From positions 620,001-684,000 of the forward strand of contig JAKCFJ010000003.1 in NCBI GenBank assembly GCA_025041175.1: a stretch of 64,000 nt of DNA. Reading direction: 5' to 3'. Source of the stretch: Halobacteriales archaeon YIM A00010 (GTDB taxonomy: Archaea > Halobacteriota > Halobacteria > Halobacteriales > Haloarculaceae). Of this stretch, positions 1-64,000 are shown one piece after another. Positions within the stretch are counted from its first letter, which is position 1; every line of letters begins with the position of its first letter. The translations under genes were made by a program, and so were the position numbers. The notes beneath the pieces are model-generated. The model was not told the origin of the DNA, did no database searches, and was given only the letters and a program-made list of their open reading frames with translations.

Positions 1-228
1 AATATCGCCGATACTCCGAACCAAGATCTTCGTGAAGTGTCAGCTATTTCGTCGTTATCGATTCTCCCCCTCGAACCGCAAGAACTCGAAAAAGTCATGC
101 TTGGACCAGAAGGCGAGACCGAACCGTCACACTGGTGGCTCCAAAAGCGACTCCACCGACTCGAACGGTGGTTATTTGATACACATCCATCGACGGACGA
201 CCGGATCGAGTCGCTCATATCACGATGA
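1..228 (+). CDS. C-terminal part of an unrecognised protein (5' end outside window)
   Basis: The reading frame is open from the first base to the TGA at 226-228, giving at least 75 residues with no convincing internal start, so the gene begins upstream of the window. The visible tail is charged, with a Trp-Trp pair and an arginine- and leucine-rich helix (WWLQKRLHRLERWLFD) near the end. I do not recognise the family. It converges on herA, with about 50 bases between the two stops. A GTG at 37 could start a 63-residue protein, but the open frame continues through it, so truncation by the window edge is the simpler reading. Confidence 0.55.
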   Translation, partial: NIADTPNQDLREVSAISSLSILPLEPQELEKVMLGPEGETEPSHWWLQKRLHRLERWLFDTHPSTDDRIESLISR

Positions 229-279
229 TGTAGCAGGGTATCGGTGGCTGTGATCCGCTGGTATCGAGAGGAACGGAGC

Positions 280-2238
280 TTACCGGTCGCCGTGCTGCGT
301 GAGACACGTATCGAGACCGATCACTTCGACCGCCTCGACGTCCGGCGCTTTCACTGCCGCCTGTCCCTTGCCGAATTTCGGGATGTCACTCGTGTACTCG
401 CTCGGTACTGACGGGACTTTCTCGACGACTTCCTCTCGCAGCCCGAGAAAGACGTTGGTGTTCGTCTGTTTCAAGATGTCCCCATCGATGTCTTCGGGAT
501 TTTGTGTTATCATCATCAGTCCGAGTTGGTCCTTCCGGCCCTGCTTGACTGCTTCGCGCGCCCGTTCGACGATAAACTGGCCTCGGAGATCGTTCCCGGA
601 CGGCGAAGAGAGGTAGTTGTGTGCCTCGTCGATCCCCACGAGCAGCGGCGTCTCGCTCACGTTCGGATCGACGTTGTGGTTTTTCAGCTTGTTCTGGATG
701 ACGTACGAGAGGATCGATAGCACGACTAAATCCTCGTTAGCCTGCGAGAGATGGCGCGTCGGGATGACCGTCACCTGCCCAGGCCGGAACATCTGGCTGG
801 CCACCTCGTCGAGCCGGTTGGCGTCGCCATCGAAGACCGCCGCAAACTCGTCGCGTTTCACTCGGCGCATGATCGCGCTCCACGTTCCCGAGCCGATGTT
901 TGCCTCCTGCCGGAGTGCACTCTCCTCGTCGGAGTTCCGTTCGAGGAATGCGATGAACTCCTTGTACGTTGGTGTGTGACCGTCTTCGTTGTGCTCCAGT
1001 AGCGGCCGTGTATCACCGTCGCTCGTCTCCACACGGTCGAACTCGTCGAAATACGCCGTGAGACAATCCTCCAGCGCGCCGCGCGTCACCGGCGTCGGCT
1101 TGTACGGCATGAGCAGCTGCGGTCGGTCGGCGACGACCGAGAACGGCACCGAGAATGGTGTCTTCTTGTCCGTTGCCGGGGGGTTCGTGTTCTCTACCTG
1201 TGGAACGAACACCCGGAGATCGTCGCCGAGCCCACCGACGTTGAGACCCAGCTCATTTTGATACTTCTTGGCGGTCTCATCGTCGAGCTTCGGGTTGTCG
1301 TGCATCATCTCCCAGTATTCGTTCGCCGGATCCAGGAGAACCGTCCCCAGTTCCTTGTGCTCGGTCTCGGTGACGGGATAGCGCTTCCCGCCGATGAACT
1401 GCCGCAGCAGGTTCTTCGTGAAATGAGTCTTGCCCTTCCCAGTCGTTCCAGCCACGAGCAGGTGTCGCCAGATCGCGGGCTCGCCGTCTTCGACATCGTA
1501 GCCACCCGAACCGTCCCTGATGCTGCCGTGATTGCTGAGATAGTAGGGGAGTGGATCACCGCCGACGGTCTTTTTCTCCCCGCCGACCGCGAGATGGCCA
1601 CAGAACACGCCCGAGTGGGGAATATTCAGTCCTTCCCGGAGGTAGGCTTCGTCCTCGGCGAGCGTCACGACGGCGTCGGGCTTTGGGATTCGGTTGACGA
1701 TCCCGCGGTCGTACTTTGTTCCCGATGCGGTGTCGTCGTCTGTGGCAGCCATCGTGGCGATCGGTTCGAGCTCGGCCACGAGGACGAACTCGCTTTCGTT
1801 GAAGCGCTGGCCTTTGACGATCCGGTTGTGGGTATCGGAGGTGTCGTCGAGATCGGTGTACGGTTCGTATCGGAGCGCGTCGATAGCCGCGAAGAGGCTC
1901 TGGTCGCTCGATGGATACGGCACCCGCACGTAGTCACCGACACGAACGTCCTCTCGCCGATCGGTCGTGATGTACGCCTCGACCGTGTACTCGGTTCGCC
2001 CGATGCGGATCTGCTGGCTTCCGAGGACGTGACCGACTTCACTTTCACCGAGGGAGGGGGGCTGACTCGGCACCGAGCGATCCCTGATGGCTACTTCCCC
2101 GGTGGGATCTGGGCCTGTATTCCCGCGGGTTCCGTCGTCCCTTTCTGGACTGCTCTCGCCAGTCGTTTCGTTCTGCGTCTCCGTTCCGCTCTCGGCTTCC
2201 CTATCCGGTCCCTCGGGAATCTCGAATTTGTCACTCAT
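280..2238 (-). CDS. herA: HerA-family DNA translocase ATPase
   Basis: Hexameric FtsK/HerA-type ATPase that pumps DNA and works with the NurA nuclease in end resection. About 652 residues. The Walker A motif GTTGKGKTHF is near residue 267 and the Walker B motif LLVGIDEAHNYLS near residue 534. The first 70 residues are acidic and low in complexity, followed by a HAS-barrel-like region, as in archaeal HerA. I chose the ATG at 2238 because it overlaps the nurA stop as ATGA; an in-frame ATG at 2289 would run deep into nurA. It is the last gene of the mre11-rad50-nurA-herA operon. The family call is firm; the partnership with NurA rests on gene order and on known archaeal systems. Confidence 0.9.
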   Translation of the reverse strand: MSDKFEIPEGPDREAESGTETQNETTGESSPERDDGTRGNTGPDPTGEVAIRDRSVPSQPPSLGESEVGHVLGSQQIRIGRTEYTVEAYITTDRREDVRVGDYVRVPYPSSDQSLFAAIDALRYEPYTDLDDTSDTHNRIVKGQRFNESEFVLVAELEPIATMAATDDDTASGTKYDRGIVNRIPKPDAVVTLAEDEAYLREGLNIPHSGVFCGHLAVGGEKKTVGGDPLPYYLSNHGSIRDGSGGYDVEDGEPAIWRHLLVAGTTGKGKTHFTKNLLRQFIGGKRYPVTETEHKELGTVLLDPANEYWEMMHDNPKLDDETAKKYQNELGLNVGGLGDDLRVFVPQVENTNPPATDKKTPFSVPFSVVADRPQLLMPYKPTPVTRGALEDCLTAYFDEFDRVETSDGDTRPLLEHNEDGHTPTYKEFIAFLERNSDEESALRQEANIGSGTWSAIMRRVKRDEFAAVFDGDANRLDEVASQMFRPGQVTVIPTRHLSQANEDLVVLSILSYVIQNKLKNHNVDPNVSETPLLVGIDEAHNYLSSPSGNDLRGQFIVERAREAVKQGRKDQLGLMMITQNPEDIDGDILKQTNTNVFLGLREEVVEKVPSVPSEYTSDIPKFGKGQAAVKAPDVEAVEVIGLDTCLTQHGDR

Positions 2239-3539
2239 GATTGGATATCCATTTCGCTCGTGTCGTCCTGACTCCAGCGCCCATCCCAATTATAATCCAT
2301 GCTCGGTTGACTCGATTCGAGGAGTCGACGCACGGACTCTCGCACTTCGTTGTTGATCCGTGCGATCCGGTCGGCGCGGGCGATCGACTCCGGGACATCC
2401 CGCCGATGGGCGATCTCCTTCAACGCCTTGTGCTGGATCTCGTGGCGCGTTTCCTCGCTCTTTCTAACGAACAGCAGTGGTGCCTCGACGCGGAGGACGA
2501 ACTCCGATTTCGGCAGGCGGACGAAAAAGAACGCCCGGCGATACTCCGCAGGATTGCCCGACTGGAGCGTGTCTGCGAACGGGGCGAGAAGCTCCGAGTC
2601 GAAACGCGACATTGCTTGCTCCGTACTGACGAACCACGATGTGTACGTGAGATGATCGAAGCTGTCATCTCTGAGTACGTCGGCGATGAACTGGTGGTCG
2701 CGCATCCACGGGACGTCGGGCCGTAACCCCGCATCCGTCTGCACGTCGTGGCTAGCGAGCTTCTCCTCGAGCCCGTCGATCAACTGCGAGGTGGTCGACG
2801 TCTTCACGACGCCGAGGACTGGATACCCGCGCGCGTACTGGTGGTCGATCACCTCGATGTAGTTTTCGACGATCTCGGCCGGACGCTCCCACAACTGAGC
2901 GGGCGAGGATTCTCCGGCGTGATCGAGTAACACCCAGTAGAGTATCCCGAGCGGATAGAGCGATCCATCCAGAAACAGCACGCCATCGATGTCGTCGAGG
3001 TGGCGGCGAGCGTGCTCGCCTTCGGCAAGATGTTGGGCGACAGAACCGACGGACTTCGAGAGGTTCCTCGTGCTGTCGGCCTCCGGCTGGAACGGGACGA
3101 TCTCACCCCGTACGGGACCACCGCCACCATTGTGGTTGAATTTCTCGCTGTGGAGCGTGCTCTCGTCGTCGTCGTAGTAGACGACGCTCTTGATCGTTCC
3201 CGACCGCTCTGCCGTGCGGTCGGCGTCGGTGCCAGCGACGCCGAGCTTTGCGTACGCCGTGTCGGCGATAAGCCCGTTCGTGTATTCGAGCGGTCGGGTC
3301 GTGCTCGCGTCGATCGCGTACGTCGGCTTCCCCCACGGGTCCTCGCTCCACCGGCCAAGCTGAGTGATCGGCGTCCGGTAGAACGCCGGTTCGCCGATCG
3401 ACGCGACGCCACCACCCGATTTGCCGAGGTAAGAGAACAACTCCCGGGCGCGTGTCGTCTGTTCGACACCCTGCCGGGGAACGTTCTGGTCGATCTGCTC
3501 GAACATCTCCCTGACGAGCCCGAACGCTTCTACGTCCAT
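2235..3539 (-). CDS. nurA: NurA-domain 5'-3' nuclease
   Basis: NurA is the RNase H-like nuclease that acts with HerA to resect double-strand breaks. This protein has 434 residues. An acidic motif in a hydrophobic strand (YAIDASTTRP, about residue 75) and a second one (VLFLDGSLYPLG, about residue 190) match the two manganese-binding aspartate regions of NurA. Its ATG follows the rad50 TGA with no gap, and its own stop overlaps the herA ATG by ATGA, so all three are probably translated together. A Ser/Glu-rich tail closes the protein. The family is inferred from motifs and context rather than from an alignment. Confidence 0.85.
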   Translation of the reverse strand: MDVEAFGLVREMFEQIDQNVPRQGVEQTTRARELFSYLGKSGGGVASIGEPAFYRTPITQLGRWSEDPWGKPTYAIDASTTRPLEYTNGLIADTAYAKLGVAGTDADRTAERSGTIKSVVYYDDDESTLHSEKFNHNGGGGPVRGEIVPFQPEADSTRNLSKSVGSVAQHLAEGEHARRHLDDIDGVLFLDGSLYPLGILYWVLLDHAGESSPAQLWERPAEIVENYIEVIDHQYARGYPVLGVVKTSTTSQLIDGLEEKLASHDVQTDAGLRPDVPWMRDHQFIADVLRDDSFDHLTYTSWFVSTEQAMSRFDSELLAPFADTLQSGNPAEYRRAFFFVRLPKSEFVLRVEAPLLFVRKSEETRHEIQHKALKEIAHRRDVPESIARADRIARINNEVRESVRRLLESSQPSMDYNWDGRWSQDDTSEMDIQS

Positions 3540-6401
3540 TCATTCCACCCCTTCTCGATCGTCGTTCACGCCGGCCGTGGCGCTTTCTTCGGTGCTGTTT
3601 CCCGACTCGACTCCTTCCTCGGCTGTCTCGTTCGCCAGAGCATCTCCAGCTTCTGCTTGCGCTGTACCGTCGCGGCCAGCCACTCGCATCTCGACGCTAC
3701 TGGTCGACTCGCCGTTCTTGCTCACGAGACACTCGTGATCCGCGCCGTGGATAAGACTCTCGTCATGACTGACGACGATCACCTGCGCCACGTCCCAGTC
3801 TTTGATCGTCTCCAGCATCTCCTCTAGCTGACCGACGTGACCATCGTCGAGGAACGTCGTCGGCTCGTCGAGGATAAAGGGTGGGAGCGTACTTCGATCG
3901 GTCCCGCGAATCTGGACGATCAGCCGGTAGATCCCCGCTCGGAGCGCGAGGTTGACGACTGCGCGCTCGCCCCCGCTCGCGTTGGCGGGATTCTCGGTCG
4001 TGCCGTCATCACGCAGGAGGCGGATGTCGTAGTCGTAGGTATCGTACGTGTCGTCGTGCTCCTCGGTGATGATGACCTGCTGGTAGCTGCTGTTCTTGTA
4101 GATGTCCTTGAAGATGTCGTTGGTGTACTCGTTGATGTAGGCGATATACGTCTCACGCAGGTCGGACTGGACCTCTTTGTAGGTGGTGAGCGTCCGATCG
4201 AGGTCCTTCCGGACGCTATCGGCCCACTGCTCTTTCCGTTCCAACTCGTCGATTTTCGCCCGCAGCGATCGAAGATTACCGAGCCTCGTGTCGATCCGGG
4301 CACACTCCGAGCGTAGCGCTTCGACCTCGCGCTGGCACTCTTCGCGTTTGTCCTCCCACTCGTCGATCTCGCTCTCGAATTCGTGCTTCCGTTCGTCAAG
4401 CTCACCGAGATCGAGCCCGCCGAGTTCCTCTTCGAGAGCGTCTCGTTCGCTCCGAAGCGTCCCCAACTGCTCGTCGAGGGTCTCGATCGTCTCGTTGCAG
4501 TGGGTGATGGCCTGTGCCTCCTGTTCGATCGAGTTCTGGTGGCGCTCGATGGCGTCGTACTTGCGGTCGACCCGCTGCACTGTCGATCGATCGTCCGAGA
4601 CGGTCTCCATCTCCGCGTTCGCCTGCTCGAGCGCCTCTTTTCGTTTGCTAACCGTTGCTTCGTGCTCCTCGATGGTCGTCTCGAGTTCGTCCTGTTCGGC
4701 TTCGAGCTCGTCGATCGTCTCTTGGATGTCGTCGTACTCGTTCCGGGCCTCCTCGACGGCCGACCGTGCCTCCGCCAGCGTCTCGTTCCGGAAGGTGATC
4801 GTGTCGTTCACCTCGTCACGGAACGTGCTAAGCTGGCTGTTCCGGCGTTCGAGTTCGTCTTTTTCGGTGGTTTTCCGTTCGATTTTCGCTCGAGCGTCTG
4901 CCCGCTCGCTTTCAGCGGTGGAGATTTCGTCTTCGACGTGGGTCTCGTCGACGTTCTGTCCACACTTCGGACACTCTCCAGCATTCTGTAGATCGCGGAG
5001 CTCCGCGATCTCTTCGTCTAGCGTCTCTACTCTCGTCTCGAGCCGCCCGATTTCGCCCGCCAGATCAGTGATTCGGTCACCGAGAGCGTCGCGGCGGTCG
5101 GAAATATCCTGTTGGGCGAGCGGTGTCAGCGCGTCGGCGGCCACCTCACGATCGGTGTCTTGGCTCAGTTCGGTGTCGAGATCGAAGTCGTCGACCGTCT
5201 CGGCGAGGTCGTTGAGCCGCTCTCGAAGGTCGTTCTCGTGCTGCTCGACATCGGCTTCTGCCGACTCGATCTCGTTGGCTTTCTGCTGGTTGTTCGTTCG
5301 GGCAGTGTCGAGGTCGCTCCTGACGTCAGCCAGTGCGTCGCGCGCGTCCTCGAGATCGGCTTTCGCGTTCTCGTGTTCGTTCTGCCGAGCGTTCTTCGTC
5401 TCCTGTGCATCCATCAGGTCGTCCTGCACCTTATCGAGAGCCTCAACAGCGGCATCCGCACTGGTGAGATCGTACTCGACGGCTGCGTCGAGATCAACGA
5501 TCTCGTCTCGGAGATCGTCGATTTTCGCCTCGTACTCGTCGATTGCGTCCGTGCTGTTCTGTTTCGACTGTAGCGCATCCGTACGGTTGGACTCCATCTC
5601 ATCGATCTGGTCACGCTTGGTCGAGAGCTTCTCCGAAAGCGTATCGTACTCCTCGATAGCGTCCGTCACAGCAGCGAGACCAGCTTCGAGCTCGTCGAGG
5701 TGGTCTTCGTACTCCTCGATGGTGTCCTTTCGTTCACTAATCTCGGCGTTGAGGCGCTTGATCTCGTCCGTGTATCCGTCCTCGTCGTGCTCGTGGTCGT
5801 CGAGGTTCTCCTCCTGGGCCTGTCGACGATTCTTGTTCGATCGATAGACCTTCTTCGCGCCGCGCCGGCCCATCTTCATCCGCTCGATATACCGCTCGAT
5901 CTGATCGAGACCGAGGAGGCTATCGATCATCGCAGCGCGGTCGTTGGTCTCGATCAGCCGATCGATCTCGCCCTGTTTGACGTAGGCCGAGCTCGAAAAG
6001 TCGTCCTCGTCCATCCCGAGCAGGTTCGTCACCTGCGTCTGGACGTTGGTGATCCCCGAGACGGGTTCCGAGAGGGTGGAAGAGGTGAGCGTCGCGCTCG
6101 AGGCGCCACTGCTGTCCTCGCCAGGTATCTCCCACTCGACGGAATACGCCTCGCCGTCGACCTCGAAGTCGAGTTCGACACGGCCGCGGTCGGTTCCCCG
6201 ACGAACTAAATCGCTGAGGTTGAAGTCGTTGCTCCCAACGTTGGTGATGTTCGAGAGGAACAGCCCGCCGAACAGCCCCATCAGCAGTGAACTCTTCCCG
6301 GCCCCGTTCTCGCCGTGGATCAGGATCGTCCCTTCGGGGAACTCGATCGTCTGCTCCTCGTAGCTACGGATGTTCTCGAGATGGAGTCGATCGATTTTCA
6401 T
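3540..6401 (-). CDS. rad50: Rad50 SMC-like ATPase of the Mre11-Rad50 complex
   Basis: Rad50 is an ABC-type ATPase that tethers and processes DNA ends together with Mre11. 953 residues. Walker A (HGENGAGKSSLLMG) is at about residue 31. Long heptad-rich coiled coils flank a zinc hook, CPKC, at about residue 477. The signature NASGGERAVV is near residue 809 and Walker B FILDEPTTFLDD near 842. A low-complexity acidic tail of about 45 residues after the ATPase makes it longer than many archaeal homologues. Its ATG overlaps the mre11 stop (ATGA). Long open frames on the opposite strand are codon-bias shadows of the coiled coil. Confidence 0.97.
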   Translation of the reverse strand: MKIDRLHLENIRSYEEQTIEFPEGTILIHGENGAGKSSLLMGLFGGLFLSNITNVGSNDFNLSDLVRRGTDRGRVELDFEVDGEAYSVEWEIPGEDSSGASSATLTSSTLSEPVSGITNVQTQVTNLLGMDEDDFSSSAYVKQGEIDRLIETNDRAAMIDSLLGLDQIERYIERMKMGRRGAKKVYRSNKNRRQAQEENLDDHEHDEDGYTDEIKRLNAEISERKDTIEEYEDHLDELEAGLAAVTDAIEEYDTLSEKLSTKRDQIDEMESNRTDALQSKQNSTDAIDEYEAKIDDLRDEIVDLDAAVEYDLTSADAAVEALDKVQDDLMDAQETKNARQNEHENAKADLEDARDALADVRSDLDTARTNNQQKANEIESAEADVEQHENDLRERLNDLAETVDDFDLDTELSQDTDREVAADALTPLAQQDISDRRDALGDRITDLAGEIGRLETRVETLDEEIAELRDLQNAGECPKCGQNVDETHVEDEISTAESERADARAKIERKTTEKDELERRNSQLSTFRDEVNDTITFRNETLAEARSAVEEARNEYDDIQETIDELEAEQDELETTIEEHEATVSKRKEALEQANAEMETVSDDRSTVQRVDRKYDAIERHQNSIEQEAQAITHCNETIETLDEQLGTLRSERDALEEELGGLDLGELDERKHEFESEIDEWEDKREECQREVEALRSECARIDTRLGNLRSLRAKIDELERKEQWADSVRKDLDRTLTTYKEVQSDLRETYIAYINEYTNDIFKDIYKNSSYQQVIITEEHDDTYDTYDYDIRLLRDDGTTENPANASGGERAVVNLALRAGIYRLIVQIRGTDRSTLPPFILDEPTTFLDDGHVGQLEEMLETIKDWDVAQVIVVSHDESLIHGADHECLVSKNGESTSSVEMRVAGRDGTAQAEAGDALANETAEEGVESGNSTEESATAGVNDDREGVE

Positions 6402-7651
6402 CTCGAACCCCCATCGGTATCGTCACCGGTAAGATCGGCGAACGATGTCTGCGTCGCCTTCGCGTCGCCTGACGGCTCGCTTGTCGTCTCCGCTCCTGTG
6501 TCCGGTTCGGGAGCGTCCTCCTCGTCCGAGAACGCTGCCTCCTGTGCGTCGGTGATGAGCTTCTCGGCTTTGTCGTCGAGCGCGTTCGTCGTCGCACTGT
6601 CGCCGCGAACCAACTCTTCGACGGCCAGGGCAGGCTCGCTCAGGTTGGCGTCGGCGATCCGCGTCTCGATGAGCGTGTCGGGATCCTCGACCGCAGCCGA
6701 CGGTGTATCACCCACGTCGAGGTGCTCCCGTCCGCGGTCGTCGTTGACGCGACCGACTGCAGCACCCATCTCCAGCACCAACTCGTGAACGTCGCCCGCG
6801 GTGAGCGACGTTCGCGTGCCGGTGAGATTCACGAGTGCGACTGCACCGGTGATGTCGTGGTTCTTGACCTCACTGCGGGCGTGGGCGTAGCCGTCGTTCT
6901 CGTCGAACCCGATGTCGATCGTTCGGAACGGACGGGTGTCGAGATCGAGTTGCTGGCGGGTGAGACGCCCATTGTCGATTCCGAGTAGCGTCACTGAGCG
7001 TGGTCCCTGTTCGTCGCTACTGCCGCGTTCGGTCGACCCGGAGTACCAAACGTCGACACCGGCAACGCGCTCGCTTTCGGGTTCGTGATAGTCACCGAGG
7101 GCAAGTCCATCGATCTCGATATTGAGCCGCTCGATCACTTCTTCCGTCGAATGCTCGGCCATCACGTCCGGGACTGGTGGGTGGAGCAACTGGTGCATAC
7201 AGAGCAGGCGATAGGCGTCTTCGTTCGGCGGCGGAGCGAGTTCGAACCCGGCGGACTCCCACGCTGGCGTGGGCACGGCGTCGATGCCGTAGAGGGCAAC
7301 GTCATCGTTGACCATCGTGGGCGACGTGTCGAGGCGGGCGGCAGTCCCAGTCTGTTCGATGAGATCGAGCCACTGATCGTCTATCTTGCGGTCGTGGTTG
7401 CCGACGATACCGTAGAAGGGTATTCCCTCGTCGGCAGCGGTCCGAAGAATGTCGATACAGCGGTTCACTTCGGGCAGCGGCGGCGTCCGCCGGTGAAACA
7501 GGTCGCCGGTGTGGATGAGCGCGTCGACCTCGTGGTCGATGGCGCGCTCGATGCCGGCCTCGAACCCGTCGATGAAGTCTTGCCTGCGGACGTCACTGCC
7601 GTACTGGCGGTGGCCTAAGTGAGTATCGCTGAGGTGGAGGAGTTGGGTCAT
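6398..7651 (-). CDS. mre11: Mre11 DNA double-strand break repair exo/endonuclease
   Basis: Manganese-dependent nuclease of the Mre11-Rad50 complex, 417 residues. The phosphoesterase motifs are in order: LSDTHLGH (about residue 7), HTGDLFH (about 47), GNHDRK (about 84) and a late ALGDYHEPE motif followed by WYSGSTER. The last 100 residues are acidic and Ser/Thr-rich and probably carry the Rad50-binding helices. It is the first gene of the four-gene minus-strand operon. The start at 7651 gives the canonical N-terminus MTQLLHLSDTHLGH, with the metal-binding motif at once after the start. Confidence 0.97.
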   Translation of the reverse strand: MTQLLHLSDTHLGHRQYGSDVRRQDFIDGFEAGIERAIDHEVDALIHTGDLFHRRTPPLPEVNRCIDILRTAADEGIPFYGIVGNHDRKIDDQWLDLIEQTGTAARLDTSPTMVNDDVALYGIDAVPTPAWESAGFELAPPPNEDAYRLLCMHQLLHPPVPDVMAEHSTEEVIERLNIEIDGLALGDYHEPESERVAGVDVWYSGSTERGSSDEQGPRSVTLLGIDNGRLTRQQLDLDTRPFRTIDIGFDENDGYAHARSEVKNHDITGAVALVNLTGTRTSLTAGDVHELVLEMGAAVGRVNDDRGREHLDVGDTPSAAVEDPDTLIETRIADANLSEPALAVEELVRGDSATTNALDDKAEKLITDAQEAAFSDEEDAPEPDTGAETTSEPSGDAKATQTSFADLTGDDTDGGSR

Positions 7652-7961
7652 TTGTTGAGTCTCTTGCTGGCAGTTTCTCTATCACATCTCATAAACCTCC
7701 GGATCGTTTCCGCCCCTCCGACCGTATCTTCATTGTGAAGGCGCTACTCGGGGACCGTGGCAGGTGTGATCGAGACAGCCGACGCTCAGCAAGTGTAGCC
7801 CCACTCCACAGCCGCTGTTGCGTTGGTGGCGCCCCTCCTCTGACAGTATCCCGAAGCGCTTTCCCAGAATCGGGACTAATCCGAGATATCGACCACGCAT
7901 GTTGCATAACATAATTTATATGAATATGGTTGGAAACGGACGCGGCGTCGGGATTACCGAG

Positions 7962-8825
7962 ATGCTGCACGGCCAGGTGGAGGTGTTAATCGTGGCCCTG
8001 TTCGCCGTGATCACGCAGCTTGGCGATGTGTGGTTCCTGTTTCTCCTCGGCAGCATACTCTACGTCGCTGGTGATGCGATTCCTCGCTGGGGGATCGATC
8101 GTCGACGGGGGTTGTTCGTCCTCGGACTCGTGATCACGTACATTGCCCTCATCGGTCTCCTCAAAAACATCTTCGTGCTCCCACGGCCACCGGGAGCCGG
8201 CGAACCGCCTGTAGTACAGTGGCTTCCATCGGTACTGGAAGTGCTGTTTAACGATACGACAACCGCGGCCGGTCCCGGATTTCCGAGCGGACACGCGCTC
8301 GGGAGCACGATGACCTGGGGCGGATTGGCGCTCGTCCTCGACCGCGGAACGTACCGCACGCGGATCAGCGTCGCGGGAGCGGTCGTCGTGCTCGTTTCGG
8401 TCTCGCGGCTCGTCCTCGGCGTCCACTACTTCGTCGACGTACTCGTCGGCGTCGTTCTCGGCGTGGTGGTGCTCGGTCTCCTCTACTGGCTGACCGATCA
8501 CGGAACCGATCCCGGACGGATACTCCTCGTTGCGGTCGTGACCGGAATTATGGGGATTTTCGTGGGCATCACCTTCGACAGCGTGGCGGCGATCGGTGGT
8601 GCCGTCGGCGGGTGGCTCGTGTGGCGTGGGGTTGCCGACGCGACGCCAGCACACCCGACGAACAGCCGAGCGGTGGTCGCCGGATGCGTCGTGCTCGGGA
8701 TCATGGGCGGGATCTCCGGTACTGTCTACGCGCTCGAACCACCGCACCTGCTCACGTTCCTCGCCACCGCAGTTATCTTCGGAGGCGCTATTGGAGCACC
8801 GATGCTGGGTGAACGAGTGGCCTGA
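7962..8825 (+). CDS. PAP2-superfamily membrane phosphatase
   Basis: Integral membrane lipid/pyrophosphate phosphatase. All three PAP2 motifs are present: KNIFVLPRPP (motif 1), PSGHA (motif 2) and SRLVLGVHYFVDV (motif 3, with the catalytic His). They sit between six or more membrane segments, with extra C-terminal hydrophobic segments. I prefer the ATG at 7962 because a TATA-like ATAATTTATATG at 7911-7922 would start transcription near 7940. In-frame ATGs at 7926, 7920 and 7899, or 7818, lie too close to or before this box. The natural substrate (phosphatidylglycerophosphate, isoprenyl pyrophosphate or other) cannot be told from sequence. Confidence 0.85.
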   Translation: MLHGQVEVLIVALFAVITQLGDVWFLFLLGSILYVAGDAIPRWGIDRRRGLFVLGLVITYIALIGLLKNIFVLPRPPGAGEPPVVQWLPSVLEVLFNDTTTAAGPGFPSGHALGSTMTWGGLALVLDRGTYRTRISVAGAVVVLVSVSRLVLGVHYFVDVLVGVVLGVVVLGLLYWLTDHGTDPGRILLVAVVTGIMGIFVGITFDSVAAIGGAVGGWLVWRGVADATPAHPTNSRAVVAGCVVLGIMGGISGTVYALEPPHLLTFLATAVIFGGAIGAPMLGERVA

Positions 8826-8865
8826 ACAAGTCCAGCAATGACGATCGTTACCAGTATGAGGGATT

Positions 8866-8875
8866 CATTTATTTC
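8866..8875 (+). promoter_or_regulatory. TATA box for the CaCA exchanger
   Basis: CATTTATTTC is centred about 26 bases before the ATG at 8896, the spacing expected for a leaderless haloarchaeal transcript. This supports 8896 as the start. Confidence 0.45.
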
Positions 8876-8895
8876 TTGGAGAGTAACGTTCAGAT

Positions 8896-9867
8896 ATGGT
8901 GGTCCTGTCAGCGCTGTTGTTCCTCGGTGGGGTAGCACTTCTCGTCTACAGCGTCGAGGAGCTGATCGAAAACATCACCAAGACCGCGATCCTCACGGGT
9001 GTTTCGGCGTTTCTGCTCGCGGTGTTTTTTACCGGGATGGACTTCGAGAATTGGGCATTCGGCGTTGCAGCGATCGTTAGAGATCTCTCGGGCGTGGCAA
9101 TCGGTTCCGCATTCGGTTCCGCGCTCTTTTTGGTCGGTGTCTCGGTCGCCCTTGCCGGCGTGCTCGTACCGTTCGAACCGGAGGTCCCCACGGACTATCT
9201 CATACTGATGGCGGTGTCGCCGCTCCTCGTGCTTTTGTTTCTCCTCGATGGGGTGCTGTCGCGGCTTGATGGCGTGCTTCTCCTTGCGATTTTCGTGGGT
9301 ATCCTTGGCTATTTCTACTGGCAAGAGAGTCGCGGCCGAGAAACCTTCCGGGACGAGGAGGCCGAAGAAGCTCGTGAGGCGCTCGAAGCTGGCGATCACG
9401 GACACCGGTACTACCTCGGGCTCGTCGTCCTGTTTACGATCGGAATGGTCATCGGCTCTGAACTGGCCGTCGAAGGCGCGCGTGGCATCCTCTCGGACGT
9501 TGGATTGAACGGAACGATATTCGGAATGACCGTTGCGGGCTTAGTGATGTCGCTCGAAGAGATTCTCCTCGTCGTCGAACCCATTCGTAACGACCGTCCG
9601 AGCATCGCTGTCGGAAACATCGTCGGCAGTCTGATCTTCTTTACAACCGGCAATATCGGTCTGCTTGCGGTGATTCGATCGTTCGCACTGGATGGATCGG
9701 TCCTCGTGTTTTACTGGCCAGCGGTGTTCGTGATCACGCTGTTGACAGCCGGAGTGTTCTACCGGGGACGGATCAAACGCACCGAGGGCGTCGTCTTCGG
9801 CGTCTTGTACGTCGCGTACTGGGTGATCAGTTACGTCTTTCTCGCAGGCTCGCCGCTCCCACAGTAA
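8896..9867 (+). CDS. CaCA-family sodium/calcium exchanger-like membrane protein
   Basis: 323 residues with about ten membrane segments in two homologous halves separated by an acidic cytosolic loop (about residues 140-175). The halves match the alpha-repeats of the cation/calcium antiporter superfamily: an SAFGSALFLVGVSVALAG stretch in the first and VGNIVGSLIFFTTGNIG in the second. The usual repeat signature with Pro-Glu (SLPEL type) is replaced here by FTGMDFENWAFG and GLVMSLEEILL, so an acidic residue is kept but the proline is lost. Ion specificity is therefore uncertain. It reads alone, 70 bases after the PAP2 gene. Confidence 0.82.
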   Translation: MVVLSALLFLGGVALLVYSVEELIENITKTAILTGVSAFLLAVFFTGMDFENWAFGVAAIVRDLSGVAIGSAFGSALFLVGVSVALAGVLVPFEPEVPTDYLILMAVSPLLVLLFLLDGVLSRLDGVLLLAIFVGILGYFYWQESRGRETFRDEEAEEAREALEAGDHGHRYYLGLVVLFTIGMVIGSELAVEGARGILSDVGLNGTIFGMTVAGLVMSLEEILLVVEPIRNDRPSIAVGNIVGSLIFFTTGNIGLLAVIRSFALDGSVLVFYWPAVFVITLLTAGVFYRGRIKRTEGVVFGVLYVAYWVISYVFLAGSPLPQ

Positions 9868-9898
9868 TTGACCTCCTCACACTACCTGGGGGATGACG

Positions 9899-11203
9899 TC
9901 AGGCGTACGCGCCGTACTCCTTGCCGAACACGAAGTAGTAGCCGGTGCCGAGCAGGCCGACGACGGTCGCTAGCCCGAACGCTAGTTCGGGGCTGATCCC
10001 GTAGAGCCAGCCGCCGAGGGCCGCGCTCGGGATCACGATCGTGTTCCGGAGCAAATAGTACGCGCCAGTGACCCTCCCGCCGGCTTTCTGCTCGGCCGGC
10101 CCGACGATCATCGCTTTGTGGGCTGGCAAGCCAGCAAAGCGCAGCCCTGAGAACGCAAAGAGAACGCCGACCACGAGCGCGTTCTCCGGTGCGTTGATCA
10201 GCAAGACCGGGAAGATTGCGTAGACGAAATAGCCCAGCCCGATTACGGGTTTCAATCCGACACGTTCGGCGAGCTTCGAAACCGGAATCATGCTCACCAG
10301 CGCAACGGCCATCTCGATACCGAGTAACACCCCGAACAGCGCCTCGGGGGCGAGTCGCCCCACGACGGGCAGCGTTGCCCCCACTTCGAGGAACTGGACG
10401 AACACGATCACGAAAAACGCGTACACCATCCCGTTGCCGAACCGGACGAAGATGTCCCCGACGAGCAACGGTTTGAGTTCCTCCGGGAGGTCACGAAGGT
10501 CGGCAATGAGCTGTGAGACCCCCTCGAACTGCGTCCCCAACGTGTCGCTGCTCGCGTCGTAGAGGACGTGCTGGGCGACGGTGGCCGTCGCTGCGAGCAC
10601 GACAGCAACCGCGAGGATGAGCTGAAAGCCGGTGACGAACCCCGTCGACAGGGCGAGGATCCCGGCGGCCAACGTCGGCCCGAGTAAAAATCCGATCCGG
10701 CGGAACGTCTCGGTGCTCGCAAACCCTGTAGCAAGCCGATCGGGCGTGACGTCCTGTTTGACGATCGCAAAGGTCGCGCCGAGCCCGAACGACTTCCACG
10801 ACTGGGAGAAAAACAGGCCGACGAAAATCCAGATCCACGCGGGGACGACCAGCTCCCCGATCGGGAGTGCTCCGAGCTCGGGTGCAACGAGCCAGATACC
10901 GAAGCCGAGCGTCGAGAGCACGGCAAACAGCGTGAGCGCGAGCCGTGAGCCGATGCGATCGGACAACGCTCCACCGGGATACGGGTAGGCGGCGCTGATG
11001 AGGTTGCCGACGCTGCCGTACAGCCCGATAATGCCAGCCCCCGCACCAAGCACGCTCAGATACTGCGGAAGATAGCGATTGGTCATCTGAAACGAGAGAC
11101 TGAACGCGAGCATGGCCACCGACAGCACGAGGACATCGCGTTCGAGCGCGAGAAATTGGCGGAACGCGCCGAACACGTCCAGTGTGCCCTGTTCTTGCGC
11201 CAT
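9899..11203 (-). CDS. Major facilitator superfamily transporter
   Basis: 434 residues with twelve predicted membrane segments and a central cytosolic loop (around residues 215-240). The loop between segments 2 and 3 reads GALSDRIGSRLALT, a clear variant of the MFS motif A (G-x-x-x-D-R-x-G-R-R). There is no substrate-defining domain. It is transcribed towards the exchanger gene, leaving about 30 bases between the two stops. It is most likely a drug or metabolite exporter, but the substrate is unknown. Confidence 0.85.
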   Translation of the reverse strand: MAQEQGTLDVFGAFRQFLALERDVLVLSVAMLAFSLSFQMTNRYLPQYLSVLGAGAGIIGLYGSVGNLISAAYPYPGGALSDRIGSRLALTLFAVLSTLGFGIWLVAPELGALPIGELVVPAWIWIFVGLFFSQSWKSFGLGATFAIVKQDVTPDRLATGFASTETFRRIGFLLGPTLAAGILALSTGFVTGFQLILAVAVVLAATATVAQHVLYDASSDTLGTQFEGVSQLIADLRDLPEELKPLLVGDIFVRFGNGMVYAFFVIVFVQFLEVGATLPVVGRLAPEALFGVLLGIEMAVALVSMIPVSKLAERVGLKPVIGLGYFVYAIFPVLLINAPENALVVGVLFAFSGLRFAGLPAHKAMIVGPAEQKAGGRVTGAYYLLRNTIVIPSAALGGWLYGISPELAFGLATVVGLLGTGYYFVFGKEYGAYA

Positions 11204-11354
11204 TCTCTCACCGCCCCCGCGTGGTACTCCCGTTTGCGGCTGTGATGTTCATGTATGGTACGTGTCTAAACCCACCCCAAGGAACTGTTATGCCTTATGA
11301 TTCATAGATCTATTAATCCTAAGTAACGATACGACATAGTAGCATAGACCGTGA

Positions 11355-11378
11355 ACAACCCCGACCTCAAGGGACGGG
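11355..11378 (+). repeat. Hairpin resembling the right end of an IS200/IS605 element
   Basis: AACCCCG and CGGGGTT pair across a ten-base interior that can itself fold. GC-rich hairpins of this sort mark the 3' end of haloarchaeal tnpB elements, where they form part of the guide RNA scaffold. No tnpB remains next to it, so it may be a scar. Identity is inferred from its look and context only. Confidence 0.35.
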
Positions 11379-11437
11379 GTTCTCGCCCTGTACCGCCGAT
11401 AGAACAGGGTCACACAATCGCTCGGGACCCCATACGT

Positions 11438-11577
11438 CCTGATGTCGGGCAGGTAGCTCAGCAATGCACAATCCAGACTTCCTTCTATCTATCCTTCCAA
11501 CGATGAAAACTGAAGCCGGTTCATATCAGCTCGTCAGTTCGGAATTACTCGTCCATGGCGTGAAACTTACCTTGCCG
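11438..11577 (-). repeat. Dispersed imperfect repeat, copy 1 (inverted relative to copy 2)
   Basis: Read on the minus strand, this stretch aligns almost without gaps with 29718-29848 on the plus strand. Both begin with GTTTCACGCCAT and end with a strongly conserved block containing TGGATTGTGCATTGC, GAGCTACCT and CGACATCAG. The central part is diverged, and overall identity by eye is around 70 percent. Similarity stops just outside the blocks. It could be a transposon end or a degraded gene fragment. I cannot assign a family. Confidence 0.6.
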
Positions 11578-11762
11578 ACATCTGATATGTTGCCTCATTC
11601 GATCACCGAACAAAACGACTTCAGCTTCGTGACGATGACCATAACTCGGTGTCGGCTTCTGATCACCGTTGATCATCTGGTAATAATCATACCTCAGCAG
11701 AAACAATTATATATGTGAAATGACTGGAACGACAATGTGGTTCCTATTTAGCTAGTAACAAC

Positions 11763-13145
11763 ATGAAACGGCGACAGCTGCTGCAGATGGGAGTCACAGC
11801 GACAACGCTTCCAGGCCTAGCGAACCCCATCAGTGCGAAACCGACGGGTAAACTGCCGATGGTTCTGACTCGAGGACACTTCAAGACGGAACTTACGTAC
11901 GAGGGGAGACGGTTTACTGGGCAAAAGGTTGTTCTGAAAGATGGCCACACGAAGACCGGCTACGACACGAATGGCTCCGTTCCAGGAATCGATCGTGGCT
12001 GCGTTCAGGATCTCACAGTTGTCATTCACGGGCTCGACGTACCGGCATCGGGAGCCATCGATAAAGTCCAAGAATACAAGCGGTCGTTGCAGCGTGCGGG
12101 ATACGAGGGGACGGTCATCGGCTATAGCTGGGACTCGGATATAGCGGGAAAACTAGGTTTCGGTCTCGCAGAAGACTGCGCCGATAAGAACGCTCCGAAG
12201 CTGGCACGATTTCTTACGGAGTACCGTCGGGCCTGCCCCAATGGCGTGCTCCGTCTGGTCAGTCACTCACTCGGTGCCCGTGTCATCATGGAGACCCTCA
12301 AGGTGCTCGAAGCCAACAAGAGCGGGATCAAGATCGATTCGGTCCATATGCTCGGGGCTGCCATCGACAACGAGGCACCAACCCGCGAATGGCCAGCATC
12401 ATACAGAGCGTTCGCCAACCGTGTGGGCCACACGTTCAACTACTGGAACAGCGACGATCCCGTCCTGACTTTTGCGTATCCCGGCTGGCCACTCGGAGAA
12501 TCCGGCGTCGAGTGGGGTAACACGCCCCCGAAGAACTACACGGACATCAAAGTGACCGCCCAGGCCGGCAGCAGCCACTCCAACTACATGGCAGTCGCCG
12601 CATGGGTCGTGAATGATATGTACAAGGCCCGAAAGCCCGACGACGGTTCCTCTGGCGGGGGAGGTGATGGCGGCAATGACGGTGACGGCGGCAGCCGATT
12701 CAGCAATGGTGACCAGGTCGAATCGACGACCGATCTGAACACCCGTGCGCGTCCCGACACCGGCTCATCCGTGCGGGTGACGGTCTCGCCGGGAACGACC
12801 GGCAAGATCACGGGGGGTCCCACCCAGGAAGGCGGCTACACGTGGTGGAAGGTCCAGTGGGAGACCGGCGTCCAGGGCTGGTCGGCGGGTCGGTATCTCA
12901 CGCCCGGCACCGGCGGTGGCAGCGGCTCGTTCTCAGACGGCGATCGTGTGGCGTCGACCACGAATCTGAACACGCGGCACCGGCCCGGTCTCGATTCGCG
13001 CGTCCTCAAGACGATGTCTCCCGGAGCAGTCGGCGAGATCATGAACGGTCCCGTCCGAAAGGACGGGTACACCTGGTGGGGCGTCCACTGGCTCGAAGAC
13101 GACCTCTGGGGCTGGTCTGCCGGTCGGTATCTGAAGAAGAAGTAG
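11763..13145 (+). CDS. Secreted alpha/beta hydrolase with two C-terminal SH3b repeats
   Basis: 460 residues. The N-terminus MKRRQLLQMGVTATT followed by a short hydrophobic run and an AxA-type site (NPISA) is a twin-arginine-like signal peptide. The hydrolase domain spans about residues 60-285: a strand reading LTVVIHGLDV (oxyanion HG), the nucleophile elbow SHSLGA at about residue 168, and a late His in SSHSNYM at about 272. A glycine-rich linker (about 298-318) leads to two homologous SH3b modules with matching LNTRARP/LNTRHRP, YTWW and GWSAGRYL motifs. Such modules usually bind cell-envelope polymers. It is likely an esterase or lipase held at the cell surface; the substrate is unknown. Confidence 0.8.
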   Translation: MKRRQLLQMGVTATTLPGLANPISAKPTGKLPMVLTRGHFKTELTYEGRRFTGQKVVLKDGHTKTGYDTNGSVPGIDRGCVQDLTVVIHGLDVPASGAIDKVQEYKRSLQRAGYEGTVIGYSWDSDIAGKLGFGLAEDCADKNAPKLARFLTEYRRACPNGVLRLVSHSLGARVIMETLKVLEANKSGIKIDSVHMLGAAIDNEAPTREWPASYRAFANRVGHTFNYWNSDDPVLTFAYPGWPLGESGVEWGNTPPKNYTDIKVTAQAGSSHSNYMAVAAWVVNDMYKARKPDDGSSGGGGDGGNDGDGGSRFSNGDQVESTTDLNTRARPDTGSSVRVTVSPGTTGKITGGPTQEGGYTWWKVQWETGVQGWSAGRYLTPGTGGGSGSFSDGDRVASTTNLNTRHRPGLDSRVLKTMSPGAVGEIMNGPVRKDGYTWWGVHWLEDDLWGWSAGRYLKKK

Positions 13146-13680
13146 TACAGCATCGAAGTGGCCGTCTCTACCGCCACATACTGAAGGGAGGCAGGTTGAT
13201 TCTTCATGCACAGCCCTCATAGAAAATTAAACCATCGGGGTAAATTTCAGTTCTGATCATGACTTAGAAATCTATCTGCCTGACTCCAGATACGTCTCGT
13301 GCTGTCCGTGGTATCGTCAGCAGGGAACTGATCGGTAGACGCATGCACGATCAGTAGTCGGCGTTGCAATCACGAAGCGGGACGATTTTCCCGTGATCCA
13401 TACCAGAAAACGTCCGCTTCAGCGGATATTTGAACGAGACCGACGTGTCTTTTGTGGTGCGAAAACCGTCACTACAGCCGTTGATGAAGCTCAGTACGAT
13501 CACAACCTTGCTCAACCATCATATTCAGATACTGTATTTTTCTCGATGGATTTGGTGTTCGGCGCGCTCGTTCCACGGTTCACAACGCCGGGCACCCACC
13601 CGAAGAAGATCGAATCCCGAATCACGTTGTGGTTGACGAAAGGGTGATTCGGCTCAATGATGAGCAGTAGTGGCTGTACG
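13146..13680 (+). other. Gene-free stretch
   Basis: Between the hydrolase and the hairpin array. Open frames here are short, overlap one another and match no family I know. The stretch 13500-13650 is open on both strands but shows no start signal. I see no gene. Confidence 0.4.
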
Positions 13681-13686
13681 CGGTCA

Positions 13687-13846
13687 CCAAAACGCGGAGC
13701 GTTCTGGCGTGCGAACGAGACACTTCGCGTCTCGTGAACGTCACCGGAACTCGGAGAGTTCCGGTTGGCACGCAAGACCTTCGGTCTTGCGAACGTCCCC
13801 AGAAGCCTTCGGCTTCTGGTTGGCTCATCAGACCTCTGGTCTGATG
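13687..13846 (+). repeat. Tandem hairpin array A: six 9-3-9 hairpins
   Basis: Six consecutive palindromes, each with two 9-base arms around a 3-base loop, start at 13687, 13715, 13744, 13771, 13799 and 13826 (period 27-29). The arms differ (for example CCGGAACTC, CGCAAGACC, CCAGAAGCC, CATCAGACC), yet four hairpins pair perfectly and two have a single A-C mismatch. Loops are gga, ttc or tct. Linkers of 6-8 bases alternate between a GAACGTC-like and a TTGGC-like form. The right edge runs straight into a dead IS6-type transposase. See array B (45130-45240), which repeats part of this in inverted orientation. Confidence 0.85.
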
Positions 13847-14187
13847 AACGCTATCGACCCTGAAACGAACGAACGAATTACCCTATACAACGCTTACCGA
13901 TACGAAATACGTGATTGCGCAGAGATTCATTGCAGCACGTCGCGAAAACACGACATCCTCGATGCCGGGGCTCTCTTCGATGGTGCGAAATCACTCCACA
14001 GTACATGTCGACATCACGGTCTCGGTCCCTGATATGAACGCCATGGAAAGCAAAACAGTGTCGAATATATCTTTGATATAATAAAATGACGAACAACGTC
14101 GTTCTTGAACTGTTTCAGCAATGTCGACACAGAAACGGCTGACGTGGCTCAGATCATTCGCCGTCGTATGGAATCAGCGTTCTATTT
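13847..14187 (+). pseudogene. IS6-type (ISH14/15-like) transposase remnant, copy 1
   Basis: Translated fragments follow the C-terminal half of haloarchaeal IS6-type DDE transposases: AIDPETNER, a decayed DGAKSLHSTCRHHGL block (VDGAxxLxxACxRHGL in live copies), ERHGKQNSVEYIF and NCFSNVDTETAD, ending near a shifted FAVVWNQRSI. In-frame stops and at least one frameshift separate the pieces, and the N-terminal half is missing. It starts directly at the edge of hairpin array A. It cannot encode an active enzyme. Confidence 0.7.
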
Positions 14188-14349
14188 CTGGGAGGAACAA
14201 ACGTGCTTAGTCGCGTCCATCTCGCCCCAACAGCAAAGCGATGTCGCCATTCCCACGTGGTCTACGACGCCAACATCAGATGTGATGTATTTGGTAAATA
14301 TGTCCACTTCATCAAGCGTTAAACAAAACCGTGTAAAGGTAATACTATC

Positions 14350-15651
14350 GTGGAAGAAGATACTCCACAGCCAACGAGACGTGACGTGCTGAAAATAAGT
14401 GGTGCTGTAGCGGGGCTCACACTCGGTAGCCCGACGATCGGTACTAGTACAGCGCAGTCCGATCGTGATCCGCGAGCGGATCGCTTGAATGCAAACCAGA
14501 AGTGGCTCACTACGTGGACCGCAAGTCCTCACGAGCCGTCTACTGCACTCGGTGACGATCAGCAGGGGTTCGCGGATCAGACCCTTCGATTGATTGCGCC
14601 GACGAGCCGGGGAGGCGATACGGTTCGCGTGCGCTTGACACACCGGTATGGCGATCGCACGGTGACGTTTTCGGGCGTCACGATCGGTATTCGTGAAGCG
14701 GGAGCCACGCTCGCCGCGGGATCGCTTCGCCCTGTGACGTTCGGAGGCAGTCGTTCCGTCACCGTCCGAGCGGGAGCAAAAGCGCTGAGCGATCCGGTCG
14801 ATCTCTCGGTTGCCCCCGAACAGGACCTCGCGGTCGATCTGTACGCCTCGGATCCGACAGGCCCGCCGACGACACATCAGTCCGCGCGAAAAACGTCGTA
14901 TATCGCCGACGGTGATCGCACTGGCCATCGATCCGGAAACGGATTTTCGAGGTCGTTCCCGTCGTGGTTCTTTGTAGAGGGCATCGAAGTAACGGCGAAA
15001 AAACGAGACAGCACCGTCGTCTGTTTTGGGGATTCGATCACGGACAGCGTGTATCCGAACTATCTCGCTGGTCGTCTGAACGATCATTCATCTGTCCCGA
15101 AAGCCGTGGCAAACGCCGGAATTGGTGGCAATCGCGTGCTTCACGACTCACCGCCAGATTCCGGCTTCGGTGAGAGCGCGCTGGCACGGCTCGATCGGGA
15201 TGTCCTCGCCCAAACCGGTGCGTCCGACGTTATTTTCCTCGAAGGCATCAACGACATCGGATTCGGTGCGACGAGTGACGATGACACGGCAGCAACGGTC
15301 TCGGCCGAGGAGATAATCCACGGCCACAAACAGATCATCGCTCGCGCGCACGCAGCAGACCTCAATATCTTCGGGGCAACGCTGACACCGTTCCAGGGAG
15401 CGCCCTACTACTCCGAGGCGGGTGAAGAAAAACGGCAGACAGTAAACGATTTCATACGTACCAGTAGCGAGTACGACGGGATCATCGATTTCGAGAAGGC
15501 ACTTCGTGATCCCAACCGACCAAAACGAATTCGCCCGAAATACGACAGCGGAGACAACCTCCATCCGAGCGATGCGGGCTATCGAGCAATGGCGAACGCC
15601 GTCGATCTATCCCTACTCAAAGGCAAACCGAGAAACAGAACCCGTGAATGA
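14350..15651 (+). CDS. Secreted SGNH/GDSL-family hydrolase
   Basis: 433 residues from a GTG start. The N-terminus PTRRDVLKISGAVAGLTLG is a clear twin-arginine signal peptide. An N-terminal beta-rich domain (about 50-210) precedes the SGNH fold: nucleophile block FGDSITDS at about residue 226, block II glycine in GIGGNR, block III Asn in GINDIGF, and the catalytic pair in DNLHPSDAGY near residue 403. This arrangement resembles secreted carbohydrate or acyl esterases and rhamnogalacturonan acetylesterase-like proteins. It acts outside the cell; the substrate is not known. An antisense open frame of 301 codons here is a shadow. Confidence 0.85.
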   Translation: MEEDTPQPTRRDVLKISGAVAGLTLGSPTIGTSTAQSDRDPRADRLNANQKWLTTWTASPHEPSTALGDDQQGFADQTLRLIAPTSRGGDTVRVRLTHRYGDRTVTFSGVTIGIREAGATLAAGSLRPVTFGGSRSVTVRAGAKALSDPVDLSVAPEQDLAVDLYASDPTGPPTTHQSARKTSYIADGDRTGHRSGNGFSRSFPSWFFVEGIEVTAKKRDSTVVCFGDSITDSVYPNYLAGRLNDHSSVPKAVANAGIGGNRVLHDSPPDSGFGESALARLDRDVLAQTGASDVIFLEGINDIGFGATSDDDTAATVSAEEIIHGHKQIIARAHAADLNIFGATLTPFQGAPYYSEAGEEKRQTVNDFIRTSSEYDGIIDFEKALRDPNRPKRIRPKYDSGDNLHPSDAGYRAMANAVDLSLLKGKPRNRTRE

Positions 15652-15797
15652 TTCATCCCCACCATCGGTTGATTGATACTCGTATACGATCGACGTGACC
15701 TCATCGATTTCTGTCGGCTTTGTTTAGACGCGGAGCAACAGCCGTTCCTTTGGCTACTAACGCCACGAGTCAGCCACTCAAATCAATTGCGCTGCTG

Positions 15798-16712
15798 TCA
15801 GCTCCCGGTAGGCGCGGGAGTTGCGTCGTTGGCGTCTTCCCATTCACCGAGGCCAGCCGGATCGAGATGGATGTGAACGTCTGAAACCGGTTCGATGTCG
15901 CGTACGCGCTCGCGGAGTTCCGATTCGATGTCGTGGGCCTCGACCACCGTCAAGCCTCGATCCACTTCGGCGTGGAACTCCACCTCGATAACGTGGCCGG
16001 AATAGTAGGCTACGAAGTCGTGAATCCCGTGGACGCCGGGGTGCTCGCGGATTCGGTCCTTGATTTCCTTCTGTTCTGACTTGGGGGGCGCACTATCCGC
16101 GAGATACTGGACGTTCTCCCGGGAGGTCTCGATTCCCTGGTGGATGACGAGCAGACTCACGATGCCACCCGCAACTGGGTCAAAGACTGGGTAGCCGACA
16201 GCCATCCCAAGGACACCCACCAAGGCTGCACCCGTCGTGTAGAGGTCGTTGAGGCTGTCTGCGGCGAGCGCGCGGAGACTCGGCAACTGGAGTTCCTGAT
16301 TCACGTATTGGGTGTACCAGTAGCAGACGTACATGTCAGCGAGCGCGAACAGGAGCCCGGCGACCAGCCAGAGGCTGTATTCGGCAGTGACACCGGTGAG
16401 CAGCGAGTGCCCGGAATCGTATAGCAGTTTGAGTCCGAGTAGGATGAGCATCCCGCCGACGAAGAGTGCAGAAAGTGGTTCGAATCGATCGTGACCGTGG
16501 GGATGTGAGTCGTCGGCATCTTCGTGAACGGAGCGTCCCCAAATGAGGACAACGCCACTTGCGAGGGGGTCCGCAACGGAGTGGGCGGCGTCAGCGGTGA
16601 GTGCGATACTCCCGGTGAGTAGACCAATCGAGCCCTCGACAACGATTTTGAGGGCGTTCAACAGAACGTTCATCCAGGAGACTTTGAGGAACGCCTCACG
16701 AGTATCCGCCAT
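15798..16712 (-). CDS. Cation diffusion facilitator metal exporter
   Basis: 304 residues, six membrane segments and a cytosolic C-terminal domain (about 210-300). The metal site in segment 2 reads ADAAHSVAD (HxxxD) and in segment 5 ADSLNDLYT (DxxxD), an HD-DD set that differs from the HD-HD set of the best-known zinc exporters. A histidine-rich loop (HEDADDSHPHGHD) between segments 2 and 3 is typical of the family. It exports a divalent metal such as zinc, iron or manganese; the exact metal is uncertain. A perfect palindrome lies about 60 bases upstream of the start and suggests metal-responsive control. Confidence 0.9.
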   Translation of the reverse strand: MADTREAFLKVSWMNVLLNALKIVVEGSIGLLTGSIALTADAAHSVADPLASGVVLIWGRSVHEDADDSHPHGHDRFEPLSALFVGGMLILLGLKLLYDSGHSLLTGVTAEYSLWLVAGLLFALADMYVCYWYTQYVNQELQLPSLRALAADSLNDLYTTGAALVGVLGMAVGYPVFDPVAGGIVSLLVIHQGIETSRENVQYLADSAPPKSEQKEIKDRIREHPGVHGIHDFVAYYSGHVIEVEFHAEVDRGLTVVEAHDIESELRERVRDIEPVSDVHIHLDPAGLGEWEDANDATPAPTGS

Positions 16713-16771
16713 CGCATCCTAGTATCTACTACTTCTACTTAATAGCGCTCATTAGGGGCGTATAATCGAGA

Positions 16772-16788
16772 TTTAGATTCAATCTAAA
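16772..16788. promoter_or_regulatory. Perfect palindrome upstream of the CDF gene, possible metalloregulator operator
   Basis: TTTAGATTCAATCTAAA is an exact 8-1-8 palindrome. It sits some 60 bases before the CDF start, upstream of a TATA-like TATTAAGT near 16735-16743. DtxR/MntR-type repressors bind palindromes of similar size and AT-flanked form. Binding is inferred, not shown. Confidence 0.45.
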
Positions 16789-16954
16789 CTTCGGTTCCGG
16801 CTTCACTGGTGGTACAATTCAGAACCGCATTGTACGCTCTCCAGCTTGTGGAGAGATGGCTCTATTCAGATTTACCAGTTCACTATGCTCGTTGCCGAAA
16901 CAGCCTCGGGTAGACGTGCTGTACTTTAAACGCTATTCGAACCCTTGGATTCTA

Positions 16955-18790
16955 CTACTCATCGACTACTCCGACCTGAACGTTCCAGAGATCCGCGTAC
17001 GTCCCATTACGGTCCAAGAGCTCTTCGTGTGTTCCCTGCTCAATAATCTTGCCGCCATCGAGAACGACGATCCGGTCGGTGTTGCGGACAGTCGAGAGTC
17101 GATGGGCGACGATGAGCGTCGTTCGATCTGCGGTCACCTCATCGAGCGACCGCTGGATACGGGCCTCGGTCCAGTTATCCACGTGGCTCGTCGCCTCGTC
17201 GAACACAAACATCGGCGGATCCGCGAGGAGGACCCGAGCGATGGCAAGCCGTTGGCGCTGGCCACCCGACAGCTTCACACCACGTTCGCCTACCTGTGCG
17301 TCGTACCCACCATCCAACTGGCTGATAAACTCGTCTGCACCCGCCGCTTTCGCAGCCACGACGACGCTGTCATCGTCGGTCTCATCGACGCCGTACGCGA
17401 TGTTCTCACGAATCGTTCCAGTAAAGAGGAATGGATCCTGTGCAACGTAGCCGATCGAGCGTCGGAGCGATGCCGGTGAGAGGTCACATACATCAGCACC
17501 GTCGACACGAACCGCCCCCTCGTCCGGGTCGTAGAACGCGAACAAGAACTTGAGGAGCGTCGATTTCCCGGCTCCCGTGGAGCCGACGAATCCGACTGTC
17601 TCGCCCCGTTCGATCTCGAAGTTTATGTCACGAATCACCGGCTCGTCGGTGCCGGGGTAGCTGAACGAAACGTGATCGTACGTGATACGTCCTTCAGGAT
17701 TGTCTAAATCGGTTTTCTCCTCGTGTCGTGATGAGTCCATACGCTGGATGCCGAGGATTCGTTTGGCTGCCGACGTAGCCCCCTTGTACAGTCCTGTGAA
17801 CCATGCGACGAAACGAACCGGCCGGATGAGGTCCTGGGTGTAGTAAATGAACGGGATGAATTCACCAGCAGTAAGCGCCCCCGAAAAGACCCAAAACGCC
17901 CCGTTGATAACCCATTCGGTGCCGATGAACAGTGTGATGACGAACGCAACACCGGCGAGGAGGCGCATTGATGGTTGGTGGCGGACGCCAACGAGATGGG
18001 CGTGCCAGTTCGCCACCCGGTGCCTGTCGGACTGGCTGTCGACTCGCTGCGTCTCGTGGCGTTCGCCGCCGAAGGCTTTGACTACCTGAATACCGCTGAT
18101 GTTTGTCTCTAAGAGGGCATTCAACCGGCCTGTCTCTTCGCGGACATCGTCGTTTCGGATCTCGTGTCGATCCCCGAACCAGCTGTTGATCGCGAAGAGA
18201 ACTGGAGCGATTGCTAGTGAGACCAGCATGAGTTGCCAGTTCAACAGTGCCATGTAGACGAGCGAACTGACCAGTATCGTGCCCCCCGAGACTGCGAGAC
18301 TGGGTCCGAACTCCAAGAACTGTTCGAGCGCGTTCACGTCATTGTTGAGAACGCTCATCACGTCGCCCGTCTGGTGACGATCGAAAAAATCCATGTCGAG
18401 TCGTTGGACGGTGTCAAACGCGTCAACGCGGATCCGGTGGAGTATCCGCTGTGCGAAAAGGTAGAATGCCCACTCCGAGCAAATACCAAAGCCCAAATCG
18501 ACGAGTTTGATTCCGGTCAAGAGCGCGACGGTGAAGACGAGCTGCTGGGTCGGATCGGCCGGGATCCACCCGCTTGGAAGTAGTGGGATCGTGTACGCCT
18601 GATCGTTGAATATCGCATCAAACGCCAGCCCGATGACGAACATATCAATATTACTCAATGACTGGGCAACGAACGACGCAACGATGCCTACGCCGGCGTA
18701 TCTGAGGTCATTTCCCCCGTTCTTCCGGACGAGTGTGCGGAGTGGATGTTGCTCGTCGGCCGCAGCCACGATCCGATCACGGCCGCTCAT
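16955..18790 (-). CDS. ABC exporter half-transporter, second gene of a pair
   Basis: 611 residues: a six-segment ABC exporter membrane domain (about 20-330) fused to an ATPase domain. Walker A is GSTGAGKSTLLK, the signature is LSGGQRQRLAIARVLL, Walker B is MFVFDEATSHVD with the catalytic Glu, and the H-loop His is in IVAHRLSTVRN. Its ATG overlaps the stop of the preceding gene as ATGA, so it very likely forms a heterodimer with that protein. Multidrug or lipid export is the usual role of this subfamily; the cargo is unknown. About 240 bases without a gene separate it from the CDF gene. Confidence 0.93.
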   Translation of the reverse strand: MSGRDRIVAAADEQHPLRTLVRKNGGNDLRYAGVGIVASFVAQSLSNIDMFVIGLAFDAIFNDQAYTIPLLPSGWIPADPTQQLVFTVALLTGIKLVDLGFGICSEWAFYLFAQRILHRIRVDAFDTVQRLDMDFFDRHQTGDVMSVLNNDVNALEQFLEFGPSLAVSGGTILVSSLVYMALLNWQLMLVSLAIAPVLFAINSWFGDRHEIRNDDVREETGRLNALLETNISGIQVVKAFGGERHETQRVDSQSDRHRVANWHAHLVGVRHQPSMRLLAGVAFVITLFIGTEWVINGAFWVFSGALTAGEFIPFIYYTQDLIRPVRFVAWFTGLYKGATSAAKRILGIQRMDSSRHEEKTDLDNPEGRITYDHVSFSYPGTDEPVIRDINFEIERGETVGFVGSTGAGKSTLLKFLFAFYDPDEGAVRVDGADVCDLSPASLRRSIGYVAQDPFLFTGTIRENIAYGVDETDDDSVVVAAKAAGADEFISQLDGGYDAQVGERGVKLSGGQRQRLAIARVLLADPPMFVFDEATSHVDNWTEARIQRSLDEVTADRTTLIVAHRLSTVRNTDRIVVLDGGKIIEQGTHEELLDRNGTYADLWNVQVGVVDE

Positions 18791-20700
18791 CGAACCACCT
18801 CATCTGTCTCTCCATCTAACCCACTCCTGTTGCTGACAGTTGTGTCGAGAAACGAGTCCGAAACCGCATCCGTCTCGCCGACCTGTACCCGCCAGAGGTC
18901 GGCGTATGTCCCGCTGTCATCGAGGAGTTGCTCGTGCGTGCCACGTTCGACGATCTGCCCGTCCTCAACGACGATGATCTGGTCGGCGTTACGGACGGTC
19001 GAAAGCCGGTGAGCGATTACAACTATCGTCCGGTCACCGGCGAGCACGTCGATACTCCGTTGGATCTGCCGTTCGGTCTCGTTGTCGATGTGGCTCGTCG
19101 CCTCATCCAAGATGAGAATAGCAGGGTCTCGAAACAAAGCACGAGCGATGGCGATCCGCTGACGTTGCCCACCAGACAGACTCTCACCGCACTCGCCGAC
19201 CTGCGTGCTGTAGCCCGCGTCAAACTGTGTGATGAATTCGTGTGCGCCAGCGAGGGTTGCGGCCTCCTCTACGGCAGTTTGATCGGCATCGTCGACGCCG
19301 TACGCGATGTTCTCACGAATCGTTCCAGTAAAGAGGAATGGGTCTTGTGCAACGTAGCCAAGGTGTTCCCGAAGACTACGCTGTGACACCTCACAGATGT
19401 CAGTTCCATCGATCCTGATGGTTCCCTCGTCAGGGTCGTAGAACCGGAAGAGGAGCTTCGTGATTGTCGACTTGCCGGCTCCAGTGGGACCGACGATCCC
19501 GATGAGCGAGCCCGGTTCGGCCGTGAAATCCACTCGGGATACCGTTTGTTCGTCGGCACCGGTGTAACTGAACGAGACGGTATCGTACGTGATTTTTCCT
19601 GCATTGCCCTGCAAATCATGCCCAGCAGCGGGATCGGGGCAATCACCTTCGAGGACAGCGACGATGCGTTTGCTTGATGCCAGCGCGTTTTCGTAGCTGT
19701 CGAGCACGTCAAGCATGAGCTGTCGGACTGGTTGGTAGAACGACTTGGTGTACAGCAGGAAGGTGAGTAGTGTCCCGGCCGTCAGTGCGTCACCCAGCAG
19801 TGCCGGAGCGCCGTTGAGAGCCATGTATGTGCCGAGGGCGAACACCCCGATGAAAGCGAGCGACGAAACCGTCCAACTGCTGAGATCGAACGCAAGCCGG
19901 AGCCGAATGGCCGACCACTTTCGATCGCGGTAGTCCTTCGACACCGCTTCGACGGCCGCACGCTCGTCGTTCTCGCGAGCAAAGCTCTTGACTGTCGCAA
20001 TACCGTCGATACTGTTCTCGAGTCGGGAATTCACCTGACCGACGCTTTCGCGGACCTCCTCGTAGATTGGTTCGACGCGGGTCGTGTACCATCGACTCAA
20101 AAGCGCCAGCGCGACCGGCATGAGTAAGAGTAGTGTCGCAAGTCGGGGGTGGAGCGTCAGCATAAACGCGAAGGCGACGAGGAGCTGGGAGAGAAAGCCC
20201 AGCCCTCGAAAGGCGTTCTCGCTAAACTGGGTGAGGTTACTAACGTCGTTGTTGAGGACGCTCATCACGTCGCCAGTTTGTCGGTCGTCGAAAAACCGCA
20301 GCTGGTGAGTGACAAGCGCATCAAACGTATCGACGCGGATATCGTGTAGCGTCCAGTAGCGAGCGGTCCCACTGATCCACCCGGCGGCCCAGTTCAGCCC
20401 AGTATCGAGGAGATACGCCGCGACGAGCAGCCCAACAGTGAACAGAACCTGCGTTTCGGTAGTGGTCGGGAGCAGACCATCCGGAACGAGAGGAAGCGTG
20501 TACGGGATTTCGGCGAAGAGGATCGCATCAAGCGCAACGCCGACAACCAGTGCCGGTACGCGCTGTGGAACCTGCGCGAGGAACATTCCGATAGCGGCGA
20601 GACCATAGCGGAGCGTGTAGGAGCGAGCATACTGGTCGATTAGATGCTGGAGGGGATTTCCGATTTCATTCGGAACCGGAAAATCAGACGGTTTACTCAT
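18787..20700 (-). CDS. ABC exporter half-transporter, first gene of a pair
   Basis: 637 residues from the ATG at 20700 (MSKPSDFPVP). An in-frame ATG at 20715 would add five residues. An N-terminal exporter membrane domain with six segments is followed by an ATPase domain: Walker A GPTGAGKSTITK, signature LSGGQRQRIAIARALF, Walker B ILILDEATSHID and H-loop IAHRLSTVRN. Both ATPase sites of the pair look intact (Glu after Walker B in each), unlike heterodimeric exporters with one degenerate site. A TATA-like GTTATAAAC lies near 20757-20766. Co-translation with the next gene is suggested by the ATGA overlap. Confidence 0.93.
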   Translation of the reverse strand: MSKPSDFPVPNEIGNPLQHLIDQYARSYTLRYGLAAIGMFLAQVPQRVPALVVGVALDAILFAEIPYTLPLVPDGLLPTTTETQVLFTVGLLVAAYLLDTGLNWAAGWISGTARYWTLHDIRVDTFDALVTHQLRFFDDRQTGDVMSVLNNDVSNLTQFSENAFRGLGFLSQLLVAFAFMLTLHPRLATLLLLMPVALALLSRWYTTRVEPIYEEVRESVGQVNSRLENSIDGIATVKSFARENDERAAVEAVSKDYRDRKWSAIRLRLAFDLSSWTVSSLAFIGVFALGTYMALNGAPALLGDALTAGTLLTFLLYTKSFYQPVRQLMLDVLDSYENALASSKRIVAVLEGDCPDPAAGHDLQGNAGKITYDTVSFSYTGADEQTVSRVDFTAEPGSLIGIVGPTGAGKSTITKLLFRFYDPDEGTIRIDGTDICEVSQRSLREHLGYVAQDPFLFTGTIRENIAYGVDDADQTAVEEAATLAGAHEFITQFDAGYSTQVGECGESLSGGQRQRIAIARALFRDPAILILDEATSHIDNETERQIQRSIDVLAGDRTIVVIAHRLSTVRNADQIIVVEDGQIVERGTHEQLLDDSGTYADLWRVQVGETDAVSDSFLDTTVSNRSGLDGETDEVVR

Positions 20701-21227
20701 GTATCCCATCCACATTCTGAAGATGTCGCCAGGATCGCTGAAGCAGCTCTATCACGGGTTTATAACAAATTCATCAACGATGGTTCGAGACCTGTGAGAA
20801 CGCTCTTTTCGTCGACATTGGTACCGAGCTGACTGCGATCTCGCATCGACTGAGCAGACGTGTTCCTGAAAGCAGCATTCGATACCGGCTGCTCGTGTGT
20901 CTTCGCCGTTTCGACATCCAGTGGTTCACGCTGGTTGTCGGAACGACCGTCACGGAGTGTCGGCGCAAAGAGGTTCGACATTCGTTACTACGACCAAACG
21001 TTTCCCACTTCAAATCCGCTATGGTGGTGTGTGTTTGAATACCATGCTACTGTCATCCAGCGATACGTCTGTCAGCTGAATCCGTCGGCTGATCACTTCG
21101 TGTGAACCCGGTCCAGCAGCTGAGAGAACCCTGATCGGATCGGAGCGCATCAACAGATAGCGTCTTTGCGAGGTCAGGCCCTCGTTTTACCTGAGACGCG
21201 GGAGTCGTTAGGGACGGAGGACCCACT
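20701..21227 (+). other. Gene-free stretch
   Basis: Apart from the probable promoter of the ABC pair near 20757-20766 and a Shine-Dalgarno-like GGAGG just before the DJ-1 gene (about 21216-21220), I see nothing here. Short open frames on both strands overlap and lack family features. Confidence 0.4.
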
Positions 21228-21782
21228 ATGGCAGAACCACTCACCGGTACGAACGTCGCTGTCTTCCTCGCGCCGAGAGGCACCGAGGAGGTCGAATTTA
21301 CCGAACCCAAGCAAGCCGTCGAGGACGCCGGGGCCAGTGTCGACGTGGTTGGAAGCGAAACCGGCGAGGCTCAGGCGGTGAACAACGATCTCGAACCGGG
21401 TGACACGTTCGAGGTAGAGAAAACCTTCTCCGAGGCTTCATCGAACGATTACGACGCGCTGATCGTGCCGGGGGGCTGCGTCGGCGCGGACCAACTCCGC
21501 GCCGACGACGATGCAGTGGAGATAGTCGAAGCGTTCATCGATGCGGAGAAGCCAGTGGGGGTCATCTGCCACGGCCCGTGGACGCTGGTGGAGGCTGATG
21601 TAGTAGACGGCCGGACGCTTACCTCCTACCCCAGCTTACAGACCGACATCCGCAACGCGGGCGGCGAATGGGTCGATGAGGAAGTCGTCGTCGACCAAGG
21701 GCTGGTGACCAGCCGGCGTCCCGACGATTTGTCCGCCTTCTGTGACAAAGTCGTCGAGGAGTTCGAAGAGGGCCGCCACTAG
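21228..21782 (+). CDS. DJ-1/PfpI-family protein (class I glutamine amidotransferase-like)
   Basis: 184 residues, the usual size for a single-domain PfpI-like protein. The nucleophile elbow [13 protein letters not shown] contains the conserved Cys followed by His, and an upstream Glu ([10 protein letters not shown]) sits where the family's conserved acidic residue lies. The glycine-rich [15 protein letters not shown] loop is also typical. Members act as intracellular proteases, deglycases or chaperones, often in stress response. A GGAGG about 8-12 bases before the ATG supports the start. Confidence 0.9.
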
Positions 21783-21927
21783 TGCTGGAGCGCGAACGTG
21801 TCCATCGCCGGATTCCGTTTCGATGAACCGTATACGGATACCGTCGCATCGAGATATCAATAAACATTCAACAAGATGCAGCAGAATTGACAACCGTTAT
21901 TCCCAATTCCCTCTAAAATTTTCACCG

Positions 21928-22248
21928 ATGTCATGGACGTATCTCCTCATCGCTGCTGTCTTCGAAGTTGGGTGGGCAGTCGGTCTCGAATACACGGACG
22001 GATTCACTCGCCCGGTTCCCAGCGTATTGACTATTGCGGCGATGATCATCAGCATGGGATTGCTCGGACAGGCAGTCAAAACGCTCCCGATTGGAACAGC
22101 CTATGCTGTCTGGACCGGTATTGGAGCAGTTGGGACTGCTATCGCCGGGATCATCCTCTTTGGCGAGCCGCGAAACGTGCTGCGATTTCTCTTCATCGGT
22201 TTTATCATTACCGGCGTCGCTGGGCTGAAGCTCACTGGTGGTCACTGA
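21928..22248 (+). CDS. SMR-family transporter, Gdx/SugE-like guanidinium exporter
   Basis: 106 residues with four membrane segments. The membrane-embedded Glu is in [17 protein letters not shown], and the [19 protein letters not shown] stretch and GEP loop follow. The WAVGLKYT/GF...PS pattern and the Lys-Thr-Leu-Pro-Ile-Gly segment fit the Gdx (SugE) branch, which exports guanidinium in exchange for protons, better than the multidrug EmrE branch. Start chosen at 21928, where the protein begins [13 protein letters not shown]; the upstream extension is not membrane-like. It converges with the TrmB gene and the two coding ends overlap by 17 bases. Confidence 0.9.
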
Positions 22249-23056
22249 CCCGCTCTGAAAAACTCGTCGCAGCCTCCCACTGAGGCTGCCATTGATCCTG
22301 GACGGTACGGACCATACGCTCGTTGCTCACTTCAATCGTCCCGAGAATCATGTTCCGATCGAATGGATTCGCGACGTAGACGCAGATGTTCTTCTCGTCA
22401 ACGACGTCGTAGGTGTTATAAAGCGTGGCCGTCGTCCGAAGCTCGAAGTCCACGTGGGCATCGAGAAGCCGATCCAGCTCTGCAACGAGCGAGTCTGGCA
22501 TTTCGTCGACGAGCCGCTCTGTGAAGAAGAACCGGACGTTGACACCACGATCGAGCGTCTCGGCAAGGCGATCGATCGTTCGTTCATACACTTCTTCGAA
22601 GCCGAAAAGCCCACCAGCGTTCGTGGTTGCGGTGATGATGAGACTGTCGGTCGCAGCATCCAGTCGATCAGCCAATAGCTCAGCAATTTCGTCCTGTCCG
22701 ACAGTCGCAGGCCAGAAATGACTCTCCATTGGAGCGGTCGATTCTAATCGACCAAGCACCTCCGCCGCGATCGTTTCGTACTGGGTTTGCTGTCGTTGAA
22801 GATCGCGGGTACGGGCGGTGAGCAAGCGATCGATAGCGCGGTTCGGTTCGACAGCGACGTACGTTCGTGGGTGGTGGTCCGGCTTTCGACGGACAATATT
22901 CTGTGATTCGAGGCTGGAAAGAACGTCGTAGATACGGCCCATCGGCACATCACTCGCTTCAGAGATTTCCTCGGCGGTACCGGAGCCGAGCGTCAACAAA
23001 CCTCGATATGCTTTTTCCTCATAACTAGAGAGCCCGAGATCACGGAGTGAGGGCAT
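22232..23056 (-). CDS. TrmB-family transcriptional regulator
   Basis: 274 residues. An N-terminal winged helix-turn-helix (about 1-75, [25 protein letters not shown] and a recognition helix in [14 protein letters not shown]) matches TrmB regulators. A C-terminal phospholipase-D-like/TrmB domain (about 105-265) would sense a sugar or other ligand. A TATA-like AAAATTTATC sits about 30 bases upstream. Its tail-to-tail overlap with the SMR gene means the two are not in one operon, so regulation of that pump is only a possibility. Confidence 0.88.
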
Positions 23057-23205
23057 ATCTCACTCTCGACCCTATACGATGATAAATTTTGACGATTCCT
23101 CGTTTTCCCGATCGATCGTCGGGTGTTTGTTCGCAGGGACCGCACAACGCACACCTCCGGGGGCTATGCGTTGGCCGAGATGTACACCGTTCGAGAGCAA
23201 TGCGT

Positions 23206-23577
23206 TCAATCGCTCTCGATCTGTTCTTCGAGAAGGGCAACGTTCCAAACGTTGGCCTTCCAGACGGCGTCGAACAGCGTTCCAAGGATAGGCACCGATC
23301 CCACGGCGGTATCAACAGCGATATTGAACCCCATTCGGGCGAGCGTTCTAGGAGGAACACCGATTCGTGCTGCTTCGAGTACGATATAGAGAGAAAGGAG
23401 TGCTGCAACGATGTCTCCTGAAACGGGAAGTATACCTAAGACGGGATCGATCCCGATCCGGAAGTTCGTCCCGGGAACACGAACCGACTCGTCGAGGATA
23501 CGCGCGACCGATCGGGTGCGCCGGAGCATAGCCTGTTGTTTGGGTGGGACGTTCGATGGATCGTCGATCTCATCCAT
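23206..23577 (-). CDS. DUF4112-domain small membrane protein
   Basis: 123 residues from the ATG at 23577 (MDEIDDPSNV). The core reads IGIDPVLGILPVSGDIVAA and MGFNIAVDTAVGSVPILG, two glycine/proline-rich half-repeats with conserved Asp that define DUF4112. Two to three membrane segments are predicted. Function is unknown. A TATA-like GAATATATG about 30-35 bases upstream supports this start over an in-frame ATG at 23751. Confidence 0.8.
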   Translation of the reverse strand: MDEIDDPSNVPPKQQAMLRRTRSVARILDESVRVPGTNFRIGIDPVLGILPVSGDIVAALLSLYIVLEAARIGVPPRTLARMGFNIAVDTAVGSVPILGTLFDAVWKANVWNVALLEEQIESD

Positions 23578-23722
23578 ATCTTGATGGTTTGACTGGAGAT
23601 CATATATTCTCTTACCCTGCAACACCAACGTTCCGATTGATCGCGAGAGTGTCGGCAGGATTACCATCAAAGCATGATTATGAAAGCCACATATTCTTAT
23701 GACGAAAGTACGTCCATCAGAT

Positions 23723-23842
23723 ATGGCATCGAGAATGAAGCGATTGTTCAAATTGGCGTACTACATCTCGAGCGTGATCACAACGCTTCGGCTTCTCAAG
23801 AAGCTGGTACGCAAGCTTCGAGGACAAGCTACCCCTGGATAA
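23723..23842 (+). CDS. Candidate small basic protein, 39 residues
   Basis: The frame ATG at 23723 to TAA at 23840-23842 encodes a 39-residue peptide that starts MASRMKRLFKLAYYISSV and continues with LRLLKKLVRKLRG, a basic amphipathic helix. A TATA-like CATATTCTTATG at 23689-23700 sits about 28 bases before the ATG, as in leaderless haloarchaeal genes. I know no family. It may be a membrane-associated microprotein; it is unproven. Confidence 0.42.
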   Translation: MASRMKRLFKLAYYISSVITTLRLLKKLVRKLRGQATPG

Positions 23843-24159
23843 TCCAACACTTCTACAAACGCCCGTGCTCGACCAGCCAGATATGAATCTATCTGCGAAG
23901 TGACTACATTGAGCTATCGCTTACGAGGTGAACTGCTGCAGCAGCACACTTCTGTGACCGACCGCTCACTGCAGATGAAGAAGACAATTTTATCTAGCAT
24001 CTATATATAGATGGCTTCACTTTTATTAGCTGTCGGGCTTTATCCACTAAAGAAAGCGAGAACTCCGATACTGGCTCTATATGAGTGGGACAATCATCGC
24101 AGACGAATACGACGATTCAACGGTCGGAGACGATTTTTTATACATAATCCAATCGAACA
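23843..24159 (+). other. Gene-free stretch before the lipid kinase
   Basis: AT-rich and mostly featureless until the strong promoter at 24133-24146. No gene seen. Confidence 0.4.
24133..24146 (+). promoter_or_regulatory. TATA box for the lipid kinase gene
   Basis: TTTTTTATACATAA is centred about 20-25 bases before the ATG at 24160, so transcription probably begins at or very near the start codon. Confidence 0.5.
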
Positions 24160-25131
24160 ATGACAAACGACAACACGATTAATGACAGCAAAGATACGGC
24201 CACGACTGGCTCACGTGATGAGAGCGGCCACTGGCGAATCATACTGAATCCGGCGAGTGGGACGGGTGACCACGCTGAAGACGTACATGCCCGCGCTGCA
24301 GACCGTGGATACACGGTTAGGGAGACGGACGAAGCAGGCGATGCGATCGCGCTTGCGAAAGACGCTGCTACCGACGACGTCCAACTGTTGGCAGCGTGTG
24401 GTGGTGATGGAACGATACACCAGGTCGTCTCCGGGCTCGATCAGGCGGATGCGCTCGCTGACACCACAGTCGCCGTTATTCCCGCCGGAACCGGGAACAA
24501 CTTCGCACAGAACATCGGGGTAACAAGTATCGAACAGGCCTTCAATCTCCTCGAAACCGGGAAACGTCGACGCATCGATCTGGGGATAGCCGACGGTGAA
24601 CCGTTCACGAACTCCTGTATCGCCGGCCTCACAGCACAAACGAGTTCGGAGACCGATTCGGATCTGAAAGAACGGTTCGGTACGCTTGCTTACGTGATTA
24701 CTGGGTTCCGACAAGCGACCGAGTTCGATCCGCTCCACGTGGAGATCGACACCGCAACCGCGTCTCCAGCGTCAGCGGAATCAACGTGGACAGGGGAGGC
24801 GCTGTGCATTCTCATCGGCAACGCCCGGCAGTTTCCGAGCGGTGGGCAGGCGAACGTGGAAGATGGATTTTTCAACATCACGATCGTCGAAGCGATGCCG
24901 ACGAACGAGCTGCTCACAGAGACCGCAATACAGCGATTCTTCGGGGAAGACACCGAACACGTGACGCACTTCACGTCCGAGCATCTCGAAATCACGACTC
25001 AGCAGGGCAGACCTGTCGAGTTCAGCCTCGACGGGGAAATGAGCACCCATCAGCAGCTGTCGCTGCACGTTCGCCCCCGTGCAGTTGACCTCGTTGTCGG
25101 CCCGGAATACACTCCCGAGTCAGCGGAATAA
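24160..25131 (+). CDS. Diacylglycerol kinase-family lipid kinase (YegS/BmrU type)
   Basis: 323 residues. The nucleotide-binding motif ACGGDGTIHQVV (GGDGT, about residue 89) and the GTGNNFAQNIG motif (about 112) define the DAGK catalytic domain. The C-terminal half is the beta-sandwich seen in YegS, with VEFSLDGE (conserved Asp-Gly-Glu). It phosphorylates diacylglycerol or, in archaea, more likely a diether lipid or isoprenoid alcohol. The gene stands alone with its own promoter. Confidence 0.88.
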   Translation: MTNDNTINDSKDTATTGSRDESGHWRIILNPASGTGDHAEDVHARAADRGYTVRETDEAGDAIALAKDAATDDVQLLAACGGDGTIHQVVSGLDQADALADTTVAVIPAGTGNNFAQNIGVTSIEQAFNLLETGKRRRIDLGIADGEPFTNSCIAGLTAQTSSETDSDLKERFGTLAYVITGFRQATEFDPLHVEIDTATASPASAESTWTGEALCILIGNARQFPSGGQANVEDGFFNITIVEAMPTNELLTETAIQRFFGEDTEHVTHFTSEHLEITTQQGRPVEFSLDGEMSTHQQLSLHVRPRAVDLVVGPEYTPESAE

Positions 25132-25412
25132 TACACCCGAACGGTTGAACGAGCTTGGTACAGTCGGAGGAGGACTCGTCGAAACGCTGTATTCGGGTGC
25201 AGGCATTCAACATCGCCGTTGTTATATAATATTTCAGCTAATAACTAGAATCAGCTAGGTCTATTTCTAATTCATGAACTGTCGTGAAATATAGATCGAC
25301 AATCCATATTTTGTGGGGAGATATGCATTAGGTATCTCACTTGTCCAGATTGAGATCTCCAGTAAATAAACCAGGCTTCCAGCAGTTGATACAGGGTCTG
25401 CCCTGTTTAGAG

Positions 25413-26087
25413 CTATTTTTTCTCGAATTCCGATTCTAATACTTCGATCATTATCTTCTTCTCAGCTTTCTGAAGATGATCTGAGACTGTATTGGGCGCA
25501 CACCCGAGCTGGTCAGCTATGTCTCCGTGGGTCGTCTCACGCGGATGTTCGTAGTAGCCGAGATTGAACGCTGTAACTACCGCTTCCCGCTGTCGCTCGC
25601 TTAGCATCGAGATTGGTGTGTCATGACTTCGATCGAATTCACCGATCGTAGTGATTTCAAATTCCATATTAGACGACAGTTTACTGATTGCCGTTTGGAG
25701 CGTCGACGAACTACCGACAATACGTACGTGAACCTGTCTATCACGGTAGATGACTGGTTTAGCGACGACCAGTTCCTCTTGCGTGAGTGCCCCGAACACA
25801 TCTTGTAGTAGCGGTACTGTCGAGGGAACGAGAGTGCCGAGGAGATTGAATTTCCCATCTGTTACGGGTGCTGTCTCGACTATCTGGAGACCGTTCGAGC
25901 CGTCTAGTTCGGCACGGACGCGGTCCATATCTCCATCCACTTCGAAGAGCACTGTTGGTCTCCCTCGCGGGGAAATATTCAGGTCAAACAGTCGGGCTTC
26001 AGTCACGTACGAGGACCCTGCCAACACCTGGAAGAATTCAGGCGCTTTTTCCAGATCTGGTGTACCGGTTGCTTGTATGTATTTCAT
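25413..26087 (-). CDS. Bat-like HTH-10 transcriptional regulator
   Basis: 224 residues from the ATG at 26087. The C-terminal 60 residues (LSERQREAVVTAFNLGYYEHPRETT, then DIADQLGCAPNTVSDHLQKAE) form the HTH-10 domain of bacterio-opsin activator-like proteins. The N-terminal part is the usual variable sensor beta-sheet domain. The start is chosen because a CCTTTAAATA box at 26110-26120 (minus strand) lies about 28 bases before this ATG; in-frame ATGs at 26111 and 26105 fall at or before the box. It is divergent from the large kinase-like gene at 26308 and may control it. Confidence 0.87.
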   Translation of the reverse strand: MKYIQATGTPDLEKAPEFFQVLAGSSYVTEARLFDLNISPRGRPTVLFEVDGDMDRVRAELDGSNGLQIVETAPVTDGKFNLLGTLVPSTVPLLQDVFGALTQEELVVAKPVIYRDRQVHVRIVGSSSTLQTAISKLSSNMEFEITTIGEFDRSHDTPISMLSERQREAVVTAFNLGYYEHPRETTHGDIADQLGCAPNTVSDHLQKAEKKIMIEVLESEFEKK

Positions 26088-26109
26088 AGTGCCATACTGT
26101 GTCATACCC

Positions 26110-26120
26110 ATATTTAAAGG
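26110..26120 (-). promoter_or_regulatory. TATA box for the Bat-like regulator
   Basis: On the minus strand CCTTTAAATAT, spaced for leaderless transcription from 26087. It decides between three in-frame start codons. Confidence 0.45.
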
Positions 26121-26307
26121 CCACGACTATACTCGCCAGAGAGATTTATTCTATAACGGCCCAACGTATTCGCATGGTGATTACTGAATCGGCATCTGTC
26201 TATAAGACAGGAAACGGGAGTAGAACTGGAGATACAGGGAGAAAATGATTAGAGGCATAAAATAATGGCAGTTAATAGTGAAAACAATTTCAATACAGGT
26301 GGGGTAA

Positions 26308-29073
26308 ATGAGTGATACTCAGGTTGATGCGGATAGCACGGCATACACCGTATTATTCGAAGACGACGCAGCAACAGACACATCCTTCACTGGAGGAAAA
26401 GGTGCAAATCTCGCACGTCTCATCGAGGCGGACCTTCCTGTCCCTTCCGGGTTTTGTGTGACGACCGCTGCATACCGAGCAGTTATCGACGATTCGGATA
26501 TCCAGACGGCGATCCGGTTATTGGAAACGCTTGATCCGGCGGATACAGAGACGATTGCTGAGGCTAGTGCAGAGATCCGGTCGAAGATCCGGCAGCGCGA
26601 GCTCCCAGACGCGGTCCAGCACGCCGTCGTGGACGCACTGAACTGGTTCACTGCCGACGCATACTCGGTCCGGTCGAGTGCAACAGCAGAAGATCTGCCA
26701 ACGGCGTCGTTCGCGGGGCAACACGAGACGTTCCTCGGAATCACCGAACAGGCAGCAGTTCTTGACCGCATCCGTGACTGTATGGCGAGTTTGTTCACTG
26801 ATCGCGCCGTGTCCTACCGATCACGGAACGATATCTCTCACACTGAGGTTGACATGGCGGTCGTCGTGCAAGCGATGGTTGACCCAGAGGTTGCCGGCGT
26901 TCTCTTCACTGCCGACCCCGTGTCCGGTAATCGCCACATTGCGTCGATTGACGCGAATTTCGGGCTTGGAGATACGGTCGTCGCAGGTGAGGTCTCACCC
27001 GACAACGTCCGCATCGATCGGAGAACTGGAGAGATACTCGAGTACGATGTCGGGAACAAAGGCCACGCACTTCGCTCGGAAGCGGCCGATGCTGGCGGAA
27101 CGGAAACAGTCGAACTCCCACCCGAAAAACGGGAGTCGCGTGCGCTGTCGGATACACAGTTGCGAACACTCCTCTCCCTTGGCGACCAGATCGAGGAGCT
27201 ACTGGGTGACCCACAAGACATCGAGTGGGCGCTCGTGAATGGTGAATTTGTGCTCCTCCAAGCCCGCCCAATCACGTCATTGTATCCGCTTCCATCGCCG
27301 CTTCCGGATGACGAATACCTACATGTGTATTACAGTTTCGGCCATCAACAAGCGATGCCGGAGGCGCTCCCGCCACTCGTCGTGGATTTCTTGCGCGAAT
27401 TCGTGACCGGAGTCGCGACACGAGTCCGGCCGGCGGCGTCTACCGAGCCGTTGGGGGTCGAAGCCGGGCATCGGGTATACATCGACCTGACGCCACTGTT
27501 ACGTATCGATCTGCTGCGCCAGAAACTCCCAGCCGGTCTCGATGCTATGAGCGAACCGGCAGCGAACGCCCTTCGGCAAGTCTTGGATCAGCGAGTGGAG
27601 GCGATCCCACCCCGAGAACGAGTCGACGGAGTACTGACGATCGCTCGCAGTATCGGCTGTGCAGCCCCGATCGTCGTATCGGTGGTGCCGCGGATAGTGG
27701 CCAGATTCACTCGTTCATTCGTTCTCGGCCCACCAAATCTCGACGACGAACGCGTCTGGTGTGAGACGTGGGGCAAACGGTTAGCCACACGCGTCCGCCA
27801 GCCCACGTCTCGCCCAAAGCGTGTTCGGATTGCGTTTGAACAGTTCGACTTGGGGACGTTACTCACCGAAGCGCTTCCCCATATGGCCTCGTTACCGGCG
27901 GGCGTCGCAGCGAAAAAGTTCCTCGTTCGTATGTTTCCGGATGCTGACGACGATATCGAGGCGCTCGGCAAGGGTTTCGAGAAAGAGATTGTTACCCAGA
28001 TAAACCAGCAAGTGGGCGACCTTGCTGACATTGCCCGCCGCCATCCCAACGTGGCGCAGGCGCTCCGAGACGAGGCATCGATGGCAGAGATCGAACAGGT
28101 GGACGGAGGCGACGAATTTGTGGACGCGTTTGAGGAGTTCCGTGACGAGTTCGGACACCGGGCGAGTAACGAAATCGACCTCAGTCGCCCGCGTTGGCGG
28201 GACAATCCCGGAACGGTGATGGGGACGATCCGGAGCAACCTCGTGCAGGGCAACCCCGGCGCGCATCGCGACCACCTGCACCGGTTGGAGCGCGATGCCC
28301 AGGAAGCAGCTGCCCGGCTTGAGACACGCGCCGGTCGCGGCGTGTTTGGTCGAGTGAAAAAACCGGTCGTCCGACGACTCATTCAGACCTACCGTGGCGG
28401 GATCCAACTGCGGGAGTACCCCAAGCAAGGGATGGCGCACCTGCTCGCGGCCGCCCACGACGAGTTCACCGACGTCGGAGAATCGCTCGCTGCCGACGGT
28501 CGTCTGAGCCAGCCAGATGACGTGTGGTATCTGCGCAAGGACGAACTGCTCGCGGCCCTTGAGGAGGACGCTCCTGTGGACGCAGACATCGAAACTCGTC
28601 GGAGAACCTTCGAACGCCACACATCGTTGACTGCGCCCCCGATACTCACGAGCGAGGGGGAAGCTCCAACAGCAACAGGGGATACCGAGAGTTCGGAGGG
28701 AATGCTCACCGGGACGCCTGTCTCTGCGGGTGTCGTCGACGGGCCTGCCCGCGTGGTTCGTGATCCGACCGGGGAGTCACTCGAGAACGGCGAGATTCTC
28801 ATCGCGCCTTCGACCGATCCAGGGTGGACGCCACTTTTCCTGAACGCAGAGGGCCTCGTCATGGGGGTCGGTGGACGGATGACGCATGGAGCATTGGTCG
28901 CACGGGAGTACGGGATTCCAGCCGTCGTCTCAGTTTCGGACGCAACGACAGAAATCCAGACAGGGGAGCGGATTCGGATTGACGGTCGTCGTGGCACCGT
29001 CGAATTCCTCGACCGATCTGATGAGTCGGCATCTGCAGACGATCTCGATACCAGTACTACTGATGGAACGTAA
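26308..29073 (+). CDS. PEP-synthase/rifampicin phosphotransferase-like dikinase
   Basis: 921 residues. An N-terminal pyruvate phosphate dikinase-type ATP-grasp domain (about 10-330) shows TGGKGANLARL, VRSSATAEDLPTASFAGQ and EWALVNGEFVLLQARPIT. A long middle domain (about 335-790) opens with YYSFGHQQAMPEALPPL, much like the substrate domain of rifampicin phosphotransferases. The C-terminal swivelling phosphohistidine domain has the catalytic His in GVGGRMTHGALVAREYGIP (about residue 860). This three-part order matches rifampicin phosphotransferase better than true PEP synthase, which has a different C-terminal barrel. The substrate in an archaeon is open. A GGTGGGG ribosome-binding-like site precedes the ATG. 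Confidence 0.85.
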   Translation: MSDTQVDADSTAYTVLFEDDAATDTSFTGGKGANLARLIEADLPVPSGFCVTTAAYRAVIDDSDIQTAIRLLETLDPADTETIAEASAEIRSKIRQRELPDAVQHAVVDALNWFTADAYSVRSSATAEDLPTASFAGQHETFLGITEQAAVLDRIRDCMASLFTDRAVSYRSRNDISHTEVDMAVVVQAMVDPEVAGVLFTADPVSGNRHIASIDANFGLGDTVVAGEVSPDNVRIDRRTGEILEYDVGNKGHALRSEAADAGGTETVELPPEKRESRALSDTQLRTLLSLGDQIEELLGDPQDIEWALVNGEFVLLQARPITSLYPLPSPLPDDEYLHVYYSFGHQQAMPEALPPLVVDFLREFVTGVATRVRPAASTEPLGVEAGHRVYIDLTPLLRIDLLRQKLPAGLDAMSEPAANALRQVLDQRVEAIPPRERVDGVLTIARSIGCAAPIVVSVVPRIVARFTRSFVLGPPNLDDERVWCETWGKRLATRVRQPTSRPKRVRIAFEQFDLGTLLTEALPHMASLPAGVAAKKFLVRMFPDADDDIEALGKGFEKEIVTQINQQVGDLADIARRHPNVAQALRDEASMAEIEQVDGGDEFVDAFEEFRDEFGHRASNEIDLSRPRWRDNPGTVMGTIRSNLVQGNPGAHRDHLHRLERDAQEAAARLETRAGRGVFGRVKKPVVRRLIQTYRGGIQLREYPKQGMAHLLAAAHDEFTDVGESLAADGRLSQPDDVWYLRKDELLAALEEDAPVDADIETRRRTFERHTSLTAPPILTSEGEAPTATGDTESSEGMLTGTPVSAGVVDGPARVVRDPTGESLENGEILIAPSTDPGWTPLFLNAEGLVMGVGGRMTHGALVAREYGIPAVVSVSDATTEIQTGERIRIDGRRGTVEFLDRSDESASADDLDTSTTDGT

Positions 29074-29096
29074 CGGGCTATTCGAGCACGTACAAC

Positions 29097-29659
29097 GTGA
29101 CGAACTCAGAGCCTTGCTCAAATTCGTTGCACTCGTTTTCGTCCCCGGCCTCGTTCATCCTTGATACGACCCGTGAGCGAATCTCGACGGGATTGACCCA
29201 CCGCTACCAGATCGGCAAGCTTTCCGTAGCGGACATCCGCTCGATGCTGCGGACCACCACTCGACAGCCCATTGTGCGCGCCCGCCAGCACGGCGAACTC
29301 ACCAGGAAGCTCTGGGGACCATCGACGTGACCAAGGGCTTTCCGTTCACCGGCGACGTAGAGGATCACAAAGACGATATCCTCGGGTATAAGGACGGCAA
29401 CGAGTACTACCAGTGGGCGGTGCTCAAGATCGTCGGCATGGATGTCCCACTTGTCCTCGACGCCATTCCCCGCAAACGCGGGCAATCAAAGGACGAGATC
29501 GTTGACGAACTCTTGTCTCACGCGACCGAGATGGTCTCCCTTGATCTGCTGGTGAAGATCGGCCTCGATGGCGAACACAGCACGTATAAGCCACGGGTTG
29601 ACGCGAACTTGTTTCTGACCGTGGCGAAGCAGTGCTACGGTCTCGATCCGCCTGACTAA
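29097..29659 (+). pseudogene. Degraded DDE-type transposase
   Basis: Two frames carry transposase-like sequence. From about 29097 to 29330 comes a helical N-terminal piece (THRYQIGKLSVADIRSMLR), and from 29327 to 29659 a piece reading TKGFPFTGDVEDHKDDILGYKDG, YYQWAVLKIVGMDVPLVLDA and IPRKRGQSKDEIVDELL. The latter looks like the catalytic core of a haloarchaeal IS4-like or unclassified DDE transposase with its first catalytic Asp region. The expected downstream catalytic blocks are missing and the frame must shift near 29330. I cannot name the IS family with confidence. Confidence 0.6.
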
Positions 29660-29717
29660 CGCCAGACCCTCCTGTGTTCGCCTGACTCGTGAGCGGCGAC
29701 ACTGGGTTGGGTCTGCT

Positions 29718-29848
29718 TTGTTTCACGCCATATTAGCACAATCACGAAGTGACGAGTTGATATGGGACGGCGTCAGCTTTCACTGTTCAGAATATGACTG
29801 GAAAGAACTCCTGGATTGTGCATTGCAGAGCTACCTAGCCGACATCAG
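29718..29848 (+). repeat. Dispersed imperfect repeat, copy 2
   Basis: Aligns with the minus strand of 11438-11577 from GTTTCACGCCAT to CGACATCAG, with the strongest match in the last 40 bases. It lies 60 bases after the dead transposase and some 220 bases from the end of tnpB, so it may be the terminus of one of these elements. Confidence 0.6.
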
Positions 29849-30064
29849 TTTAATAACAGCCATCCACGCCGATTATGGTGATTATTAGTTAATATATTTA
29901 CTTATATAATTTATATATCTTTAACTTCAAAAAGAGAGATTCTGACAATAGTAAAATGATATATTACAAACGTAGGCTTGTAACAGCAAGGAGTATATAT
30001 AGACGAACACGATTCGACAACCGGTGTGAGATGATTGGGTGGTTCGTAGTAGATAACTACCGTT
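29849..30064 (+). other. AT-rich gene-free stretch
   Basis: Very AT-rich between the repeat and the tnpB end (for example 29880-29935). No gene. If the tnpB element is mobile, its right boundary and the base of its guide sequence should lie here. Confidence 0.35.
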
Positions 30065-31843
30065 CTAATTTTCAGTAGGATTCAGTAGCATCCGGGACCT
30101 TCCCGTAGTACTGGTGAGTACATACCGAGTGATGCTCCGGCTGGGGCAACGCCACCCCGTATACCTCCCGTGATTTTGTGGCAGTCCCCCCGTGTCGTTC
30201 CGGCTCCTCTCTGCGCGAGGAACACGTCGATGGGAACGCCGGGACTGACGACCGCTCACCGGTCCTGTTACATCGGCCGTGGACTGAACGCCAGCAGAAC
30301 GGGCACGCGACTCGTCGGCTGAAGCCACGCGAGTGCGTGATGGAAAGCTGGCGTGCTTTCCCGCCGCCGTATAGGCAGCCGGGCTCGCCGTCTCCATCTT
30401 GCACTCGTCGAAATGCTTCCGGCCAACGTTCACCGCGCCCACGTAGTCGCGGTCGCCCTCGAACCCGCACGTCGGACAATGAAAATGGCCACCGTGTCTG
30501 CACTCGGTATGGTCGTTTGGCGCGGTCACGGTCTCACCGGGGGCTCCGCACCGTGGACAGTGGCGCGAGGTCCCCCACGGATTCACCGTCTCCACCTCGA
30601 GCCCGACGAGCTCTGCCCTGTACGCTACATTGTCGAGGAGGCTGCCCCGCGCCCACGAACTGATCGACCACGCCGTGACGCCGCTCGTAGCACTGTGCTC
30701 TAAGCCGGCAAGCGACTCGAAGACGATCTCCGAACAGCCGTATTCGACAGCCACCCACACCAGTTCGTTCGCTACGTCGTGCTGTATCTGCTCGCGCAGG
30801 CGTCGTTCCTTCCGGCGGACACGCCGATACTCCGAGAGGAGATGGTCGAACCGGTTCGTATGAGCTTTGCCCTGCTCGCGGAGTTGCGATAAGCGATCGT
30901 TGAGTCCCTCCGTGTTGGATTTCACCCGGAGGAGTTTGCCCTTCGACGGGTGGTCGAGGAACTCGGGCGGAGCCACCTGCTCGTGGGCTCCATCGGTTCC
31001 GGGGTCGAGCGGGACACATGTCGCCTGTTTTTTCACGCCGAGATCGACCGCGAGCACGCGTTCGTCGTGGGGTTCGACGGACATCTCGGGGATCTCGACC
31101 GGAACATCAAGCGTGTATCCGTGGTCGGATGCGTGCAATGTGGGTGCTCCCACACCGTCACCGGCGTCGAGCAGCTCCTGAAACCGTGTGTGGATGGGAA
31201 AGCGGACGATATGCTCGGTCCAATCATGATATGAGTCCGGGTCGAGCGTGTCGGGCGCGTTCAGTGTGGCGACGACCTCGCCGTCCTCGATTTCGAGATC
31301 GTAGATGTGGTGGTCGCCCTTGTCGGGTGCGTAGGCGAGCGTCCCGTTCGGTTGTGGGCACTCGATGAGGTCGGTGTACGCCGCTGGGAAACAGCCGTGC
31401 GTCCGGTAGTGATCGTTGAGGTTCTCGACGACGCGTTCGAGGACACCCCAGTTGATGTAGGGTGAGTCGTCGGTGTCGAACAGGGCGTGACGCAGGCGTG
31501 CCCAGCCGACGCTGCGGATCGGGCCATCATCAACCGTGTCGAGAACGAAGCGAAACGCGTCGTATTCGTCGGCGTGAGCGTCGAGAACGTGCGTAACACG
31601 ATAGAAGACACACCGTTTGAACCGGCTATAGAGATATGCGTCGGTGGTCTCGAAGGTGTCGCAGTCGTCGTCGCGGATGTACGTGTAGGATTGCCCAGCG
31701 TGGGTGCTTACCCCGGCGATATGGTGATCGGTCCAGTATTCGTCGGCAAGCAAGCGTCGTGCGTGTCGCTCGACGAGCGTGGTAAGCCGTTTACACGCTG
31801 TGTGGTGGTCGTCGGGCACGTGGAACTGCTCGGTGAGGTTCAT
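30065..31843 (-). CDS. tnpB: IS1341-type TnpB, RNA-guided endonuclease
   Basis: 592 residues. The RuvC-like nuclease is complete: RVLAVDLGVKKQ (first Asp, about residue 274), EIVFESLAGLE (Glu, about 372), a zinc ribbon with CPRCG and CPTCG, and GDRDYVGAVNVGRKHF (last Asp). TnpB proteins cut DNA guided by an RNA made from the 3' end of their own element. After the usual end near residue 480 the frame stays open for about 110 Arg/Ser-rich residues, which suggests that the 3' coding end overlaps the guide RNA scaffold. Its start overlaps the DUF2080 stop by ATGA. There is no tnpA partner, so movement would need help in trans. Confidence 0.9.
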   Translation of the reverse strand: MNLTEQFHVPDDHHTACKRLTTLVERHARRLLADEYWTDHHIAGVSTHAGQSYTYIRDDDCDTFETTDAYLYSRFKRCVFYRVTHVLDAHADEYDAFRFVLDTVDDGPIRSVGWARLRHALFDTDDSPYINWGVLERVVENLNDHYRTHGCFPAAYTDLIECPQPNGTLAYAPDKGDHHIYDLEIEDGEVVATLNAPDTLDPDSYHDWTEHIVRFPIHTRFQELLDAGDGVGAPTLHASDHGYTLDVPVEIPEMSVEPHDERVLAVDLGVKKQATCVPLDPGTDGAHEQVAPPEFLDHPSKGKLLRVKSNTEGLNDRLSQLREQGKAHTNRFDHLLSEYRRVRRKERRLREQIQHDVANELVWVAVEYGCSEIVFESLAGLEHSATSGVTAWSISSWARGSLLDNVAYRAELVGLEVETVNPWGTSRHCPRCGAPGETVTAPNDHTECRHGGHFHCPTCGFEGDRDYVGAVNVGRKHFDECKMETASPAAYTAAGKHASFPSRTRVASADESRARSAGVQSTADVTGPVSGRQSRRSHRRVPRAERSRNDTGGLPQNHGRYTGWRCPSRSITRYVLTSTTGRSRMLLNPTEN

Positions 31844-32010
31844 TCGTCGGTGTCGTCTTCGGGGACGTCTTCGCTCGTAGGGTCGGAGGTACGAACGACT
31901 TTGACATCAGCGTCGAGCCAGCGGCGCGGAACGAGCACATGAGCGCCGTTGCCGGTAGGCTTTACAGTGCCCTTCACGACTTCGTGGCCTGCTATCTCGT
32001 GGCGGTCCAT
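31840..32010 (-). CDS. DUF2080-family transposon-associated protein
   Basis: 56 residues, too short for many gene finders. The sequence begins MDRHEIAGHEVVKGTVKP and continues TGNGAHVLVPRRWLDADVKV, the pattern of DUF2080 proteins that sit directly upstream of haloarchaeal tnpB genes. The fold is probably a small swapped-hairpin AbrB-like DNA-binding domain. Stop and tnpB start overlap as ATGA. It may regulate tnpB expression; this is inferred from its constant position. Confidence 0.8.
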   Translation of the reverse strand: MDRHEIAGHEVVKGTVKPTGNGAHVLVPRRWLDADVKVVRTSDPTSEDVPEDDTDE

Positions 32011-32227
32011 CACTACTGTATAAACGTTGTAGAAACATGAGCGTATCGGTTCACGCCCGGAAAGATTCCCAAACCATACTAACTACTACTGGCTTCTGTA
32101 ACAGTTATGCTACCCTGCAAAGCCACTTGTGCGTTCGCAACGATGGTTCGAGTGGACCCTGTAGTAGTCTCTCACCGAGCCGACGTTCGACCCGAATCGT
32201 TTTTGGTGGGAGCGATGACATCCACTC

Positions 32228-32623
32228 ATGGCTGAACACTCCCATCGATCGGTCCTGTTGGCAACGCTCCTCGTCGTCAGTCTCACCTTTAGCGGCTGTC
32301 TAACACTCAGTCCATCGGTCACAGCGGAGACGAACACGTCGTCCGTCTTCGAGACGCTCTCGACTGACACACCCTGGGCCGGACAACACGTTCGGGTGAA
32401 CGCAACCCTCAAATCGACGCCGGAGGCCTCGAACGTTACGACAATCTCGGTGATTAAGGAAAACGGCCAATCATATACGACCGTTAGCGTTGCGTCCGGG
32501 GAAACTACTGTCGTTCTCTGGGTGCCTACCGATCAGAACGCGACACTCGTTGCGAGCAATAGCGCCAATTCGGCAACACTTGATACGCTGAACGTGACGA
32601 CGAACGGGACGCAAGCATTTTAA
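32228..32623 (+). CDS. Putative secreted lipoprotein
   Basis: 131 residues. The N-terminus has a hydrophobic run ending in a lipobox (LTFSGC, Cys near residue 22), as in haloarchaeal lipoproteins. The mature part is Thr/Ser/Asn-rich with several N-glycosylation sequons and an apparent small beta-sandwich. No family recognised. It is followed after 96 bases by the DUF4177 gene. Confidence 0.68.
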   Translation: MAEHSHRSVLLATLLVVSLTFSGCLTLSPSVTAETNTSSVFETLSTDTPWAGQHVRVNATLKSTPEASNVTTISVIKENGQSYTTVSVASGETTVVLWVPTDQNATLVASNSANSATLDTLNVTTNGTQAF

Positions 32624-32719
32624 CAGCGATCACTCGGCATTGTCTCGTCACTGATTGGGGGCATGAAGGATTCACAACGGTATGATGAATCTTTTAGTGC
32701 TGGTCGTTGTGGCTACGGT

Positions 32720-32959
32720 ATGAGCGATCAGCAGCCCCAGACCACCGAGACGCACTGGGAATACGAAACACTCAGACCACCTCGGGGGGTGACAAAAAAG
32801 GAGGCAGAAGACCCAAAAGCAGCGCTGAACGAGCTCGCTGCCGATGGCTGGCGGCTCGTCGAAACGATCGACTACACCGGTGGCGGGACCAAATACATCG
32901 TGTTCGAACGTCCTGCCCAATCGGGTGGCGAGGCGTCCGATGAGGAAGAATCAGCATGA
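32720..32959 (+). CDS. DUF4177-domain protein
   Basis: 79 residues from the ATG at 32720 (MSDQQPQTTE). The core HWEYETLRPPR, then LNELAADGWRLVETIDYTGGGTKY, is the DUF4177 pattern of a small alpha/beta protein of unknown role. A TATA-like CTTTTAG about 26 bases before this ATG favours it over 32663. Its stop overlaps the next gene's ATG (ATGA), so the two are likely co-translated. Confidence 0.82.
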   Translation: MSDQQPQTTETHWEYETLRPPRGVTKKEAEDPKAALNELAADGWRLVETIDYTGGGTKYIVFERPAQSGGEASDEEESA

Positions 32960-33999
32960 GTGACGAGATCGATATGTCCACCGTCGATACGAACGTTGAC
33001 GTCAGCACCGCAAATACGATGCGCGAGCGCGCCGGGGAAAGCCGGCTCAAGCTCTGGCTGTTGTTGAGGGCAAACCGCCTCGTTGTTACGGCTGTTTTAG
33101 CGCTCACAGTGTTCGTGGTCTTCGTGGTGGGTGTCACAATCCTCCCTCCGCCACTGATACCCAAGCTTAGCTCCGGCGATACGATCGGAACGATGTTTTC
33201 GACGATGATCGGGGCCGTCATCACCGGTACCACACTCGTCGTGACCATCGGCCAACTCGTGCTCTCCCAGGAAAATGGCCCGCTGGGCGACCAACACGAG
33301 CGCATGACAAATTCGATGGATTTTCGGGATTACACCGAGGAATTAGTTGGATCCCCGAGTCCCGCCGATCCCTCAGCGTTCCTACGCGAACTCGTCAACG
33401 TGTCACAGGATCGAGCCGAGGCTGTTCGTGAGGGTCTCAGCGATATCGACAGCGACCAACTTCAATGGGAAATCAACGAATTCACTGACAGCCTGATCGG
33501 TAACTCCGAAACGGTGCGCGAGCAACTCGACGGTGCGAAGTTCGGCTCCTTCGATGTGTTGTTCGCTGCACTCAACTACAATTACGGCTGGAAAATCTTC
33601 CAAGTCGAACGCCTTCTCCACGAACATGAGGAGGACCTCGGCCAACCCGAGAACGACCTCCTCAACGAGTTGAAAATTGCGCTATCGATGTTTGGCCCAG
33701 CCCGTGAACACGTAAAAACGTTGTATTTCGAGTGGGCGTTGGTCACGCTCTCGCAGTTGATTCTCTATGCAGCGATTCCAGCACTCGCCGTGGCGGGCAT
33801 CATGCTCGCTGCCGTTGATGCTGGAACCCTTCCCGGCAGCACCCTCGGGATCGAGAACATGACCTGGCTGATTGGGGCTGCCTTTACCGTGACACTACTC
33901 CCGTTTTTCTTGCTTGCGTCGTATATTTCGCGGATTGTGACGGTTGCCAAGCGGACGCTTGCGATTGAACCGCTGATCCTCCGCGACTCGCAGCGATAG
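32956..33999 (+). CDS. Uncharacterised haloarchaeal membrane protein
   Basis: 347 residues with four membrane segments in two pairs (about 45-70, 85-105, 260-285 and 295-325) around a large, acidic, helical cytosolic domain. The first pair contains a GAVITGTTLVVTIGQLVLSQ stretch with an uncommon Ser/Thr/Gly-rich face. I know no function. It is coupled to the DUF4177 gene by ATGA overlap, which suggests a joint role in the membrane. Confidence 0.75.
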   Translation: MSDEIDMSTVDTNVDVSTANTMRERAGESRLKLWLLLRANRLVVTAVLALTVFVVFVVGVTILPPPLIPKLSSGDTIGTMFSTMIGAVITGTTLVVTIGQLVLSQENGPLGDQHERMTNSMDFRDYTEELVGSPSPADPSAFLRELVNVSQDRAEAVREGLSDIDSDQLQWEINEFTDSLIGNSETVREQLDGAKFGSFDVLFAALNYNYGWKIFQVERLLHEHEEDLGQPENDLLNELKIALSMFGPAREHVKTLYFEWALVTLSQLILYAAIPALAVAGIMLAAVDAGTLPGSTLGIENMTWLIGAAFTVTLLPFFLLASYISRIVTVAKRTLAIEPLILRDSQR

Positions 34000-34579
34000 G
34001 CCACTGCTAAGGGGTGACAGGATAGCAAGTAACCTCACAGGATGGTGGGGATTCGTCGGAGTAGACAGTGAGTCTCCATCTGCGACGAGGGGGAATTCAT
34101 TCCTGCTGACGCTCCTGACTGATTCGATACCTTTTGGTCAGAGCAGTGAGTGCGTTATCGGATCGGTCAGTCGGAGATTTATTTCATTTATCACTTCATC
34201 GATTGGTCTGATATTAGTCTCACTATGCTTAGGACAGCTATCATAAGTGGACTCAAACGGAAATCCACAGTTCTGGCAAGCGTATCCCTCTAGATCCTAT
34301 ATATACGTCGTTCGCCTAGTGCGTGATGTCTTCGGATCTAGCCATATATGTTGATTGATGATGGAGTATAGGGTCTTGTAAGCAAGCGTGTGCTACGTTA
34401 TCATAAGCTACTCCATCCACGTCGATCGGAGGCACTCGATAGCGAGACTGCAAACTGCCCAGTCAAGTGAGTCAAGAAATACGAAGAAGTCCTCGGCATT
34501 GGTCTCGATGTTCTCGTCGCACCATCCTCGTCCGTGTTATGGATGGCCACTTTTATCAGTTCAGCCCGTATGATCACCT
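34000..34579 (+). other. Gene-free stretch
   Basis: About 580 bases with no convincing gene. A TATA-like CTTTTATCA near 34550-34558 lies about 26 bases before the GYD gene. Confidence 0.4.
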
Positions 34580-34867
34580 ATGTCAACGTATCTCAGTCAG
34601 ATCGACGTCAATGAAGATGAATACCAGAATCCCCAGGAGCTGGTCTCAGTCTGGGGCTCCATTCGTGACGACATCGAGCGTGTCGGCGGGGAGATCACCG
34701 CGACCTATGCCATTCTCGGTGACTACGATTTCCATATCATCTTTGAGGTGCCTGATGGCGAGATCGCGTTTCAGGTCACACAGATCATCGAACAGCACGG
34801 CCTCGATACGACGACGATGCGTGCGCTTCCGCTCGATCAGATTGGAACGCTCGTCAACGATATCTAA
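34580..34867 (+). CDS. GYD-domain protein
   Basis: 95 residues. The ferredoxin-like GYD pattern is clear: VSVWGSIRDDIERVGGEITATYAILGDYDF (split here by GGEI and GDYD motifs) followed by IIFEVPD. GYD proteins are small homo-oligomeric proteins of unknown function, related in fold to dimeric alpha-beta barrel proteins. A TATA box about 26 bases upstream fits a leaderless start. Confidence 0.82.
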   Translation: MSTYLSQIDVNEDEYQNPQELVSVWGSIRDDIERVGGEITATYAILGDYDFHIIFEVPDGEIAFQVTQIIEQHGLDTTTMRALPLDQIGTLVNDI

Positions 34868-34986
34868 GTCGTTCTGTCCGTCCCGGTGCGAGCGAGCGCG
34901 CCAGCGAGCACCACGAGTGCCCCAGCAATGAACGTCCCGGGGATCGGGAGTACGGATAGAACGCGATGACAAGGGTTGATGTACAT
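34864..34986 (-). CDS. Possible small membrane peptide, 40 residues
   Basis: Minus-strand frame ATG at 34986 to TAG at 34864. It has one hydrophobic helix beginning LSVLPIPGTFIAGALVVLAG and a short charged tail. A TATA-like TTTTTATAG lies about 50-60 bases upstream. It converges on the GYD gene with a 4-base overlap. No family known; it could be chance. Confidence 0.3.
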   Translation of the reverse strand: MYINPCHRVLSVLPIPGTFIAGALVVLAGALARTGTDRTT

Positions 34987-35282
34987 ATGTGGTCTGTTAG
35001 TACGTCCTGATAGTAGACAACAATTATGTATTATTGGCCTATAAAAATACAAGTCGAGTGCCTCGGGTCGCGTAAATCGGGACGCGGTTTACTGGATACA
35101 AAATATCTTTGATTTCCTTGACGTGATCCTGTGGCGGTTCATCTATTTATGTTATCAGTAGACGGTACCGTTGTTGTTGTGGTACATACCTAGCGTGATC
35201 GAGAGAGCAGCCACGATGAGCGAATGGGTATTGATATCAGTGAATGTGACCGATAGATATATCTAGTTTCTCAATCAGCGGT

Positions 35283-35636
35283 ATGTATATGGAGAGTGAT
35301 CGCCTCATCCGAGGCACTGAGATTGACGACTGGGTAACAGCCCTACACGAAGCGAAGGAAGGAGACTGGAGCAATCTCCACGTCCAGGGGGCACAGATGA
35401 CGCTGCAGGCTATGGCGGCAAGAGAGGAACCCTACACGGGCGCGGATCTATATCGTGTGTTCGCGTCCTCGGATGCTCGCACGGAGCTCAGAGAGAGTGT
35501 CGCTAGGGATTTGTATACGCTCTCCGAGATCGATACGGCGATCTGGCAGGAGTTGTCCCAGCGTGCGGCGACCCTGACAGAGGAGGGAACCGTCCAGCTC
35601 GCCGAAAAAGACGAGACGGGTGAGGACGACGTATAG
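35283..35636 (+). CDS. Hypothetical acidic protein
   Basis: 117 residues (or 115 from the ATG at 35289). Helical and acidic, with no membrane segment and no motif I recognise. A TATA-like AGATATATCTAG at about 35250-35261, itself a perfect palindrome, lies about 28 bases upstream and supports a real gene. Flanking AT-rich spacers on both sides suggest a single-gene unit. Confidence 0.6.
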   Translation: MYMESDRLIRGTEIDDWVTALHEAKEGDWSNLHVQGAQMTLQAMAAREEPYTGADLYRVFASSDARTELRESVARDLYTLSEIDTAIWQELSQRAATLTEEGTVQLAEKDETGEDDV

Positions 35637-35877
35637 CAACATCCCGTCGGCCAATCGGAGGGAGGGACGGTGTACAGAGTATCTACTATTCACCAATTAT
35701 AGGTGGTTCTCAGGCTCCCGAGCACTTTGCAGATTCTAGATGTTGTTCATTTGACGTAGAAGTACAGTATAATAATACTAAATTAACACTTATAGCATCA
35801 GATGCTACAGAGACTAACACCAATTCGATTAGCTTCACAGCATAATGTTCGCCGCCTCGTTCTCTCAATACTGCCAG

Positions 35878-35890
35878 AAGTATTATCATA
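35878..35890 (+). promoter_or_regulatory. TATA box for the 5'-nucleotidase-family gene
   Basis: AAGTATTATCATA, centred about 29 bases before the GTG at 35913, supports that start. Confidence 0.4.
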
Positions 35891-35912
35891 GAAGGAAACA
35901 ACTAGCCACTCA

Positions 35913-37280
35913 GTGTCGCTGCGACTACTACAGTACTCGGACATCGAGAACGCCTACGACGATCCCGAGCGCATCGGACGCCTTGCCGGGCTCATCGAGG
36001 AGTTGCGCGATGAAACGACGTTGGTTGTCGGTACTGGTGACAATACTGCACCGGGCGTGCTCGCCATGGTTACCGAAGCCGAGCAGGCGCTCGCGTTCTT
36101 TCAGGCCGTGGAGCCGGATGCAGAGACGTTCGGCAATCACGACTTCGATTTCGGGCCAGAGCGCACGCGCGAACTGGTTCGGGCCTCTTCGCAGCCGTGG
36201 CTTTGTGCGAACGTCTATAATGGGGACGACCGTTTTGGGGCAGCCGACGGGGTCGTACCATGGACTATCCTCGAAGCCGGTACCGATCGCGTTGGGCTGT
36301 TCGGGGTTATCGACCCCAACACGCCGTCGATGGCCCCGGCTGCTGACGGGCTCACCTTCACCGATCCAATCGCCGAAGCTCGAACGGCCATCGCCGAACT
36401 CCGAAACCGACATGTCGACCATATCGTGGCGCTCTCACACTTGGGGGCTAGCGATGATGACCTCGCCGCTGCGGTGGATATCGATGCCATTCTCGGCGGA
36501 CACATCCATAGCGAGCGACTCGAGCACAGGCACGGGACACTGCTCACACGACCAGGTGCTGGTGGGCGGGTCCTTCTCGAAATCATGCTCGACGGGGCGA
36601 CGAGCGCAACGCGGTATGTCGTCGCGGATGCACCGATCGATCGCTCGGTACAGGCCACACTCCACGAACGGTGGGAGCAAGCTGGCTTGACCGAGATCGT
36701 CGCCCATACCAACGCCTCGATCGAATGGACCGGTGCCTCCGTGTATGAGGGTGAATGCCAGATCGGTAACTTCGTCGCAGACGCGTATCGCTGGGTAGCA
36801 GACGCAGATGTCGGCCTCCAGAACAGCGGTGCGATTCGGGCGGGGCCGCCCCTTGCGGGTGATGTGACCGTGGGCAATCTCGCAAGCATCGTTCCGTTCG
36901 GCGCACCAGTCGTCGTCGCGGCGGTCACTGGCGACGAACTCCGCGAGATGTTCCGCCAGGGTGACAGTGCGTTGGTGGAGTTCGGTGACGCAACGCGGTG
37001 GTATGCCCACATCAGCGGTGCCGAAATCGTTTATGACCATGCCGAGAGGACGCTTGTTGACGCGACCGTCAATGGCGAACCGATCGACCCTGAACGAACG
37101 TACAGCATAGCGACATCGGAGTATCTTCTGCAAACCGATCTCGAGTTTCCAGTGCTGACACCAGCGCATCGAATCCGGACGCTCGACATTCAGTATGAGG
37201 TCCTCGCCGCATACGCTCGTAAGCAGGGCATCAACCCACAGCTCGATGGACGAATTACCAGATACGGACGCTCCCAGTGA
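35913..37280 (+). CDS. 5'-nucleotidase/UshA-family metallophosphoesterase
   Basis: 455 residues from a GTG. The calcineurin-like domain shows QYSDIENAYDD (the usual DxH is DxE here), GTGDNT, GNHDFDFG, LSHLGASDDD and GGHIHSE. The C-terminal 5'-nucleotidase domain has GNFVADAYRWVADADVG, the NSGAIRAG motif and GDELREMF. There is no signal peptide, so it acts in the cytoplasm, unlike many UshA proteins. Likely substrates are nucleotides or nucleotide sugars. The DxE change at the first metal ligand is worth noting. Confidence 0.88.
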   Translation: MSLRLLQYSDIENAYDDPERIGRLAGLIEELRDETTLVVGTGDNTAPGVLAMVTEAEQALAFFQAVEPDAETFGNHDFDFGPERTRELVRASSQPWLCANVYNGDDRFGAADGVVPWTILEAGTDRVGLFGVIDPNTPSMAPAADGLTFTDPIAEARTAIAELRNRHVDHIVALSHLGASDDDLAAAVDIDAILGGHIHSERLEHRHGTLLTRPGAGGRVLLEIMLDGATSATRYVVADAPIDRSVQATLHERWEQAGLTEIVAHTNASIEWTGASVYEGECQIGNFVADAYRWVADADVGLQNSGAIRAGPPLAGDVTVGNLASIVPFGAPVVVAAVTGDELREMFRQGDSALVEFGDATRWYAHISGAEIVYDHAERTLVDATVNGEPIDPERTYSIATSEYLLQTDLEFPVLTPAHRIRTLDIQYEVLAAYARKQGINPQLDGRITRYGRSQ

Positions 37281-37546
37281 ACCAAGCACCGATGACCTTC
37301 GTGCGTGATCTGCGGCTAGTTGCTCTCCGCGAATGTATTGCCAGATGTCAACCGATAGCGCGGGCACGTCGATGTCGTCCGTCCTATGAGCGTCTCGATC
37401 TTTTTGTACTCATTTCTAACCTCTATCGGTGGCAGAAAATTCATTTCGCCTTCACGAATACCATCAATATATTTGATAAATTTATAGTAGCAATGTAAGT
37501 CAATCTCCGATGGATTAATATTCCAATAGGAGAGTGTTAGAATATC

Positions 37547-38272
37547 ATGGCGGATGGGATAAGCAGCTCGGGCGATCCGAGTCATGCGACGACTCGAGAC
37601 CAGGGTTCGTTCTCTGCTACACTCATGGGACTCAAACATCGTGGGTGTTGCGTCCTCGTGACTGGACAGGTGGACGAGCGAGCGCGTGCCGCACAGTCTC
37701 GCCGGCTGTTTGGACAAACTGATGAACCTCGAAAACGAGTGTTGACGCTCATCGAAGGCTCGCCCTGCCGTACAAACCAGTATCTCCCGACGGGAATTAC
37801 ACCGGCCCACTCATCCGTGACAACGCTCGACTACACGGAAGAGGCGCGCGATATAACTGTCGTTACCAGCTCCCCATCTCAACCGACAGCAATAGATCTC
37901 GGCTCGGGAGAGACAGCATCATTGTCCGGCCTTAGCGCAGTTCTATGCGACCCGCTCAGAGACGCCATTCAGGCCGACACACGTCGACCGGGAGAACTTC
38001 GCCTCGGTATCGCCACCCTCGGCACCCTTATTGATATTGATGGTCTCTCAGTAACCCAGACGCTCATTCGGACGATTCGCTCTGATATATTAGACAGCCA
38101 CGGGATGGGACATTTTCATTATCCCGGTGAACCCGACTCCGACACGATCGCTGCGCTGCGGCCCATGATCGACATTCATGTCGAGCTTCGGGTACTTGAC
38201 GGCGTTCTAGAACACCGCTGGAAGCTGCTCGAAACGGGTCACTCGACGGATTGGCTTCCTATGGGACCATGA
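37547..38272 (+). CDS. DUF7504-family RecA-like protein
   Basis: 241 residues. It follows the haloarchaeal DUF7504 pattern: LKHRGCCVLVTGQVDERARAAQ (a P-loop-like strand without a proper Walker A lysine), a middle strand-helix region, and the late DSHGMGHFHYPGEP and DIHVELRVLDGVLEHRWKL motifs. The fold resembles a degenerate RecA/KaiC ATPase core. Role unknown; members often neighbour signalling genes. Its stop overlaps the CHAT gene start by ATGA, so the two are almost surely co-translated. An AGGAG and a TATA-like GATTAATATT precede the start. Confidence 0.72.
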   Translation: MADGISSSGDPSHATTRDQGSFSATLMGLKHRGCCVLVTGQVDERARAAQSRRLFGQTDEPRKRVLTLIEGSPCRTNQYLPTGITPAHSSVTTLDYTEEARDITVVTSSPSQPTAIDLGSGETASLSGLSAVLCDPLRDAIQADTRRPGELRLGIATLGTLIDIDGLSVTQTLIRTIRSDILDSHGMGHFHYPGEPDSDTIAALRPMIDIHVELRVLDGVLEHRWKLLETGHSTDWLPMGP

Positions 38273-40455
38273 GTTCGGCATCTCTCAACAATGCGGTTCG
38301 CATCAAACCCCATCCGGAGACACAACCACCCACGCTCGATTTAATCGATGATATTCAAGGCGTCCGTGTGCAGCTCCAGGCAAGCCATGGTCGTCGTCTG
38401 ACTCGCTGTTCGACCGACCCGTTTCTCTTTCCTGTTGATGTGGCCTACGACCTCTCCCCGATCGTCCTTCGGACACACAATCTGAGTCCAGTAATTGTCC
38501 GCGACGCCGATGGAAACGTGTGTGCCGAAATCACGAAGCACGACCCAGTCACGCTTCCTCACGGAGAATACACTGTTGATATCTGCTCGCTCGGGATGAA
38601 GGTGTATCTGGCCGTCCACGGTGAGCTGACGATATCATCCGATGGAGAGCAAATGCGGGTGATCGACTGCTCTACCGCCGAATCCGTCCAGATCGGGCTC
38701 CGTTCGTTTCACGAGTCACCAACTGCGACAGTGACGACGACCGACCAACCACGTGATATCATGCGGGCACTTTCGTGTCTCGGATCCGCACTCAAAACCA
38801 CCTCCTGCGAGCGATCGTTCCCGACGCTCCGGGGCCATCCACCATTACTCGAACGTGGTGAGGACTTCGACGCTCCATCGGGTCTCGAACGAACCGAGGA
38901 GACGGCGAGCGTCCGCATCGAAGTGCCACCGGAACTCGAATCGATCTACCCGATCGCCCCACTCGCCTATTATCTGAACGCCATCGTTGTTCCGGGTGAG
39001 AGTGCGTGTCTCGTCACCCCTGATACTACCTATCCGCTCGATCGAGGGGACGGTGTCGAACACGGGGTGGCACAGCTTCTGAAACACGTATTCACGCTCG
39101 ATTGCATCACCCGGACGGAAGGGTTTTACCCGATCACGCTCGGCGAACGGGAGGCCTTTGAAGAGCGCCTTGCTGACACCGATATTGACATCGATTTTGC
39201 CGCGCTCTACGAGCAACCGCTCGCCAAACAACTGCAGCAGTACGTCTCAGTCCCGTTTGATCTCGTCGAGGATTTCGTTCCCCGGTGGCCGCTCACCGCC
39301 GACGTCCGTCCGGTCTCGAACTATCTCCCCTATATACCATTCGTCGTGGTACAGCTCGGGACGTTCCGGTGTCTTCCGACGAACCATGCTCAATCAGTGC
39401 CCACGGAATCGCCGTCGATCGAAGCGTTCTGTCGCAGTCAGACGGTGGCGAGTGATGATTTCGTCCGGAGCTCCAATGCGGCGTCAGTAACACGATCGGG
39501 ACGTTCAGGAAACGAACCCGATATGAATATATCGACAGATATTCATACCGCTCCAGACAGCGATAGCATCGCTCAACTCTGGCTTGCCGATGGCTATCCG
39601 GTTCAGGGAGCAAAGCCGACGCTCTCCGCGTTTAACCGTCATCTCGATGCTGTTCCGAGTGACTCGATCGATGTCGCCGTTGTCAGCAACGACACGGCGA
39701 TGCGAGCGGAATCGGACGTTGCCGAACTGTACGATCAACGGGAAAGCCTTCCGTTTGAAGTGACAGTACACGAAGGATTGACGAAGCAATCCCTTACTGG
39801 GGTGTTCACTGGCGATCACGACCTCGTTCACTACGTCGGCCACGTCGATTCCCGGGGACTCCAATGTGCCGATGGATGGTTAGATACCCACACGCTCAGC
39901 TCTGTCGATGCTCGCGCATTCTTGCTTAACGGTTGTCGGTCCTACGAACAAGGAGTAGCATTAACGGAGGCCGGTGCGATCGGCGGACTGTGCACCATCT
40001 CGAACGTTGGGAACACACCCGCAACCCGGATCGGTCGCACTGTTGCCTGTCTCCTCAACGCGGGGTTCAGTCTCGCCAGCGCACTCGAACTCATCAGCGA
40101 GGAGTTCGTCACTGGACAGCAGTATATGATCGTTGGGGATCCAACACTCTCGATCGTACAGAGTCAAGGAGATGCGACAACACTAGTCGAAATCACACAA
40201 GCGTCGGATGGCGATACGTTCGAAGTAGATCTCTACGGATATCTCTCACGGCAAGTTCCTATTGGGATGTCCTTGGTTCCGATTCTTGGGGACAGCGAGA
40301 CGTACTATCTAAACAGTGGTCATCTAACAACACTTGATGTCTCGTATACCGGACTCACGGAGTACCTACAACGGCGGCAGTATCCCGTACGAATTGATGG
40401 CTCAATCTATTGGACTGATGCCGTTTCTATCGATATGATCGAAGAGCTATCCTAG
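38269..40455 (+). CDS. Haloarchaeal CHAT-domain (caspase-like) protease
   Basis: 728 residues from the ATG at 38269. The N-terminal 400 residues are beta-rich with no family known to me. The CHAT core lies at about 430-640: a catalytic His in DLVHYVGHVDSRGL (about residue 525) and a catalytic Cys in AFLLNGCRSYEQGVAL (about 556), followed by EAGAIGGLCTISNVG, as in caspase-HetF-type proteases. The spacing and strand context match the clan CD His-Cys dyad. The last 90 residues form another beta-rich domain. Paired with the DUF7504 gene by ATGA overlap, it may be the effector of a signalling or defence pathway; that is inference. Confidence 0.75.
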   Translation: MSSASLNNAVRIKPHPETQPPTLDLIDDIQGVRVQLQASHGRRLTRCSTDPFLFPVDVAYDLSPIVLRTHNLSPVIVRDADGNVCAEITKHDPVTLPHGEYTVDICSLGMKVYLAVHGELTISSDGEQMRVIDCSTAESVQIGLRSFHESPTATVTTTDQPRDIMRALSCLGSALKTTSCERSFPTLRGHPPLLERGEDFDAPSGLERTEETASVRIEVPPELESIYPIAPLAYYLNAIVVPGESACLVTPDTTYPLDRGDGVEHGVAQLLKHVFTLDCITRTEGFYPITLGEREAFEERLADTDIDIDFAALYEQPLAKQLQQYVSVPFDLVEDFVPRWPLTADVRPVSNYLPYIPFVVVQLGTFRCLPTNHAQSVPTESPSIEAFCRSQTVASDDFVRSSNAASVTRSGRSGNEPDMNISTDIHTAPDSDSIAQLWLADGYPVQGAKPTLSAFNRHLDAVPSDSIDVAVVSNDTAMRAESDVAELYDQRESLPFEVTVHEGLTKQSLTGVFTGDHDLVHYVGHVDSRGLQCADGWLDTHTLSSVDARAFLLNGCRSYEQGVALTEAGAIGGLCTISNVGNTPATRIGRTVACLLNAGFSLASALELISEEFVTGQQYMIVGDPTLSIVQSQGDATTLVEITQASDGDTFEVDLYGYLSRQVPIGMSLVPILGDSETYYLNSGHLTTLDVSYTGLTEYLQRRQYPVRIDGSIYWTDAVSIDMIEELS

Positions 40456-41094
40456 CAGTGGACGTAGCCTCCCTGATTGCCGTCCTCTTACGGTCCAGGA
40501 ATCGCATTGGGAGCAGCAGCTATCCCGCCCGAAGATATTATTGATATTTCTGATACAGCAATGCGGGCCAGCGTCGGACGTTTCACCATATACGCCGTGA
40601 TTGTGCCATTGGACATGACATCTCTGTATATGAGAGTTGTGACAAAATATTTATCTAATCATTTTTAATAAGAACTTGTAGGAGAGAACGAGAGAGTGGC
40701 GGTCAAGAACCCTCAATAGTATGGGTTTCTCGTAGAGTGAGAAGAGATCACTGTTTATATTTTTGTTCCTTTCATCATTATCTCCTCCTTCATATCATTA
40801 TTCAGATGTATATTCAAACCATATCTTCAGCGGGATATTCGTCGGTATCATCGGCATACTTACCGTACGTTGACGACGTGTGATAGAGGAGATCGTCGTG
40901 ACCTAGTGGAGTCTGGCCACAATGAAAATTCATTCCCGACTAACCACGTCATTCCTTCGTTTGAACTGGTGCTCATCGTTAATGGATAGATCTGGTATTA
41001 CTTTTCATAGGGTTAATCTCCATCCCTCACTAACATACAACTATTATGTAAAGATTTATTAACATATGACTACAACATGTGTCTAATGTTTAAT
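40456..41094 (+). other. Gene-free stretch
   Basis: About 640 bases, AT-rich towards the right. A 63-codon open frame at 40477-40668 has no family and no start signal, so I do not call it. TATA-like GATTTATTAAC at 41053-41063 serves the MATE gene. Confidence 0.4.
41053..41063 (+). promoter_or_regulatory. TATA box for the MATE transporter
   Basis: GATTTATTAAC predicts transcription from about 41083-41088, just before the ATG at 41095 and after the in-frame ATG at 41077. It therefore decides the start. Confidence 0.45.
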
Positions 41095-42561
41095 ATGAAC
41101 CCTGATGATCTCACTGAGGGGCCGTTGTTACGAGGATTGGTGGTTTTGTCACTCCCGCTGTTAGCCCAGAACGTCGTACAAGTCATTCAGCAAATCGTGG
41201 ATCTGTTCTGGGTGGGACGATTGAGCAGCGCCGCGGTGTCAGCCGTTGGGCTTACGACGCCGCTCATTGCGATGATCTGGGCCGTGGTACTGACCATGCC
41301 CTTCGTGGGGACGCAGGTGTTGGTCTCCCAGCGCGTCGGTGGCGAGGACAGCGCCGGTGCGCGTCGGTGGCTGTTCACAGGACTCGTCGTTTCGGTCGGC
41401 ATCGGCATCGTTGTTGGTGTGATCGCGTTCGTCAGTGCGCGACCATTCATTGAACTCTTACTAAGTGTACGCCCCGGTCCTGTTCCGTTGCGCGTCGTCG
41501 ATCTCGCGGTGGCGTACTTCGGCATCATTGCGATAGGGGTTTGGATGGCCGGTATTGCGGATACGACCGAAGCCGCGTTCATCGGGTGGGGAGATTCCCG
41601 AGCCGCGTTGTACATGAATCTCATTGCGCTCGGGATGAACCTGTTGCTCGATCCGATCTTCATATTCGGCTTCCACGACAATCCGCTGTTCGGCGCGTTT
41701 GGGCTGACAGGCGTCCAGTCGGTGTTGTTCTCGGTGACTCACTTCGGAGGTCTCGGTATCAGGGGCGCAGCGCTGGCAACCCTCACCGGGTACGGCGTGG
41801 GCGCGACGGTGGGCTTGCTGTTGATCGCACGAGGACGCAACGGAGGGATGCTTTCGTGGGCGGCCGTTCAGTTTGATTCCGGGGCAGTTCGAGAGCTTGT
41901 GGATGTCGGTATCCCAGCTGGCGGTCAGTACGTCCTCAAACAAGCCGTTGAAATCGTTCTTCTCCTGGTTGTGTTTCGGGCGGCCGGTGGGGTGGGGCTT
42001 GCGGCGTACGTCGTCGGCTTCCGGGTGGCAACCATCGCAGTCGTTCCCTCCACCTCCCTCCAACAGGCGGCCCAGAGCATCGTCGGCCAGAATCTCGGCG
42101 CGGGGGAAGCTGACCGCGCCCGCCGAACCACGTGGCTCGGCGTTGCGGTCGCCGGTGGTGTTCTCGCACTCATCGGTCTCGTACAGTGGACGATTCCGAG
42201 AACGCTCGTCCAGTTGTTTGTTCCCACGCTCGTACCTGCAGCAGCCGATCTTGCTGTCGAGTATCTGCTTATCCTTGCGTATGGCTACCCAGCCATCGGA
42301 GCGGTATACCTATTACAGGCCGGCTTTAACGGCGCACGACGCACCCGAACGAGCTTCGTGGCGAGCCTGCTTCAGTACTGGGGGATTCGGCTTCCGATCG
42401 CTGCTGTCGGTGGAATCGTCCTATCGGCGGGGGCGTCGGCCGTCTTCTGGGCGGTCACAATCTCGAATCTCGTCGTCGCGGTCGGGCTGGCTGCCTACTA
42501 CCACTACTCGACAGCCGAGGGGATGCTCGACCGAGCAGCCAAAGCCGCTGCCGCCGACTGA
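41095..42561 (+). CDS. MATE-family efflux transporter
   Basis: 488 residues with twelve membrane segments in two related bundles. The N-terminal MNPDDLTEGPLLRGLVVLSLPLLAQN and the segment VDLFWVGRLSSAAVSAVGL are typical of the NorM/DinF-like branch, where the conserved Asp or Asn in the first segments binds Na+ or H+. It expels cationic drugs or metabolites. The start at 41095 is chosen from the promoter position. The gene is GC-rich compared with the AT-rich spacers on its left. Confidence 0.9.
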   Translation: MNPDDLTEGPLLRGLVVLSLPLLAQNVVQVIQQIVDLFWVGRLSSAAVSAVGLTTPLIAMIWAVVLTMPFVGTQVLVSQRVGGEDSAGARRWLFTGLVVSVGIGIVVGVIAFVSARPFIELLLSVRPGPVPLRVVDLAVAYFGIIAIGVWMAGIADTTEAAFIGWGDSRAALYMNLIALGMNLLLDPIFIFGFHDNPLFGAFGLTGVQSVLFSVTHFGGLGIRGAALATLTGYGVGATVGLLLIARGRNGGMLSWAAVQFDSGAVRELVDVGIPAGGQYVLKQAVEIVLLLVVFRAAGGVGLAAYVVGFRVATIAVVPSTSLQQAAQSIVGQNLGAGEADRARRTTWLGVAVAGGVLALIGLVQWTIPRTLVQLFVPTLVPAAADLAVEYLLILAYGYPAIGAVYLLQAGFNGARRTRTSFVASLLQYWGIRLPIAAVGGIVLSAGASAVFWAVTISNLVVAVGLAAYYHYSTAEGMLDRAAKAAAAD

Positions 42562-42773
42562 CGGTCTTGGTCGGTTGTGGCCCAATGCAGCGCTGTCGGC
42601 GGAAAATTCGGCATCAACATAGGGTCGCTCACAGGGTCGTCCACTCCAATTCTCTCCGTATCGAAACACTGGCACGAATAAAATACAAATCACGAAGCGG
42701 TTTGTGCGACCCGAGACACTCGCCCTCTCTGTAGAGAACTGTCGGATTCGTACCAACCGGGCTTTTTCGGACG

Positions 42774-44009
42774 CTATCTCCCTCGGCTTGTATCCTCTGT
42801 ATCGATACACTCGAATATCGTCGATATTTCGTAGTTCCAGTCGTAATCGAGAACCGTCTCGGTATCAAGATAATTATTTGCATTAATACCCTGCTCGGCA
42901 AGAGTGTAAAGTGCTTCTTCGAGTGATATAGAAAGGTTCTGTGTTTCCGCTGATGATTGAAACTCTATTTCCTCTACCTCCTGCGGTTTCTCGACAGTAG
43001 CAGTCTCCCATAACGCGTCATTAACCGCTGGTACTGGCTGATGGAATGAGTATCCACCAGAGAACGAAAAACAATACATTTCATGCGTTCCGTTAAGGTC
43101 ATGGAGAGTTACTTGTGTTTGGTCTGAATTTCCCTTCACAAGTCGGTGGACTGCGACAGTCTTCGTTTTGTAAAGCGCTTTCTTTCGCAACGAATACACA
43201 CGGGCTTTCGCTCCCTCATTGATTTGGTATGCAGTGTCCGCCTCCTCACTGAACCGCTTTGCGTGGCGATTGATAGCGTGAACAGCCCTCAGAATTTTCT
43301 CATCGTGTGGCAAAGGATTAATATCATCGTACTGAATGCGGGGATGTCGTGAAGGAGGAGAAAGATCAATATCAATTTCCCGTTTGTCTATGTCTGGTTC
43401 TTGGGGCCATTCATCAATACGGTCTAAGATCTCGATCGCCACAACTGTCCCGACTTCGATTTGGTCAAACCCCCTTGCGTCTGTATCTGCATCCTTGGCA
43501 TGGACAATATCAGTCCGCAGAGTAGGGTACGATAGCGGAACCGGAGGGATATCAGGTCCGTCATCGTACGGGGTCCACTCTGTGAGTAGAGGCGAATCAT
43601 CCGGAAGAGGATTGAGGTGATCAAACCGGTATTCTTCAGGCTCCGTATCGTAAAAGTTGTCTTTACGACTTGCCCAGAACTCCATCCGCCGGTTCGCATC
43701 CGTGAACGGATCCCGAAGGTCAACGTCTTCGTGTTCCCAGTGCTTCTGCAGACCGACGCGTTCCCATTCAGATGCAGGAAGATGAAGTCCATGGAAGCTC
43801 GCTACATTGAGCCCGCCATCCTCTACATGAGCTTGTTCTATTACGGCATCAAACGACTGGACTGGCAGGTCTGCTGTCTGCGAACCTCTGCCATATGGCT
43901 TTATGGGTACTGTTAGGAGATTGTCTTGAAGATAGAATCTCGCAGGGGCTCCTGTATTGGTAACGAGTTTATGGGCAATCAGATCTGGCGGCTGTTCGTC
44001 TATACTCAT
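42774..44009 (-). CDS. Orphan protein of unknown function
   Basis: 411 residues from the ATG at 44009 (MSIDEQPPDL) or 421 from 44039. No membrane segment, signal or known motif. Two related segments recur: FDHLNPLPDDSPLL (about 135) and YDDINPLPHDEKILR (about 240), each after a run of Pro, Asp and Arg. Base composition is visibly more AT-rich than neighbouring core genes and it sits at the edge of IS debris, so it was probably acquired laterally. It may belong to a plasmid or viral gene set. Confidence 0.65.
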   Translation of the reverse strand: MSIDEQPPDLIAHKLVTNTGAPARFYLQDNLLTVPIKPYGRGSQTADLPVQSFDAVIEQAHVEDGGLNVASFHGLHLPASEWERVGLQKHWEHEDVDLRDPFTDANRRMEFWASRKDNFYDTEPEEYRFDHLNPLPDDSPLLTEWTPYDDGPDIPPVPLSYPTLRTDIVHAKDADTDARGFDQIEVGTVVAIEILDRIDEWPQEPDIDKREIDIDLSPPSRHPRIQYDDINPLPHDEKILRAVHAINRHAKRFSEEADTAYQINEGAKARVYSLRKKALYKTKTVAVHRLVKGNSDQTQVTLHDLNGTHEMYCFSFSGGYSFHQPVPAVNDALWETATVEKPQEVEEIEFQSSAETQNLSISLEEALYTLAEQGINANNYLDTETVLDYDWNYEISTIFECIDTEDTSRGR

Positions 44010-44209
44010 CTCCGTTCGTTGTATAGTTTCCGGCAACATCGAATTTAAACCTCAGTAGGCTATTCTATCCGACACGAAATGATAATGATGAATCTCAGAC
44101 AAAACATTCGTTAGTTATAATTTAAGTGTGTGTTTATCCAATTGTATAATGTTCGAGTATTTAGAATAAATGTTCGGGTACGGATGAGGCGGTTCGTTTT
44201 CCGAGTGGT

Positions 44210-44733
44210 CTATGCCCGAAAGCGACCCCGTAACGGATGTTTGGACGACATCGACGTGGATGTTGTGAAGCGAGAAACAACGATACGACTGTTCATAAAT
44301 CTCGATATTCAGCGTCATCTCGCAAAATTATCTTTTTCAAATACTATTATTATTCTCGAGGTATTCAATGCTAAACAGGCCTGTTCGACTGTTCACATGG
44401 TTCACACGACCGATCTACAGCCTGGAATGATCGCAGCCCGGATCACGTTGCGGTCGATAAGACCGTGATCCACCTCGACAACGAACGCGTGAGGAACACA
44501 ATGTCGATGAGGCTGTTTTTCTTGTCGATGGAGCAACACTGCCCCACGATGCCTGCGCCCGACACGGTCTCGATTTCGGATAGGAACGCCACGGAGACTG
44601 GAACAGCGTAAAATATATTTTTTATTAGATATATGGGGTAATACCTGCTTTCAAACTATTTCAGCAACACCAATTCGAAAACTGCTAACGAGTTGTTTGG
44701 ATCGGCGTCGTCACACGGAATCGGCGTATCTGA
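44210..44733 (+). pseudogene. IS6-type transposase remnant, copy 2
   Basis: Starts with an ATG (MPESDPVTD) and continues after a frameshift as DIDVDVVKRETTIRLF, IQRHLAKLSFSNTIIILEVF and STVHMVHTTDLQPG, the N-terminal helix-turn-helix region of haloarchaeal IS6-type transposases. The DDE core is mostly deleted. Pieces resembling SPDHVAVDKTVI, FLVDGAT and CARHGLDFG follow in other frames, then SNTNSKTANELF near the end. Several stops make it dead. Confidence 0.7.
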
Positions 44734-44741
44734 ACTACCCC

Positions 44742-44915
44742 TCAGGGCGGTTCAATCGGCTCATCGCCCGAGAGGATTTCGAAGGTCTGTCCGTAGGTGT
44801 TCTCCATCCGGAGTACGGGGCCGTGGAAGCCTGCGATAAGTACGTGCGTTGTAATCGCACCCACCACTAGAATCGGTTGTCGCCGGGAAAACACGGTGAT
44901 CGTACGGGTAGGGAT
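44742..44915 (-). pseudogene. C-terminal fragment of a membrane protein
   Basis: On the minus strand a frame ending at the TGA of 44742 reads PILVVGAITTHVLIAGFHGP and then VLRMENTYGQTFEILSGD, a transmembrane helix and polar tail with good haloarchaeal codon use. No start is found. It is cut off by the neighbouring IS6 remnant on one side and loses coding character near 44915. The parent family is unknown. Confidence 0.35.
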
Positions 44916-45129
44916 GATGCGCGATCACGGAGGGTCCATCGTACGAGTGCGATAAGCGTCTGTCTCGTACTATTCCACTCGTTCTGTGTCACTGGTGTAG
45001 CTGTGGGGTACCGGCATGCAACACGCATTCACTTCCGACATCACTGGGTATTCACAGATGGAGTTATGGGAGCTGCTCAACGTCCCTGGGAAGGGTGTGG
45101 TTGGCGGCCGAATCGCAGGTTCTGGGGGC

Positions 45130-45240
45130 GTTTATCAGATCACCGTCTGATGAGCCAACCAGAAATCTTCGATTTCTGGTGACGTTCACGAGACGCGAAG
45201 TGTCTCGTTCGCACGCCAGAACGCTCCGCGTTTTGGTGAC
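45130..45240 (-). repeat. Tandem hairpin array B: four hairpins, inverted partial copy of array A
   Basis: Three clean 9-3-9 hairpins start at 45159, 45188 and 45216, and a weaker one starts near 45134. Read on the minus strand, positions 45240 back to about 45179 match array A base for base over some 60 bases through its first two hairpins. Then two units are missing and the third hairpin has a different but still perfectly paired stem (CCAGAAATC/GATTTCTGG). The array lies 80 bases upstream of the orc1/cdc6 start. Confidence 0.85.
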
Positions 45241-45255
45241 GCCCATCATCGTGTT

Positions 45256-45287
45256 ACTGGAAGAATCGGAAACGACTCGCTTCCAGT
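45256..45287. promoter_or_regulatory. Inverted repeat upstream of orc1/cdc6
   Basis: ACTGGAAG (45256-45263) and CTTCCAGT (45280-45287) are exact inverted repeats, 16 bases apart, ending 34 bases before the cdc6 ATG. It might be an operator or an origin-recognition-like site, but the G-rich flank typical of haloarchaeal origin boxes is absent. Confidence 0.35.
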
Positions 45288-45321
45288 TAAGGAAGTGGCC
45301 GACAAACCATTACATCAGACA

Positions 45322-46323
45322 ATGATTCGTGATGCTCGCGTTCTGCACGCCCAGTTCGTCCCGGACGAACTAGAGCACCGGAACGCCGAGATCAACACGC
45401 TCTCGAACACGCTCAAACCGATCATGGACGGTCACTCGGGCAATCCGTCGCTCCTCCTTGGGCCGTCCGGCGCGGGCAAAACGTGTATCGCCCGATTTAC
45501 CGTCGAACGATTGCGAGAGAACGTTCTCGATATCAATACGCAGTATATCAACTGTTGGCAAGATTACGCGCGGTTTCAGGTCCTCTACCGTCTCCTCGAG
45601 ACGATCGGCACCACGGTCGATATCCATCGTCGTTCGACACCGACCGATGAACTCCTCGACCGGCTCCGCCAGTACGATGGGCCTCCATTCGTCGTCATTC
45701 TCGATGAAGTGGACCAACTCGAAGACAATGGCGTCCTCTATGATCTCTACCAACTTCCACAGATCACAATGATTCTCATCACGAACCGTGAGCGGGACCT
45801 CTTTACCCAGCTCGATGACCGACTGACGAGTCGCTTACACCCCAGTGTGCGCATCTCGTTCGAGAAATACCATCTCGATGAACTCGTTTCGATTCTCGCC
45901 GCGCGCGCCCGGTGGGGACTCGTGGACGATGTCATCGAATCGGCCGAATTCGAGTTGATCGCCGACGCAGCGGCGGGTGACGCGCGGATTGCCATCGGGA
46001 TTCTCAGACACGCCGCCCGACTCGCAGAGCAAACCGACACCCAACGGATCACGACCGACGTCGTTCAGCAGGCCATTCCGGAGGGACGCCAGGACGTCCG
46101 CCAGAAAACCATCGAGCAACTCACCACACACCAGCGGGTGCTCTATGACATCGTCCACGAGCATGGAGAGCTCGACCCCAGTACGCTCTATGCGGCCTAC
46201 CGTGACCGCGTCGATGAGCCCAAGACGAACCGGACCGTGCGAAACTATCTCGCAAAAATGGAGCACTATCGCCTAATTCACGCCGAGGGCGATAACCGCG
46301 CTCGGACGTACCGCCCACGGTAG
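45322..46323 (+). CDS. Orc1/Cdc6-family replication initiator
   Basis: 333 residues from the ATG at 45322 (MIRDARVLHAQFVPDEL), the usual N-terminus of haloarchaeal Orc1/Cdc6. AAA+ motifs: Walker A LLLGPSGAGKTCIARF (about residue 48), Walker B VVILDEVDQLED (about 125), sensor 1 ITMILITNRERD and sensor 2 region GDARIAIGILRHAARLA. A C-terminal winged helix (about 255-333) ends the protein. It is shorter than core Orc1 proteins (about 400), as is common for the accessory paralogues found near mobile DNA. Whether an origin lies nearby is uncertain. Confidence 0.9.
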   Translation: MIRDARVLHAQFVPDELEHRNAEINTLSNTLKPIMDGHSGNPSLLLGPSGAGKTCIARFTVERLRENVLDINTQYINCWQDYARFQVLYRLLETIGTTVDIHRRSTPTDELLDRLRQYDGPPFVVILDEVDQLEDNGVLYDLYQLPQITMILITNRERDLFTQLDDRLTSRLHPSVRISFEKYHLDELVSILAARARWGLVDDVIESAEFELIADAAAGDARIAIGILRHAARLAEQTDTQRITTDVVQQAIPEGRQDVRQKTIEQLTTHQRVLYDIVHEHGELDPSTLYAAYRDRVDEPKTNRTVRNYLAKMEHYRLIHAEGDNRARTYRPR

Positions 46324-46396
46324 CGTCGTGTTTCGGAACTTCCGGAAGTCCCTCCGTCTTTGCTATGTGGTGTCCCTCGGTATATCGGGTGTAATG

Positions 46397-46693
46397 ATGG
46401 CTGATATCCATCAAGCGACGAATCGGACTGAGCGTGATGTACTCCAAGCGGTGGAAACACGGTGGAACGCGTATCGTCAAGAGCTTCCGCAGGCCGATCA
46501 GCCCGTCTTCGACCGCCTGTTCGAACATGCCCACGCCCACGCGACCGCGAGCAGAGAGCATGCGGACGCAAGCGAAGTGCACCACTCTCAGTACATCGAA
46601 CGGGCTGCCTTCGTCTCGATGCTCATCGAACAACAAAAGCACATCGACGATCTCGAAGATCGACTCGATCACTTGGAGGACGATCTAAACTGA
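46397..46693 (+). CDS. Small coiled-coil hypothetical protein after cdc6
   Basis: 98 residues from the ATG at 46397 (an ATG three bases earlier is equally possible). Entirely helical, with several His in EHAHAHATASREHAD and a C-terminal heptad pattern IDDLEDRLDHLEDDLN. No family known. It follows cdc6 on the same strand after 73 bases and may be a partner gene of that replicon-type module. Confidence 0.6.
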   Translation: MADIHQATNRTERDVLQAVETRWNAYRQELPQADQPVFDRLFEHAHAHATASREHADASEVHHSQYIERAAFVSMLIEQQKHIDDLEDRLDHLEDDLN

Positions 46694-47247
46694 GTTCGCC
46701 GGGGATCGCCCCGCCAACGTTCCTCGCCCCCCGATGGCAGCCAATCGATGGTGACCGATGAGCAGTATCGGGAGGCAGCGGGTGGGGATATTGGCTCGGA
46801 CAAAGTACCTACTCGGGCGAACAGGCTGTTAGAGTTGCCATCTGGGGCATTATCGGGGGAATTATAGAGAGTAAAGGAGAATACCGGTCCTTTAGGGGCC
46901 GGCTGAATCCGACAGACTGGATCGGTTCCACCATTCGTCTCCTGTTTGGTTTCCAGTGCTGAGGCTTAAGTACCAAGCCGACACAGATGGATACAGGAAA
47001 CCCGTGGAAGCAAGCGGATTCCATGGCTCCAACGGAGGCGGCCCGTCCGCCCCAAGCAATGAGACAATCTCCGGAACCAGGTCGGTGAACGTTCGATTCC
47101 TACAATGAATCGAGGCGGTGCCGACTGTAGCAACCACGACAAGACAAGTAACTCCGAGTCTGCTGAGGCCTGCTGGTGTCCCACTGGCTAAAATAACAGT
47201 AGGACATCATACACGGTGGAGGATAGGAGTACCGGGGGCTTGGCATC
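46694..47247 (+). other. Degraded DNA with a possible coding scrap
   Basis: No intact gene. A plus-strand frame at about 46776-46962 reads GWGYWLGQSTYSGEQAVRV and IWGIIGGIIESKGEYRSF and ends at TGA after FGFQC; it looks like real protein sequence but lacks a start. The rest has no feature I can name. Confidence 0.35.
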
Positions 47248-47298
47248 TCGAAAATCGAAGATTTTCGATGACTCGTCAAAAACGCCCTGCGTTTTTGA
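47248..47298 (+). repeat. Tandem hairpin array C: two hairpins
   Basis: TCGAAAATC-gaa-GATTTTCGA at 47248-47268 and a 10-3-10 hairpin (arms TCAAAAACGC and GCGTTTTTGA) at 47276-47298. Arm length, 3-base loop and period (28-29) match arrays A and B, but the sequences differ. Confidence 0.7.
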
Positions 47299-47414
47299 GA
47301 CTCCCAGCAGTCCCACTCGCTCTAGATCATGAGCATCCCACCGGATTCGTACCGATCGGCTGCTCGGTGGTACTGCAAACCTGAAACTCCCACCGCTTGG
47401 GATTCCACGTCGTC

Positions 47415-47453
47415 GTCGGGCTTTGCCCGACTGCCTGAGGGACGTAGTCCCTC
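47415..47453 (+). repeat. Paired short hairpins
   Basis: GTCGGGC-ttt-GCCCGAC at 47415-47431 and GAGGGAC-gta-GTCCCTC at 47437-47453, two 7-3-7 hairpins 22 bases apart. A CCCACCGCTTGGGATTCC stretch just before (about 47389-47406) resembles the end of haloarchaeal tnpB elements. Confidence 0.6.
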
Positions 47454-47479
47454 TCTGTTTACGACGTGGAGGATGTCAA

Positions 47480-47912
47480 AGCTCACCCAGTAGCGGTTTC
47501 AGGTAGTCGTACGGCGGTGGTTATCATTCCGAGTAGTGTGACAGAAGATACTGCTATTGGGTTCATACTTGGAATATACGCGACCTGGAGCGATCGTAAA
47601 CCCCAAAAAAAGTTCGTAGAGCCGATCGTCGCGGCTACCGATCGAATCGATCTCGTAGAGGTCGATGAGCACAGTTCCGCTGAATGCCGCAAATCCACTG
47701 TATAATTTCTTAAAGACGGTTTATTGACGAGCTCAACGGCGACCAGATAGGAGGAGTTTAGTGATTTGCAGTTGAGCGAGATAACGGAGTGATCAACGTC
47801 GTCGTACTCTTTGATGTCCTATAGCAGGTCAAGGAGGTACTCCGTGACGACGGTTTTTCCGGCATCAGGGTGTCCATAGACGAATATATCGTTCGTTCCT
47901 CTTCCAGTAGCG
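47480..47912 (-). pseudogene. orc1/cdc6 remnant
   Basis: Minus-strand pieces match an Orc1/Cdc6 AAA+ core: NDIFVYGHPDAGKTVVTEYLL (Walker A, here split from the rest by a stop), LNCKSLNSSYLVAVELVN, and after a frameshift TVLIDLYEIDSIGSRDDRLYEL (Walker B region). N- and C-terminal parts are missing. The left edge is close to a dead tnpB-like end and the right edge meets an IS6 remnant. It is a second, broken initiator gene 1.2 kb from the intact one. Confidence 0.7.
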
Positions 47913-47914
47913 TT

Positions 47915-48511
47915 CAGATACGCCGATTCCACGCGACGACGAATAATCGAAACAACTCGTTAGCAGTTTTCGCATTGGCGTTACTGAAATAGTTTGAAAA
48001 CGAATGATTCAACTATCTCATTCTATAAACGATATATTCGATGCTGTTTCGATGGCCGCGATGTTCGGATCTGCCATCGCGGCCGTGTCGGGCGCAGGCT
48101 TGGAGCGGTGTCGCTCCATCGACGAGACACACGGCCTCGGCGACACCGTGTTTTGCACGACGCTCGCCGATGTGAAGAACGATCGTTCTCGTCGGTTCGA
48201 GGTGTATGCAGCAAATCGTTTGGTTTGGATCGACAGCTGCGAGCAACGAGCGTTCGTCACCGGGGTGGAGCACGGCCTCATCGACCGCAATGATCCGGGC
48301 TGGGACCAGCCGTATGAACCCAGTTGCGAACGGGCGAACGCATCCGTTCAGCACCGAATACCCCAATAACACTGGTAACATCTAAAAGAAATAATTCATC
48401 AAAATGGGGTTACATACCAAGCTTTATAAACGGTTTCAGTGTTGCTTTTCGCTTCACGGACTCCACATCAATGTCGTTCAAACGTCCGTCGAGGCGAGCA
48501 TTTTTCGGCAT
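47915..48511 (-). pseudogene. IS6-type transposase remnant, copy 3
   Basis: Begins at the ATG of 48511 with MPKNARLDGRLNDIDVESVK, then stops. The middle is the best preserved of the three copies: LVPARIIAVDEAV, CIHLEPTRTIVLHIGERRAKHGVAEAVC, LVDGATPLQACARHG and HRNSIEYIV, and the end reads SNANAKTANELFRLFVVAW. A block in the catalytic core and the part between the helix-turn-helix and the first catalytic Asp are missing. It is inactive. Confidence 0.75.
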
Positions 48512-48654
48512 GAATACTGTACCGCCTCACGTTTCAATCCGTATCTGAACACCACCTTATTTTGGCCCGTAAGGTGTATTATCCCATGGAATGAGAAAGT
48601 AATTGGCTCATAAACAAGAGCGAGAGTGTGCGGTCAATACACGAAATTCAACCG

Positions 48655-48870
48655 ATGAATCAAGAAACATCCGACCATACAGACCAGGCGAATGGCACGT
48701 TTCGGACGAATCGTCGGCGGTTTCTTCAAGTTGCTGGCTTCACGGGCCTCGCCGGGCTCACGGCGGCTACCTCCTCTCGGACAGCAAACGCGGCACGAAT
48801 CACCGATGGAACTGAGCAAACGATAGCTCCCTCGCAACTGGGTGGATTTCCAACAGAGTCAGTAGCGTAA
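48655..48870 (+). pseudogene. Truncated Tat-signal protein
   Basis: The frame encodes 71 residues. It contains a complete twin-arginine signal (TNRRRFLQVAGFTGLAGL, then an AxA-like site) but only about 20 residues of mature protein before TAA. Secreted Tat substrates are much larger, so this is probably the front end of a deleted gene. It could instead be a very small secreted peptide. It lies between IS6 debris and the malate synthase gene. Confidence 0.5.
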
Positions 48871-49336
48871 GACGGGCTGTACCGAGCTGTGCTCTCAGCG
48901 CTTCGGTTTCTTGTCTGCCGTTACTCCGATCATCGACAATACACATAGTGAAAATATGCTCATCAGTACTGGGTTAAACAGTATTTTATTACACAATTAC
49001 TCCTGTAACGCCATCATTGTCTGAAACAGCCTAAGCGTGTAGACACGAACCGTTGATCGGCGTGCCACATGTTCTCATAATGTAAATGGGTTTGTGACCG
49101 GCTGTGGCTTGTGTTGGAAGACACGCCAGTACCGAGTATCGACGGTCAATCTCGAACGATGGAACGTGATCAGACGGCGAGGCCCGCCAGGACGGTTGCT
49201 GTCCAGTTCCACGCGGCCGGTGTTCGGGAGTCAGAAATACTTCGCTCTCGTGCAGTCATCACGGGCCGTCGTCAACGAGACCGCTATCAGGGAGAAACAT
49301 TTAATATGTCTCGGAAATCACCTACGTGCGGTTGGT
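48871..49336 (+). other. Gene-free stretch before malate synthase
   Basis: The frame of malate synthase is open back to 49094, and a second frame is open from 49111, but neither shows a known family or start signal. A TATA-like ACATTTAATATG at about 49297-49308 marks the promoter. No gene called. Confidence 0.4.
49297..49308 (+). promoter_or_regulatory. TATA box for malate synthase
   Basis: ACATTTAATATG lies about 34 bases before the ATG at 49337. It falls inside the longer open frame, which rules against the upstream start at 49094. Confidence 0.5.
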
Positions 49337-50650
49337 ATGAGTAGCGGACAGAATTACGAGCGTGAGTTCGTTCGAACGTTTTTCACGTCGCCAACGGCTG
49401 TAGATGGTGAAGACGATTCGGCAAAGATGTTGCGGAGTGCAGCCCAACTTCGAGGCATGCGAGCACCAGATGCCTGGGTTCCGGACAACGAGGACGCAAC
49501 AGCACCATCCATGCGGGAGGAAGGTGTCGAGAACATCGTTACCGTCGTCTCTGAGCATGGTGATGGTTTCCCAGGAGAAATACATCCTCGCGTCGTGTGG
49601 CATCGCGACAATCCTTCGACTCGGTATCAGGGATTCAAACAGATGCTGGAGATAGCCGATCCCGATAACGGCGCTATCGACCATATCGATGGGTTCGTGA
49701 TCCCGGAGGTTGGTGATATCGATGACTGGAAGAAAGCCGACGAATTTCTCACTATCATCGAGAACGAGCACGGACTTGCGGCGTGTAGCCTCTCGATGTC
49801 TGTGATTATCGAGAGCGGCGAAGCTGAATTGGCCACGAATGATCTCCGTTCGGAGGTAGGCAAGCCCTCGAACAATCTCGAACGACTGTTTCTGCTCGTC
49901 AACGGTGAAGTGGACTACACGAAGGCGATGCGAGCCACGACGCCCACCGGTGAACTGCCACCGTGGCCCGAACTGCGTCACAACACGTCCCGCGGGGCTA
50001 GCGCCGCAGGACTCATCGCTGTCGACGGTCCGTACGACGACATCCGCGACACCGAAGGATACCGCAAACGAATGACCGAAAACCGGGCAAAGGGTATGAC
50101 CGGTATTTGGTCGCTGACGCCTGGACAGGTCGTCACGGCGAACAAGGCACCACTGCCCCCAAAAACGGGGAGTTGGCTGTTAGCGGTCGACGATAGAGAA
50201 ATTGAACTCGACAACGAGGATGGGCACCACGTCTACAGCGGCGACGAGCTATCGCTCGAAGTGATAAACGATGACAGGTACATACTCCAAGTCGGTGCCG
50301 AGGAACACGAACTCGACAGCGATGAACTGCGCGAGGAGTTGCTGGCTCTAACTGCGTACGTCTCCGGTATGGACGATATTGTCGATTCGATGATGGAGTT
50401 CGAAGCGGCTAAGGACGCAGGCAAAGGCGCAATCGCCATGACCCAATCAACGACACTAGAGATAGACGGTGTTAGTCTCGAGATCAGCAAAGACCGGATG
50501 TGGGACGAGGCAACGTACCAAGCCGCTCAAACACCGATTACGCTGTTCCAAGACGTCTACAAGCACCGACCGGATCAGCACGAAGAATTAAAAGAGATGT
50601 ACGGTGGGAATGTCGTCGAACGCGCGATGGCTGTTGGAAGCGACGACTAA
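49337..50650 (+). CDS. aceB: Malate synthase, haloarchaeal type
   Basis: 437 residues. Condenses glyoxylate with acetyl-CoA to malate. The sequence follows the unusual, short haloarchaeal malate synthase: FVRTFFTSPTAV at the N-terminus, APDAWVPDNEDATAPSM, GEIHPRVVWHRDNPSTRYQG, VIIESGEAEL (metal-binding Glu region), LRHNTSRGASAAG, and DRMWDEATYQAAQTPITLF near the end. This class is an HpcH/HpaI-type TIM barrel distinct from bacterial malate synthases A and G. No isocitrate lyase gene lies beside it here; a glycolate oxidase-like gene does, which points to glycolate as a glyoxylate source. Confidence 0.95.
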   Translation: MSSGQNYEREFVRTFFTSPTAVDGEDDSAKMLRSAAQLRGMRAPDAWVPDNEDATAPSMREEGVENIVTVVSEHGDGFPGEIHPRVVWHRDNPSTRYQGFKQMLEIADPDNGAIDHIDGFVIPEVGDIDDWKKADEFLTIIENEHGLAACSLSMSVIIESGEAELATNDLRSEVGKPSNNLERLFLLVNGEVDYTKAMRATTPTGELPPWPELRHNTSRGASAAGLIAVDGPYDDIRDTEGYRKRMTENRAKGMTGIWSLTPGQVVTANKAPLPPKTGSWLLAVDDREIELDNEDGHHVYSGDELSLEVINDDRYILQVGAEEHELDSDELREELLALTAYVSGMDDIVDSMMEFEAAKDAGKGAIAMTQSTTLEIDGVSLEISKDRMWDEATYQAAQTPITLFQDVYKHRPDQHEELKEMYGGNVVERAMAVGSDD

Positions 50651-50767
50651 CCTCGTCTACTCTATTACTCCCCGCTTGGGTTACTAGAGATCCAACAGAG
50701 ACACACTCCGTTCGTGCATCGATCCGCCGACGCAAACCGGTACCGCCGAATCATTCAAACAAGCTAA

Positions 50768-51535
50768 TCATGGTTGGAGCAAATATTCCAATAAACTAAC
50801 AGCATCCCGGAGATCATCGGCGAATTCGTGGTCGATTCGTTCCATGTTGATCTGGTATTTTGGTCCTCCGACACTCAAGCCACCGATAATATCGCCGTCT
50901 TCATCGTGGACTGGCGCGCCGACTGCTACCAGGCCAGGTGCAAATTCTTCATCGACAGTCGCATAATCCTGGGTCGGAAGTTCATCTAAAGCATCAAATA
51001 ATTGTTCTCGGCTAGTAATCGTCGCTTCGGACTCCCGCGGTAACCCCCATTTGTCCAAGATATCTTCGACCTGTCTATGATCTAGTTCAGCAAGAATAGC
51101 TTTTCCTGCAGCCGTGTTGTGTAGATGATACTCGGATCTGTAGTGGATATCGTTTTCATTGGTCGCAGCGGCTCCTGACGTTCCGTAGAACATCAGGAGA
51201 CGTCCGTGCTCGAAAATCGTGAAATTTGCTTCGTGACCCGTCTTCTGGGCCAACTGATCGACGGCCTTTTTGACGGCTTCCTCGCTAGGATATCGGTACC
51301 TGGCTCTCTCACCCAACAAGGACAATCTGAAGCCGACGTTGTAGGTTCCATCCTCTTTTACTAGATACCGACTATCTCGGAGTGTATTGAGATGGCTGCA
51401 AATAGAACTCTTTGAGCTGTGTATCATCTCATCCAACTCAGCGAGCGTGAGACCGTCGTGTTCCAAAATGAGCTTGAGAATTTCTAACGAGGTTTGGGTC
51501 GTCTTGAGCCGTCGCCCAGTTATATTCCTGGTCAT
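50768..51535 (-). CDS. IclR-family transcriptional regulator
   Basis: 255 residues from the ATG at 51535 (MTRNITGRRLKTTQTS); an in-frame ATG at 51574 is possible. The N-terminal winged helix-turn-helix reads LEHDGLTLAELDEMIHSSKSSICSHLNTL. The C-terminal ligand domain has HNTAAGKAILAEL, DYATVDEEFAPGLVAVGAPVHDEDGDIIGGLSVGG, typical of IclR. It converges on malate synthase. IclR proteins control the glyoxylate bypass in bacteria, so control of this cluster by glyoxylate or a related acid is a fair guess. Confidence 0.9.
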   Translation of the reverse strand: MTRNITGRRLKTTQTSLEILKLILEHDGLTLAELDEMIHSSKSSICSHLNTLRDSRYLVKEDGTYNVGFRLSLLGERARYRYPSEEAVKKAVDQLAQKTGHEANFTIFEHGRLLMFYGTSGAAATNENDIHYRSEYHLHNTAAGKAILAELDHRQVEDILDKWGLPRESEATITSREQLFDALDELPTQDYATVDEEFAPGLVAVGAPVHDEDGDIIGGLSVGGPKYQINMERIDHEFADDLRDAVSLLEYLLQP

Positions 51536-51837
51536 AGCACCATAGGTGTTGTCTAAGAACATAATTGTTTTCATAATGTAAATATAAACACCAGAATGAT
51601 TTCAATAGAGTGTTGTGTATCTCTGTAGGGGTGTATATCTTAATATTATAATTACAACCTATGTATACTATTCGTATTCGGTCGCGGAGTGACCGTATAA
51701 GACTAAGTATATTGGCAAGATCGTCGTTGCGGACCGTATTCGATGGCGGTCGTTTTCTTTCTGTTATTCGCTCTTCGGAGAAGACGGCTTAGCACTCCCA
51801 CCTGGTGCTACAACCACACATCTCTGCTGAGAGGATC
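51536..51837 (-). other. Gene-free stretch
   Basis: AT-rich promoter-like DNA near 51580-51700 for the IclR gene. Nothing else seen; if the PAS-GAF gene once had a kinase domain, its trace is not readable here. Confidence 0.35.
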
Positions 51838-52752
51838 TCAGATCGCCCTCGATCGTTTTACCCACCCGATACGCGTAATCGCTTCCGCGCCGAGCTGTCC
51901 GAGTAAACTGGCAGCTTCGAGATCGTGTTCTCTGAAGGCATCTACGACGACGTCACCGGCACTGAGCACACCGTGATTTCCAATGGGAACGTACAATCCG
52001 GATTGGAGTTCGCCCCGGCTGTGGTCGTCTACTGTATTTTCGTGATTCGCATGAATTTCAGATTCGCCTGTCCGGTAGGTCCGCGCTGCTGGTGTCTCTT
52101 CGTCGACGGGATAATTCGGACGGTCACCAGCGCGCTCCACACACTCTTCGGTCGCCTCGATAGTTTGTAGCGTGCTTCTGTTCTCATCCACCAGTCGAAC
52201 CGTCGTATTGACCAGTCCGAGAATATTTTTCGCCGCATCGGCGATGATCTCGGCGACGTCCTCTTTCGAACTCGCTCCCCGCAACTGCTGGCTCGTTCGT
52301 CGGAGGATTTCGATGCGTTGCTCCCGTCGTTTTACGTCGGTCACGTCTCGGACCACACCGTAGAGGACGACAGTCTCACCATCCTCTTCTTGGGGATCAC
52401 AGTGCAGCCGTATCGACCGTTCAGTTGTTCTTTCACCCGTAAGTCCGACATCGATGGTGAACGGTTTGACGTTTTCAACAGCATCGGAAAATCGCTCTAT
52501 CACTTTGTCCTGGTCTCGTTCCGTGTACTGATCGGCTACGTCTGAGAGCGTTGGTGTCTGGTCTGGATCCATCCCATGAATTCGCTTCGTCCGATCACTC
52601 CACCACAGTCCATCTGTCGACGCGTTATACGACCAGAGACCAATACCGGCGAGTCGCTGCAAACTCGCCAGTAGCTCGTGGTATCGGTGGTCTGACTCCG
52701 GTGGAATCGTCCGTGTCTCGTTGGTGCGATTCCAGGGTAATGTCTCGACCAT
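51838..52752 (-). CDS. PAS-GAF sensor protein without an output domain
   Basis: 304 residues from the ATG at 52752 (MVETLPWNRTNE). PAS domain at about 25-145 (GIGLWSYNASTDGLWWSDRTKRIHG, then LYGVVRDVTDVKRRE) and GAF domain at about 155-295 (EILRRTSQQLRGASSKEDVAEI, GELQSGLYVPIGNHGVLSAGD). In haloarchaea these domains usually lead into a histidine kinase or a Bat-type HTH. Here the protein stops just after GAF (ITRIGWVKRSRAI), so it has lost or never had an output domain. It is divergent from the glycolate oxidase-like gene. Confidence 0.75.
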   Translation of the reverse strand: MVETLPWNRTNETRTIPPESDHRYHELLASLQRLAGIGLWSYNASTDGLWWSDRTKRIHGMDPDQTPTLSDVADQYTERDQDKVIERFSDAVENVKPFTIDVGLTGERTTERSIRLHCDPQEEDGETVVLYGVVRDVTDVKRREQRIEILRRTSQQLRGASSKEDVAEIIADAAKNILGLVNTTVRLVDENRSTLQTIEATEECVERAGDRPNYPVDEETPAARTYRTGESEIHANHENTVDDHSRGELQSGLYVPIGNHGVLSAGDVVVDAFREHDLEAASLLGQLGAEAITRIGWVKRSRAI

Positions 52753-53045
52753 GTATGTATACGACCATGTATCGGTCCAGTAATGATAAAACCCCACGTT
52801 CACGAGCGATGGGAATTCACCGGTTGGCACAGCTACCGAATAGATTGGAAAAATACGTTCGCGCCGTACGAACTGATCGCCTCGTACCCCGCGCTATCCA
52901 ACAGGGGAATCGTTGTGCTTCACCGCGAGATGGATACCAGATCTCTCGTTTCTTGCGAATTGGCCGTTGTGGCCGGCCTGAGAACATCCGGTATCGGTGT
53001 TGTGTCACCGGAGGATTTAATTCCGGAGTACGTATACTAGTGGCA

Positions 53046-56000
53046 ATGGCAGTCGAAGACGAGTTCTACAACCCCCCGGCGCGAGAGACATCGGTAACGG
53101 AGTTAGCGCTGAACCGATCTGACGTCGAGCAGTATTCGGTACTGGCGGATGAACTTCGAGACCAGGTGGACGGCGACGTGCAGTTCGACGAGTACGCACA
53201 GATACTGTACGCAACTGACGGCAGTATCTACCAAGCACGACCCGCTGGAGTCGTCCTTCCGAGGAATTCGGAAGATGTCCGAGCGACTATCGAAGTCGCG
53301 ACAGCGCACAACGTGCCTGTCCTGCCTCGTGGAACTGGTTCCTCACTGGGTGGTCAGACTGTCGGCCGTGGTTGCGTTGTCATCGATTTCACGAAGTACA
53401 TGGACGAGATCGTCGACATCGATGTAGAGGCCAAGCGTGCAACGATCCAGCCTGGCTGTGTACAGGACCATCTCGACAACCGTCTCGCGAAAGAGGGCCT
53501 GAAGTTCGCGCCGGACCCCGCCTCCTCGAACCGCTCAACGATTGGTGGCGGGATCGGTAACAACTCGACGGGCGCTCATTCGGTTCGGTACGGAATCACT
53601 GACGCCTATACGGAGGAGCTTCGGGTACTCCTTGCGGATGGTTCGATGATCCACACCCGCGAAATCGTTCTCGACAGCGAGGAGTACGCAGGGATCGTTG
53701 ACGGGGACGACGCGGAGGCGAGAATCTACCGGACCGTCCGGGAACTCGTCGAGACCCACGCAGTGGAGATCGAGAGCCGGTATCCGTCGCTCAAACGCTC
53801 TGTTTCGGGCTACAATCTGCAAAAAGTCATCTACGAGAACGACGACGGCGAGGAGGTGATCAATCTCTCGAAGTTGTTCGTTGGTGCCGAAGGGACACTC
53901 GGGGTGATTGTGGAAGCGACGGTCTCGCTCGTTACACAACCGAGCGAGACGGCGTTGGCGCTGTACTGCTTCGACGACCTCGTGGCTGCGATGGAGGCGG
54001 TGCCCGAAGCCCTCGAATTCCCTGTTAGCGCCGTAGAACTCATGGACCGCGAGGTGTTCCGGTTGGCTCGTGAGTCGGAGGGATACGCCGAGTACGCAGA
54101 GCCGATACCCGATGGCACGAAGGCGGCGTTGATGCTCGAGTGGGATAACGAACTCGTCAACGACTTCGAGACCGCCATCGACGAGACGACCGCCCACTTC
54201 GTCGACAGTGGCTCGGCGTTCGAGGCGCTCGAAGCCTACTCCGACGACGACCAGGAGCGGATGTGGAAGCTCCGCAAGGCGGCAATTCCATTGTTGATGA
54301 GTCTAGAAGGTGATCCGAAACCGTATCCATTCATCGAGGACGCGACGGTCCCCCCCGCAGAACTCGCCGAGTATGTTCAGAAGTTTGAGGACGTACTCGA
54401 CGCACACGACACCTCTGCCGCGTACTTCGCTCACGCCGGTTCCGGCACCCTGCACATCCGGCCGATCCTCAACCTCAAGCAGAACAAGGGAATCGAGACG
54501 ATGCACTCGATCACGGATGACGTAACTGATCTCGTCGTAGAGCACCACGGTGCCTTCTCCGGAGAGCACGGCGACGGGATGGCCCGGACCGAGTTCAACC
54601 CCAAAATGTACGGTGACGAGCTCTGGGAGGCGTTCAAGAAGCTAAAGACAGCGTTTGACCCGGAATGGTTGATGAACCCCGGGAACGTCGTGTATCGGGA
54701 TGGGCCGACCGATCCGGGACCGGACGGCGACCGTGGTGTCGGTGCGGACATGCGCGAGAACCTCCGCTACGGGACCGAATACCAGTCGATCGAGTCACAG
54801 GCCGCGCTCGATTTCGACGAAGGAGGATTCTCACACCTCGTCGAACTCTGTAACGGTTGTGGAACGTGTCGACAGACTGATTCAAGCGTCATGTGCCCGA
54901 CCTATCGAGCTTCAAAAGAGGAGATGCAGACGACCCGCGGCCGGGCGAACATGCTTCGGGCCGCCATCTCGGGTGAACTGTCCGAAGACGAACTCTACTC
55001 CGATCGGTTCCAGAAGGAGGTGCTCGACCTCTGTATCGGTTGTAAGGGGTGTAAGAGCGACTGTCCGACCGGCGTCGATATGGCAAAGCTGAAGTCGGAG
55101 ATCAAACACCAGTATCATCAGGAGGACGGCCCGAGTCTTCGGTCACGCGTGTTCGGGAACATCGACACGCTCTCGGCGATCGGCAGCAAGACGGCACCGC
55201 TATCCAACGTTGCACCGAAGATTCCGGGGGGCCGAATCGTGATGGAGAAGCTACTAGGAATTTCCCGGGAACGCAAACTCCCGACGTTCAGCCGCGAGTC
55301 ACTGGTGGAGTGGTTTGAGAGCCGCGGTGGTGCCTCGGTTTCGGTCGATGAGGCCGACGAGAAAATACTCCTGTTTCCCGATACGTACACGAACTACAAC
55401 TATCCAGCGCCGGGGAAAGCAGCAGTCGAGGTGCTCGAAGCGGCGGGGATCCATGTACAGATCACCGGCGACCTCGATCCGAGCGGACGAGCCGCGTTTT
55501 CAATGGGAATGGTGGATCGTGCGAGAGAACGGGCACAGCACAACGTCGAGACGCTGCGGCCGTACGTCAACGAAGACTGGAACGTGGTGTTCGTCGAGCC
55601 CTCAGACGCTGTGATGTTCCAAGACGAGTATCTGGATCTCCTCGATGGAACGGGAGTCGAAACGGTCTCGTCGGCTGCCTACGGGATCATGGAGTATCTC
55701 GATCTGCTGCGTGTCGACGAGCGCCTCACGTTCAACACACCGGACGAGACCCTAACGTATCACGGTCACTGCAACCAGAAAGCCACGAATAAGGACCATC
55801 ACGCGGTTGGCGTTCTCCGGCGGTCGGGGTACGCTGTTGATCCGCTTGACTCCAGTTGCTGTGGGATGGCCGGCTCATTTGGCTACGAGACCGAACATTA
55901 CGAACTTTCCCGGGCGATCGGCCAGATTCTATTCAGACAGGTCGAACAGAGTGACGGCGACGTCGTCACGGCTCCTGGAGCGTCGTGTCGCTCCCAACTG

Positions 56001-56066
56001 GGTGATCGCCCCGGCGAATCCCGTCCGCCACACCCCATCGAGAAGATGGCGGAAGCAGTCTATTGA
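53046..56066 (+). CDS. FAD/Fe-S oxidoreductase, glycolate or D-lactate oxidase type (GlcD-GlcF fusion)
   Basis: 1006 residues from the ATG at 53046. N-terminal FAD-binding PCMH domain (PRGTGSSLGGQTVGRG about residue 96, SSNRSTIGGGIGNNSTGAHS about 160) and FAD-oxidase C-terminal domain (HAGSGTLHIRP, HHGAFSGEHGDGMART). Two 4Fe-4S motifs follow: CNGCGTC with a later CP (about 601) and CIGCKGCKSDCP (about 663). Two CCG-type modules end it (HGHCNQKATN, SSCCGMAGSFGYE). The layout fuses GlcD-like and GlcF-like parts and passes electrons to quinone. Next to malate synthase, glycolate to glyoxylate is the likeliest reaction; D-lactate is the alternative. Open frame upstream of 53046 overlaps the sensor gene and is not part of it. 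Confidence 0.9.
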   Translation: MAVEDEFYNPPARETSVTELALNRSDVEQYSVLADELRDQVDGDVQFDEYAQILYATDGSIYQARPAGVVLPRNSEDVRATIEVATAHNVPVLPRGTGSSLGGQTVGRGCVVIDFTKYMDEIVDIDVEAKRATIQPGCVQDHLDNRLAKEGLKFAPDPASSNRSTIGGGIGNNSTGAHSVRYGITDAYTEELRVLLADGSMIHTREIVLDSEEYAGIVDGDDAEARIYRTVRELVETHAVEIESRYPSLKRSVSGYNLQKVIYENDDGEEVINLSKLFVGAEGTLGVIVEATVSLVTQPSETALALYCFDDLVAAMEAVPEALEFPVSAVELMDREVFRLARESEGYAEYAEPIPDGTKAALMLEWDNELVNDFETAIDETTAHFVDSGSAFEALEAYSDDDQERMWKLRKAAIPLLMSLEGDPKPYPFIEDATVPPAELAEYVQKFEDVLDAHDTSAAYFAHAGSGTLHIRPILNLKQNKGIETMHSITDDVTDLVVEHHGAFSGEHGDGMARTEFNPKMYGDELWEAFKKLKTAFDPEWLMNPGNVVYRDGPTDPGPDGDRGVGADMRENLRYGTEYQSIESQAALDFDEGGFSHLVELCNGCGTCRQTDSSVMCPTYRASKEEMQTTRGRANMLRAAISGELSEDELYSDRFQKEVLDLCIGCKGCKSDCPTGVDMAKLKSEIKHQYHQEDGPSLRSRVFGNIDTLSAIGSKTAPLSNVAPKIPGGRIVMEKLLGISRERKLPTFSRESLVEWFESRGGASVSVDEADEKILLFPDTYTNYNYPAPGKAAVEVLEAAGIHVQITGDLDPSGRAAFSMGMVDRARERAQHNVETLRPYVNEDWNVVFVEPSDAVMFQDEYLDLLDGTGVETVSSAAYGIMEYLDLLRVDERLTFNTPDETLTYHGHCNQKATNKDHHAVGVLRRSGYAVDPLDSSCCGMAGSFGYETEHYELSRAIGQILFRQVEQSDGDVVTAPGASCRSQLGDRPGESRPPHPIEKMAEAVY

Positions 56067-56151
56067 GACGGTGTCTTGACACCCTCGTCTGGAGCGACCG
56101 AGCTCGGAGATCCTAACGGAACCCGATCGTGAACCCTTGATAACGATGAAT

Positions 56152-56171
56152 TTTTCACATAGTAGTGAAAA
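56152..56171. promoter_or_regulatory. Inverted repeat before the DedA-like gene
   Basis: TTTTCAC (56152-56158) and GTGAAAA (56165-56171) form a perfect 7-6-7 palindrome ending seven bases before the ATG at 56179. Its place over the likely transcription start fits a repressor site. Confidence 0.4.
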
Positions 56172-56178
56172 GCAGTAG

Positions 56179-56790
56179 ATGACAATGCAACGTCTTCTGG
56201 ACTCGATTGAGGTTTCGACCTCGTTTTTCGTCTCGTTCGGGGCCCCGGGGCTGTTGCTCGTGGCGTTCTTGGAATTCTTCCTGTTACCCGTGCCGCCCGA
56301 CCTCGTGCTCGTGCCACTGTCAGTTTCGAACCCCGAATTCGCGTTGCTTTACGCAGTCGTCGCAACGGTCGGATCAGTGTCAGCGGGACTGGTCGGGTAC
56401 ACCATTGGGAAGAAAGGCGGTCGTCGCGCACTCAAATCGCGATTCGCCAGCAAACGGGTCCACCAGGCAGAGCGATACTTCGATCGATCCGGATTCGTGA
56501 CCATCGCTGTTGGCGCATTTGCCCCAATTCCCGAAGGATATGAGCTCCTCTCGATCGGATCGGGAGTGTTCGATCTCGATCTCCGGTCGTACCTTCTTGC
56601 ATCGGTTCTGGGCCGCGGCGGGCGGTACGTTCTCGAGGCACTTCTAGCCGTGGCGCTCGGTGAAGCCGCTCGATCGTTTACCGAAGTGGAAATCTACTCG
56701 ATCATCGGTGTCGTCACGGTGGTCGTTCTCGTCGCGTATTTCACCCGAAGCAGGTGGCTGTCCGATTTCTCGGTCAATTCCCTCCGGTAG
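56179..56790 (+). CDS. DedA/VTT-domain membrane protein (YqaA-like)
   Basis: 203 residues, four to five membrane segments. The motifs LEFFLLPVPPDLVLVPL and GSVSAGLVGYTIGKKGG, the segment FVTIAVGAFAPIPEGYELLSIGSG, and GRGGRYVLEA are those of the VTT/SNARE-associated family, whose members move or scramble lipids. The ATG at 56185 is a possible later start. The gene stands alone with its palindrome. Confidence 0.87.
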   Translation: MTMQRLLDSIEVSTSFFVSFGAPGLLLVAFLEFFLLPVPPDLVLVPLSVSNPEFALLYAVVATVGSVSAGLVGYTIGKKGGRRALKSRFASKRVHQAERYFDRSGFVTIAVGAFAPIPEGYELLSIGSGVFDLDLRSYLLASVLGRGGRYVLEALLAVALGEAARSFTEVEIYSIIGVVTVVVLVAYFTRSRWLSDFSVNSLR

Positions 56791-57247
56791 GATCGAGCGG
56801 TTCGTCGCATTCTCATACTATCGGACAGGGGTGGTCGACTATCGGCTGCTGGTGAATCGACAGACAGCAGAGAGATAGTCCGTCGCACTCCGTCCGCAGG
56901 TCCGACAGTATCAACCTCGACGTGGGAACTGTCACGGACCGGTTCACAGAGACGAAGCAGCGCTGTCCGTGGAGTCGTGATCTCGAAGCTAGCTAATTAC
57001 GAAGAAGTCGGCGAATACACGACACAACGTCTCCAGACGGTTCGATCCCCTCGACATCGCCCACCATCGGTAGTCGGACCCACCAACATCCGCGAACTTC
57101 GACCGCTTCAGCGAACACTCGATCTAGATACCCAACGCCAACAGCTGTAGCGATGGCGTAACAGACGCTGTAACGCCAGTTTACCACAGAACCGCTGACT
57201 AGACAGACCATCAATACTTTTTTTAACGAAGCTGTAAATAGACATTC
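56791..57247 (+). other. Spacer with a possible small minus-strand gene
   Basis: A minus-strand frame at 56993-57214 (73 codons, with the tail AEAVEVRGCWWVRLP and then VSCIRRLLRN) has fair haloarchaeal codon use but no known family or start signal. TATA-like ACTTTTTTTAAC at 57216-57227 probably drives the multicopper oxidase gene. Confidence 0.3.
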
Positions 57248-59083
57248 ATGGATATCAATCTATCCAGGCGACGACTGCTACAAGCCGCGGCTGCGATGGG
57301 AGTGGCCGGCGCTGTTCCATCGTTTTCTAGAGCTGTCGCACAAAGGAGCACGAGCCTCGAGAAGTACGTCCAACCGTTACCGAATCTCGAGACCAGGGAA
57401 CCCGATGGGCGGCGAAACGGAGCTGATTCCTATCGAATTCCAATAACTGAGTTCACACAAAATCTTCATCCGGATCTGCCGGACACGACCCTATGGGGAT
57501 TCGATGGCGTATATCCGGGACCACTCATTGAAGCCACAAGAAACGAGCCGATCGCGGTCCAGTTCGACAACAGCCGGCTCCCCGACGAGCACTTACTGGG
57601 TGTTGACGAGCGGGTTGGCGGGACGACAGCTGAGAACCATCCAGGATACGAGAAGTCGGCTCCCGTCCCGGAGGTCCGAACTGTGACCCACTTTCACGGG
57701 CAGAAGGTCGCTCCGGAGTCCGACGGCCAATCTGATATGTGGACCTCTCCGAATGGAGTGCACGGACCTCGCTTCACTGATCCGTGGCAAGAGCTGCCGA
57801 TGGATCAGGCTAGACTGACGTCTACGTACCACGATCACACGCTCGGTATTGTTAGGCTGAACGCGTACGCGGGGTTGTTGGGACTGTATCGCATCCAAAG
57901 TCAGGCAGAGGCGGAACTCGATCTGCCCACTGGCAAGCACGACGTTCCTCTCTTGATACAAGATAAGTCCTTCAACACCGACGGATCACTCAGTTATCCG
58001 GACGAATGGGTGACAATGTTTGCGGGCGATACTGCGGTTGTCAATGGAGCAGTTTGGCCGTATCTAGAGGTTGAGCCGCGAAGATACCGTTTTCGGATAG
58101 TGAACGGCGCGAACCACCGAACGTTTAGCTTACAACTCGACAACCCGTCGGGAGGTGGCACCCCCGTGCTACACCAGTTCGCCCCTGGTCACGGATTTTT
58201 AGAGTCTGTTGTCCCGATCGGGGGTGGGGGAGATCTCAGATCGCTCGTCGTCCAACCCTTCGAACGCGGTGAAGTTATTGTTGATTTCTCCGATTACGCT
58301 GGTGAGACGCTGACGCTCACAAATAACGCAGAGCTTCCCTATCGCGGGGAAAACTCGGGAAGTGATCTTCAGGAAATACTACAGATACGGGTCACTGAGC
58401 CGAGCAATCCCCCTGTAGACGACAGCGTGGAACCGACGAGCTTGACCCTGCCTACCCCTCCCGAGTTCGATGCAGGTGCGGTGACGGAAACGAGGGAGAT
58501 GACGCTGGGCCAGACTGCGGGCGACGACGGCCTTCCGATAAAATGGACTCTCAACGGGCACGGATTCGGTGAGAAGGTGGGTGTCGTCCGACCGACGCTC
58601 GGCTCAACCGAGGTGTGGGAAATCAGCAATCCTACATCCAACTCACATCCGATTCACCTACATCTAGTTATATTCAGAATAATAGGACGCGGACCAAACG
58701 GAACAGAACCGCCAGATCCGAACGAGCGAGGACACAAGGACGTAGTCCGAGTCGAACCAGACGAAACCGTACGGATCATCACCAGGTTCGATACGTACAC
58801 CGGACAATTCCCGTGGCATTGTCATATGCTCGAGCACGAGGACAACAAGATGATGATCCACTTTGCTGTCGTCGATTCCGATGATCCGACGGACCCGGAC
58901 GACGATGATCTATACGAAGACGTTGACGGGGACGGAGAGATCACACAGGACGACGTACAAACGCTGTTCGAACGATTTGACGATCCCGAAATTCAAGACC
59001 GCCCAGATGACTTCGATTTCAATCAGAACGGGCATCTCGATTACGACGATATTGTAGCGTTGTCCGAAGAGGTAGATTCGTAA
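57248..59083 (+). CDS. Secreted multicopper oxidase with a C-terminal dockerin domain
   Basis: 611 residues. A twin-arginine signal (NLSRRRLLQAAAAMGVAGAV) leads three cupredoxin domains of the CotA/bilirubin oxidase type. All copper motifs are present: THFHGQ (about 147), YHDHTLG (about 196), HPIHLHLV (about 466) and WHCHMLEHEDNKMM (about 523). A C-terminal dockerin-like domain follows at about 553-605, with two calcium loops (DVDGDGEITQDD and DFNQNGHLDYDD). Fusion of this oxidase type with a dockerin is unusual. The next two genes encode proteins with the same dockerin type, so this enzyme is probably docked on a cell-surface partner. Confidence 0.93.
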   Translation: MDINLSRRRLLQAAAAMGVAGAVPSFSRAVAQRSTSLEKYVQPLPNLETREPDGRRNGADSYRIPITEFTQNLHPDLPDTTLWGFDGVYPGPLIEATRNEPIAVQFDNSRLPDEHLLGVDERVGGTTAENHPGYEKSAPVPEVRTVTHFHGQKVAPESDGQSDMWTSPNGVHGPRFTDPWQELPMDQARLTSTYHDHTLGIVRLNAYAGLLGLYRIQSQAEAELDLPTGKHDVPLLIQDKSFNTDGSLSYPDEWVTMFAGDTAVVNGAVWPYLEVEPRRYRFRIVNGANHRTFSLQLDNPSGGGTPVLHQFAPGHGFLESVVPIGGGGDLRSLVVQPFERGEVIVDFSDYAGETLTLTNNAELPYRGENSGSDLQEILQIRVTEPSNPPVDDSVEPTSLTLPTPPEFDAGAVTETREMTLGQTAGDDGLPIKWTLNGHGFGEKVGVVRPTLGSTEVWEISNPTSNSHPIHLHLVIFRIIGRGPNGTEPPDPNERGHKDVVRVEPDETVRIITRFDTYTGQFPWHCHMLEHEDNKMMIHFAVVDSDDPTDPDDDDLYEDVDGDGEITQDDVQTLFERFDDPEIQDRPDDFDFNQNGHLDYDDIVALSEEVDS

Positions 59084-59560
59084 TATCCTACGCTACTGCT
59101 GAGTCGAATGGTTCTCCGTTTGGAGCCGGTCTCAACTAAGCCAACACAAATGACACCAGCATTGTTGAGGATCCAATTATCGTCTTTACGATCTTACGTC
59201 GTGATGAGCCACGTCAACGCGGACAGCCTCCAGAAATCGGGAACGAAGCAGTGAGAATGCACTGACGTTGCTGTAGCAGCGCAGATTTTATGTTGTCAGT
59301 GTTCAATATCAGTTCAGTGTAATTATTTGCCACTTCCACAATTGTTAATAAGGTGGAATATAGTGGTATTCAAGTGCTGTACGCAAGAGGTAGTGATGAG
59401 GGCAAATATGAAGGATGACGTATACAATCGAGTTGGGTGTGTGATGATAACGGGAAATCACACTGAGCGATATAACCTGCTGGAAGCATCCTCGTCGGGC
59501 CTCTACAAAAGACACTATCTCAAAAGCGGACACACAAAACGATAGCAGTAATAACAACCC
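59084..59560 (+). other. Gene-free stretch
   Basis: About 480 bases between two dockerin proteins. A 72-codon open frame at 59327-59545 has no family and poor codon use. I see no gene. Confidence 0.4.
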
Positions 59561-60778
59561 ATGGATACCGTAGAAGTAGAAATTAGCCGGCCGTATCGTT
59601 CACAAAAAACAACGGCGTTAGCGAGACGGTTCGCTATTATCGTACTCGTCGGGGTGATCGTTGTTGCGCCCGTCGTCGGGAGTGTCGGAGTTGCGAGTGC
59701 CCAAGAAGCGTCCTCTTCCACGATAAATGTTAGCGATGCAACCGTCAAAGAAGACGCCTCAACAAGCGTGGATGTCACGATGTCGGAGGCTCCAAGTGGT
59801 CTCGCGGGCTATGACATCGTTCTCGGGGTCGAGAACAATTCTACTGCGACGATTACTGACGCGGAGATTGCCGAGAAGTTCACCCTCAGCGAGGTGAACG
59901 TCAGCGACAATGGCACCTCGATGACGGTAAACCTGCGTGCAGTTGATCTCGAAGAAAACGTTCAGGAGGGTGCGACAAACATTTCGTTAGCTGATATCGA
60001 TATCGAGGGCAAGACAGCCGGTGAGACCAACCTCGCGGTTCAAGAAATCAGGCGAGTCGACGACGATAACGGTACTGCGATCAATGTTAGTTCCAACAGT
60101 GGTCAAATCACGGTCGAAGAAGCCGATGATGGGGGCGGAAACACGACTGCGAATCTTGATATCGTGCCCCAGCGCAATCACGTGACCGCCGGTGACGAAA
60201 TCAAGGCGAATGTGGTGCTCTCGGAAGCTCCTCGAGGAGTGGCCGGATTCAACACCACCGTCAGCGTTAACGGCGAAGAAATAACTATCGCTGCTGCATC
60301 CGCCGGCGACGAATTTGATCTGGCTGTCACCGACAGCGATTCGGATACGGCGATGATCCGCGGAGTCGATCTCAACCGGAACGTCCAGGCTGGTGCAGAA
60401 AACGTAACGCTTGCAACGGTACACCTCCGCAGCGGTGCGAGTGCGGACGGAACGACCGAAATAAACATCACCAACGTCGAAGTCCTCGAAAATGACGAAG
60501 CTGCTACAATTACGGCGTCAACGTCGGGCGCGACAGTCGAGGTTCACGACGTTGCGCCGGTCGTGTACGATCGGCTTCCGACCGATGCCGATGGTGACGG
60601 TCTCTACGAGGACATTGACGGTGACGGCCAAGTTACCAATACCGACGTTACCGTGTTCTTCGAGCAGTTCAACAGCGATGCGATCCAAGGCCACGACGAG
60701 TACGACTTCGACGGAAACGGTCGGGTGACGTACAACGACATTGTCGTGCTCTCGGACCTAGCAGCGGCCTCCGGGTGA
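59561..60778 (+). CDS. Cell-surface protein with two cohesin-like domains and a dockerin
   Basis: 405 residues. A Sec-type signal helix (about 22-46, ending in VASAQEA) precedes two homologous cohesin-like beta-sandwich modules: about 50-190 (TINVSDATVKEDASTSVDV, LAGYDIVLGV) and about 195-330 (NLDIVPQRNHVTAGDEIKA, VAGFNTTVSV). Both share the xLAGYDI/VAGFNT strand and a VDLExNVQxGAxNxxLAxxxI block. A dockerin-like domain at about 345-400 has loops DIDGDGQVTNTD and DFDGNGRVTYND. Many N-glycosylation sequons fit an extracellular place. It could scaffold the dockerin-bearing enzymes on either side, or link to further copies of itself. Confidence 0.82.
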   Translation: MDTVEVEISRPYRSQKTTALARRFAIIVLVGVIVVAPVVGSVGVASAQEASSSTINVSDATVKEDASTSVDVTMSEAPSGLAGYDIVLGVENNSTATITDAEIAEKFTLSEVNVSDNGTSMTVNLRAVDLEENVQEGATNISLADIDIEGKTAGETNLAVQEIRRVDDDNGTAINVSSNSGQITVEEADDGGGNTTANLDIVPQRNHVTAGDEIKANVVLSEAPRGVAGFNTTVSVNGEEITIAAASAGDEFDLAVTDSDSDTAMIRGVDLNRNVQAGAENVTLATVHLRSGASADGTTEINITNVEVLENDEAATITASTSGATVEVHDVAPVVYDRLPTDADGDGLYEDIDGDGQVTNTDVTVFFEQFNSDAIQGHDEYDFDGNGRVTYNDIVVLSDLAAASG

Positions 60779-61175
60779 ACAGGACCGAAGCACGCTTCTG
60801 TATCGCTTTCTCACTCTTTTCTACATTCCTACAATAATTATACGTCTACTTCATTAAAATCCAACACGACTATTTTTCCATAGTCATCGTCGGGATTGGG
60901 TCAGTCGCGGAAGTACACGCACTGGTTATCGACGAAACAAACTGTGCAACGCTCGTCGCTGGTTCATATCGCACATCGAAGGATGTGGGACTGTACCTGG
61001 TACGAGGAGAATCGATGATTGACCCCGAGAAACCGGATGTTCTGTCGATGACTACCTGTAGAAACCATCACTATTATATACACGTGGTATAGCGCTCGGT
61101 CGACAACGACGGGTGTGTCAGGCGGGCACCGAGCGTTCAAAAACCGCGTCGTTCGAGGTTACCGCACCCCCGTAA
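60779..61175 (+). other. Gene-free stretch
   Basis: About 400 bases between convergent genes. AT-rich near 60830-60880. No gene or clear terminator hairpin found. Confidence 0.4.
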
Positions 61176-64000
61176 TCAGTTATCGCGTTGGTTACGCCAG
61201 GCGACGATGTCGTCGAGATCCACGCGTCCGTTACCGTTGAAGTCGAAAGCATCAAGATTGTTTTGAATCTCGGGATCCTCGAACTGTTCGAAGAACAGTT
61301 CGCCGTCGGCGTCGGTCACCTCCCCATCGCCATTGATATCCTCGTACAACCCGTCACCGTCGGGATCCGTCGGGGATGAGTCCGAGTCGCCGATCGGCGG
61401 TGGGGTCTCTCCACCGTTACCCCCGACGATTTCGACCGTACCGCGCATCGCGTTGGGATGAGCCGAGCAGTAGTACTCGACCATCTCTTCGGTCGCCGTG
61501 AACGTCACCGAGACGGTTTCACCCTGATCGATGTATCCTTCGGGCGGAGCCCCGGTGCCTTCAATCTCGCTATCCTGCGTGCCCCCCGACGTGTCCACCA
61601 TGTGGAAGTCGTGGGGTAGGCCGTCGAGATTCTCGAACGTGACCGTGTACTCCGCGCCCGCTTCGAGCGTGAGCGTGGGATTCGTCTGCCCCTGGATCGT
61701 ACTCGGCGACTCGCCTATCCAGCCGTTCGTATCGCCGCCCAGTTCGATCGTCGTTCCGGGCGGGACCGCCTCCGGTCCGTCGTCGTCGCCTTCAAGCGAT
61801 TGTGTGTAGAGTTGTCCGACTTCGTTCTCCGAGAGCGCTCGGGAGTACGCCCAGACGTCGTCGACGCGGCCGGCCATGTCGTAGCCCTGACCCACGCCGA
61901 GGATCATCGGTTCGCTCTCGGACTGGGTGCGCGAGCCGCCGGTCCAGGTCTGGGGTGAGGCATCGAGTTCGCCATCCTGGCCGAACACGTGGAGTCTGGC
62001 GTCCTCGCCCTCGACCACCATCACCACGAAATACCACGTCCCGGGATCGACCGCGATGGACGAACCACCGGACCCGAGACCGACGCTACCGTTGTTCCAG
62101 AGTTGGGGATTGATGTTCTGGGTGTTGTTCTGGAATTCGAGGTCCCACCCGTTGGTGGGCCCCTCGGAGAGAGAACCGCCGACCTGGAAGGGGGCGCGCG
62201 CCCACTGTTCGTGGTCGGTGTAGTTAATCCACGCACCCGCAGTCGCGGCCTCGCCGTTGAGCGGCAAGGGCTCGGTCGTCACGCCGTCGCCGGCCGTGGC
62301 ATCCTCCGGTGGGATCGTGACACCCGTTTCTTGGTTGACGTCGAACTCGTAGGCGTTGCCGACGACGCCCTCCGCACCGGAGGTCACGTCGCCGCTGATC
62401 GTGGCGTCGGTACCGGTAACCTCGTTGGTCGGCGTGGCGTCGTCGAGCGTGAAGTGCGCCTCCAGGCCCCGCTCGAGGGGGTCGCCGCTGAAGACTAAGA
62501 TGGTCGTGCTCGCGCTGGTCTGTCCCTCTTCACCGTTATGGGTGAACGTCGCCTCGGCGTTCAGGGTGTAGCTCCCCTGTGAGGCGCTGTCCACGGCCGA
62601 GACACCGAACTCGACAGACTGGCTCCCGCCAACCGCGATCGAGTCGATGCTCGTCCCCGGATCGGTGACCTCGACCTGATCGCTATCGGAGGTGAGCGAC
62701 ACCCCCACACCGGACAGTTCGCTGTCCGATGTGTTCTCGACGGTGACGGTAGCCGTGGTCGACTCGCCTTGACCCAGCGTACCGCTGTCGAGACTGACCG
62801 AGGCGACCGCTTTTGCGCCGCCGGTGATCCGGTAGATTCCCGAGTCGTCGTTGGGAGCACCGTAGCCGCTGCCCCATTCGAGCAGGTAGAACGCCCCGTT
62901 TGGTCCGATTGTCATGTCCATCGGCCGGAGGAACGTCTCGTTGGGCATGAACGGGGCAATGTCGGTCACCTCCCCGTTCTCGCCGTAGCTGACGGTCCTG
63001 ATCCAGCTCGTGCTCGCGCCCCGATCCGCGATGAAGTGCCTGTTGTCGAAGTACGCCGACAGCGCGTCGTTGCTCAAGTAGTTCTCGACGTTGTACACCG
63101 AGCCACCCATCGGTGCCCCGCCCTCGAACTCGGGAAAGGGGAGCTCCTCTGGTAGGTACTCCTGGGCGTACTCGGGCGGAGAGTTGAGGAGCGCGTCCCA
63201 AGAGTAGGTGTACCAGATCGTCGCCTCCTGGGGCGTCGGCAGTTCTGTCAGTCCGTCGTTGTGCACGGACTCGTTGACCGGATTCTGTGGGTCGAACGGA
63301 CCGTTCGCGGTCTGGGTTGCGAAGTTCCAGTCCTGATACGGGAGGTTGGGTCCGATAAAGTATGGCCAGCCGTAGAAGCCGGGCTCGGCGGCCCGGTTGA
63401 ACTCGACGATCCCGGGTGGACCGCGCTCGGCGTCCCACGATCGTGAGTCGGGTCCGTAGTCGCCCCAGTAGAGGACGCCGGTCTCGTGGTCGATGCCCAT
63501 TCGGAAGGGGTTGCGACACCCCATCACATAGATTTCGGTTTTGACGAGACCGTCCTTGCGTGCCTGGGAGTACTCGTCGCCGGTGAAGAGGTTGCCGTCG
63601 GGCACCGTGTAGGAGCCGTCGTCCTGGGGGGTGATTCGGAGGATGCTGCCCCGGAGGTCGTTGGTGTTGGCCGCCGACCGCTGGGCGTCGAACAGCGGCG
63701 AACGGACGTCACGCTCGTCGATCGGCGTGAAGCCACTGGATTCGAACGGGCTGGTATCGTCACCGGTCGAGAGGTAGAGGTTCCCCTCCGGGCCGAACTC
63801 CAGGTCGCCACCGACGTGACAGCACGGGTCGGGCGCGGCCGGTATGCGGAGCATCTCGACCTCCGAGGCGGGATCGATCGTGCCCCCATTGACGGTGAAC
63901 CGCGAGAGCTTCTTGTGGGGTTCCTCGCCGGTCTGGTCGTGCGGCGCGGAGTAGTACGTGTACAGCAAGCCGTTTTGCTCGAAGGCCGGGTCGAGGACGA
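61176..64000 (-). CDS. Secreted sugar-dehydrogenase-like protein with LamG, cupredoxin and dockerin domains (N-terminus outside window)
   Basis: More than 940 residues are visible and the frame is still open at the right edge, so the start and signal peptide are missing. From the visible N-terminus: a glucose/sorbosone dehydrogenase-type beta-propeller (CRNPFRMGIDHETG, GVLYWGDYGPDSR, FYLLEWGSGYG), a CARDB-like Ig domain (ATVTVENTSDSELSG), a LamG/concanavalin-like domain (GLEAHFTLDDATPTNEV, then GWDLEFQNN), a plastocyanin-like copper domain (LPHDFHM and YYCSAHPNAM hold His, Cys, His and Met ligands), and a dockerin-like tail (DINGDGEVTDAD, DFNGNGRVDLDD). It probably oxidises a sugar or aldehyde outside the cell and hands electrons to its own copper domain. 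Confidence 0.85.
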   Translation of the reverse strand, partial: VLDPAFEQNGLLYTYYSAPHDQTGEEPHKKLSRFTVNGGTIDPASEVEMLRIPAAPDPCCHVGGDLEFGPEGNLYLSTGDDTSPFESSGFTPIDERDVRSPLFDAQRSAANTNDLRGSILRITPQDDGSYTVPDGNLFTGDEYSQARKDGLVKTEIYVMGCRNPFRMGIDHETGVLYWGDYGPDSRSWDAERGPPGIVEFNRAAEPGFYGWPYFIGPNLPYQDWNFATQTANGPFDPQNPVNESVHNDGLTELPTPQEATIWYTYSWDALLNSPPEYAQEYLPEELPFPEFEGGAPMGGSVYNVENYLSNDALSAYFDNRHFIADRGASTSWIRTVSYGENGEVTDIAPFMPNETFLRPMDMTIGPNGAFYLLEWGSGYGAPNDDSGIYRITGGAKAVASVSLDSGTLGQGESTTATVTVENTSDSELSGVGVSLTSDSDQVEVTDPGTSIDSIAVGGSQSVEFGVSAVDSASQGSYTLNAEATFTHNGEEGQTSASTTILVFSGDPLERGLEAHFTLDDATPTNEVTGTDATISGDVTSGAEGVVGNAYEFDVNQETGVTIPPEDATAGDGVTTEPLPLNGEAATAGAWINYTDHEQWARAPFQVGGSLSEGPTNGWDLEFQNNTQNINPQLWNNGSVGLGSGGSSIAVDPGTWYFVVMVVEGEDARLHVFGQDGELDASPQTWTGGSRTQSESEPMILGVGQGYDMAGRVDDVWAYSRALSENEVGQLYTQSLEGDDDGPEAVPPGTTIELGGDTNGWIGESPSTIQGQTNPTLTLEAGAEYTVTFENLDGLPHDFHMVDTSGGTQDSEIEGTGAPPEGYIDQGETVSVTFTATEEMVEYYCSAHPNAMRGTVEIVGGNGGETPPPIGDSDSSPTDPDGDGLYEDINGDGEVTDADGELFFEQFEDPEIQNNLDAFDFNGNGRVDLDDIVAWRNQRDN

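Follow-up and report, generated by a model that had tools for sequence, protein, structure and literature searches.

A hairpin array within an IS6 pseudogene

The window, by which we mean the whole 64,000-nucleotide stretch analysed here from Halobacteriales archaeon YIM A00010, carries at 13687-13846 six hairpins with 9-base stems and 3-base loops, bounded on both sides by the remnants of an IS6-family transposase pseudogene. The genes next to the array, 11763-13145 and 14350-15651, encode a putative alpha/beta hydrolase bearing SH3-like repeats and a putative GDSL lipase. The hairpins start at 13687, 13715, 13744, 13771, 13799 and 13826, with spacings of 28, 29, 27, 28 and 27, and the last ends at 13846; called with a stem of 9, a loop of 3 and at most one mismatch, four of the six are perfect and two have one mismatch. 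A sequence-only reading of this DNA had described six 21-base hairpins every 27-29 bases with perfect or singly mismatched stems, and our counts bear it out: 30 hairpins qualify in the window against a mean of 10.1 in 60 dinucleotide-preserving shuffles, and the longest run is six, whereas the shuffles yielded not even a run of two at 24-32 base spacing. Folding of the array region gave z = -8.0 as DNA and z = -7.0 as RNA (plus strand).

That reading had also noted that the linkers alternate between two forms. They do, and the alternation is that of linkers inside a larger unit (CGTGCGA, TTGGCA and TTGGCT) with the junction between units, GAAC^GTC, where a caret marks a junction or insertion point; the actual repeat is a two-hairpin unit of about 55 bp and not the single hairpin originally taken as such. 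Three copies of this unit, arranged head to tail and joined at AAC^GTC, make up the six hairpins. Its single-unit form, derived from copies that stand alone elsewhere, measures 52-58 bp and consists of 5'-GTC, a 9-3-9 palindrome A, a linker of 5-8 nt, palindrome B and AAC-3'. The GTC and AAC ends were initially set by the search pattern, and are backed independently by junctions in IS605 elements, tnpB and a Halorubrum repeat. The features are as follows (bit scores and E values refer to R1, the covariance model described below).

13374..13682, plus strand: 5' remnant of the IS6-family transposase pseudogene, ending ...TGGCTGTACGCG at the left array junction; matches array-free IS6 copies.
13683..13739, plus strand: unit 1, 57 bp, GTCACCAAAACGCggaGCGTTCTGG-CGTGCGA-ACGAGACACttcGCGTCTCGT-GAAC; 46.2 bits, E 3.7e-15.
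13740..13794, plus strand: unit 2, 55 bp, hairpins CCGGAACTC/GAGTTCCGG and CGCAAGACC/GGTCTTGCG; 78.9 bits, E 1.6e-27; R1 seed member.
13795..13849, plus strand: unit 3, 55 bp, hairpins CCAGAAGCC/GGCTTCTGG and CATCAGACC/GGTCTGATG; 77.2 bits, E 6.6e-27; R1 seed member.
13850..14096, plus strand: 3' remnant of the IS6 pseudogene, starting GCTATCGACCC...; contiguous with the 5' part in the array-free copies L060, L061 and L067.
45130..45183, minus strand: second array, unit b, hairpins CCAGAAATC / CATCAGACG; 57.3 bits.
45184..45240, minus strand: second array, unit a, the same as unit 1 of the main array in another context; all 57 letters identical, mismatches included.
47245..47301, minus strand: divergent double hairpin, a weak match (25.8 bits, E 2e-07).

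Adjacent units of the main array differ in type and do not look like recent duplicates. The stems had been described as all different; they do vary strongly, but they are drawn from a shared and re-combined repertoire, since 22 distinct units collected from the window's genome combine 8 A stems with 11 B stems in 15 different ways. The second, two-unit array (45130-45240) ends about 55 bp upstream of an open reading frame, 45295-46323, with a Walker motif and a putative Orc1/Cdc6 product.

Searched with the array region, the window's own genome gave 56 matches, some to an 82-base flank and the others to the hairpins. The flank is IS6: an intact relative is an IS6 transposase by NCBIfam (NF033587, E 6.1e-55), and matches in haloarchaeal plasmids carry the same annotation. 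Array-free IS6 copies, in the window's genome and in others, run uninterrupted across the array position (codons WLYA^AVDPE); because they are contiguous there, the array, between 13682 and 13850, is an insertion in a decayed IS6 copy. Several IS6 copies of the window's genome bear arrays at the same codon position, and in a tree of IS6 copies those with arrays are interspersed among those without (support at key nodes mostly 0.75-0.96, with two lower), a pattern that suggests repeated insertion at one IS6 site, or precise loss.

Other double hairpins occur in IS6. One subfamily (L038 1986-2037; L017, L018, L028, L029, L039 and L095) has a double hairpin with CATG loops at a different gene site, which has apparently multiplied along with its IS6. 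Another IS6 pseudogene (L014 1094-1328) contains an array of ten hairpins with linkers CTGTCG and CTGCC, a further related family.

Pairing, covariation and loops

We built R1 from a seed of 12 units of equal length, in which 97.7% of the stem positions form standard pairs and 35 changes are two-sided against 2 one-sided; shifting the partner column by one to three positions lowers pairing to 25-39%. R1 collected 150 matches, 131 of them distinct, with 97.8% pairing, two-sided changes in 18/18 pairs and 385 two-sided against 11 one-sided cells out of 2,322; all nine stem pairs vary in both hairpins. The alignment of R1 matches is model-fitted and holds some opposite-strand readings, so the seed pair count is the cleaner test; the two counts agree on pairing. 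The earlier claim that structure persists here rather than sequence is right.

GNA, or TNC as its complement, makes up the loop of 68% of A and 64% of B hairpins, and the closing pair is C-G in about 99%; the count takes some units in two registers, so that only the fractions are usable, and with 41-43% GNA/TNC among background hairpins at the same loci the enrichment is relative, not absolute. C-GNA-G is a family of very stable DNA mini-hairpins, typified by GCGAAGC. As the stem changes are almost all two-sided Watson-Crick changes and the loops mostly GNA or its complement, it is DNA rather than RNA hairpins that look to be under selection; the near absence of G-U pairs is what complementarity at the DNA level would predict.

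A longer intergenic repeat of Halorubrum (genus g24, L142-L201), CCCCAG...CTGCCCC, has 15-bp arms that lie far apart with other hairpins between them. These arms, too, differ among copies and stay complementary, with 93% Watson-Crick pairing in 46 copies against 72% when randomly re-paired.

Empty and filled insertion sites

The best evidence for insertion came from comparing empty with filled sites. The right region of an IS200/IS605 element is empty as GTGACAGC^GCCGCGACC in L215 (with small changes in L217, L221 and L210), and is filled by exactly one unit at the caret in L220 and L212; the left palindrome of these elements, CACGGC^GGGCGTGAATC, is empty in L215, L217 and L221 and filled in L210, L211 and L220, and at a third site L214 has a unit in reverse orientation. 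Most IS605 copies have no unit at the same site. A Halorubrum (g24) repeat, CTTRCGTC^GCCTRC, lacks the unit in 19 fetched copies and is exactly 55 bp longer in more than 20 others; tnpB pseudogenes have been entered at two sites, GACTACAAC^GCCGCG and CTGTTCAC^GCCGAG, and the IS6 site is TACGCN^GCNGTC, where the left target base in the window is G, not C. The link with tnpB and IS6 elements that the sequence-only reading had raised is therefore real, as units insert into both these and IS605 elements. With respect to the gene they enter, units are found in the two opposite orientations (compare L026/L027 with L044).

No target duplication was seen at the examined IS605, tnpB and Halorubrum repeat sites, where the junctions are clean. 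Across 78 distinct left and 79 right flanks, position -1 is C in 78%, +1 is G in 89% and +3 is C in 80%. Units thus appear to insert cleanly at about C^GCC, mostly between the C and the G and often within other mobile elements, although the empty and filled sites are paralogous copies or come from different species, so that clean loss is not always separable from clean gain. In-frame insertion into a working TnpB, in the manner of Rickettsia RPEs, was ruled out; the examined examples are frame-broken or truncated pseudogenes.

Distribution in haloarchaea

The covariance-model search of haloarchaeal genomes that the earlier reading had proposed showed both wide occurrence and strong covariation, with R1 matches in 142/145 genomes of the order and at least 46 in the window's genome. 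Scoring took at most 39 candidates per genome, which makes the high counts lower bounds. Phylum-wide, 47 genomes had a match, 32/47 of them in the order; matches outside the order were weak except in G309, the sole sampled genome there with clear ones. This genome, from another family of the phylum, has related two-hairpin units (L351, L352 and L353) with CCAAAATGC / GCAAAA, a shorter linker and the ending AAC. In a pattern scan of named genomes, all of the 80 records listed bore haloarchaeal names bar one generic 'Euryarchaeota archaeon' assembly. The phage collection searched gave no unit match, nor was a unit found by R1 in Haloquadratum plasmid PL47 and half of PL100.

A second type of double hairpin, with a TCATCA/TGATGA linker (GTCCGAGAGACC...AACGACC), is found where a number of tnpB genes have their 3' end, and also within IS605 elements (L083 1749-1800; L084-L086; L108 2008-2061; L218).

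Discussion

From these comparisons of sequence we consider it likely that the window array represents a haloarchaeal mobile DNA element, non-autonomous and present here in three copies, that spreads via folded single-stranded DNA. Its clean joining, paired hairpins near the ends, short target and matched arm changes resemble HUH/Y1 single-strand transposition. Moving in this folded single-stranded form, the element would present its two hairpins as the ends that a strand-transferase supplied in trans recognises; once a copy has inserted, AAC^GCC at its right junction would be a target again, and later copies could then enter beside earlier ones, which would explain head-to-tail arrays with AAC^GTC junctions.

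Our leading guess for the moving enzyme, offered tentatively, is an HUH/Y1 (IS200/IS605-type) transposase. The Y1 domain is present in 87/145 genomes of the order and missing from 58, and the median number of units per genome is 9 with Y1 and 5 without it (rho 0.31, ignoring kinship), a correlation to which the location of units within IS605 elements itself contributes. G107 has at least 37 units and no Y1 transposase, and we found no Y1 copy with units as its own ends. As an obligate partner we rejected the Y1 transposase, the correlation being weak and some unit-rich genomes having no Y1. A more speculative proposal, which we think could be right but would not expect to be, is that the folded DNA hairpin pair itself defines an archaea-specific class of mobile element, whose mover reads shape and a few end bases; the stems would then drift only by matched changes in their arms, and the copies would stack into arrays.

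The alternative that fares best dispenses with a dedicated transposase: replication-fork template switching or hairpin-primed repair, for which palindromic repeats of some mitochondria offer a parallel, would copy the element, and arrays would grow by slippage. We regard this as possible, though the less probable course. It gains from the fact that no enzyme tracks the units, from their presence in nearly all genomes of the order, from loops and stems that vary at near-perfect complementarity, and from the second, much longer Halorubrum repeat, whose changing arms are likewise kept complementary (93% versus 72%). Exact boundaries and a common C^GCC target at many unrelated sites, however, point to an enzyme with a site preference, and neighbouring units in the window array differ in type and are not recent duplicates.

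Much less probable is that the hairpins are selected as structured RNA, as terminators, small RNAs or part of a tnpB guide RNA. Many units are located in tnpB or close to it, a gene whose 3' region gives rise to guide RNA in other elements, and the plus strand of the array folds well as RNA (z -7.0); yet hardly any G-U pairs occur (one-sided cells number 11 of 2,322), an Rfam search of the array region gave no match, no T-run follows the hairpins, units face either way with respect to the host gene, and the same site is without a unit in most IS605 elements. Scarcely better, and if anything a shade weaker, are the prospects of palindromes that serve as protein-binding sites, iteron-like or for a regulator, multiplied at regulatory regions. 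Every hairpin is indeed a dyad with a purine-rich 5' arm and one array lies directly upstream of the likely Orc1/Cdc6 gene, but all nine pairs of both stems vary, the enriched C-GNA-G loops bear on the stability of hairpins but not on duplex dyads, and many units disrupt transposase genes. That the array is a fixed part of IS6 or tnpB elements, as its recurrence at one codon position in several IS6 copies of the window's genome might imply, is refuted by array-free copies of the same IS, by the absence of arrays from most IS6 and IS605 copies and by units in unrelated contexts.

Read as a mobile element, the unit is tiny, is found in 142 of the 145 sampled genomes, and has exact borders, a defined target and hairpins with matched changes; it is thus a test case for how palindromic repeats move without a transposase of their own, a question that earlier work did not answer for either CGTC-tagged REPs or the Haloquadratum repeats. 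Were a new strand-transferase responsible, a new transposition system would be present in almost all haloarchaea. The unit also offers a way to explain many unusual hairpins in the tnpB, IS6 and intergenic DNA of haloarchaea, which could otherwise be mistaken for RNA structures.

Comparison with known elements

The unit is a non-autonomous palindromic mobile repeat that fully matches no named family in the open-licence literature. The sequence-only reading, which knew of no named element of this form, is right to that extent, but related elements (REP/REPIN/BIME, SMR-A and PATE) do have names; more generally its view of pairing and of a tnpB/IS6 link stands, while it missed the two-hairpin unit, the dispersed mobility and these relatives. 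Neither outcome that it had named as refuting its view came about, since the array is no fixed part of an IS and the copies do covary. It was also right to set CRISPR aside, as the stems vary, the linkers are near-constant and Rfam gives no match. From MITEs the unit differs in having clean junctions and no target duplication. Mitochondrial double-hairpin elements consist of two adjacent hairpins, dispersed and with variable stems, and are alike in form but belong to a different domain of life.

Bacterial REP/REPIN/BIME sequences with RAYT transposases are thought to be moved by a Y1 transposase through folded single strands. Like them, the units are short palindromes, paired or arrayed and dispersed in many copies; unlike them, they have no GTAG tag, end in GTC (GTT in reverse) and AAC, and are in many cases located within mobile-element genes. 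In Archaea the Y1 subclass present (1.1) is the IS200 type, not one of those associated with REPs (PMC6006769). In the parts of Di Nocera et al. 2013 (PMC3733652) that we draw on, CGTC-tagged REPs, defined by a CGTC tag at one end of a 20-40 bp palindrome, are bacterial, with no known transposase and no archaeal members named; they and the Rickettsia RPEs carry CGTC beside a palindrome, and some lie within genes. As far as that account goes, the unit may be similar in showing C^GTC at one end beside a palindrome, is similar in having no known dedicated transposase and some copies in genes, and differs in being a fixed A-B pair where those are single palindromes and in that its C is usually a target base. 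C^GTC is common at the left end of the unit (C at -1 in 78%), but the GTC was part of the search pattern and the C belongs to the target.

Palindrome-associated transposable elements (PATEs) have IS605-like near-terminal palindromes, no target duplication and 52-bp 'terminal-only' forms (PMC3119063). The unit shares near-terminal palindromes, the lack of target duplication and very short forms, whereas its stems are unlike the local IS605 palindromes (CCCGCCG-ttca-CGGCGGG) in sequence and loop. That units are themselves IS605 ends, as in PATEs, was ruled out: those ends are other palindromes, which units interrupt.

In behaviour the unit is nearest to SMR-A, described in Haloquadratum as about 110 bp long with prominent terminal inverted repeats (HqIRS42, HqIRS43 and HqIRS55; Dyall-Smith et al. 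2011, PMC3119063). SMR-A are transposase-free, leave no target duplication, reach dozens of copies per genome and insert in near-terminal palindromes of IS605-type elements and PATEs, their movement being called enigmatic (PMC3119063). By that description the unit differs in its 52-58 bp, its two separate hairpins and the lack of a long terminal inverted repeat, and also in forming tandem arrays and spanning the order; like SMR-A, it has no transposase of its own, can reach dozens of copies in a genome and enters the palindromes of IS605-type elements without target duplication.

What the first reader, a model, noticed from the sequence alone, without database searches (positions are those of the whole stretch)
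45130..45240. Second hairpin array, inverted, sharing some 60 identical bases with the first
Minus-strand array B equals array A exactly through the first two hairpins, then lacks two units and has a new stem in the third. The copies lie 31 kb apart in opposite orientation. Gain or loss of whole hairpin units plus stem replacement suggests a copying mechanism that works hairpin by hairpin. Array B sits just upstream of an intact orc1/cdc6 gene and A abuts an IS6 remnant.
Basis: seen in the sequence. Interest (0 to 1): 0.68.

Follow-up and report, generated by a model that had tools for sequence, protein, structure and literature searches.

The report
Haloarchaeal double-hairpin jumping DNA units
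The two hairpin arrays are made of tiny 55-base DNA units, each folding into two hairpins, that have been copied as whole units into the same kind of short target site throughout salt-loving archaea, most often into the ends of another jumping gene.

Summary
Array A (13684-13850, +) and B (45129-45239, -) share exactly 63 bases, including two private stem mismatches; B then lacks one unit (two hairpins) and has a new third stem. The repeating unit is a PAIR of hairpins, 53-57 nt: TC-[hairpin 1]-linker-[hairpin 2]-AACG. Filled and empty sites in the same genome and in other genera show clean insertion of whole units just after a dinucleotide, usually CG; the unit ends in CG and so recreates its target, which accounts for head-to-tail arrays. 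A congener has a tandem array of period exactly 55. An exact-pattern scan of named genomes gave 110 places, all haloarchaea; the dinucleotide left of the unit is CG in 109 of 110. About two thirds lie in or beside IS605-transposon ends. Hairpin tips are closed by C-G in 176 of 176 and loops are GNA/TNC in 111 of 176, against 53 and 23 of 134 solitary hairpins: the signature of very stable DNA mini-hairpins. Best reading: a non-autonomous element moved as folded single-stranded DNA, enzyme unknown. Closest known: Haloquadratum PATE/SMR-A repeats and CGTC-tagged REPs.

The parts
13684..13740 (+). Array A, unit 1 (57 nt); identical to unit 1 of B, with one A.C mismatch in each stem
13741..13795 (+). 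Array A, unit 2 (55 nt); absent from B
13796..13850 (+). Array A, unit 3 (55 nt); last hairpin TCATCAGAC..GTCTGATGA shared with IS6 paralogues L028, L033, L041
13540..14170 (+). IS6/IS240-type transposase remnant that holds array A (limits approximate); empty copies L062, L052
45183..45239 (-). Array B, unit 1 (57 nt), identical to A unit 1
45129..45182 (-). Array B, unit 2 (54 nt), first stem AAATC in place of A's; right flank CCCCCAGAACC
45295..46323 (+). orc1/cdc6-type AAA+ gene; B lies just upstream on the other strand
47244..47300 (-). related hairpin pair of another linker type (left AG, right ATG|CCAAGCCCCCGGTACTCC, same target as L070)
47403..47465 (+). related hairpin pair, linker type c (GTC[..]TGCCT[GAG..CTC]TCTG)

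Best explanation
A and B are tandem arrays of a miniature non-autonomous mobile element. The element is 53-57 nt: 5'-TC-[hairpin 1]-linker-[hairpin 2]-AACG-3'. It is inserted immediately 3' of a short target ending in a pyrimidine-purine step, nearly always CG, and itself ends in CG, so each insertion recreates a target at its right end and further units can add head to tail. SHOWN: discrete unit, its boundaries, clean insertion, target preference, preferred landing in or beside IS605 ends, unit-wise tandem growth, conserved tips of the hairpins. INFERRED: the moving form is single-stranded DNA folded into two very stable C-(GNA)-G mini-hairpins, handled by an enzyme supplied in trans, most plausibly a Y1/HUH (TnpA- or RAYT-like) transposase acting on ssDNA; array length then also changes by slippage or unequal crossing over between units, and stems and loops change by template switching or hairpin flipping. 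Likelihood by step: inserted mobile unit about 0.9; ssDNA hairpin intermediate about 0.55; Y1-type enzyme about 0.35.
For: Filled against empty sites in one genome: L030 against L045/L084, L070 against L044, L084 against L045; in L013 and L026 the unit splits TnpB codons, GACTACAACG|unit|CCGCGAAG (the uninterrupted form there is inferred). Across genera GGGGATACAGCG|unit|CCGCACAG (L185) against GGGGATACAGCG|CCGCACAG (L145; also L121, L154, L045 with nearly the same sequence). Left dinucleotide CG in 109 of 110 a1 units (G is forced by the pattern, C is not); right CG in 97 of the 102 whose right arm parsed, 8 of 110 not parsed. Tandem array with period 55, 3.9 copies, 99% match (L116). A unit 1 = B unit 1 with unrelated flanks. 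Tip closure C-G 176 of 176, loops GNA/TNC 111 of 176 in a1 units; 54 and 37 of 55 in clustered hairpins of unselected own-genome DNA; 53 and 23 of 134 solitary hairpins. d(GCGAAGC) and GNA-loop mini-hairpins are described as extraordinarily stable and nuclease resistant (PMC4686876, passages). Stem pairing 955 of 972 cells, both-side changes 51, against shuffle maxima 914 and 30. Y1 transposase genes in 32 of 47 unit-bearing and 18 of 50 other genomes, Fisher p 0.002.
Against: No enzyme is identified. The 4 Y1 genes of the own genome lie at loci whose detected hairpins do not resemble the A/B units, apart from units inserted in L095 and L097; 15 of 47 unit-bearing genomes show no Y1 hit; the Y1 association may only reflect that IS605 ends are the landing sites. 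IS6 hosts carry AG, GG or TG on the left and CG on the right, and L209 has TG/CG. L143 and L207 hold units in both orientations at one site, unlike strand-specific ssDNA insertion. No present-day transposition is seen. Shared descent of stems inflates the tip and pairing statistics.
Confidence: 0.55

Rival explanations
1. A double-stranded miniature transposon (MITE-like) of a DDE or serine-type recombinase: short inverted ends and a 2-bp pyrimidine-purine duplication (CG, TG/CA, TA).
For: Linker type b has near-symmetric ends TCRCCAGAA..TTCTGGTGA. CG is self-complementary and both orientations occur at one site.
Against: L209 and IS6 hosts have different left and right dinucleotides. No parent element with the same ends was found in the DNA held. 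The 253 count both strands of symmetric units, and relatedness inflates agreement.
Confidence: 0.25
2. No transposition: hairpins arise and spread by replication slippage, template switching and gene conversion between resident repeats, carried around by the IS elements that host them.
For: Arrays in IS6 paralogues share site and differ in length; L041 holds a hybrid hairpin with arms of two different stems; near-identical tandem array.
Against: Clean empty/filled sites in unrelated hosts (TnpB genes, IS605 palindromes, upstream of tnpA, IS6) and an almost invariant target step.
Confidence: 0.15
3. RNA elements (terminators, processing or stability hairpins) kept for function in transcripts.
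For: Class ii units lie 5' of tnpA/tnpB, mostly sense (23 of the 30 units within 600 b of a transposase hit, 80 units examined); stems are conserved.
Against: Tri-loops with C-G closure in either complementary form fit DNA mini-hairpins; many units interrupt genes (L013, IS6 copies); no Rfam family at gathering score in the window.
Confidence: 0.05

Closest known systems
SMR-A small mobile repeats of Haloquadratum walsbyi (PMC3119063)
   Same: Haloarchaeal, tiny, non-coding, no classical target duplication, land in near-terminal palindromes of IS605/PATE elements, mobilisation called enigmatic
   Different: SMR-A are about 110 bp with prominent inverted terminal repeats and high identity; units here are 53-57 nt, two hairpins with changing stems, and form arrays. 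Sequences were not compared
PATEs, including 52-bp terminal-only copies (PMC3119063)
   Same: Short, palindromic, related to IS605 biology
   Different: PATE palindromes are IS605 ends; the unit here is inserted inside or beside such ends and does not resemble the hairpins of the intact tnpA/tnpB element L094 of this genome
CGTC-tagged REPs (PMC3733652; Neisseria dRS3, Rickettsia RPE-4/6)
   Same: CGTC, sometimes TGTC, at the foot of an 8-9 bp hairpin; dimers; intragenic copies; no dedicated transposase known
   Different: Reported there in bacteria, loops 4-5, A/T pairs at the stem base; here loops 3, CC/GG base, direct asymmetric pairs, and a CG is seen to be present in the empty target
Mitochondrial double-hairpin elements / RHE (PMC2800124)
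   Same: Double hairpins thought mobile, stems kept and loops free, tandem copies
   Different: Organellar; no common sequence or target shown

Membership tests
IS200/IS605 (PATE, terminal-only) | End hairpins match those of a tnpA-bearing element | tested here: not met
   Own-genome tnpA loci L094-L097: detected hairpins differ from the A/B units except where units are inserted; in L098 the unit interrupts the IS605 palindrome
IS200/IS605 (PATE, terminal-only) | Insertion 3' of a short target without duplication | tested here: inconclusive
   CG on both sides; dinucleotides differ in some copies and agree in others
SMR-A | Insertion into IS605/PATE near-terminal palindromes | tested here: met
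   Class i 25 and class iii 4 of 110; class ii (42 of 110) lies beside the IS605 end (the classes are regex rules of mine)
SMR-A | About 110 bp with inverted terminal repeats | tested here: not met
   Units 53-57 nt
CGTC-tagged REP | CGTC or TGTC at the hairpin foot, 8-9 bp stem | tested here: met
CGTC-tagged REP | Loop 4-5 and A/T pairs at first two stem positions | tested here: not met
   Loop mostly 3, stem base CC/GG
GTAG REP / REPIN | GTAG tag at the hairpin foot, RAYT gene in the genome | tested here: not met
   Tag is CGTC/TGTC; Y1 genes found, RAYT type not resolved
Mitochondrial double-hairpin element | Two-hairpin inserted unit | tested here: met
   Architecture only; homology not tested

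The most novel reading that the evidence does not exclude
A haloarchaea-wide class of mobile DNA whose only content is two extraordinarily stable DNA mini-hairpins: it travels as a folded, nuclease-resistant 55-nt single strand, lands after a CG step (preferably inside or beside hairpins of IS605 elements), recreates its own target and so builds arrays, using an enzyme not yet known. CGTC-tagged REPs of bacteria would be the same class, with the CG matched to the target.
Probability: 0.3. Interest if true: 0.82.

Novelty: new variant of a known kind. Interest (0 to 1): 0.6.

Why it matters
Small palindromic repeats in archaea (SMR) and bacteria (CGTC-REP) have long lacked a mobilisation mechanism. 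The sharp unit limits, the target rule and the mini-hairpin signature here turn that open question into direct tests, and explain how hairpin arrays grow.

Tried and rejected
Exact pattern with linker TTGGC (the A/B form) found nothing in genome contigs; the TGTGCGA form then found 110, none in viral contigs. A search for a parent element with one hairpin at each end gave 22 candidates, which I judged by eye to be chance pairs. The IS605-end idea (unit = LE or RE) was dropped after L098. The palindrome-spanning test on joined flanks of 69 sites was weak: 18 against a permuted mean of 7.4 at stem 6 or more, but 22 against 16.7 (maximum 23) at 5 or more. Distance to transposase genes: 27 of 80 within 300 b against 9% of random points; within 100 b it was 4 of 80 against 7%, no excess. 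The regex count of neighbouring units found direct pairs only (8 own, 4 relatives) and missed the inverted pairs seen by eye; it also missed unit 1 of A and of B. A hammerhead-like reading of GTC/CTGATGA was considered from memory and dropped: Rfam gave no hit in the window. Literature: (search listings) found no description of these units beyond the SMR/PATE account; the library holds open-licence papers only.

Full report
Observation. The window lies in contig C3 of a 5.97-Mb haloarchaeal genome. A and B share 63 identical bases in opposite orientation, inside a 96-nt match of 91%. Nothing else in the window repeats in inverted form at 30 identical bases. Both fold beyond shuffled controls. 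The two stems of the shared unit each carry an A.C mismatch, the same in A and B, so the unit was copied; it did not arise twice.

Family in the genome. B as a query gives 54 matches at about 39 places on contigs C1-C4. In 864 kb taken without regard to the repeats (20 stretches of C3 plus the window, 20 stretches of C1), 18 clusters of two or more perfect hairpins occur, none in one dinucleotide shuffle of each stretch. Clusters come in several linker types; A and B have linkers TTGGC/TGGCA or CGTGCGA inside the pair and GAACG between pairs; others have TGCTA and GATG (type b) or TGCCC/TGCTT and TCTG (type c). Type c and the long array of L029 do not keep strict pairs.

The unit. Filled and empty sites give its limits. 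In L030 the unit stands after AGCG where related TnpB genes read AACG without it; in L070 after AGTG where L044 reads AGTGCC; in L084 after GGTG where L045 has none; in the relatives, L088 against L090 differ by exactly one unit. In L013 and L026 the unit splits the TnpB codons for DYN-AAKN; that TnpB also has a frameshift elsewhere. Between genera, GGGGATACAGCG|CCGCAC is empty in L121 and L145 and filled in L185 and many others. IS6/IS240 transposase copies L052 and L062 are empty at the place of array A, while A, L028, L033, L034, L036, L041 and L029 carry arrays of different length there. L028 has one unit and L033 four, in near-identical flanks. In the congener G004 a 55-bp unit is repeated 3.9 times at 99%. 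So the pair of hairpins is the unit of insertion and of array growth.

Spread. Array A as a query matches 47 of 97 genomes of the order, own genome included, at E 0.001 or less. The pattern GTCCCCAGAA..TTCTGGTGTGCGAACGAGA matches 110 places in genome contigs; all 110 record titles are haloarchaea, among them Halorubrum, Natrialba, Halobacterium, Haloferax and Haloquadratum. The base before the forced G is C in 109 of 110. By simple rules, 42 of 110 lie at GGGGATACAGCG upstream of tnpA/tnpB, 25 in the palindrome CCCG|CCGTGAACGGCGGG, 4 in CCTGCGCC..GGCG|CAGG, 4 beside another unit, 35 elsewhere; some of the 35 are also palindromes (L166, L175, L225) or a recurrent site GGGCG|TCGCCGTC (L131, L220; L212 and L222 with TTGCCGTC). 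L098 carries intact tnpA and tnpB (Y1_Tnp 7e-41; Cas12f1-like TNB 6e-19) with the unit in its end palindrome.

Tips of the hairpins. In a1 units 176 of 176 perfect hairpins (stem 6 or more, loop 3) close with C-G and 111 have a GNA loop or its complement TNC; in clustered hairpins of the unselected own-genome DNA 54 and 37 of 55; in solitary hairpins of the same DNA 53 and 23 of 134. GAA/TTC and GGA/TCC dominate and both complementary forms are common. GNA-loop DNA mini-hairpins are described as extraordinarily stable (PMC4686876, passages). I take this as a sign that the folded form that matters is DNA. Related stems are not independent, so the figures overstate significance. Stem positions that vary do so in compensation, but mainly between two words, AAATC and AACGC.

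Mechanism. See best explanation. What speaks for ssDNA is the tip signature and the taste for palindromes; what speaks against a plain IS200/605 reaction is the lack of matching hairpins in the own tnpA elements, genomes with units and no Y1 hit (15 of 47), and opposite orientations at one site. Whether the dinucleotide is duplicated or carried by the unit is undecided: agreeing changes (L009, L056, L084) and disagreeing ones (L209; IS6 hosts) both occur.

Known relatives. Haloquadratum SMR-A and PATE (PMC3119063, passages), CGTC-tagged REPs (PMC3733652, section 6 and passages), mitochondrial RHE (PMC2800124, passages). None matches in all defining features, see Membership tests. The open-licence library showed no account of these units (search listings).

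Noticed in passing
window 44542-44735 and 47912-48108: Inverted repeats (71-93% alike) resembling an IS6-type 3' end flank a 3.2-kb stretch holding array B and orc1/cdc6
   Followed up: partly
window 47236-47465: Two further hairpin pairs of other linker types; the first ends at the same target (CCAAGCCCCCGGTACTCC) as the array in L070
   Followed up: partly
L143, L207, L136: Two units in opposite orientation inserted at one IS605-upstream site (in L136 the first is decayed)
   Followed up: partly
L041:3958-4208: A hairpin whose two arms come from different stem words (GACC / GCTC), as if joined at the tip
   Followed up: no
L128 and L097: Same spot of the IS6 transposase gene (before CTGTGTTTCTCGT) hit in Halobacterium sp. 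KA-4 and in this genome
   Followed up: no
window 17376-20295: Direct repeats 1907 bp apart (77 nt at 94%, 53 nt at 81%) within two adjacent long ORFs of 611 and 642 aa, a likely tandem gene duplication
   Followed up: no
window 11439-11476 and 29811-29848: 38-nt inverted repeat, 92%, similar to sequence after an IS6 copy in L029
   Followed up: no
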